Source: a virus. Taken from it: a stretch of DNA of 30,213 nt. How positions within the stretch are numbered: position 1 is the stretch's first letter; the number at the start of each line of letters is the position of its first letter. The notes under the pieces were generated by a model. That model did not search any database, was not told the DNA's origin, and saw only the letters and a program-made list of their open reading frames with translations. The position numbers and the translations under genes were made by a program. The DNA lies in IMG/VR virus record IMGVR_UViG_3300035145_002142, positions 1 through 30,213 of that record. One strand, 5' to 3'. Below, one piece after another: positions 1 to 30,213 of the stretch.

Positions 1-633
1 AACCACCCCGAGCTCACCTTGGCCCAATCCACCATCCAAGACATCTTTTTGATCCAATTCTTCCAACCCAGTAGGACTAGTGATCCTAACGATGTTTTGA
101 AAACGAGCTTCCATATCATCGAAGAAATCGTGACCAACACTTTGTTCCATCCCTACAGAAACAGCATTTTTCATCAAGTCTACGACTGATTCGAAATTGT
201 CACCCTTTGCTAGTTCTACGGCTTCTACGAGAGCCTCTTTGAAAGCTTGGCGCTTGCAGAACTGAAGCGCTTGCTCCTTGACACCAAGAAGGTCTTCCGG
301 GTGCGGATTGGCTCGCATTCTATGTAAAAACGCAATCACTTGCTGTTTCAGGATGGCATCAGAACCGTGACTATCCAATTCAGTGGAGATATTGGAGATC
401 AGCAGCTGCATTGTCGGAAAGCATCGATATTTATCAAAATAGTCGAAGTATCGTTCCGTTAAGTACTGAAGGTATTGAAGTTCAAAGTAATGAGGACGCA
501 TGACTTCGTGCATTTGTTGTGCCCAGTCTTTGTCCATCGCTAGACCCTGAAAAATCTTCTCTTGAAAAATCTTTCCGTATTCATGAAAATATGCTGGTCC
601 AGACTCTCGGATTTGCAACGCTGGTTCTCCCAT
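1..633 (-). CDS. 41: Replicative DNA helicase, T4 gp41-like (DnaB family), C-terminus missing
   Basis: Seen: 211 codons open from an ATG at 633 to the window edge, preceded by an AAGGAGCCATT ribosome binding site. The protein has a helical N-terminal domain. Near residue 173 comes the stretch VGHDFFDDMEARF, which closely matches VGHDWMDDYEARW of T4 gp41 as I remember it. After it the chain enters the RecA-like motor core (TGLEELDQKDVLDGGLGQGE, then LGVV) and is cut just before the Walker A loop should appear. Known: gp41 is the hexameric 5'-3' helicase that unwinds the replication fork and works with the gp61 primase. It is last in a run of replication genes, 14 nt after the nuclease stop, so probably co-transcribed with it. 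Motor residues lie outside the window, so activity cannot be judged. Confidence 0.88.
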   Translation of the reverse strand, partial: MGEPALQIRESGPAYFHEYGKIFQEKIFQGLAMDKDWAQQMHEVMRPHYFELQYLQYLTERYFDYFDKYRCFPTMQLLISNISTELDSHGSDAILKQQVIAFLHRMRANPHPEDLLGVKEQALQFCKRQAFKEALVEAVELAKGDNFESVVDLMKNAVSVGMEQSVGHDFFDDMEARFQNIVRITSPTGLEELDQKDVLDGGLGQGELGVV

Positions 634-647
634 AATGGCTCCTTGGT

Positions 648-1646
648 TTATTGTGTGATATTGGATATACGCCGCCAAAACGTAGTCACATTGATGTGTT
701 GTGGGTCCAGAATGCCGCGTTTTGCGATCTCCATCTGAAGTTTCATTCTGTTCCTAGCGGTTACTGTATTATTGTATCGGTGGTCTAATTGTCTTACATG
801 TTCTGCAGATAGATTTGATATGTCGAGATACATAAGTTTCCAGTTAAGGCGTGGTACATCGGGGTTTTCTGCAATCGCTTTAAGAATCTTTTTTGGTTTC
901 TTTTGAGACTCGACTCTAACGTTTGCTTCAGTAAGTATATCATCGATGGAACAATATTCTTCTTCTGCTAATTCCGGAAATTCCTTGACTAGCGTCTTGA
1001 AACCCACGCCCTTAACGCCGTCAATACGGTCTGAAGAATCTCCGATAAATGCTCGAGCTGTCACAAAGTTTTCTGGTGTGATACCATATTTCTCTTTTAC
1101 CGACTCTTTCGTATAAAGTTTAGAGCCTGTGTGAGAGTACATGTATACGTTGTCACGAAGCAGCTGCAACATGTCTTGATCCGAAGAACAGATCACAATA
1201 GGCTTGGTTTCGTTTTTAAGGCGATGGCGACATAGCCATCCGATAACATCATCGGCCTCGCAATCATCTGCATACAGTTGTTCGATTGGAGTCATTTGTA
1301 GAAGCTCTACGGCTAATCCGACTTGCCACATGAAGTTCTCAGGGCTATCTAAATCTTTTTCGTAAAGCTCGGATCTGTTCAACCTCAATGGTTTTCGTCC
1401 AGCTTTGTACCCGGGATGCAACGCTCTACGTCTAGCGCTTTTGCCACCCTCCCAAGCTACGATGATTCGTTCTGCTGAGAACTTATCAGCTAGCACTCCG
1501 AGACTACGAAGAAAACCGATAGCTCCACCAATAGGCTCTCCATTGTTCGATAAACTTGGATTAACCAAGTAGTTTCTTGCAAAAATGTTATACCCGTCAA
1601 TGAGTAGTACGGATCCTTGCGGATAATTGTTGTTTTTCTTAGCCAA
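648..1646 (-). CDS. rnh: 5'-3' exonuclease / RNase H, T4 Rnh-like (FEN/PIN nuclease family)
   Basis: Seen, numbering from the TTG start: acidic metal-ligand clusters of the FEN family in order, LLIDGYNIF (D17), an AWEGG segment (E66), ADDCEADD (D127, D128, E130, D132, D133), SSDQD (D156, D158) and GDSSDRIDGVKGVG (D203, D206, then the helix-hairpin-helix that grips the DNA backbone). About 332 aa; T4 RNase H is about 305. Known: this enzyme removes RNA primers and flaps from lagging-strand fragments. Start: a GTG at 1658 gives a longer form with no good ribosome site. TTG at 1646 has GAGG six bases upstream and yields an N-terminus beginning AKKNNN, like the MAKKKK start of the RecA here, so I prefer it. 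It overlaps the preceding gene by 8 nt, suggesting translational coupling. Confidence 0.86.
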   Translation of the reverse strand: MAKKNNNYPQGSVLLIDGYNIFARNYLVNPSLSNNGEPIGGAIGFLRSLGVLADKFSAERIIVAWEGGKSARRRALHPGYKAGRKPLRLNRSELYEKDLDSPENFMWQVGLAVELLQMTPIEQLYADDCEADDVIGWLCRHRLKNETKPIVICSSDQDMLQLLRDNVYMYSHTGSKLYTKESVKEKYGITPENFVTARAFIGDSSDRIDGVKGVGFKTLVKEFPELAEEEYCSIDDILTEANVRVESQKKPKKILKAIAENPDVPRLNWKLMYLDISNLSAEHVRQLDHRYNNTVTARNRMKLQMEIAKRGILDPQHINVTTFWRRISNITQ

Positions 1647-2106
1647 GGTCAACCTCACTTGTTGTTATTTCGAATTCTCCGAAGATTTGCTTCTTCTGTC
1701 TTAATTTTCTATCGTAGTTAACGAACTCCATCCAAGCTTTTCTATCTAGGAACAGGATGTGTCTCTCGCCCCTTAATTCGGTCCACCTGTCGACTTCTAG
1801 TTGAGTCCCGTGTGATATATCGAGACCACCTTGACCATCGTCGTCACCGATGACCCAAAGTTCGCTAGTCGGATCTCTCGCAACTAATTCTAGTATAGCC
1901 AAAGTGGAGTCGGAACCTTGAACTCTTTCGGTAGGGTTTGAATCATCTCCGTACACTCCTCGATATATCGAAGAATGCGGAACGACAGGAGCTAATCCTC
2001 TGGATTGTGCCATGCGTCCTACGAGTTCGGCAAACTCGGTGTTTTGTTTTTCTGTTCTTTTATCACATGCTCTATAAGGACCAGCGATATACACGATTTG
2101 TTTCAT
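1639..2106 (-). CDS. DUF4406 / nucleoside deoxyribosyltransferase-like protein
   Basis: A 155-aa protein starting at the ATG at 2106, which has GGAGCGAAA directly upstream; a longer reading from 2160 would run through the terminator and is rejected. The N-terminus KQIVYIAGPYRA, followed by a helix and then GLAPVVPHSSIY, is the signature layout of DUF4406 and nucleoside 2-deoxyribosyltransferase-like proteins, a Rossmann-like fold with a nucleotide pocket. The middle holds ELWVIGDDDGQGGLDISHG, the place where the family usually has its W-V-x-G-x-x-x-S-x-G segment. Known: relatives exchange bases on deoxynucleosides or bind nucleotides; many phage members are uncharacterised. Inferred role: nucleotide metabolism or salvage, fitting its place between recA and the nuclease. 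The exact substrate cannot be read from the sequence. Confidence 0.7.
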   Translation of the reverse strand: MKQIVYIAGPYRACDKRTEKQNTEFAELVGRMAQSRGLAPVVPHSSIYRGVYGDDSNPTERVQGSDSTLAILELVARDPTSELWVIGDDDGQGGLDISHGTQLEVDRWTELRGERHILFLDRKAWMEFVNYDRKLRQKKQIFGEFEITTSEVDLG

Positions 2107-2117
2107 TTTCGCTCCAT

Positions 2118-2153
2118 AAAAAAGGGTGCACGATATTACTATACCGCACACCC
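2118..2153 (-). terminator. Intrinsic terminator after recA
   Basis: Read on the minus strand, bases 2153 to 2124 form a 13-bp stem (GGGTGTGCGGTAT with ATATCGTGCACCC, three G-U pairs) closed by an AGTA loop, followed by six T (2123-2118). This is a textbook rho-independent terminator. It ends recA transcription and overlaps the start of the next unit: the ribosome site of the DUF4406-like gene begins only 4 nt past the T run. Expression of the genes below 2106 must therefore come from read-through or from a promoter I did not recognise. Confidence 0.88.
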
Positions 2154-2181
2154 AAGGCAATTACAAGTTGGAGGAACCTGA

Positions 2182-3393
2182 TTACAAATCGGTTAAATCG
2201 TGTTCCAGATCCATGGCAAGCTGTCGCATCTGTTCGTAGTTCTCCGTATCAATATCCATGTTATCTAAGTCTTTGCCCATATAGCCAGCATGATAATGAT
2301 TAAAGACAGTATCGACATACTCGGCCCATTGCGGGGATCGAATAATGTCACCAAAGTCTGGTTTATAGAATTTCTTTTCTTCGACTACTTCGCCTGTAGC
2401 TCTGCTCAACAATTGAATAGTTTTCCAAGCGCCTGTTCCGGAAATAAGTACTTGAGTATCAGCATCATGATTTACAGGGCCGTTGTCTGCACAATGTTTG
2501 CGAAGAAGATCGAAAACATATTCGTGTTCTACGATACCTTTACCAAAGTGAATCTCGAACTCACATCTACGGAAGGGTGCGGCTAGTTTATTCTTAACAG
2601 TTTTCGCAATGACTTTGATACCGATTGGATTACCGGCTTTGTCGAGGATTCGCTTACCTGAGTCCAGTTGGATTCGTACAGATGAGTGGAACGGAATAGC
2701 TTTCCCACCTGGTGTTGTTGTAGGATCACCATACATCACTCCGATTTTTGTTCTGATCTGGTTCAAGCAAATCAGGAGAACTTTTTCATTTGCGATCAAG
2801 CCCGTGATCTTTCGCATACCCTTTGAGATAACACGAGCATTCAAGCCGATTGTCATCTTGTCATAATCACCGAGCAGTTCGTCCTTAGGGGATGTCGCAG
2901 CAACTGAGTCCCAAACAATGGTGATAGGAACGTCTTTGTCCATTTCCTTGGCACGAAGGATTGTTTTCTCCGCCACTGCCAACACATCTTCAGTGCAGTG
3001 GGTATCTACGTAAACAAAACGCTTTTTAATATCAATTCCCAAACTGTTCAAGTTCTCGATACTTGTAGCATTTTCAGTATCGATATAGACAACGATACCA
3101 CCAGCTTCCTGTGTTGATCGACACGCTTGGATCGCAATATGAGACTTACCAATCGATGGTGGGCCAAACACTTCTACGATACGAGATTCGGGGAAGCCAC
3201 CACCTGGAGCTCCGCGAATGATATAGTCTAATTGACTAGACCCAGTCGAAATCCAACGGTGTACATGGGTTGGGCTATCATCGACAGCCAAGTTATAAGC
3301 TACACGAGAACCGTGCTCTTTATTCAATGCTTTGATCAAATCTCCCGTGAAGTCAGAAGTATTTGAATCTTCAGCTTTTTTCTTTTTTGCCAT
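2182..3393 (-). CDS. recA: RecA-type recombinase
   Basis: A 403-aa protein with TTGGAGG before the ATG. Seen: Walker A GPPSIGKS (residues 77-84), YIDTENA with the expected catalytic glutamate (E107), Walker B ITIVWDS (157-163), and NQIRTKIGVMYGDPTTTPGG (211-230). The last is nearly the E. coli RecA string [20 protein letters not shown] covering the L1-L2 side of the DNA-binding site. VKNKLAAPFRRCEFEI also parallels RecA. T4 UvsX is far more diverged in these parts. Known: RecA forms filaments on ssDNA and drives strand exchange; in T4-type phages this supports recombination-dependent replication and repair. The last ~110 residues do not resemble the RecA C-terminal domain I know. It lies between two terminators, so it seems to be a single-gene unit following SSB. 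Confidence 0.93.
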   Translation of the reverse strand: MAKKKKAEDSNTSDFTGDLIKALNKEHGSRVAYNLAVDDSPTHVHRWISTGSSQLDYIIRGAPGGGFPESRIVEVFGPPSIGKSHIAIQACRSTQEAGGIVVYIDTENATSIENLNSLGIDIKKRFVYVDTHCTEDVLAVAEKTILRAKEMDKDVPITIVWDSVAATSPKDELLGDYDKMTIGLNARVISKGMRKITGLIANEKVLLICLNQIRTKIGVMYGDPTTTPGGKAIPFHSSVRIQLDSGKRILDKAGNPIGIKVIAKTVKNKLAAPFRRCEFEIHFGKGIVEHEYVFDLLRKHCADNGPVNHDADTQVLISGTGAWKTIQLLSRATGEVVEEKKFYKPDFGDIIRSPQWAEYVDTVFNHYHAGYMGKDLDNMDIDTENYEQMRQLAMDLEHDLTDL

Positions 3394-3467
3394 AATTCCT
3401 CCAATGAATATTAGCTAGTTGTTAAACAAAAATATTTTATCGACACCTTCGTAGCATTACATAAAGT

Positions 3468-3497
3468 AAAAGCCGAGACCTTCGAAAAAGCCTCGGC
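3468..3497 (-). terminator. Intrinsic terminator after the SSB gene (UUCG tetraloop)
   Basis: On the minus strand, 3497 to 3472 folds as GCCGAGGCTTT, a TTCG loop, then the matching arm ending CTCGGC: 11 bp with two G-U pairs, then TTTTACTTTAT. The UUCG loop is exceptionally stable in RNA. It lies between the ssDNA-binding protein gene and recA, so these two genes can be expressed at different levels although adjacent. Confidence 0.85.
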
Positions 3498-3539
3498 AAA
3501 CTTTACGGACGATATTAGCGTCTCTTCAAGCAACCTTGA

Positions 3540-4352
3540 TTAAAATGGGAACTCTTCTTCCAAGTCTCCGAACGCACCGTCGAGGTCTGCATCAGCAGTT
3601 TTCGCAGCGGTTGAAGTAGCTTTGGAGCTCTCCGTAACGGTGGCATTTTTAGGATCACTATTTGTAGCTGTACCTTCAGCAGGCTTAGCCCAAGGATCGA
3701 CCATACCGCCATTCACCCACTTGTTCAATGAAGCTTCGACCACTTCGTAAGAACTCAACTCATAAAGAGCATCAATGGATGGCAAATCAGAAGTCCATTC
3801 TTTGATTTCTTTCTTTGTGCCCAATGCAGTTTTACGTGGACGTGGCATGATTGATGTGTCAGCCCACTTCTTACCTGGAGTCTTTGTCACAGTGATCTTA
3901 ATATCGTTACCTTCGTGGATGTCAGTGATGTCACCATAATCCGGATCCATCATTGTCTTCATCAAGTCTTGATAGATACCCTTTCCGAATTGCCAGATAC
4001 GTAGACCTTGATCTTCTTCACCACGCACCAATACCAACGCATAAGTTCGCATTACTGGGCGAAGCTTTTTTGACAACTCATACGATTCTTTCGTACCTTC
4101 AGATTTCAGCTGACGAGACAATTCGTTCACTGGATCTGGTTTTCCAAATTGGAATGGTGCCAAAATACCGTATTTTTCGATACCGTAGTAAAAGTATCTT
4201 TCTTCGAAAGGAATACCGGACTCAGTTTGGAACGCAACTAAACGAACTGTAGTAGTTTCACCCTCAGGTGGTTTCCACAAAAGACGTTGTTTGTTGTTTT
4301 GTCCCGAAAGACCCGCTAGACGTTTCTTGATTGCTTCAAAATCGATAGCCAT
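3540..4352 (-). CDS. 32: Single-stranded DNA-binding protein, T4 gp32-like
   Basis: A 270-aa protein. Seen: a basic N-terminal segment (FEAIKKRLAGL) like the cooperativity region of gp32, a core with aromatic and basic residues (ERYFYYGIEKYGILAPFQFG), then a Ser/Thr/Ala-rich linker and an acidic tail ending DLEEEFPF. Such tails in gp32 and bacterial SSB bind partner proteins. Unlike T4 gp32 there is no cysteine at all, so the structural zinc site of gp32 is absent. Start: ATG at 4352, with AAGGAG seven bases upstream, fits far better than the ATG at 4358, which would sit on the ribosome site. Role: coats ssDNA at the fork and during recombination, working with the helicase and RecA next door. 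A hairpin next to the ribosome site may control translation. Confidence 0.88.
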   Translation of the reverse strand: MAIDFEAIKKRLAGLSGQNNKQRLLWKPPEGETTTVRLVAFQTESGIPFEERYFYYGIEKYGILAPFQFGKPDPVNELSRQLKSEGTKESYELSKKLRPVMRTYALVLVRGEEDQGLRIWQFGKGIYQDLMKTMMDPDYGDITDIHEGNDIKITVTKTPGKKWADTSIMPRPRKTALGTKKEIKEWTSDLPSIDALYELSSYEVVEASLNKWVNGGMVDPWAKPAEGTATNSDPKNATVTESSKATSTAAKTADADLDGAFGDLEEEFPF

Positions 4353-4366
4353 CGACATTCTCCTTA

Positions 4367-4382
4367 CCTACGAAACCGTAGG
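4367..4382 (-). promoter_or_regulatory. Hairpin next to the SSB ribosome binding site, possible translational operator
   Basis: On the minus strand CCTACG-GTTT-CGTAGG is a perfect 6-bp stem ending one base before the AAGGAG of the SSB gene. T4 gp32 represses its own translation by binding a folded leader RNA and unstructured sequence at the start site. The same logic is possible here, but the shape differs and the function is inference. The 174 nt between 4357 and 4530 otherwise hold only a terminator and AT-rich sequence with no promoter I can name. Confidence 0.45.
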
Positions 4383-4478
4383 ATTTTCAGTTGTTAATTT
4401 TCAATGTTTATTTGTTCCAGTCATCAGGAACAATATAATAGTATCGATTTTTTATGCGTATTACATGGAACGGATACT

Positions 4479-4505
4479 AAAAAAGAGGATCATGTGATCC
4501 CCTCT
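4479..4505 (-). terminator. Intrinsic terminator ending the six-gene leader operon
   Basis: On the minus strand, 4505 to 4482 reads AGAGGGGATC-ACAT-GATCCTCTTT: a 10-bp stem with two G-U pairs and a run of six T at 4484-4479. It follows the stop of the 100-aa gene at 4531 by about 25 nt. It closes the unit that starts near 7076, separating it from the SSB gene. Confidence 0.85.
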
Positions 4506-4530
4506 AATAGTCACGATATTATCGTATATA

Positions 4531-4833
4531 TTAATAGCCTTCATCTCGGTCCATCAATTCTGAATCCACGTAGTGACGGATGGATTGCATGAATTGGTCT
4601 TCCATGCTAGCCCAATGTTGTCCTGCTACGTCTCCGGTTCGAACACCCAACAAGTCTTGAATCTCACGGAACATACTATCCATGTGCGATTCAACAATGT
4701 CTCGAACATCGTCCATTACGAAATCCGTTTCTTCATGTCTATCACCAGCAGCTTCAGAAATTAAACCTTGTCGTAGAAGTTTAGATTTTTCTTCAGCAAT
4801 GATTTGTTTGAGCTGTCTTTTGGTTAATTTCAT
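4531..4833 (-). CDS. Small protein with recurrent N-terminal leader, unknown function
   Basis: 100 aa, start at the ATG at 4833 with CGGAG ten bases upstream; an upstream ATG at 4857 lies inside the previous gene and has no ribosome site. The first ~26 residues (MKLTKRQLKQIIAEEKSKLL, then RQGLISE) are the leader shared with at least four other proteins here. The leader ends LISE followed by AA, matching an [LI]-x-E protease rule. The rest (about 70 residues) is acidic and predicted helical (DDVRDIVESHMDSMFREIQDLL), with no family I recognise. It is last in the operon before a terminator. Inference: a head-packaged internal protein whose leader is removed during maturation; it could equally be a cytoplasmic protein with a helical docking segment. 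Confidence 0.72.
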   Translation of the reverse strand: MKLTKRQLKQIIAEEKSKLLRQGLISEAAGDRHEETDFVMDDVRDIVESHMDSMFREIQDLLGVRTGDVAGQHWASMEDQFMQSIRHYVDSELMDRDEGY

Positions 4834-4847
4834 TTTTAGCTCCGAGA

Positions 4848-5132
4848 CTAACAGCACTCGAGTGCCATTTCGATAATAGCGCAGTACATATCGTTGTCCA
4901 TCATTTCACACTTTTCTTCGGCTTCCAACAATTGTTGAACTGAAAATTCATCAGCTAATTGCATGCCGAGCCTTTCGACATCATCATAATCCATCATGCC
5001 GCCTGCAGTTAATTCGTCCAAGCGGATGATAACTGGGTTATTGTTTCTAGATTCACGAATCAAGCCTTGGCGTCGAAGCCTAGTGTATTCTTCTCGAATA
5101 ATTTGCTTGAGTTGTCCTTTAGTGAGTCTCAT
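4848..5132 (-). CDS. Small acidic protein with recurrent N-terminal leader, unknown function
   Basis: 94 aa with GGGAG upstream of the ATG. The leader is MRLTKGQLKQIIREEYTRL, then RRQGLIRE followed by S, nearly identical to those of its neighbours, with the basic residues on one helix face. The remaining ~67 residues are strongly acidic and helical (DDVERLGMQLADEFSVQQLL) and end in ECC; four cysteines lie in the last 25 residues. No known family recognised. It sits 14 nt upstream of the last operon gene, so the two are surely co-transcribed. Only the leader is conserved among the neighbours; the bodies differ, which argues that the leader is a targeting module and not part of a shared fold. 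Confidence 0.72.
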   Translation of the reverse strand: MRLTKGQLKQIIREEYTRLRRQGLIRESRNNNPVIIRLDELTAGGMMDYDDVERLGMQLADEFSVQQLLEAEEKCEMMDNDMYCAIIEMALECC

Positions 5133-5169
5133 TTTCTTTTCTCCCTAATAATTGTTAACGATACTAAAT

Positions 5170-5185
5170 ATACTGGATTCAGTAT
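5170..5185 (-). other. Intergenic hairpin within the leader operon
   Basis: ATACTG-AATC-CAGTAT, a perfect 6-bp stem in the 65-nt gap between two operon genes. It is followed by ATTTAG and not by a proper T run, so at best it is a weak terminator. It could set relative mRNA levels of the last two genes. Confidence 0.35.
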
Positions 5186-5197
5186 CTGGGTTGTTTT

Positions 5198-5692
5198 TTA
5201 GAAAGTTCTTAAGTTGAACTCTTTAGATATCAATGAATCGTGCCAGTCGTAAGCATCATAATTGTCTTGCAAGCCTGCAAAAGCCAATGCGTCTGGGTGT
5301 AAGGTAGGTTCGTGATAAGAACACATCTCAATACAAAGATAAGCTTCCACCGCATCTTTACAGGTGTACAAATCCCAAGAGGCACCTGAGCCCGATGCTA
5401 TTTGATAATTTGATCCATCCCAAAATACCCAAGCTGCGTAGCCTTCATCGTCCTGAGCTTCACCTAGGTATTCAAGACCTTGCAATTCTGGTGTCAATTC
5501 CTGTGCCGCTGCTACAGATTCACCACCGGGCCTAGCGATAAATTCCATCTCGGCACCGTATTGGCTTTGAACACCCGATAAATCAGATGCAGCATTCTCA
5601 GCAGAGTTTGCTTCTTTTAGCAACCCTCTTCGCTTGAGCCGTGAGTATTCTTCACGAATAATTTTCTTTAGTTGTCTTTTTGATATTTTCAT
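5198..5692 (-). CDS. Leader-bearing protein, unknown function
   Basis: 164 aa; AAGGA lies seven bases before the ATG and the gene begins 3 nt after the stop of the previous one. Leader: MKISKRQLKKIIREEYSRLK, then RRGLLKE followed by ANS, the same module as in its neighbours and ending in an LLKE/A site. After a small Ser/Ala/Gln-rich stretch the body is acidic and aromatic (YAAWVFWDGSNYQIASG, SYHEPTLHPDAL, DNYDAYDWHDS) with a central CIEMC. No family recognised. The two adjacent leader proteins are by coincidence or history both 164 aa, but their bodies are not alike. Inference as for the operon: internal head protein candidate. Confidence 0.74.
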   Translation of the reverse strand: MKISKRQLKKIIREEYSRLKRRGLLKEANSAENAASDLSGVQSQYGAEMEFIARPGGESVAAAQELTPELQGLEYLGEAQDDEGYAAWVFWDGSNYQIASGSGASWDLYTCKDAVEAYLCIEMCSYHEPTLHPDALAFAGLQDNYDAYDWHDSLISKEFNLRTF

Positions 5693-5695
5693 TAT

Positions 5696-6190
5696 TTATC
5701 CTTTATATGCAAATCTAGATGTACCGTGTCCTGGTTGATCAAAGGGGTGTATTCCTTCTGCGTCGTATACTGCGATTTCATGATCGATTTCATCAAGAAC
5801 TATCTTAAGATCTCTTTCTACATAATCTACTTCCCAACGTGGTTTTCCTCCACCAGGTTTCATTACTTTAATTCCATATCTTGCGCTAGGCTCAAGAGTT
5901 CTTAAATACCAGTAGAAATAAAATGTACCACGTTCATATTTCACATCGATATAATACCCTAAATCTTTTGATCCGCCAGGAATATCAATAGGTAAATGAA
6001 ACAATGCAGAGCCACTGTCATCACCAGCCCGGGCTTTCTTTTTCTTATATCCACGGTCCTGTAGGAATTCTGCAATTTCAGCAAAAGGAAAAGATCCGTT
6101 TGAATACATTTCTTTAATTAGGCCCTGCCCTTTTAATTTAGAGTATTCTTCTCTGATAATTTGTTTTAATTGCCTTTTTGTGAGTCTCAC
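5696..6190 (-). CDS. Leader-bearing protein, unknown function
   Basis: 164 aa from a GTG at 6190 with AGGGGA seven bases upstream. A reading from an ATG at 6253 would overlap the previous gene by 44 nt and put 21 unrelated residues before the leader, so it is rejected. Leader: MRLTKRQLKQIIREEYSKLK, then GQGLIKE followed by M. The body begins FPFAEIAEFLQDRGYKKKKA and continues as a beta-rich domain (LGYYIDVKYERGTFYFYWYL, VDYVERDLKIVLDEID), a compact alpha/beta protein by eye. No known family recognised. Operon position: second to carry the full-length leader consensus, 3 nt before the next gene. Confidence 0.74.
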   Translation of the reverse strand: MRLTKRQLKQIIREEYSKLKGQGLIKEMYSNGSFPFAEIAEFLQDRGYKKKKARAGDDSGSALFHLPIDIPGGSKDLGYYIDVKYERGTFYFYWYLRTLEPSARYGIKVMKPGGGKPRWEVDYVERDLKIVLDEIDHEIAVYDAEGIHPFDQPGHGTSRFAYKG

Positions 6191-6209
6191 GGTATTTCCC
6201 CTATCGGTT

Positions 6210-6737
6210 TTATCGATTTCTAAAGTGTTCGTATCCGGCTTTTCTTGCACCACTTCGTCGCGCTCGGGATCTCATTGGTCGAGAGTAGTCTGTCATAGCG
6301 GATTGCAAACACTGTTCGAACTCTTCGATAGAGTAACAGTTAAAATTTTGACCCTGTGCAAAGAAATCATTAGGGTTGACATGGCCTTTCTGACCAGGAA
6401 GCTCGGCTTTTTCGTATCCTTTTTCACCCTCGCTGATCTGAGCACTGAACGAATCCGGTGTAACTGTTACCTGTACGACAGCGTCCCCTACTCTTCCGGT
6501 AGTGACTTCTCTGTGTTCATCACTCCATTCTTCACCCGGTGCATATACATTAGTGTTGCAGTGCCCACCGTGTGATCGGATAATCTCACAGACTTCGAGA
6601 GTTTCTGGAAGTGTTGGCTGTCTGGAAGCTCGAGCATTGCGTGCACCCACACCCCAGCTATCATAACCTCCGGGTTCCCAAGATTCTTTGATCGCTTGAC
6701 GGATGATTTGTCTTAATTTTGGCATTGTAGTTTTCAT
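6210..6737 (-). CDS. Leader-bearing protein with Arg-rich C-terminus, unknown function
   Basis: 175 aa, AGGAG eight bases before the ATG. The leader is a shorter variant, MKTTMPKLRQIIRQAIKESW, still ending in an I-K-E/S site. The middle contains VCEIIRSHGGHCNTNVYA, an acidic section and a beta-like stretch (AVVQVTVTPDSFSAQIS). The last 25 residues are very basic (SRPMRSRARRSGARK), fit for nucleic acid binding. No family recognised. A basic tail is what one would expect of a protein packed with DNA in the head, but this is inference. It starts just after a perfect palindrome (6749-6762) and is followed 19 nt on by the next leader gene. Confidence 0.7.
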   Translation of the reverse strand: MKTTMPKLRQIIRQAIKESWEPGGYDSWGVGARNARASRQPTLPETLEVCEIIRSHGGHCNTNVYAPGEEWSDEHREVTTGRVGDAVVQVTVTPDSFSAQISEGEKGYEKAELPGQKGHVNPNDFFAQGQNFNCYSIEEFEQCLQSAMTDYSRPMRSRARRSGARKAGYEHFRNR

Positions 6738-6748
6738 TTGATTCTCCT

Positions 6749-6762
6749 GTAACGACCGTTAC
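6749..6762. repeat. Perfect palindrome upstream of a ribosome site
   Basis: GTAACGACCGTTAC: two 6-base arms around AC, ending next to the AGGAG of the 175-aa gene. It may be an RNA hairpin near the ribosome site or a protein operator, or it may be chance. Two other genes in the window (SSB and the HD-domain gene) also have a perfect short hairpin near their ribosome sites. Confidence 0.35.
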
Positions 6763-6773
6763 TCATTGTCGGT

Positions 6774-7076
6774 TCAACCCTCTTCGATTGTTTCTTCGCC
6801 ACCAAGTGGACCCATTGCTCCAGCTGCAGCGCCAGCTCCGCTAGACTCTTCTAAGTCTACGAGAAGCTCTTCATCTTCTTCTTCAAGTACCCGTTCCATT
6901 AACTGGTCGTCGAGAAGCATTGGAGCGCAACCACAGGAACAATATTTAGGGTCATCACATATACATTCCGGAGGGTGGTCTGTTGAAATTACATTCGCAG
7001 GGATCAACCTGTCTTCGGGATAATCTCCGTAAACACCTTCTCTAAGTAGATAAGTTTTCAAACTATATTTTTTCAC
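6774..7076 (-). CDS. Small Cys-cluster protein with YLLRE leader, unknown function
   Basis: 100 aa from a GTG at 7076, with TTGGAG seven bases upstream; a TTG at 7091 would include the ribosome site in the gene. The N-terminus MKKYSLKTYLLRE/G is a short leader with an L-L-R-E site. Next comes a tight cysteine cluster, C38-x-C40-x5-C46-x-C48-x-C50 (ECICDDPKYCSCGC), which may bind a metal. The rest is acidic (EEEDEELLVDLEE) and ends in a Gly/Ala low-complexity stretch and EETIEEG. No family recognised. First gene of the operon that ends at 4479. A terminator lies directly upstream, so either read-through feeds it or a promoter overlaps that terminator. Confidence 0.68.
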   Translation of the reverse strand: MKKYSLKTYLLREGVYGDYPEDRLIPANVISTDHPPECICDDPKYCSCGCAPMLLDDQLMERVLEEEDEELLVDLEESSGAGAAAGAMGPLGGEETIEEG

Positions 7077-7092
7077 GAGTAGCTCCAACAAT

Positions 7093-7122
7093 AAAAAAGC
7101 CCATCCTTAAAAAGAACGAGCT
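7093..7122 (-). terminator. Intrinsic terminator after the HD-domain gene
   Basis: On the minus strand AGCTCGTTCT-TTTTA-AGGATGGGCT (7122-7098): a 10-bp stem with three G-U pairs, followed by six T (7098-7093) and ATTG. It separates the HD-domain gene from the leader operon and sits only ~20 nt before the GTG at 7076. A palindrome TTACATGTAA (7131-7140) lies just upstream. Confidence 0.82.
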
Positions 7123-7149
7123 TTCCGGATTTACATGTAATTATACTTA

Positions 7150-7713
7150 TTATTCCGTTTCTTCTGTATTGATTAGCATATTTCTTACGTGAAGCAGAAT
7201 GGCTCCTAATTGATTCTTAGCTTCGTTATCATCGACTGACAGTAAAGCATCAAACTCTTCTTCGGACAATACGACCTGGAATTGATTTACAAGATACAGT
7301 GTGCGCTGAATATGCGTGGTCTGGATAGTATTATTTATTTTGAACTGATGACCTAATTTTTCTCGATGCCAATCGGAGTCCTGCTCTAAGAAGAAGTCTC
7401 TTTCCATAGTACCGATTCTTCCGATGTCATGCAGGAAGCCAATCTTATAGATAGACTTGATATTGCAAGGGTTTCCGTGAAACTCGTTAAGAGCTTGCAT
7501 GTCTTTCCCCATCTGTAGTGACGTCGCCACAAGTCCACCTGGGAAAGCTCCGTATTGTCCAGTAGTCTGATTTGCTGGGGATAGTGCCAAGCGTTCACCT
7601 AGGCCCTCTAAGAGTTTGTCGATCTGTTCGTCTTTAAGTCTACCGAGGATACCAGTGTATGTAGCCCAATTTTTCTTGATTTCGTCAAATGACAATTCCG
7701 TTTGTGTCGCCAT
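7150..7713 (-). CDS. HD-domain protein, probably degenerate
   Basis: 187 aa, CAGGAG before the ATG. Seen: AFPGGLVATSLQMGKDM (56-72), IGFLHDIGRIG (91-101, with H95-D96) and VVLSEEEFDALLSVDDNE near residue 150. Known: phage HD phosphohydrolases of this layout usually read PGGLxxHS, then LLHDIGK, then LSxxExxAIxxHHG. Here the first metal-binding histidine is missing (T65 in its place) and the final HHG is DDNE. Only the central HD pair remains, so catalysis may be lost. Role unknown; nucleotide hydrolysis is the usual family activity. It lies 64 nt after the preceding gene, with a TATAAT-like box and hairpin in between, and ends at a terminator, so it may be its own unit. Confidence 0.75.
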   Translation of the reverse strand: MATQTELSFDEIKKNWATYTGILGRLKDEQIDKLLEGLGERLALSPANQTTGQYGAFPGGLVATSLQMGKDMQALNEFHGNPCNIKSIYKIGFLHDIGRIGTMERDFFLEQDSDWHREKLGHQFKINNTIQTTHIQRTLYLVNQFQVVLSEEEFDALLSVDDNEAKNQLGAILLHVRNMLINTEETE

Positions 7714-7728
7714 GTAGTCTCCTGTGAT

Positions 7729-7751
7729 TAGTGTGTTTTGACACTATTATA
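7729..7751 (-). promoter_or_regulatory. TATAAT-like box overlapping a palindrome upstream of the HD gene
   Basis: On the minus strand TATAAT (7751-7746) runs into TAGTGT-CAAAAC-ACACTA (7746-7729), a perfect 6-bp inverted repeat, followed by AGGAG and the HD gene start. No convincing -35 box is seen at 16-19 nt. An operator just downstream of a -10 would be a classic repression site, but a simple leader hairpin is equally possible. Confidence 0.35.
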
Positions 7752-7777
7752 ATACAGGCGATGGAACGAAATTACAA

Positions 7778-8377
7778 CTAACTCTTTGTTTTCATTTGAA
7801 TGATACTTACGGTATTACCAGACAATCGGAACTCAAAATTTTTCATCGTGATGTCCGATTTATCTTCCATTCCCATTGCTTTTAAGATTTGTGAAAAATA
7901 GAAACAAAGAAAACGACGGCTAGAGTTCTCGTTGCTAGCTAGGTCTTTCCATTTAGGGTCAAGGTCCACTTGTACAACATGTTGTCCATCAATTGAACCA
8001 CCGTTGCCAACGATTATTGGACCAATGCCACTGGTTTTTCCGATTCTATTAGCAAAGTAATCCGTCCAACCTCGAGAACTAGGAATCTGTCCTAATCTTT
8101 TGAATAATTCATTCGGATTTTGTTCAGCAGTTAAACGGGAGGATCCGTATTTCTTTCTCATTTGCTGGATGAGCAATTTTAATTCTGATGTGTAACGACC
8201 TTGTGGTGGCAAGGGTTGTCCATATTTCGATGGGTCAACACCGGTCTTCTTCATCTTGGTTGGCTTTTCCTGTTTTTTCTTCTCAGGTTTCTTGTCTTTT
8301 GCTTCACCGGTTTCTTCGTCTTTTTCTTCTAATATAGCTTCTTGTAGAAGATACCAGTGTAAACTTCCTTTTTTCAT
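7778..8377 (-). CDS. Lys-rich protein with YLLQE leader, unknown function
   Basis: 199 aa. Start at the ATG at 8377, which overlaps the polymerase stop as ATGA and has GGGAG seven bases upstream; a start at 8425 inside the polymerase gene is rejected. N-terminus MKKGSLHWYLLQE/AILEE resembles the leaders of the operon below (L-L-x-E/A). It is followed by a highly charged Lys/Glu linker (about residues 20-50), then a folded part with LKLLIQQMRKKYG, PSSRGWTDYFANRIGKTSG, VVQVDLDPKW and FLCFYFSQILKAMGM. No family recognised. It is translationally coupled to the polymerase. If the leader is a capsid-targeting sequence, coupling to a replication gene is odd; an alternative is a polymerase accessory protein whose N-terminal helix merely resembles the others. 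Confidence 0.72.
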   Translation of the reverse strand: MKKGSLHWYLLQEAILEEKDEETGEAKDKKPEKKKQEKPTKMKKTGVDPSKYGQPLPPQGRYTSELKLLIQQMRKKYGSSRLTAEQNPNELFKRLGQIPSSRGWTDYFANRIGKTSGIGPIIVGNGGSIDGQHVVQVDLDPKWKDLASNENSSRRFLCFYFSQILKAMGMEDKSDITMKNFEFRLSGNTVSIIQMKTKS

Positions 8378-9507
8378 TCGATTCTCCCGATGGTGTATGG
8401 CATCGATATTTCTTGGCCGTTCCAATCGATAATTATACTCTTGTCTTGATTTATCTCATCACTGTTCTGAGGATCGACAGAATAAACAAGGGCATCATGA
8501 ATAAGCCAATGCGGATGTACACTCGGATGGGTATCACAGAACTTCATAAAACCTAACAGAGCGGCTTCTGCAGCACTAGATTGCAACCATAGAGCAACTA
8601 AATGTCTACCTCTTTTATCTTCGACATGAATGGGTCTTCCAAACCAATTCTTGGTCCAACCGTCCTTTACGTCTTTCTCTAATTCTTTCTCGAGATATCG
8701 GAGCCCTAACACATCTGTCACTTCTTTAATCTGGTTCCTATGGCCATACATTGACGATAGCACCGCCAATTTCACTTTGGGTCTAGACATGTACTCAATA
8801 CCTGCTTCCTTTGCGATCCAATCGTAAAAGTCACCATGTACTTTTTTACCAATCAAACTAAGCAAGAATCTCGGTTCCATCGCCTGGAAATCAAGTTGCC
8901 ACGCATCTTTCAAGATATTTCGATGTTCTGACTTCATCGTTGTTGTTCTCACGCCTTCTACAACAGAAAGCCTTCCAGTAGAACTTCTATCTCGAACATA
9001 GAGAGGAGCATTGATCATAACTTTATCACCGTTGGAATACGGTTTGTCAAAAAGATTAATGCCCAATCGCTCAATAGACATCCATCGAGTCGGATTGATT
9101 TCCGCTGGCTGCAGAGAATACAAGAACCGATTTGTCTTTTGATAAAAATCCAGATAAGGGTCATCTTGTTTGTTCCGTAACCAAACAGCATTGTCCACCA
9201 ATCTTTGCTGAGTCTTCGTTGTATACGAGGGCCCTAATAATTTCATAGTATTAGCTTTGCCATCATCAGCGTTGAGGTAACCAAGCATCTGGGTGTATTT
9301 TTCCGGAATGATAGGTTCTGTGGCAATCCCATATATTCGCATCAAAGGCTCTATGGAGTGTTCTTCGTATGAACTACCGAGCAACCAATCCCCATGCCCT
9401 AGGTTCGATTTAGACTTCCATTGGAACGCTGTTTTGGTATCATCCGATGAGCCATCATGACCTATACAATTCCGAGTTCCTGTTATTTTATTATCTAAGT
9501 ACAACAT
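8374..9507 (-). CDS. Stand-alone family A DNA polymerase domain (PolA-like), no exonuclease domain
   Basis: 377 aa. Seen: TGRLSVVEG near 178; motif A QLDFQAMEPR with D206 and E211 (Pol I D705, E710); motif B, the O helix, RPKVKLAVLSSMYG with R242, K246 and Y254 (Pol I R754, K758, Y766); motif C WLIHDALVYSV with H337 and D338 (Pol I H881, D882). Oddities: the O-helix position of Pol I F762 is L250, and the motif C glutamate is A339. There are no 3'-5' or 5'-3' exonuclease domains, so the protein is only thumb, fingers and palm. Both catalytic aspartates are kept, so it is probably active. The ATG at 9507 lacks a strong ribosome site, and a stop codon lies six codons upstream. It follows the hub-type gene by 40 nt and is coupled to the next gene by ATGA. 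Confidence 0.84.
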   Translation of the reverse strand: MLYLDNKITGTRNCIGHDGSSDDTKTAFQWKSKSNLGHGDWLLGSSYEEHSIEPLMRIYGIATEPIIPEKYTQMLGYLNADDGKANTMKLLGPSYTTKTQQRLVDNAVWLRNKQDDPYLDFYQKTNRFLYSLQPAEINPTRWMSIERLGINLFDKPYSNGDKVMINAPLYVRDRSSTGRLSVVEGVRTTTMKSEHRNILKDAWQLDFQAMEPRFLLSLIGKKVHGDFYDWIAKEAGIEYMSRPKVKLAVLSSMYGHRNQIKEVTDVLGLRYLEKELEKDVKDGWTKNWFGRPIHVEDKRGRHLVALWLQSSAAEAALLGFMKFCDTHPSVHPHWLIHDALVYSVDPQNSDEINQDKSIIIDWNGQEISMPYTIGRIE

Positions 9508-9547
9508 GTTAAAATCGTATTGTCACCAGACTGTATTTACATTTATC

Positions 9548-12472
9548 CTACCCATCCGATTCTTTCCCGGCATCATCTGCAAGTGTTTTAATATCGTCCA
9601 ATGTATCCACGAGAGATCCGAATTGACCTAGTTTTTGCAAAGGCACCATTTTGATAGAAGATTTAAAATCACCTGGAGTGATTGTATGTGATACGCCGGT
9701 GACTGCGTAGACATCATCAATAGTAGAATTCGTATTAAAATCTATAAAGAACTGTTGACCAAAATTGGCTACTGGACATCCGAATGTATCGAGAGACAAC
9801 TGTGCTGGTCTCACTCTCATAGGCATCCCGTCTTGCCCAGGAGTATTGGGTTTGCTTCCTCGTTTTTGTCGGACCATGTGGATAGTTTCCATTTGAGGAT
9901 TTGACTGAGTGCTTAAATTGGCTGAAAGTATACCGGAAAACTCGGTTCCATATTTTAGTGTTGGCATGTTGGAAGTCATCAGCCCTCGCAATCTTTCAGG
10001 TCCGCCATTCACGACATATTTCCCATTACCTAAAGACTTAAGCGCACCCTGCTGAATGAAATATTCGACGGCTTCGTTATACACACCGGTGTGATTTACA
10101 GTTTGTTGTGCGTTTTTATCTTCTTCTCTTTCGGCTTTCCTTTTCTCCGAATCATTCATAGTCTGTGGAGCTTCTTTATTTTGCTTAGTCAACTGCCTCT
10201 TGTGTTTGGCGATGATACCTAGGTTTGATTTATTTGTAGAGCTCCACAGATCCGCATAAGACGAATAAGAGGTACAGTTTCGATCAGAAAAATGCAGTCG
10301 TAAAATAGTCTTGCCATTTTCGTTTTGTACGCTTTCCACAAACATGTTGACATTTGGTTTTTTAAATTTACGTTGAGTTCCGTCGCCATAACAAGCTTTC
10401 ATGATTTCTTGTTTCCGGATCGACATCGTTTGTTTTTTCTCTTTTTTCTCGTAGTCTTCTTTGAGCTCTAATTTATTTTTATCATCATAAAATTCGCCAA
10501 ATCCGTAAATGTCATCACCTACGTTATTCATGAAAAACTTTCTAACGAGGTTAAGCAATCGCTGTATTCGCATTGTGGGCTGTTTTGAAAACTCATCTTT
10601 GAACAATCCTAATAACATCGATTTGTTCATTGGATACTGTCCGATGTTGTAGTCTTTCGCCCACATCGAATATTCATTCATCGGATAAAATACGAATTGA
10701 ACTTCATCGTATTTGCCCGTGTGTAGTATCGAATCTCCGACCATATATAAAAGAAACTTCGCAAAACTGACGTGAGTATCTTTCTTGATAGTGACGGATC
10801 CACCTGGGAAACTGATATTAGGCTTCGCAAGATACGGATCATCTCCTTTCATCATTTTGTCAATCATCTCTTGAATATAATCCGATTGTTGCGTAGCAAA
10901 ATCTTTCGATTGACTTAGTGCTTGTGAGAACTTCTTTGAAAAGTCTTTAAATACCGTTCCCGATGATTTCGTTGAGACTTTGCCTAACTGTTTAACGAAA
11001 TCTTCCAGTTCTTTGATTTCTTCCGGAGATAACGAAAGCATACCCTTCGTACTAGTAGCTTTCCCCAAAACATCGGGTGCACCTATGTCTTCTTTGATAT
11101 TGTAACCTTGACCACGCAAATCCGCTATAGCACCCCTCATAGCTTTGACAGCTTCTTGTAGAGCATCAACCGTATTCTTCCCGTTGTCCTGTTTAGCTCT
11201 TCCTTTAATCAAATCAAAAGCTACGTTTTGGGCGCCTTTTGTGTACAATTTCAAAGTGATATCGACTTGACCCTCTGGGGTGAAGGAATATGATGAGTTC
11301 ATAACACCATAGATTTCCGTAACTTTCATGGAGTCTATCAATGCACCGTATGGATTCTTGGTTGGATCATTGTCCGGATGTGACCAACCCCATGTAATAT
11401 GTAGTTCTACGTCACCGGTTCTAGCAGGAGTTAATAAGGGAGCAATTTGGTTCATTCTGGATCGATCATGCAGCTTTAGTTTTGCATCTCCCGTTTTGGT
11501 CGCAATCATTCCAGTTGCTGGAGCTACTGTAAGATTAAAAGACTCCCACGTCATCAACGGACGGAATTTATCCATTATTTTCTGATCTTCTGTAATCGGT
11601 GTACTTGATGTTTCAGACGATGCATTTAAGTCCGTAAATGTGGAATTTCCTTGCACAAGAGTCTGAGGTGTCGTAAACAATTCCATGCTAGCGGTACTTG
11701 CGATCTCCGTTGGAGGTTTCTTTTGAAGATTGTTTAAGACATTTTTGTCGATCGTCTGTTCCGATGTAATCCTAGCCAATAGATATTTGTCACTTTGAGT
11801 ATTACCACTATCAGAAATTTGGCCTCCTAAAAATCTTCCGATAGACACGCCATTTTGGAATTTTTTTCCAGCCTCAATTTGTTCAGCATCTGAACTTTTC
11901 GACACTCTCGTAATCACTTTACAGTCGAAATATGGTACAGCTCTACTGATTTCAATCGAAGGAAGCGTCTGTAAAAACGTAGCTACTGCGGAACAATCTC
12001 TGTTGTTAAAATTCAACTCAGGTGCGCAAATCTCGATAACTGACATTGATTTTTTATGAGCAGGACTTGTGTCTCCGGGAGACTGTTGCTGTAGAACTTC
12101 GAGGACATTTTTATTCCTCATATATCCTTTGCTGACATCGCCACTGTCGAAGCGAGTGATAAAAAATGGTGGCAAATCTTTGATTGGGGTGTTAGAGTCT
12201 ACGGGACCTTTCAATTGTTTGGTCAAAGGGTCATCTGAATCACCGCTTGCATACGCATCAATGCCTTTGATCAAATCTTCAGTTAACATTCCGGTGCCTT
12301 GGATAGATAGGAGACTTTGGACCAATTGTGTCAAATTGCTTTCATACGTGCCTTTTTGGTCTTTAGTAGCTCCTTTGAGACGTGGTTCTAGAAGCTGTTT
12401 GATCATATCAGACGAACTTTTAATGTTCAGGAACCGGTTCAAATCATTTATAGCTTTTCTCAATTCACTCAT
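9548..12472 (-). CDS. Baseplate or tail hub-type structural protein
   Basis: 974 aa. No firm family match, but several parts look like tail-hub proteins: a beta-rich section with LHITWGWSHPDNDPTKNPYG near 355-375 and MNSSYSFTPEGQVDITLKLY near 390-410; YDEVQFVFYPMNEYSMWAKD near 590-610; a Lys-rich linker near 780-800; and near 895-960 a C-terminal beta domain (VYAVTGVSHTITPGDFKSSI) of the type that closes gp27/gpD-like hubs. It lies after the tape measure, the baseplate-type protein and the LysM-like protein, the usual place of hub genes. Start ATG at 12472 has GAGGG four bases upstream and is 7 nt after the LysM-like stop. Could instead be another wedge or hub component; structural role fairly sure, exact identity not. 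Confidence 0.62.
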   Translation of the reverse strand: MSELRKAINDLNRFLNIKSSSDMIKQLLEPRLKGATKDQKGTYESNLTQLVQSLLSIQGTGMLTEDLIKGIDAYASGDSDDPLTKQLKGPVDSNTPIKDLPPFFITRFDSGDVSKGYMRNKNVLEVLQQQSPGDTSPAHKKSMSVIEICAPELNFNNRDCSAVATFLQTLPSIEISRAVPYFDCKVITRVSKSSDAEQIEAGKKFQNGVSIGRFLGGQISDSGNTQSDKYLLARITSEQTIDKNVLNNLQKKPPTEIASTASMELFTTPQTLVQGNSTFTDLNASSETSSTPITEDQKIMDKFRPLMTWESFNLTVAPATGMIATKTGDAKLKLHDRSRMNQIAPLLTPARTGDVELHITWGWSHPDNDPTKNPYGALIDSMKVTEIYGVMNSSYSFTPEGQVDITLKLYTKGAQNVAFDLIKGRAKQDNGKNTVDALQEAVKAMRGAIADLRGQGYNIKEDIGAPDVLGKATSTKGMLSLSPEEIKELEDFVKQLGKVSTKSSGTVFKDFSKKFSQALSQSKDFATQQSDYIQEMIDKMMKGDDPYLAKPNISFPGGSVTIKKDTHVSFAKFLLYMVGDSILHTGKYDEVQFVFYPMNEYSMWAKDYNIGQYPMNKSMLLGLFKDEFSKQPTMRIQRLLNLVRKFFMNNVGDDIYGFGEFYDDKNKLELKEDYEKKEKKQTMSIRKQEIMKACYGDGTQRKFKKPNVNMFVESVQNENGKTILRLHFSDRNCTSYSSYADLWSSTNKSNLGIIAKHKRQLTKQNKEAPQTMNDSEKRKAEREEDKNAQQTVNHTGVYNEAVEYFIQQGALKSLGNGKYVVNGGPERLRGLMTSNMPTLKYGTEFSGILSANLSTQSNPQMETIHMVRQKRGSKPNTPGQDGMPMRVRPAQLSLDTFGCPVANFGQQFFIDFNTNSTIDDVYAVTGVSHTITPGDFKSSIKMVPLQKLGQFGSLVDTLDDIKTLADDAGKESDG

Positions 12473-12479
12473 AAGCCCT

Positions 12480-12764
12480 CTACACTAATGCTTCAATCGT
12501 GGACATATCAGTAGGTACTCTGATAACTGTGCCTGGCGGTATTTGCATTGCCCATCCGATGCCTGACGTTGCTGCTAACACCCACCAAAGGTCAGCGCTT
12601 CCAAGGTGTCGGTATGCTACGTGCTCCAATCTTTGGCCCTCTCTAAGGACAACTTCATTATATTCAATAAAGCCTAGCTCCATAGCTCTACGGATATTCA
12701 CCGTAGCTTGATGGGTCGAGAGTTTCGTACCAGAAATAGTTCTATCAGATTTATATCTTCTCAT
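12480..12764 (-). CDS. LysM-like tail/baseplate protein (P2 gpX / T4 gp53-like)
   Basis: 94 aa. The C-terminal half (residues ~40-85) reads VVLREGQRLEHVAYRHLGSA, then DLWWVLAATSGI, then PPGTVIRVP. This is the LysM-type pattern of tail protein X and of the gp53-like LysM proteins of contractile tails: a 'get there, wait' helix, a W-x-x-L helix and a P-x-G-x-x-I-x-V-P strand. Known: such small LysM proteins clamp the tube or hub at the baseplate. Its ATG overlaps the stop of the 1013-aa gene (TAATG) with AGGTGG upstream, so translation is coupled. Position between two large baseplate genes supports the assignment. Confidence 0.78.
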   Translation of the reverse strand: MRRYKSDRTISGTKLSTHQATVNIRRAMELGFIEYNEVVLREGQRLEHVAYRHLGSADLWWVLAATSGIGWAMQIPPGTVIRVPTDMSTIEALV

Positions 12765-15700
12765 TAATGGCCACCTTTTAACGGTCTGAGCGTGTGTTGT
12801 ATCTTTTGGTTGATTTTATCCATCGCTTTATTATATTCAGGAGTGCTGTAGTGTGGATCACCTTTCATTTGACTTGCGATATTGCCGACTCCATAGATCG
12901 GTGCTCTGTTGAAGCCATTATGATCCAAGCCTGGGGTAATATCGTGGATCGGAATAACAGAAAGAGAAACATCACACATTCTCGGAGCTCTCGATCCTGG
13001 CTCACTATTCCATCCAACTTCTCCGTATTTCCAAGCAAAAGTGATGCTAGTGACAGCAACGGCAAGGCCGCGGCCCTTTGTGCTTTCGAATGATTTAATA
13101 ATAGGGTTATTATTGGAATCGAATATCGCAGAAAAATTATTTGCGCTAAAGGTTCCATCTCCATCCTGTGTGGAACTGATCGGAGAAAACGAAATAGCTT
13201 TCCATTCCATTTCTGACACATCTCGGAGAAAATAGTGATTTTCGTTGCCCACTGTGACGTAGACATCACCAGTGTTATTGTTTTCACCACCAGTCCACGA
13301 GACTTTGATTGGATGTTGGGTATTAATGTCCATATTTCGATCAGCAGCCCATGATCTATACAGCTCTATACCAGAGGGCAAAAGGTATCTGGTATCCGTA
13401 ACAGTTTGAGCCCCTTTGAATTTCAGTTTGGTTTCTGATCCCACTCCGAAAAGTCTCGCAACGTTTTGTTTGGAATAGTTACTGGTGAACAGGTCACCGA
13501 CTCTAAGCCGGCACATAGGGGAAGCCGTAGGTACTTGCGAGAAAGGCTGAATAATCGATCCAGACCCGAGTTCATCTCCCTCAAAGTCCATCTTTGTGCC
13601 CTGTGACCATTGCGGATATACTAGAGTAGTCAATTTATTGATTTTGTACCACATCTCATCAAAGTCTCTTTCGTTAAACGCAACCATCGTAAATCCAACG
13701 CCTACACTTCTGGACCCACCGCCATAGATTTGTGCGGCTTCCATTCGTCCAAAGCCTTTTTGAGCTGACCACTCTGCAGAGTAACTATCGGAAAGGTCTG
13801 TCAAGAACGCATGGAATGCAATGATTTCGTTTGTTCTCAAGTCCTGAATATAGAATGGCATCATCTCCGCTTCGAGAGCATCTTCCACAGCTTTTACAGT
13901 CTCCGTAGAAAACCGGTTTTTGGCCACCGCAAAATGACTGTGACTACCATTCGGGTGTTCCTTAAAGGCAGTTTTGATTCCATCCTCTGTGATCTTCTCG
14001 TCGAGGGGATCGATACTACCCATATAGTTAAACTTTTCTGAGCCTCCGTTTATCTGGGTCATTCCACCGAACAAGTGTTCGTTGTCCGGCACTAGGTAAA
14101 GAGAAGGAAGTGACCCCATAGAGAACGTACTTTCACGACTGGAGTGTCTTCGGTATTTCGCAAGACGGAGGCTTGGGTGGTCATGCATTGCGTCCAAAGG
14201 TATCTTGTTTTCGGAGACTCTGGCATGAGTGTGGCTTTTTGACACTACGGTAATATCGCCGATAAGCACACAGTAGTTGAAGAACTTAACTGTTTTATTA
14301 GTAAGCCCCATAAAATCGTCAAAGCCATGCCAAAACGAATGGTGTTCGTCAGAGTGAACCCAGTTATAGTAATAGCTTCTATTCTTCTGGATATTACGTG
14401 TCATATTTAAGAGGAAGCCTCGCTCTCGGAAATCTAGAGTACCCCTGATAATCGCATTTTGCACTAGGTGAATAATGCCAGCAGAAGCTGCGTATAAATA
14501 CGATACAAAGATATCAATTACTTCACGTCCAAACGAGGAATCTTTTTTCCTCAACCATGTGTATGTATGTCTCGGAACGCTTACGTTGAAATCCCGAAGA
14601 ATATGTGATGGGACGTTCAAGAACGTAGACACTAAAGATTTCGCTATCTCCGTGCTTTTTATCGACTTCAAAATCTCGTCTGCTGTTGTCGGAAACTTTC
14701 CTGCAAATCCACCATACTCTGTATCATCGTGAGCTTCGTGATGATGATACGCATGTTGGTTCCAACCGGAAGACCCTTTCATCAGTTTTGTTGGGTCTTG
14801 ATATTTCGGATTATTCGCATATATGTTTTCCCATTGGCTTGTTTTTGGCTCCTTGGCCGAAGGGAACCCACCGTTGGCAAGACCCTCAGACACCGTGTAA
14901 TTAAGAACTTGTGCAACGTTTCCAGAGTTAGCTCCAAGAAACCCCTGCAAGAACAACTCTAAAAGATCAAGAACGAACTGGCCTGTTTGATCGGGCGGAA
15001 ACTCTAACTCTTCAAACGGTTTTTCCGCATTGTACCAATGTCCATAAGTTTTCGTAGTGTAACTACTTTTTTCTCCCCCTGTGTTGCCATAGACGTCGGG
15101 AAGATTAGATTCACTTACATCGTTGAGATACCGGTCATTTTCATCACTATAAGCAGCTAATCCGGGAATGGGACCTGTGTTGAACGTCGGGTTTCGTTTA
15201 TTAAGAAATTTTTCATTCCTTTCATGTGCATCATCTTTATCCGATAATGGCGATGCATCTCCTGAGCTGAATCGGACATCAGTGGAATTTGAAACCGGAA
15301 ATCTTGGGGTTCCGATACCCAGACCAGACCATCGGGTGTTGGTGGTCAAAGCAGAGGATACCGATTCTTTCATTTTATTTAAGGCTGCTGAATGATCGAC
15401 GGGTTCGTGCTTTCCTTTAACCGGTTGGATAGCAGCAGGGTCATCAAAACTGGCTCCTGTACTGATTTGATGGAACAAATCAAAAGCTTCTTTAAATAAG
15501 TCTTCTTGATCTAGAACGGTTTCTTCGATTTCTTTCTCGAAACTTTCTCCGTTGTTGTCCTCACCATCGATACTGTATGTATTTCTATGGCCTGTATTGG
15601 TGACATCGGTATTGCTATCAGAAGCGGCCTGTGTAGTGCTAGTTAAATAGTCGCCCAAGCGTTGTTTCCGTTCTGGGTGGATGTCAGACTGTTCGAACTT

Positions 15701-15805
15701 GAATCCATCACTGGCTTTGTCCACCGGTGACGACCAAGTCGATGGATCATTGGCTTTGATATCACTTCGAGTTGTGTCAATATTAATCCTTTGGTTTGTC
15801 GACAT
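12764..15805 (-). CDS. Large baseplate-type tail protein
   Basis: 1013 aa, preceded by the strongest ribosome site in the window (AAGGAGGT). The first ~280 residues are polar and low in hydrophobics, probably flexible. Residues ~650-737 (MPFYIQDLRTNEIIAFHAFL, TDLSDSYSAEW, GFGRMEAAQIYGGGSRSVGV, and KLTTLVYPQWSQG) have a layout I associate with tail and baseplate proteins encoded beside LysM proteins: a ligand-like W, a G-R near the chain turn, an R-x-hydrophobic strand pair, and a helix ending L-x-x-L-x-Y-P. The C-terminus is beta-rich. Inferred role: tail-tube initiator or inner baseplate. It overlaps the preceding small gene by 23 nt and is coupled to the LysM-like gene. No enzymatic motif seen. 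Confidence 0.66.
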   Translation of the reverse strand: MSTNQRINIDTTRSDIKANDPSTWSSPVDKASDGFKFEQSDIHPERKQRLGDYLTSTTQAASDSNTDVTNTGHRNTYSIDGEDNNGESFEKEIEETVLDQEDLFKEAFDLFHQISTGASFDDPAAIQPVKGKHEPVDHSAALNKMKESVSSALTTNTRWSGLGIGTPRFPVSNSTDVRFSSGDASPLSDKDDAHERNEKFLNKRNPTFNTGPIPGLAAYSDENDRYLNDVSESNLPDVYGNTGGEKSSYTTKTYGHWYNAEKPFEELEFPPDQTGQFVLDLLELFLQGFLGANSGNVAQVLNYTVSEGLANGGFPSAKEPKTSQWENIYANNPKYQDPTKLMKGSSGWNQHAYHHHEAHDDTEYGGFAGKFPTTADEILKSIKSTEIAKSLVSTFLNVPSHILRDFNVSVPRHTYTWLRKKDSSFGREVIDIFVSYLYAASAGIIHLVQNAIIRGTLDFRERGFLLNMTRNIQKNRSYYYNWVHSDEHHSFWHGFDDFMGLTNKTVKFFNYCVLIGDITVVSKSHTHARVSENKIPLDAMHDHPSLRLAKYRRHSSRESTFSMGSLPSLYLVPDNEHLFGGMTQINGGSEKFNYMGSIDPLDEKITEDGIKTAFKEHPNGSHSHFAVAKNRFSTETVKAVEDALEAEMMPFYIQDLRTNEIIAFHAFLTDLSDSYSAEWSAQKGFGRMEAAQIYGGGSRSVGVGFTMVAFNERDFDEMWYKINKLTTLVYPQWSQGTKMDFEGDELGSGSIIQPFSQVPTASPMCRLRVGDLFTSNYSKQNVARLFGVGSETKLKFKGAQTVTDTRYLLPSGIELYRSWAADRNMDINTQHPIKVSWTGGENNNTGDVYVTVGNENHYFLRDVSEMEWKAISFSPISSTQDGDGTFSANNFSAIFDSNNNPIIKSFESTKGRGLAVAVTSITFAWKYGEVGWNSEPGSRAPRMCDVSLSVIPIHDITPGLDHNGFNRAPIYGVGNIASQMKGDPHYSTPEYNKAMDKINQKIQHTLRPLKGGH

Positions 15806-15968
15806 CTTCGACCTCCTTTCGAGCTACATTGACCCTGTTATTGATCTCGTTGTAGTATTCAATCTTTTCTTGTGCGAGCTCTCGGAACTTTTCCCGTTGG
15901 TCTTCAGATAGAAGCCCTGCCAATCTTTCGATCAAACCGATTTGTTCTACTAATTTTTTTAAATCCAT
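15783..15968 (-). CDS. Small coiled-coil protein, unknown function
   Basis: 61 aa, start at the ATG at 15968 with TTGGAG eight bases upstream. The sequence is almost entirely charged heptad-like helix (MDLKKLVEQIGLIERLAGLL, then EKFRELAQEKIEYYNEINNR). It fills the gap between the tape measure stop and the baseplate-type gene, overlapping the latter by 23 nt. A small helical protein beside the tape measure could be a chaperone or a baseplate assembly factor, but nothing in the sequence decides this. Confidence 0.68.
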   Translation of the reverse strand: MDLKKLVEQIGLIERLAGLLSEDQREKFRELAQEKIEYYNEINNRVNVARKEVEDVDKPKD

Positions 15969-15983
15969 AACAAGCTCCAAAAC

Positions 15984-18900
15984 TTAGTGAATTGATCCAA
16001 TACCGTTATCCCCTTTTGCCTCTTCTGTGAGTACGAAATAACCGTTTGGCAAGTCTTTCTCATTCGAGGTATGCAACGCAGTCGCCAACTCCTTAGCGTC
16101 CATAGAAACGTTGAAGTTAACATGCATGTGTACATTCCCTGGCTTAATTGTAATCTCGTTCTTTCCGGTTGCTTTGAGAATACCACCCACAATGGGTTTC
16201 AAGTTAATGTCGTTCAATTCGACTTGCATGCTCTCGAGGTTTGACGCAATTTGACCCACTTCCTCTTTAATATCCGTGATGAAATCGGAAACATGAAGAT
16301 TGGCTACGTCCATCAGTTTCCATGTGACATTAAGATTTTGAAGACCCTCCAATCCCGTTTCTGACAGAAAAGTACCAAAGTTAGACAATTTCTTTACGAT
16401 GTCTATCAAAGAATCGACTGATTTCAGATTATTAACTTGAGTTTCCGAAAGGCTCGACATATTAGAAAGAGACACGACTGCAGCATTGACTGTGGACTCT
16501 AGGTATCCCGACTGGAAGAAACCACGTGCACTTAGGAATATTCTACTTAACTGATCATCTGCGGAAGATGAAAAGTCGAACATTCCGATATCTTCTTTGC
16601 CCATGTCGTAGAACGATTGTACCGCTGTAGAGATTTTAGTGATTACATCGAATGCACCGGAAAGTGCACTTGTTTTCTCCTTAAAGCCTTTCGGAAAAGT
16701 GATGCCATTTATTATGTCGACAATATCGTTAATCAATGGGCCCATATTTGTCTTTAATGATGACATGATATTGGTAAGTCCACTAGTTAACGATGACGTA
16801 TTTTTCGCAAGCGATTTAGAACTAGTCCAAAAACTCGCATTTTCTTGTACTTGTTGTAACGGTGCCATCATGGCAGCGCCGAACTCTGCAATGGATGCGA
16901 TAACTTCAGCGATAGCAGCTACGCCCTGAAGACTTCTTCCTGACATACCTTTGGTCATATCTACGATATCTACAATCAAAGACTTGACGTCATCAATGAT
17001 AGCTGAAATAAATCCTGACATTGATTTGATAGCGTCAGCTGACGGTGCACTGGAACCAAACAAACCAGACACACTAGAGATTTTACCCGCTTCCAATCCG
17101 AGGCTACCTAATCCTTGAATCGCCTTAATCAATTTTCCGACTGCATCGATTTTCACTTCGAAGATTTTAGGGTCCGGACCAATGTCAAGATCGTTAATAT
17201 CTCGCATAAGTGAGAAAATCATGGGGAAGCTGGTTCTGGAAAACGTGTACATCGCTACAATACCGGCTAACAATATAGGCACGGCACCTGGGATCATGGC
17301 AAGAGCACCCATTGCAGCAGTGGCCGCTATCATCGCTGCTGCAGCCATAATAGTTTTTTCCATTCCATCCAATGCATGATCTACGGCTTTGACATCGAAT
17401 TTAATAGTGGTCAATTCATCAAGAATAAAATTAGTGAACGGAATGACACTATAGTGCATGAATGCCATCGTAGCAGCCATACCAATCGCAGCCACGGGGA
17501 TCAAAAGAGCAAGGGGACCTAGAGCTGCACCCGCTAGAACCACTCCAATAGTGGCGCCTAAAGAAATAGCAAGTGATGCGTAAAGTTCTGTCACTTTTAG
17601 AACGTCTGGAACACCGGCAACTGCGAGCATTGCGTTCAACGCAAGTGAGTAAACACCGACAACAACCAGCATCCCCATTGCGGCTAAGAATCCATACCCT
17701 ATCGCGGCCACTTGAGGCCCTGTAAGATTTAGCCCAACTGTCATGGCAGCATATCCGATTCCCAACGATGCCATTAAAGAAATACCCAATGCCGTATATA
17801 ATTCCACGACTTTACCGGGATCAGGACTAGGGATCGCTTTCATCATCAAGTCAAGTCCGAGTCCATACGCTGCTAAAGCAATGTTCAAAAGGAACGCAGC
17901 TCCGATACCCTTGGAAGCACTAGAAACTGCGCTCGGCTGGATCGTGTTGGCAGTGTATGCCAATCCCGCTGTCATCCCTAAGGATAACCCAATACCGGTG
18001 AATGCGGCGAGAACATCCATGATACCGATACCCATTTTTTTGTACGCAAGTGCTACGATTGCAGCGCCAGCAGCATACAAAGCCAACGGTTTCATCGTTG
18101 TCATAGCTAATGAGAATACTTTAGCACCAAAATCCGCAATCTGAGGTGCTGTTAACGCAGTCATCGAAGTGACCAAACTAGTCAGGGTAGCACCCGCATT
18201 AGCCGCAGTTGCAGGATTTCCACCACCCATAGCACCAGCAGCTTGCGTAGCCGCAGTACCCGTGGATGCAGCTCCAAAGATTTTACCCATTCCGCCTCTC
18301 ACCAAGGAGATGATCGCTTGCTGTGCCAGTGCGGTTGCTAACGTCTTGAATAGAATAAAGCCCCAAATTCCCGCTAAAAGTTTAATCAAGGGTTCTTTCA
18401 CTTGTTCGAAGAGTGCGCCAAATAATTCCATAAGTGCAGGAGCTAATGTATCTTTTAAGGAAGTGAAAATCGATGAGAATGCGTTTCCAAGAGCAGATCC
18501 GATACCTGACTGAGCCGCATCACCAATCGTACTTTGAACACCGTTTCCGGAGATGAAATCCGCAACAGTCTTAATCATGGAGCTCACTTTTTCAATTAGG
18601 GCAGGAACCATACCACCGATAGACTCGATAAAACCTGCAACCATGCCTGAGAACTTAGAGCCAATGGCTGACGCTCCCACGTTGTCGATATATCCGGTGA
18701 TTCCAGCCCAAATCTTTTCTATCAATTCTCGTCCTGCTTTGGCTGGATCGTCCATCATATTAGCACTGAATTCTTTGAATGCGGCCTTGAGTTTATTGAA
18801 CATCTTGTCGACGCCCTGGAAATTAAGGAACTCTTTGATATTCTTCGCAGTCGCACCCATCGAATGTGCCCAATGTGCAAACTCGGCACCAACTTTTTGA

Positions 18901-20432
18901 CCCCACTTGAAAAACACTTTCAAGTAATCCGACAATCCTCCGAGAAGCTCTCTATACTCTTTCGACATCTCGATACCACGCATGAAACCGTTCAAGAAAG
19001 AGCTCAGTGGACCTTTTCCTAGGTCTGCCAATTCTTTGGTCATTTTCTGAATGGATTTAGCCATAGATTGCATCGACTCTTCAACGGACATCTGCTCCTG
19101 AGCTTCACCCATTGCATCCTCGAAATCATCGAAGCCCATTTCATCCACAGACATTGACAATGCATTTTTCATAGAGTCAACGTCTAATCCGGCTTGGTCT
19201 GCCATCAATTTCAATTCTCGACGGTTTAAGTCTTCGACGGACCTTCCCGTATCTTCGAAAGCTTTGCGGATCATGTCAATTCTTTCTGCAGGGTTTTCTG
19301 CCATCATCATGTTCATAGCATCAACGTTCATGCCGAATGCTTCTGCTAACATACCAGCTGATTGAGCAGCAGCTTCGAACTCGTCGAATTTACCCATGAT
19401 ACCTTGCAAGTCTTGAATGGTGACCCCTAATTTCGTTGCATACGCTGCAGTAGCTACCATCACTTCGGGTGCAAGGTCACCGAACTGTTCTGTGGACTCC
19501 ATCATAGCATTGAAGCCTTTTCCGATCTGCTTTACGTCGATACCAAAACTCTTGGCCATATACGCTGATGCTTGTGCGGTTTTGCCGAGAGATTCTTCCA
19601 TAGATTCCCCTCTTGCTTCCGCATCAATAGCCATCACTTTCATTGCATCTGCGGAAACACCCATCCCCTTAGATAAAAGCATCATAGAAGCTACGTTACC
19701 TTGCACTTGGTCTTTTACTCTAACGAGTACATCTCCGAAGCCATCAGCTATTTCTTTTGCATACTGTATTCTTTCAGCAGCGTCTCCAATAACGTGATAT
19801 AGATCAGTACCCGCTGATGCTAGAGCTCCGGAAGCTTCCCCTAATTCATTTTTCAAGCCAAGAACCATTCCACCGATTGGGCCTTCCAGATCACCGTATG
19901 CACCACGTATTGCTTCCTTAGCATCATTAATAGCACCAGCCATCTGCTGATATAGGTCAGCTGCAGCACCGAAGAACCCGCCTATAATATTGGTAACCAA
20001 CCCAACAGTACCCTTCGCGATACTCAGGACTCCTGTCATGGCGCCGCCAATCAAGTTAAACGCACCTTTCGTAGCTTCTAACCCATTTTTTAATCCTGCA
20101 GTAGCCGTTGCTAAAAGTGCAGTTGCTCTTACGGCTTTCTCGGTACCTTTGGCATATTTTTTCAAAGAATCTGGCATCATCTTCAGAAGCTTGTTACTTT
20201 GCTCCTGGTTATCGAGCCCTGTTTGTGTTGCTCGGTTCAAATTCTCTTGGATCCGTTGCTGATTTTGGGTTTCTCTGTTAAAATCCTGCAAGCCTTTCAG
20301 TGCTTCATTCAGTTTTTCTGACGTAGTTTGCGTATTATTGGCGATGTCTTCAAAGAGTTTCGATGTCTCTTTGAGGGCTTCGTTCAATGCGTTTGCAATG
20401 TCTACCTGATCCTGGCCTGTAGGGTCCGCCAT
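15984..20432 (-). CDS. Tail tape measure protein
   Basis: 1482 aa, the longest protein here, TCGGAG before the ATG. The N-terminal ~110 residues are heptad-rich coiled coil (ALNEALKETSKLFEDIANNT). A helical Gly/Ala-rich region follows, and residues ~690-1090 carry many long hydrophobic segments (GFILFKTLATALAQQAIISL, ALYAAGAAIVALAY), typical of tape measures that insert in the host membrane during DNA entry. The C-terminus ends in a compact beta part (ITIKPGNVHMHVNFNVSMDA) that may bind the baseplate. Known: length sets tail length, about 1.5 angstrom per residue of helix, so a tail near 200 nm is expected by that rule. Position after the tube and gp26-like genes and before baseplate genes is canonical. 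Confidence 0.9.
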   Translation of the reverse strand: MADPTGQDQVDIANALNEALKETSKLFEDIANNTQTTSEKLNEALKGLQDFNRETQNQQRIQENLNRATQTGLDNQEQSNKLLKMMPDSLKKYAKGTEKAVRATALLATATAGLKNGLEATKGAFNLIGGAMTGVLSIAKGTVGLVTNIIGGFFGAAADLYQQMAGAINDAKEAIRGAYGDLEGPIGGMVLGLKNELGEASGALASAGTDLYHVIGDAAERIQYAKEIADGFGDVLVRVKDQVQGNVASMMLLSKGMGVSADAMKVMAIDAEARGESMEESLGKTAQASAYMAKSFGIDVKQIGKGFNAMMESTEQFGDLAPEVMVATAAYATKLGVTIQDLQGIMGKFDEFEAAAQSAGMLAEAFGMNVDAMNMMMAENPAERIDMIRKAFEDTGRSVEDLNRRELKLMADQAGLDVDSMKNALSMSVDEMGFDDFEDAMGEAQEQMSVEESMQSMAKSIQKMTKELADLGKGPLSSFLNGFMRGIEMSKEYRELLGGLSDYLKVFFKWGQKVGAEFAHWAHSMGATAKNIKEFLNFQGVDKMFNKLKAAFKEFSANMMDDPAKAGRELIEKIWAGITGYIDNVGASAIGSKFSGMVAGFIESIGGMVPALIEKVSSMIKTVADFISGNGVQSTIGDAAQSGIGSALGNAFSSIFTSLKDTLAPALMELFGALFEQVKEPLIKLLAGIWGFILFKTLATALAQQAIISLVRGGMGKIFGAASTGTAATQAAGAMGGGNPATAANAGATLTSLVTSMTALTAPQIADFGAKVFSLAMTTMKPLALYAAGAAIVALAYKKMGIGIMDVLAAFTGIGLSLGMTAGLAYTANTIQPSAVSSASKGIGAAFLLNIALAAYGLGLDLMMKAIPSPDPGKVVELYTALGISLMASLGIGYAAMTVGLNLTGPQVAAIGYGFLAAMGMLVVVGVYSLALNAMLAVAGVPDVLKVTELYASLAISLGATIGVVLAGAALGPLALLIPVAAIGMAATMAFMHYSVIPFTNFILDELTTIKFDVKAVDHALDGMEKTIMAAAAMIAATAAMGALAMIPGAVPILLAGIVAMYTFSRTSFPMIFSLMRDINDLDIGPDPKIFEVKIDAVGKLIKAIQGLGSLGLEAGKISSVSGLFGSSAPSADAIKSMSGFISAIIDDVKSLIVDIVDMTKGMSGRSLQGVAAIAEVIASIAEFGAAMMAPLQQVQENASFWTSSKSLAKNTSSLTSGLTNIMSSLKTNMGPLINDIVDIINGITFPKGFKEKTSALSGAFDVITKISTAVQSFYDMGKEDIGMFDFSSSADDQLSRIFLSARGFFQSGYLESTVNAAVVSLSNMSSLSETQVNNLKSVDSLIDIVKKLSNFGTFLSETGLEGLQNLNVTWKLMDVANLHVSDFITDIKEEVGQIASNLESMQVELNDINLKPIVGGILKATGKNEITIKPGNVHMHVNFNVSMDAKELATALHTSNEKDLPNGYFVLTEEAKGDNGIGSIH

Positions 20433-20475
20433 TCAATAGCTCCGATTTTTCGTTTGTTCTAATTAAGGGCTAAAA

Positions 20476-20730
20476 TTAAAATGGCCACACGGAACCAGTG
20501 ACTTTATGGAAGTTTTTAGCTGCTTTGTTCTTAGCTTCTACGAGTTTCTCAACTTCTTTCAAGGATGCATCATCTCGGTACAACGTTTCGTATAATTTTC
20601 GAGATGCTTTAACTGCTTCTTTGTATGCGGACACAAACGTGGTAGGACCGTTAACTTTAAGGGTTTTCTGGTTTCCCGTGATATATCTTACGGTTTCCAT
20701 CATCAAACGATTCTTCTTTTCATTGCGCAT
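20476..20730 (-). CDS. Small basic helical protein upstream of the tape measure gene
   Basis: 84 aa, GGAGG eight bases before the ATG at 20730. Mostly helical and basic (YKEAVKASRKLYETLYRDDA, KLVEAKNKAAKNFHKV), ending TGSVWPF. No family recognised. It lies 43 nt before the tape measure start and has an exact T4 late promoter octamer TATAAATA 20 nt upstream of its start, so it probably leads the tape measure transcript. A tail assembly role is inferred from position only. Confidence 0.68.
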   Translation of the reverse strand: MRNEKKNRLMMETVRYITGNQKTLKVNGPTTFVSAYKEAVKASRKLYETLYRDDASLKEVEKLVEAKNKAAKNFHKVTGSVWPF

Positions 20731-20749
20731 AGCGTTATCCTCCGTATAT

Positions 20750-20757
20750 TATTTATA
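20750..20757 (-). promoter_or_regulatory. T4-type late promoter octamer TATAAATA
   Basis: Exact match on the minus strand to the T4 late promoter -10 element. The expected start would lie about six bases downstream, giving a very short leader that still holds the GGAGG of the 84-aa gene. Similar octamers precede other tail genes at nearly the same distance (22719, 23717, 28220). T4 late transcription needs gp55, gp33 and the gp45 clamp; whether this phage has them cannot be seen here. Confidence 0.5.
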
Positions 20758-20784
20758 GTAATTATACTGAAGAACTAAAATTCG

Positions 20785-20979
20785 CTACTCTTTATGCTCT
20801 AATCTCGATGATGCTTGTTCTCTGGCCCAATAAAGTGCGTAACTTACGAACAATGTGATAAGGATGCTATACTCTAATATAGTTACGGATACTCTCAGGA
20901 ATATACCTGTAGCCGATGTCCTCGAGTACTTGATGGGTGAGGAACTCCCTGACGATGAAGTTTTTACTTTGTTGGACAT
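20785..20979 (-). CDS. Possible small membrane protein, overlapping the preceding gene
   Basis: 64 aa from the ATG at 20979, with AAAGGA 12 bases and GTGGA about six bases upstream. The first ~37 codons lie inside the 174-aa gene in another frame. The last ~28 extend past its stop and fill an otherwise empty gap. Residues ~33-52 (ILEYSILITLFVSYALYWA) look like one membrane span, followed by a charged tail (REQASSRLEHKE). An overlap of 113 nt is long for a phage gene other than a nested lysis type. Evidence is suggestive only: it may be real, may start later at a rare codon, or may be chance. Confidence 0.33.
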   Translation of the reverse strand: MSNKVKTSSSGSSSPIKYSRTSATGIFLRVSVTILEYSILITLFVSYALYWAREQASSRLEHKE

Positions 20980-21391
20980 CGTATTTCCACGTCCTTTGCG
21001 TCTTTCTAGATATCTGTGCCCATTTGATCCTATCAGCTGGGTGATCTACTGCTATATTTGTTATCGAGTTCTTCGGAAAGAACAACCCATTATATTTTAC
21101 AGCCTTTCGGTATACCTTACGGAACTTTCTTTTGTGATAGTGAGCTTCTTCCGTGGTCAAACCTTTGAAAGGGTCTAGGTTCCCGTCCATATACGAATGT
21201 GGTATCAGATCATAGGCTAGATATTTTAAGTCTATTTCATCGGATAATGTATTATTCATTGTCATTTCACACACGTCTTCATCGTGTGAAGTCATTTCTC
21301 GTACAAAATCCCAGATTTTCGATCTCTGCGTTTGTAGTCTTTGCAATTCTTGTTGCCCTATGATATTTTCTAGCGGTCTATAAGTCCACAC
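20867..21391 (-). CDS. Basic protein of unknown function in the tail module
   Basis: 174 aa from a GTG at 21391 with AAAGGA upstream. The protein is basic in its second half (YHKRKFRKVYRKAVKYNGLF, then RKTQRTWKYDVQQ), has several acidic residues near 40-60, and has no hydrophobic span. No known family recognised. It lies between the gp26-like pair and the tape measure, where tail completion or assembly proteins are usually found, so a tail assembly role is possible. A 188-nt gap with two terminators and a predicted small RNA lies directly upstream; the terminator at 21437 would act as an attenuator for this gene if transcription enters from above. Confidence 0.66.
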   Translation of the reverse strand: MWTYRPLENIIGQQELQRLQTQRSKIWDFVREMTSHDEDVCEMTMNNTLSDEIDLKYLAYDLIPHSYMDGNLDPFKGLTTEEAHYHKRKFRKVYRKAVKYNGLFFPKNSITNIAVDHPADRIKWAQISRKTQRTWKYDVQQSKNFIVREFLTHQVLEDIGYRYIPESIRNYIRV

Positions 21392-21432
21392 AATCGATCC
21401 TTTGATTACGAACGGTTAGTATATGTGAGGAT

Positions 21433-21516
21433 AAAAAAAGTGGGTACTAATGCGTGCACACTTTCCCCTTATAGTCACTAACGACTATCCCCTTTGTTAT
21501 GTCTATTACCATAGAC
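21433..21516 (-). ncRNA. Predicted small structured RNA, about 85 nt
   Basis: Between two terminators and outside any gene. A promoter (21522-21550) would start RNA near 21516. On the minus strand the RNA would hold hairpin 1, TGTCTAT-GGTA-ATAGACA (21517-21500); hairpin 2, ATAGTC-GTTAGT-GACTAT (21488-21471), flanked on both sides by AAGGGGA; and a final stem (21464-21437) with two mismatches, beginning AAAGTG and ending CACTTT, followed by seven T (21439-21433). This layout is that of a bacterial small RNA: a 5' hairpin, exposed purine motifs and an intrinsic terminator. It could instead be the attenuated leader of the gene at 21391. Not verified by any comparison. Confidence 0.42.
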
Positions 21517-21521
21517 AATGT

Positions 21522-21550
21522 ATTTTAACCGATAGTGGCCAAAATTACAA
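21522..21550 (-). promoter_or_regulatory. Sigma70-like promoter for the predicted small RNA
   Basis: On the minus strand TTGTAA (21550-21545, four of six consensus bases), a spacer of exactly 17 nt, then TAAAAT (21527-21522, five of six). The -35 box overlaps the T tail of the upstream terminator. The start would fall near 21515-21516, at the base of the first hairpin. Confidence 0.45.
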
Positions 21551-21572
21551 AAGAAGAGCCTTTCGGCTCTTC
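21549..21572 (-). terminator. Intrinsic terminator after the 95-aa gene (GAAA tetraloop)
   Basis: GAAGAGCC-GAAA-GGCTCTTC (21572-21553), a perfect 8-bp stem with a GNRA loop, then TTTTG. It begins 7 nt past the stop of the gene at 21580 and ends the gp26-like transcript. Confidence 0.87.
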
Positions 21573-21579
21573 CGTACGA

Positions 21580-21867
21580 TTATGTAAACCTTCTCAAGTT
21601 AGCTGGAACCTGACCTCTATACCTTCCCATCATTTCACGCATTTGCGAGGTGTTATGATGAGCTGCTCTAGTAGGCGGAGCTTCTCCATCTTTATTAGTG
21701 TGCTTTTTGATCTCTTCGTTCAAACGTTGAATAAACCAAATACGTTGCCAAATCGGAATATTATAGCATTCTCGATATGTGAAGCCAACGTAATACATTA
21801 AGATGAATATTTGCTCCAAGAAAACTTTCTTATCGTTGGGCGTCAGGCCAAAAAAACGACGCCCCAA
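21580..21867 (-). CDS. Small protein overlapping the gp26-like gene; tail assembly candidate
   Basis: Up to 95 aa. The frame is bounded upstream by a TGA, and the only possible start is TTG at 21867, inside the preceding gene. A strong GGAGGTGA lies nine bases before it (21884-21877). The body has LTPNDKKVFLEQIFILMYYV, YRECYNIPIWQRIWFIQRL and a polar tail. This resembles the short second chaperone reading frame found before tape measures in many phages, with a helix around a conserved 'Y-x-x-x-x-x-P-x-x-x-R' stretch. It overlaps the gp26-like gene by 38 nt in the +1 frame, across a run of seven T. It may be made by its own start, by frameshift fusion, or both. A terminator follows. Confidence 0.74.
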   Translation of the reverse strand: MGRRFFGLTPNDKKVFLEQIFILMYYVGFTYRECYNIPIWQRIWFIQRLNEEIKKHTNKDGEAPPTRAAHHNTSQMREMMGRYRGQVPANLRRFT

Positions 21868-22696
21868 TCGGCATGTTCACCTCCGATTCCTCGAGGCAGC
21901 TTGTACATGTTACGTGTTGCTTCATCTGGATACCGGGTTCTGATGTGTCCATTTCTGAACGTAACAAGCGAGAGATTTTTGTTGGCATTCTTTGAGTAAA
22001 CATTTGAAGCTTGGTTCTGTCAGAGATATCGTTAACTTGCACCAATTGATACTGGTATCGTTGAGTAACGAGATTATCAGCGATGGCTCCACTCTTTTTC
22101 TTACGGTCATTCAATTTTGAAATTTCTTTCTCATCGTTACCAGTCAAGAAACGATAACGAACGGTGATATTATCATCCAGTTGAGCTTCAAACACGTTGG
22201 ATCCAGCTGCTACAGGCTCTTTGTCCAAGCTCTTAATTGGAAGTTCTCCAAGGTCAAAATCAAATTTTCCGTGTTCACCGCATACTGGACAATTCATTTC
22301 TGTCGGATAAGAAGATCCGTAACCTGTGATACGAAGTGCAACCATTACTGCATTACGATCTCCGATCAACATTTCGTTTGGATCGATTCTTTTGTCAATC
22401 AAACATGATCGAATCAGTTCCGTGATTACAGTTCCGTTTTTGATCAAAGCTCGAGAAGTCAAAATATCTTCTTCTTTCGCTGTCATCGCTCTTACTTGGA
22501 CTGTCTCTTGCATGTGAAGTGGTGAATTTGGAGGATACACCAAACCTTTAGAAGGTAGCGGAACATTTTCCACAGGGATTTCGAGACCAAACTCATCTCG
22601 AAGTACATCTTTACGTTCTCCAGCCCAGCCGGCTGCCATTGAACCTTCTGGACTACCTTGTTCGCCAGAAAATACATCGTTATTCTTACGTGTCAT
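21830..22696 (-). CDS. T4 gp26-like baseplate/tail assembly protein with zinc ribbon
   Basis: 288 aa, AGGA before the ATG. Seen: PLPSKGLVYP (47-55), VRAMTAKEEDILTSRALIKN (68-87), LIGDRNAVMVALRITGYGSS (110-129), then two cysteine pairs, CPVC (136/139) and CTSC (264/267), together a likely zinc ribbon, and a C-terminal FFWPDAQR. The 'MTAKEEDIL' and 'RITGYG' parts are what I know from the T4 base plate protein family of gp26 in T4-like phages. In T4, gp26 belongs to the hub pathway; similarly placed proteins in other phages act as tail assembly chaperones. Its location between tube and tape measure fits either. The 3' end overlaps a small gene in the +1 frame. A late-type octamer lies upstream. 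Confidence 0.8.
   Translation of the reverse strand: MTRKNNDVFSGEQGSPEGSMAAGWAGERKDVLRDEFGLEIPVENVPLPSKGLVYPPNSPLHMQETVQVRAMTAKEEDILTSRALIKNGTVITELIRSCLIDKRIDPNEMLIGDRNAVMVALRITGYGSSYPTEMNCPVCGEHGKFDFDLGELPIKSLDKEPVAAGSNVFEAQLDDNITVRYRFLTGNDEKEISKLNDRKKKSGAIADNLVTQRYQYQLVQVNDISDRTKLQMFTQRMPTKISRLLRSEMDTSEPGIQMKQHVTCTSCLEESEVNMPIGASFFWPDAQR
21850..21884 (-). promoter_or_regulatory. Internal Shine-Dalgarno and T7 run in the gene overlap (possible frameshift site)
   Basis: Within the last codons of the gp26-like gene: GGAGGTGA (21884-21877), an in-frame ATG five bases after its GGAGG, a TTG in the other frame (21867), and TCG-TTT-TTT-TGG with seven T in a row (21856-21850). A ribosome slipping +1 on TTT-TTT-T keeps perfect pairing in both sites and enters the small gene, giving a fusion. 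A -2 slip also lands in the right frame but mispairs one tRNA. Confidence 0.45.
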
Positions 22697-22718
22697 AAAT
22701 TATCCTATTGCAATATAT

Positions 22719-22726
22719 TGTTTATA
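22719..22726 (-). promoter_or_regulatory. Late-promoter-like octamer TATAAACA
   Basis: One mismatch to TATAAATA, 22 nt upstream of the gp26-like start. Same position relative to its gene as the exact copy at 20750. AT-rich surroundings make chance matches likely, so support comes from spacing more than from sequence. Confidence 0.35.
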
Positions 22727-23013
22727 TAACGATAGACTCGTTAATGCATATTGAGCCTAGCGCTTGTGCAATTATAAACTGGTTCTTTGGATAGTACACC
22801 GGAATTACGTGTCGTATAATTTTCGGTTTCCTATATGATATATCGGATCGCAATAAGTTTTTCGAAATTTTGCAAGCGTTGTTTTCCGTATCATTTTTCT
22901 GGAAGATAATCGTGTGTAAAGCTTACGTAATACTCTATATAATGTGCTTGCCGCACAAATTGGCAGATAGGAAAGGGCAGGAAAGGGAAATAATAATTAA
23001 TTAATTAGCATAC
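22727..23013. other. Long non-coding gap upstream of the gp26-like gene
   Basis: The largest gene-free stretch in the window. No convincing gene is seen on either strand. It holds AATTAATTAATTA (around 22995-23006), a tandem nine-base repeat AGGAAAGGG (22969-22977 and 22979-22987 on the plus strand), a short hairpin GTGC/GCAC near 22944-22956, and a 29-codon minus-strand reading frame at 22805-22894 with a poor ribosome site. No tRNA cloverleaf is found. Confidence 0.5.
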
Positions 23014-23050
23014 TAAAATAGCTCCAATTACCCGAAGATAAGGAGCTATT
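23014..23050 (-). terminator. Intrinsic terminator after the 208-aa leader gene (C-UUCG-G loop)
   Basis: On the minus strand a 9-bp stem AATAGCTCC/GGAGCTATT (23050-23042 with 23025-23017) extends through TTATC and GGTAA with one bulged T to a C(TTCG)G tetraloop, then TTTTAG. It follows the stop at 23069 by about 18 nt. Confidence 0.87.
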
Positions 23051-23068
23051 ATAAATTGAGCTATTTTC

Positions 23069-23695
23069 TTAGCTGATTTCAGTAGCCAATGCCATCACGT
23101 CATCTAGATTGTGAACCATCACCAAGCCTTCTTGTGAGTTTTCACTATAGTCTAATGAAGCAACGCCTTGATCGATCATAAACCACAATGCATCGTTCAA
23201 CTCTTCTTCTGACAAGTTCATAGTTTGCCATACGGGTTCTTCCATCATAATTTCGTGTAAACAAGAAGTGCATTCTTTTGGAGTCATAGGCTGCCCCATC
23301 TCATCGTTAGTGACGATCCAGTCTCCAAGTTCTCGAACCAATTCAGGGCTGATGTGACTATAGTCATCTTCACCCTTTCCATTAGCGATTAAGTTTAACC
23401 ATTCTCTATCGAGAGGCCCCTTTGGTTCGAACTTCATCTCGTTAATCACGCTGTATACTACTTTCTTAAGTTGGTTCTCAGTCACGATCAATGATTCGAT
23501 ACCTTTTACGTTATCGACGAAGTCTTCTGGTTCATGTAGATTAGCACCACCTGCCCATACATCCTCGAAAGCTTCGACATCTTCTGGAAATTCTTCATCG
23601 AGCATGTCGTCATAACTTGCACTATCAATTTTATAATCGTGGTTAGCGATTTCTTCGTTAATCATTTTTCTTAATTGTCGTTTTGTCAATCTCAT
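23069..23695 (-). CDS. Leader-bearing acidic protein with two leader-like motifs, unknown function
   Basis: 208 aa, TAGGAG before the ATG. N-terminus MRLTKRQLRKMINEEIANHD, the same module as in the proteins encoded at 4531-6190 but 15 kb away, inside the tail module. A second similar helix occurs near residues 72-92 (VTENQLKKVVYSVINEMKFE), again Q-L-K-K-V-V-x-x-x-I-x-E, so the protein may be two leader-domain units joined. The body is acidic and helical (MLDEEFPEDVEAFEDVW; LSEEELNDALWFMIDQG). Unlike the operon members there is no clear G-L-I-x-E site soon after the first helix; INEM at 86-89 would be the closest. No known family. Late-type octamer upstream, terminator downstream: a single-gene unit, probably late. 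Confidence 0.74.
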   Translation of the reverse strand: MRLTKRQLRKMINEEIANHDYKIDSASYDDMLDEEFPEDVEAFEDVWAGGANLHEPEDFVDNVKGIESLIVTENQLKKVVYSVINEMKFEPKGPLDREWLNLIANGKGEDDYSHISPELVRELGDWIVTNDEMGQPMTPKECTSCLHEIMMEEPVWQTMNLSEEELNDALWFMIDQGVASLDYSENSQEGLVMVHNLDDVMALATEIS

Positions 23696-23716
23696 GGGTG
23701 TCTCCTACAACTAACG

Positions 23717-23724
23717 TAATTATA
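23717..23724 (-). promoter_or_regulatory. Late-promoter-like octamer TATAATTA
   Basis: One mismatch to TATAAATA, 21 nt upstream of the 208-aa gene. The same octamer occurs at 28220-28227 before the sheath gene, but also at 7138-7145 just upstream of a terminator, which weakens its meaning. Confidence 0.33.
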
Positions 23725-23739
23725 TCCTTAATTAACAAA

Positions 23740-23771
23740 CCTCCCGAGCTATTTTTTTTAACTGCAGGAGG
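23740..23771 (-). terminator. Weak terminator-like hairpin after the tube gene
   Basis: CCTCC and GGAGG arms (23771-23767 with 23744-23740) around a ~22-nt AT-rich loop containing eight A, followed by TTTGTTAATT. Stem short and T run broken; lies 41 nt after the tube stop, so it may end some tube transcripts. Confidence 0.35.
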
Positions 23772-23812
23772 CCGTTGTTTACTTGTACTTTTGATTACTG
23801 CTTTTTATTAAA

Positions 23813-24301
23813 TCAGTACTGAAGCACACAGTTATCAAAGCGAAGTGTCAATGAGATTTCCATCAAATCGTCACCATCGTATCCAAGGTCGTTGAAACCA
23901 GCTGAAGTGATGAAGCACCCTTTGATGTCCCACAATTCAACTACAGTTCCGATAGGGTCGACTAATTTCAATTGAGCGTCACGCTTGTAGAAATCAGCGT
24001 AACCAGCACGCCCTGACACACTTTCCCAGTGAGTGCGAACCCATTCCATAACCTGTTGTGCACCGGAAGGAGCGATAGGATCATGAAGAGTCAAAGAGAT
24101 AGTTTCAAATGTACCGTTTCCAGCAATGTATCGCTTCGAGTTCATGTAGCTAATTGTTTGCTCACCGATAGATACGGATGGTCTTGATGCTGTTTTAATA
24201 AGATATGAATCGATTCCTTCCAAAGAAAAGATCCATCGATTTTTACGTTTTGGTTCGAACTTGTTTGGCAACATGTCCTGTACTGATAATGTTTCTGCCA
24301 T
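23813..24301 (-). CDS. 19: Tail tube protein, T4 gp19-like
   Basis: 162 aa, close to T4 gp19 (163). TTAAGGAG before the ATG. Seen: VQDMLPNKFEPKRKNRWIFS at the N-terminus, SYLIKTASRPSVSIGEQTIS, ISLTLHDPIAPSGAQQVMEW, and a C-terminus ending ISLTLRFDNCVLQY. The N-terminal F-E-P-x-x-x-N-R-W-x-F, the 'A-S-R-P' strand and the I-x-L-T-L-R-x-D-x-x end are hallmarks of tube proteins of contractile tails. Role: hexameric rings stack on the tape measure to make the inner tube through which DNA leaves. Directly follows the sheath gene, separated by a strong hairpin, the normal order in T4-like phages. Confidence 0.93.
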   Translation of the reverse strand: MAETLSVQDMLPNKFEPKRKNRWIFSLEGIDSYLIKTASRPSVSIGEQTISYMNSKRYIAGNGTFETISLTLHDPIAPSGAQQVMEWVRTHWESVSGRAGYADFYKRDAQLKLVDPIGTVVELWDIKGCFITSAGFNDLGYDGDDLMEISLTLRFDNCVLQY

Positions 24302-24330
24302 TTCGGTCTCCTTAATAATTCTTTAATGGA

Positions 24331-24350
24331 GGGAACTCTTCCGAGTTCCC
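24331..24350 (-). other. Perfect hairpin between sheath and tube genes
   Basis: GGGAACTC-GGAA-GAGTTCCC on the minus strand, an 8-bp perfect stem without a T run after it (TCCATTAAAG). Not a proper terminator. It may protect mRNA ends or mark a processing site that lets the tube gene be expressed at a different level from the sheath. Confidence 0.5.
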
Positions 24351-24361
24351 CGTAATTTTGT

Positions 24362-27300
24362 TTAGATATTCATTCCTTGGTTTCCAACAACAAAGTCCAA
24401 AGATACGAATTCAATCGATTTTGTGGGTTGCAAGAATATTTTACCACGGATTGTATTGTTTTCAACGTCTTGTTGTGTAGTCGTAGTGGTATCGATAACA
24501 ACTTTATAACGTTCCAATCCGTTTTGAGCTTGCACTCGTTGAAGGATCGGGCTTACCAGTCCAGAGAATTTAGCTAGTGTAGATTCTCGATTTGGTTCGA
24601 ACAGAATGCCCATGCTTACTTCACGAACTTTACGTCTGATATCAATCAACAATCGTCTTACATTCACACGATCCAAAGCGGACTGAGATTGAAGCATAGT
24701 CTTTTGTCCGAAGATTACGACACTTTCTCCAGTTTGAGGGAATGAAGTGATTGGGTTAATATCTGCTTCGTAAAGAACGTCCATATTGGTTCTGTTCAAC
24801 TTCACTGCAGTCTCGATAGTGGTGGGTAGAGCACCACGGGCAAAACCAGCAGGAGCATACCAAGGATGAGCGATTGCATCGTTCAGTGACAAAGCGCCCA
24901 ATACAGCGACAGATGCAGGAGCTACAACAGTAGTGTATCCATCTTCCATAATCAAATCTGGGAAGTAACATGTCGCAAAAGAAGTATCCAAGTTACGATC
25001 AGCCAAGCTTTGAGCTGTATTGGTCACGGAAACTTCTTGATCATATGAGGTGATCCATTGACCATCGTGGTCAACGTTCATTGCATCCATAACATACAAA
25101 GCATCGAACCTTTCTTCGGTTTTATCGATAGCATAGTCAGTGATACCAGCTGATCTCATTCCCGGAGTGGCCAAAAGTTGAATGTCAACGTCTGATTTTT
25201 CAGCAAGAATGTCAAGAGCTTTACGGAAAGCTGCAGTTGTACAACCTTCTGGACCGCCATAAATAACGGAACCAGAATCATCCATTTCACGTAGTGCACT
25301 TAGATTGCTCATTTCAGCTTTTTCTTTATCGAAAATATCGAGACCATCCCAACCACCTTGGAAAGGGACAGAGAACTTCAAGTATTTTTTAGCAGCGGAT
25401 TGTCCGAAGTCTTTAGCAACATCGAGGAATCTATAACCATTCCCGGTGCCTTTCACTTTGTCAACTCCACCAGCTCCCGTTTCAACCGATTCAAGAGTAG
25501 CTCCCCATGAGTATTGACCATTAACCAAGTCAAAGGAGGCTTTGTCTCTGATATATACGGCTTCATGCCACATTGTAGAGTCAACTGGGTTCAACGTGTC
25601 TCCACTCTTACAAGCAACCAAAACATTCTCCAAAGAGAAACCGTTGTTGTTGTATGCATCTGCGTCAGCGCTATCACCGAACCACATTGGGTTTGATCCT
25701 AGAGTAGGAAAATGTTTAGTCAAGTTATCGACCAAACCGATGACTTCAGTATTTCGATTGCGCTGTGATGCACTTCGAATATCTTGGCTTTGAACACCCC
25801 AAAAGAAACGAGAATCTACGACCTTTGTAGAGCTTTCTCCGATACTGAGGTCAGAACGAAGAGGCAAAGGTGCTTCAAAAATATCCACGTTAGCACTGTC
25901 GGCTTGTGACCACAAAGACTGTCCGCTTAACATGAGGGAGTTTTTGCCTTGGAATCCGACTGGCAATGCCGTAGGTTCCATCACACCATTTTCAATATCA
26001 TCTACAACTTCGACTCTAACGAATTGACTTTTGTTAGGGTAAAGGCCTTCCAAAACCAATTTCTGTTTTCCGTCTTCTTTTTCGAAATCAAAGAACATGT
26101 GTTGATCACCGATCACTCTTGCAATGTATCGATCAGAGGACGGGTTCAAAGATAAACCAGAAAACTGTTGAAGCACGACGGGTTTGTCATCACTGTCATC
26201 TGCAGAACGGACTAGAATGTCAAATCGTCCGTAAGGATTAGATACATCAGATGATTTCGTGATACCGCTTACACTTACTTTGATTTGACCAGCTCCAGCA
26301 CTTCCATCGTCGATAACGTGAAAACGGAAAAGCTTCTTAGGGGCGTCACCTAACTTTTGAGAAGTAATCCATGGAGTCGCAGCAGTCGTAAACTTTTGTC
26401 GCCAGTTATTGTAGTTAACTTTGTCCGCATCGAAACTATCCACACTGATGCCTTCGTAATGTGCAGTTGAATCCAATAGTCGAACTGTCGGATTTGCAGG
26501 GATTTGCGCTAGTCCTTCTGGTACATCGTAGTGTGCATACAGATAATGGCCTCGCTCTTGTAATTTCGTAGGATCAGTGTTAAACACTTTAGGGAAATAG
26601 ATCGGACTAGTCGGATCAAAAGAGGCTGTTAAGGTATTGGAGTAAGAACTAGTGTTAGTGAATCCGTTCAAGTAAATAGTGAACTGATTGTCCACTGAAT
26701 TAGGATCGACTTCACCGGTATCCGAACCACCATCCTTTCCAACTCCAAACTCTCCGTATGCTGCACTGTTTGCAGCATTTACACCCGCCCCACTATTCCA
26801 AAGGCCTGGATTGATTCCGTTAGGGAACATCAATACACCTCGTAGTGTTTCTCTTCGTCCATTTGTACCCAAATAGTCTTGGGTTGTCGATGGAGCCACC
26901 ATTTCTACGGATAGCATTCTTGTGGATGCAGATGGTGCCGTTCTTGTAGAATTATCAGCAAAAACCAACGTTGGAAGTTGTACACCGGAAACATCGCATT
27001 CAATAGTCAAAGAAACAGTCACACCAAGTTGTTGGTTCTTGGTTACGGTGATATCAGGATTAGCGCCAAGAACAGCAGCAATCGCATCCAATTTATCTGC
27101 AGCAGCTGTCAACCCAGCTACGTTGATTTGTGTGCCCACAACGGTCCCATCGGTATCCAACTCATAAACAACGATTGCGTTATTAGTGCTTACGAAAGTA
27201 AACGTTGCCTCATCATTAGAGATGACACCATCAACAGTAGTCAACAAATATCGAGTCTCCAATGGACTCACGGCATTTTGTCCGGAAACAAACGAAGTAC

Positions 27301-28192
27301 TAGAAAACAAGTTAGTAACTGGATTAGCACTATCCGTTCCGAGAAAGATGTCAGAGGTTTCCCCGGTTCCGATGGATTCAATATAAAAACTATGCATCAT
27401 AACTACGCTAGAAGCAAGATCTGCATTGTCATCGATTGCAGAAATAATCGCTCCGGTAATTCCAACTGCATTACCGTTTAATCCGGATATATCAATGATT
27501 TCCAATACATCAGCTTCACCTGTAAAGTCATGGATTACGATGCCAGAATCTTCTACGGTCAATCCGACAGCAGTTCTTCCAGAATTGACACCATTGACCC
27601 AGAACGCCGTTTTATTTAATGTCCCGGTTCCATCGTTACTTTCGACAATAAACCAAATCCCATCTAGCAATGCAGGATCAGCTTGTCCATCCCCTTGTAG
27701 ATCGATTCGAGATGATGTTGCATTTACAGCTTGTCTTCCTACTTCATCGGTTTCCAAAGTGTATACGTCAGGAACGTCAGCGCCTGCATAAGGGTTAGCT
27801 TCTGGAAGCCAAACGGAACCTTCCGATTCCAAGTCGGTTCTTGTATAATCTACAAGATTGTCGCCCAAAGCAAATCCAGCTCTATCGGTCACTCCGGTAC
27901 TAAGGCTAGCTCTTTTAGCATCGCCCACTCCGAGAGTTCTCAGGAATAAACCTGCACGTGCATTACGCATCCATTCTTTTACAGCTAGAGGGCCCATATA
28001 TGTTCCATCGGAATTACCGAACAAGCTAACAAACTCGTTTGCAGTCGCGAATACTTTTGGAACAAAGGCAGGCCCTTTTTGAGAAGTCCCAATCACTCCC
28101 GCAGGAACGCCTTGAGGACGCACAGTGCCTGGTGCGGAGAGATCAAGTTCTCTCGATGTTACACCAGGGCTCTTCAAAATTCTTTCTGCCAT
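24362..28192 (-). CDS. 18: Tail sheath protein (paralog 1), with large insertion
   Basis: 1276 aa, about twice T4 gp18 (659). Start at the ATG at 28192 with AAGGAG eight bases upstream; a TTG two codons earlier is less likely. The N-terminus is classic sheath (SPGVTSRELDLSAPGTVRPQ, then VGTSQKGPAFVP-like text and NEFVSLFG). The C-terminal third is the conserved core (INPITSFPQTGESVVIFGQK, SALDRVNVRRLLIDIRRKV, LQPTKSIEFVSLDFVVGNQG). Between, residues ~135-430 form an insertion rich in Gly, Asp and Thr with beta-like repeats, probably displayed on the sheath surface. Role: contracts to drive the tube through the host envelope. An upstream paralog shares the C-terminal half. Possible late octamer upstream. 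Confidence 0.94.
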   Translation of the reverse strand: MAERILKSPGVTSRELDLSAPGTVRPQGVPAGVIGTSQKGPAFVPKVFATANEFVSLFGNSDGTYMGPLAVKEWMRNARAGLFLRTLGVGDAKRASLSTGVTDRAGFALGDNLVDYTRTDLESEGSVWLPEANPYAGADVPDVYTLETDEVGRQAVNATSSRIDLQGDGQADPALLDGIWFIVESNDGTGTLNKTAFWVNGVNSGRTAVGLTVEDSGIVIHDFTGEADVLEIIDISGLNGNAVGITGAIISAIDDNADLASSVVMMHSFYIESIGTGETSDIFLGTDSANPVTNLFSSTSFVSGQNAVSPLETRYLLTTVDGVISNDEATFTFVSTNNAIVVYELDTDGTVVGTQINVAGLTAAADKLDAIAAVLGANPDITVTKNQQLGVTVSLTIECDVSGVQLPTLVFADNSTRTAPSASTRMLSVEMVAPSTTQDYLGTNGRRETLRGVLMFPNGINPGLWNSGAGVNAANSAAYGEFGVGKDGGSDTGEVDPNSVDNQFTIYLNGFTNTSSYSNTLTASFDPTSPIYFPKVFNTDPTKLQERGHYLYAHYDVPEGLAQIPANPTVRLLDSTAHYEGISVDSFDADKVNYNNWRQKFTTAATPWITSQKLGDAPKKLFRFHVIDDGSAGAGQIKVSVSGITKSSDVSNPYGRFDILVRSADDSDDKPVVLQQFSGLSLNPSSDRYIARVIGDQHMFFDFEKEDGKQKLVLEGLYPNKSQFVRVEVVDDIENGVMEPTALPVGFQGKNSLMLSGQSLWSQADSANVDIFEAPLPLRSDLSIGESSTKVVDSRFFWGVQSQDIRSASQRNRNTEVIGLVDNLTKHFPTLGSNPMWFGDSADADAYNNNGFSLENVLVACKSGDTLNPVDSTMWHEAVYIRDKASFDLVNGQYSWGATLESVETGAGGVDKVKGTGNGYRFLDVAKDFGQSAAKKYLKFSVPFQGGWDGLDIFDKEKAEMSNLSALREMDDSGSVIYGGPEGCTTAAFRKALDILAEKSDVDIQLLATPGMRSAGITDYAIDKTEERFDALYVMDAMNVDHDGQWITSYDQEVSVTNTAQSLADRNLDTSFATCYFPDLIMEDGYTTVVAPASVAVLGALSLNDAIAHPWYAPAGFARGALPTTIETAVKLNRTNMDVLYEADINPITSFPQTGESVVIFGQKTMLQSQSALDRVNVRRLLIDIRRKVREVSMGILFEPNRESTLAKFSGLVSPILQRVQAQNGLERYKVVIDTTTTTQQDVENNTIRGKIFLQPTKSIEFVSLDFVVGNQGMNI

Positions 28193-28219
28193 TTTCAAAT
28201 CTCCTTATATGATTTCTTT

Positions 28220-28227
28220 TAATTATA
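28220..28227 (-). promoter_or_regulatory. Late-promoter-like octamer TATAATTA before sheath paralog 1
   Basis: One mismatch to TATAAATA, 27 nt upstream of the sheath start in the 35-nt gap that follows the stop of the other sheath gene. If used, it would let this sheath gene be made independently of the upstream one. Confidence 0.35.
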
Positions 28228-30213
28228 TTATTCGAAAGAAACGCCAGAGTTTGTGATAACAAAATCAATCGCAATAAATTCGATTGTCTTCGTAGGTACG
28301 AGGATAATTTTTGCGTTTAATTTATATTCATCCACATCTGCTGCGGAATTATTGGTATCATCACAAATTACACTAAAGCGTTCAATCCCGGATTGACTTT
28401 GGATAACCGCCAATCTCGGTGTAATCAAGCCTAACAATCTATCTCTTGTTGCTTTGTTATTTTGTTCGAAAAGGATCAAAGATGCAACTTCGTTCACTTG
28501 GCGTTTCACTTCCAAAAGCAATCTTCGTACATTCACTCTGTCCAAAGCACTTGCGTTGATCTGCATGGTTTTCTGTCCAAAGATCACGAAACCACCGTTA
28601 GGGAAGTTTGCAATCGGATTGATGCGTCTTTCATACAAATCGTCTCTGTCAGATACGGACAATCTTGTTTTAACGTTCTCTACGAAATCAAGAGCACCTC
28701 TGTTAAACCCTGCAGGAGCGTACCATTGATATGATACAGCATCGTTATATCCGAGAGCACCCATAGCAGCTACAGAAGCGGGTACAAGAACTCGTCTGTT
28801 GTTGATCGGATCTGTCACAAAAACGTCCGGGAAATATGTAGCAACGTAGTTGTTGTTCATTGCTCTGCTTTCCAATTCATCAGCGGTGTACTCGACATCT
28901 GGTCTTCCTGATCCAAAGATACGAGCATTGTTACTTGATCCAACGACACCGTAGTTAGGGATGTCCATCACATACATTGCCATTCCATAATCACGAATCA
29001 AATTAGCAGCATAATTGGTGACATAAGGGTCACGGATGCCTGGAATAGCTAACAAGTTAATATTAACAGTCATAGGGTCGGTCATGATTCGAATAGCTTG
29101 TCTATAAGATGCGATCACGTTATTATCCTTACCGTCACCACTCATCGAGGTAGAATCACCGTCTGCAGTCCCTACAAGACCCAAACCACCGACTACAAGA
29201 CCAGCTTTACCACCATCAAGAGTTTCTGTTGAAGCTGCAGCATCATTCATATCTTCGATGTCACCGTCCAAGATATTTAATCCATCGAACCCACCGTAAA
29301 ATACGTTAGTGAATTTAGCATATCCAGAGAACTTGTTAAAGTTATTTGCGGTATCATCGTGAATCAATGAAGCAAATGTCATACGGTCAGCACTTGCAAC
29401 AACATCTGTGATAGCATAAGTTGAAGGATCGTTCGAACCGTTTCTAATGTAAGCAGCTTCTCTCATCGCGTTCTTCGCACTCAACCCACTAAAATTGGCA
29501 GGGTCTGTCTCGTTCAAGGCGACTCTTGCAAGTGTGAACTTATTATCGTGGAAAGAGTCTGGATCAGCAACGTAATGTCCGATTTTATTCTTGCCACCCA
29601 TTACGCCCATAAACTTAGTGTAGGATTTAACTACTGGGGAAATCACGCCACTCAAGTTAGACTGTAGAACACCTTCTGCAACGTCTTTATCGTCTACGAT
29701 TCTAGTAGTTTTCACACCAAAGAAGATTCGAGAGTCAGCTCTTTCGTTATTGCCAGCATGTCCAATATAGTCTAGGTCACGTGATTTTACTTTACCCTTG
29801 GTAGCCTTGAAAGTCAACGGCATAGCAGGGAAATAAGTCGATGCACTGTTATTAGCTAGATTATCTTCGATATCCAACACGGGGATACCTCTAAATCCGA
29901 ATGGTACCGCTTCCTGTGGAACTTGACCCTTGTACACAGCTTCGTTCATTACGATTCTGACATGAAGTGATTGATTTGGGTATCTTCCGGAAATAACCAA
30001 TCTTCTTTCTTCTTCTAGGTCAGCATCAAAGTCAAACGCAACTTTCTTGTCACCGATTTTCTTAGCGATGAAATTATCAGATGTCGGATCCATTGAACAG
30101 CCGGTGTATCGTTCCAATACTTCTGGTGCAAAATCATTGTCTCCGAAACGTCTGATCAATACATCGAATGTACCGTATTTATAGTTAGGGTCAGTTGATT
30201 TTCGGATATTGTC
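28228..30213 (-). CDS. Tail sheath protein (paralog 2), N-terminus outside the window
   Basis: 661 codons open to the window edge; the frame continues upstream past the first possible start codon, so the gene is cut and not short. Its first visible residues (STDPNYKYGTFDVLIRRFGD) match the sheath 1 region SSDVSNPYGRFDILVRSADD near residue 647. From there to the end the two are paralogs: YPNQS, RIFFGVKT, YAPAGFNRGAL, INPIANFP, VIFGQKTM, SALDRVNVRRLL, ILFEQN, PTKTIEFIAIDFV. The shared SALDRVNVRRLL string is identical. The last residues, NSGVSFE, differ from the other copy (NQGMNI). Role: second sheath subunit, perhaps forming a mixed or heteromeric sheath, or specialising for one end of the tail. 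Ends 35 nt before paralog 1 starts. Confidence 0.92.
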   Translation of the reverse strand, partial: DNIRKSTDPNYKYGTFDVLIRRFGDNDFAPEVLERYTGCSMDPTSDNFIAKKIGDKKVAFDFDADLEEERRLVISGRYPNQSLHVRIVMNEAVYKGQVPQEAVPFGFRGIPVLDIEDNLANNSASTYFPAMPLTFKATKGKVKSRDLDYIGHAGNNERADSRIFFGVKTTRIVDDKDVAEGVLQSNLSGVISPVVKSYTKFMGVMGGKNKIGHYVADPDSFHDNKFTLARVALNETDPANFSGLSAKNAMREAAYIRNGSNDPSTYAITDVVASADRMTFASLIHDDTANNFNKFSGYAKFTNVFYGGFDGLNILDGDIEDMNDAAASTETLDGGKAGLVVGGLGLVGTADGDSTSMSGDGKDNNVIASYRQAIRIMTDPMTVNINLLAIPGIRDPYVTNYAANLIRDYGMAMYVMDIPNYGVVGSSNNARIFGSGRPDVEYTADELESRAMNNNYVATYFPDVFVTDPINNRRVLVPASVAAMGALGYNDAVSYQWYAPAGFNRGALDFVENVKTRLSVSDRDDLYERRINPIANFPNGGFVIFGQKTMQINASALDRVNVRRLLLEVKRQVNEVASLILFEQNNKATRDRLLGLITPRLAVIQSQSGIERFSVICDDTNNSAADVDEYKLNAKIILVPTKTIEFIAIDFVITNSGVSFE

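Follow-up and report, generated by a model that had tools for sequence, protein, structure and literature searches.

A short N-terminal leader on unrelated small proteins of large Gp23-type myophages, a candidate capsid-targeting propeptide

We analyzed a 30,213-base IMG/VR fragment of a large T4-superfamily myovirus (the window, meaning the whole stretch at its full length), in which several small genes begin with nearly the same leader. The best explanation, which we put at a probability of about 0.84, is that the leader is a capsid-targeting propeptide, an analogue of the T4 capsid-targeting sequence (CTS), which brings variable cargo into the prohead and is cut off at maturation. Read from sequence, the case is built on a strictly N-terminal position, unrelated bodies, a protease-type end site, phages with gp21 and Gp23, leader-type N termini within the head gene cluster, and cassette turnover. 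According to our model, the leader would dock each protein onto the prohead scaffold core, and many unrelated cargo proteins would thereby be built into the head. A gp21-type (S77) prohead protease would then cut after the [LI]-x-E at the leader end, leaving the mature body free inside the head. The bodies, which would be part of the virion, would probably enter the next host together with the DNA.

The leader operon in the window

The original prediction placed six small genes between two terminators. All six open reading frames are present, on the minus strand, and both terminators are well supported. The features, together with two related genes elsewhere in the window, are as follows (a slash marks the predicted cut).

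4482 to 4505, minus strand: intrinsic terminator at the operon end, -18.1 kcal/mol, z -5.4
4531 to 4833, minus strand: leader gene 1, MKLTKRQLKQIIAEEKSKLLRQGLISE/A; acidic body of 73 aa, pI 4.3; leader HMM 33.5 bits
4848 to 5132, minus strand: leader gene 2, MRLTKGQLKQIIREEYTRLRRQGLIRE/S; acidic body of 67 aa, pI 4.1; leader HMM 33.4 bits
5198 to 5692, minus strand: leader gene 3, MKISKRQLKKIIREEYSRLKRRGLLKE/A; acidic body of 137 aa, pI 4.1
5696 to 6190, minus strand: leader gene 4, GTG start, MRLTKRQLKQIIREEYSKLKGQGLIKE/M; body of 137 aa
6210 to 6737, minus strand: short-leader gene 5, MKTTMPKLRQIIRQAIKE/S; body of 157 aa
6774 to 7076, minus strand: short-leader gene 6, GTG start, MKKYSLKTYLLRE/G; acidic body of 87 aa
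7094 to 7126, minus strand: intrinsic terminator upstream of the operon, -15.5 kcal/mol, z -4.3
7778 to 8377, minus strand: short-leader gene outside the operon, MKKGSLHWYLLQE/A; basic body
23069 to 23695, minus strand: fifth full leader gene, MRLTKRQLRKMINEE; 208 aa

The four leaders that had been called nearly identical (starts at 4833, 5132, 5692 and 6190) are 27 residues long and agree pairwise at 16 to 20 of 26 positions (60 to 77%). The remaining two operon genes carry shorter leaders, and the bodies behind the four long ones show no mutual BLAST similarity, again as predicted. A Shine-Dalgarno-like sequence precedes every operon start, including the GTG starts at 6190 and 7076, and the operon bodies have net charges of -2 to -20 and pI values of 4.1 to 6.1. 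The strict ATG-started leader pattern matched four times in the window and more than 100 times across 17 records; the reversed-pattern control gave 0 in both, and the leader is therefore not a product of chance.

The tail-sheath protein of the window has its best matches in Microcystis phage Mel-JY01, the 484-kb uncultured phage LR756508, Rhodothermus phage RM378 and Flavobacterium phage immuto. The window is a fragment without the head cluster, so gp21 of its own phage is inferred from relatives. The gene at 23695 lies between a tail-tube gene, directly after it, and a baseplate-type gene, and partly similar proteins occur in three other records (L134, L125 and L151). Its product contains a second leader-like stretch, SLIVTENQLKKVVYSVINEM, at about residues 67 to 86, possibly a duplicated targeting segment. 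Elsewhere, positions 7150 to 7713 encode an HD-domain-like protein (E 0.0035, below the cut-off) that is kept beside the polymerase and gp32 in relatives. Two tail-sheath-type genes, one of 1278 aa, stand in tandem at 24362 to 30159; L070 and L267 also have tandem sheath-like pairs of more than 1000 aa.

Searches of Pfam, PHROGs and NCBIfam with the window bodies and 71 leader proteins gave scattered single matches and no common domain; for the window bodies, no match to an informative family came up. The AlphaFold2 model of gene 4 had a pLDDT of 45. It returned viral fold matches (best E 0.02), which were dropped because of that pLDDT. The model hints that the leader helix is separate from the body; in the window's leader, this helix showed no significant amphipathicity.

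Distribution of the leader and the site at its end

Scanning IMG/VR with a degenerate DNA pattern that included the start codon yielded at least 120 stretches with at least 195 distinct leader proteins. Among the matches listed, 175 complete proteins of at least 45 aa fell into 148 body clusters. When the start codon was omitted from the pattern, all 118 distinct copies still followed directly after an ATG (115) or a GTG (3), showing that the leader is always N-terminal. The profile test set with the original prediction, in which the leader should always be N-terminal and on unrelated bodies in related phages, was thus passed on both counts (118 of 118 copies; 148 body clusters among the matches listed). 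As with a CTS, a conserved leader is common to otherwise unrelated proteins.

The leader is often present in many copies. Whole records at the top of the range hold 21, 19, 15, 15, 14 and 14 strict copies, mostly in same-strand arrays, and in L174, an 8-kb stretch, about 17 leader genes follow each other almost without interruption. A search of 257 Gb of bacterial and archaeal genome sequence found the leader in seven stretches only. One of these, a 306-kb contig, also has gp21 and gp23, identifying it as a phage binned with a metagenome-assembled genome (MAG). One conserved 148-aa leader-bearing family recurs at L049:532, L088:6506, L095:1336 and L148:5022. The G017 member is encoded immediately upstream of the terminase, which means that some leader proteins are something other than variable cargo.

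All six operon leaders, including the short ones, end in [LI]-x-E (GLISE/A, GLIRE/S, GLLKE/A, GLIKE/M, AIKE/S and LLRE/G). Among the leader proteins as a whole, strong conservation ends near residue 16 and hydrophobic-x-E then follows, its E usually at residue 21 or 22 (75 proteins over the two columns, compared to about 3.4 expected per column). [LIVM]xE occurred within residues 16 to 31 in 110 of 133 proteins, compared to 49.5 in shuffled sequences (sd 5.0, maximum 70) and 27 to 39 in windows further downstream. The control motifs [LIVM]xD, [LIVM]E and [LIVM]xxxE showed no enrichment; [LIVM]xxE and [LIVM]xK were moderately enriched. About one fifth of the leader proteins have no [LIVM]xE in residues 16 to 31, and some of these have it one or two residues earlier. 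The Gp23 proteins of relatives carry an invariant hydrophobic-x-E near residue 60 in 13 of 13 cases, mostly LLRE/A or VLRE/A but also LISE/A. T4 Gp23 loses 65 residues at its cut site (PMC9958956), close to the place of the motif in the relatives. The leader end thus matches the gp21-type [LI]-x-E cleavage motif and is a predicted cleavage site.

Further N-terminal families on unrelated bodies occur in the same phages and all end in [LI]-x-E: MKHLREYIRQILLE, MKKLLTEWRKFLKE, MIKLKDLLNE, a MKLLIENWRKFLNE-like class, and the window's MKKYSLKTYLLRE. Three of these classes were located as follows.

L170, 2960 to 7897, minus strand: MKHLREYIRQILLE class
L155, 3116 to 7379: MIKLKDLLNE class
L054, 5723 to 7367: MKKLLTEWRKFLKE class

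These three classes and a further one, MNKLFENWRKHLNE, which likewise ends in [LI]-x-E, are spread across L170, L155, L054, L057, L065 and L079. In 2,834 other genes, [LI]-x-E was found 323 times in residues 6 to 18, compared to 75 to 102 times further in, an excess of about three to four times in a count that includes variants of the main leader.

Head genes and cassette turnover

Genes for both an S77 (gp21-type) protease and Gp23 were found in 14 of the 16 large leader-bearing records, and both were missing from the remaining two, which are 99-kb contigs; one of the 14 is a MAG in which the leader array is on a different contig from the head genes. Fifty further leader-bearing records, mostly fragments and one overlapping the first set, gave Gp23 in 17 and the HK97-type capsid family in 0 of the 50. 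The protease and capsid that accompany a CTS are therefore seen in the relatives.

The head genes of these relatives run in the order terminase, portal, a protein of about 280 aa, gp21, small proteins, a gp22-like scaffold (a label that we assigned from position and composition) and gp23. Soon after gp21 lies a protein of about 135 aa that starts with a leader-like sequence in many phages; in L066 its N terminus is the canonical leader (MKITKQQLKIIVKECLVEILSEG). There, one 8.5-kb contig carries gp21, this protein (134 aa), another leader-like protein, the gp22-like gene and gp23. We scored 829 N termini with a leader HMM after removing the strict leaders. Thirteen reached at least 7 bits, while the reversed control peaked at 5.3 and gave 0 at 8 bits or more. 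Ten of the 13 were the post-gp21 protein of about 135 aa or head-cluster genes of LR756508, and orthologues of the L066 134-aa protein were among the top scores. In G016, four leader genes lie directly behind gp23, and in the huge phage LR756508 a count by eye gave about 15 leader-like genes interspersed with terL, portal and gp21. The proposal that the leader is a sorting or docking tag of head-packaged proteins is thus supported by the cut-site motif, by the co-occurrence with gp21 and Gp23, and by the leader-type N termini between gp21 and gp23.

Two side observations concern these clusters. The portal of LR756508, 1386 aa long and matched in three pieces, and its gp21 of 574 aa (L230:5764-9924 and 16481-18205) are far longer than those of relatives and may contain inteins or insertions. 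A GIY-YIG-like gene at L066:771-1508, between the gene for the ~280-aa protein and gp21, is possibly a homing endonuclease.

The leader genes themselves turn over between close relatives. Sister phage L009 keeps the order polymerase, HD-domain gene, short-leader gene 6 and gp32, with a gene 6 homologue in the same position, and has a single leader gene with a different body in place of the window's five other operon genes. Its counterpart of the gene at 8377, MKRDLMWYLLRE, also keeps its position. The body of gene 4 is 66% identical to that of a leader protein in the array of another phage (L174), and there stands behind a shorter leader with a different spelling (MKITKRQLRRIIKETLVTE); strong homology starts after the LxE. 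A body search of IMG/VR found no close relative for genes 3 and 5, and none with gene 4 as the query.

These results bear on three other explanations. The leader could be a permanent, uncut docking helix for another phage or host complex, such as the tail, RNA polymerase or a membrane. It is basic and is predicted to be helical in a low-confidence model, and the window's leader genes stand beside replication and tail genes, not in a head cluster. However, such a helix leaves unexplained the [LIVM]xE enrichment at the leader end with its match to the Gp23 site, the leader-type N termini between gp21 and gp23, and the restriction to Gp23-type phages, and we regard it as improbable. Still less probable is that the leader proteins are scaffold or core parts for head assembly, not cargo delivered to the host. 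The conserved post-gp21 protein, with its leader-type N terminus, is present in most head clusters examined and hence probably structural, but, unlike assembly parts, the majority of leader bodies lack conservation even among sister phages, and their number ranges from 1 to 21.

The arrays could also be recent duplicates with fast-diverging bodies and slower N termini, without any sorting function. Duplication would account for the tandem arrays, in which up to about 17 genes share a strand, and for the 60 to 77% identity of the window leaders. On the other hand, the 148 body clusters (among the matches listed) have no detectable similarity, conservation drops sharply near residue 16 and again at the LxE, the same body stands behind differently spelled leaders in two phages, and several unrelated leader sequences end in the same LxE. 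This makes duplication without function the least likely of the three, and we retain the capsid-targeting propeptide as the preferred reading.

Comparison with known systems and implications

In T4, a short propeptide directs internal proteins into the prohead core, gp21 removes it, and the freed proteins are injected, as outlined in PMC9026906 and PMC12373910; the former also describes the CTS function as experimentally established. Ip1, Ip2 and Ip3 of T4 inhibit three distinct GmrSD restriction enzymes, one each (PMC12373910). Like the leader described here, IPI, IPII and IPIII carry a short N-terminal leader on otherwise unrelated small proteins, and these leaders end at an [LI]-x-E-type site (MKTYQEFIAE/A; ...STITE/A in IPI; read from NC_000866). 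In both systems the loci vary between related phages and gp21 and gp23 are present. The present leader cannot be aligned to MKTYQEFIAE, with only the terminal [LI]-x-E in common. It is about 18 to 27 residues long versus 10 to 19 in T4, with up to 21 strict copies per genome versus 3, and the bodies of the window operon are mostly acidic, whereas T4 internal proteins are small and basic. The shorter classes in the same phages (MKLLxENWRKFLxE, MIKLKDLLxE and MKKYSLKTYLLRE) look nearer to those of T4. Since the leader has all the sequence-visible features of a CTS but an unrelated sequence, it would work like a CTS without being a member by sequence. The comparison with the T4 internal proteins drawn in the original prediction holds for the proposed mode of action (tag, LxE end, phages with gp21 and Gp23) and not for sequence homology.

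Other phages offer partial parallels. Like the phages studied here, whose leader proteins are proposed to be handled in a similar way, phiKZ and SPN3US are large phages; they package many proteins in the head, ejection proteins among them, that a prohead protease trims by cutting after E (PMC5694885, PMC9026906). The cut motif there is [SA]-x-E and the propeptides often exceed 100 residues; the passages on them mention no short leader shared by many unrelated bodies. Phage P1 has the head-associated antirestriction proteins DarA and Hdf (PMC12810830), a lead from a different phage that is likened by description only.

The closest cultured relatives, Mel-JY01, RM378 and Flavobacterium immuto, all lack the strict leader, which was also not found in cultured T4, SCTP-2, Atu_ph07, HTVC008M, P-SSM2, KVP40 and XacN1 or in the uncultured LR756508. 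A tblastn search of cultured phages with the leader alone and with gene 4 gave no match, although the leader-alone query may be masked as low-complexity sequence. A pattern for the MKxLxENWxxFLxE class, guessed and not validated on known members, was absent from eight cultured phages. We found no description of the leader letters or of such a system in open-licence papers.

By analogy with T4 Ip1 to Ip3, a plausible guess, marked as a possibility in the original prediction too, is that the bodies may act against host defenses or in host takeover. We lean slightly toward a broader view, in which large uncultured Gp23-type myophages would have a modular cargo system: several interchangeable leader classes, all with the protease site at the end, would be fitted to 150 or more protein families, in arrays that may run to tens of genes. 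If so, it would rank with the largest effector arsenals known to be delivered by virions, with cargo readable from genome sequence alone. The small genes of large environmental phages mostly defy interpretation. Should the leader prove to be a head-address label, hundreds of them would be flagged at once as virion cargo, their mature N termini would be predicted, and a shortlist of injected proteins would be available for host-defense screens. It would also be a second capsid-targeting signal, unrelated in sequence, to set beside that of T4.
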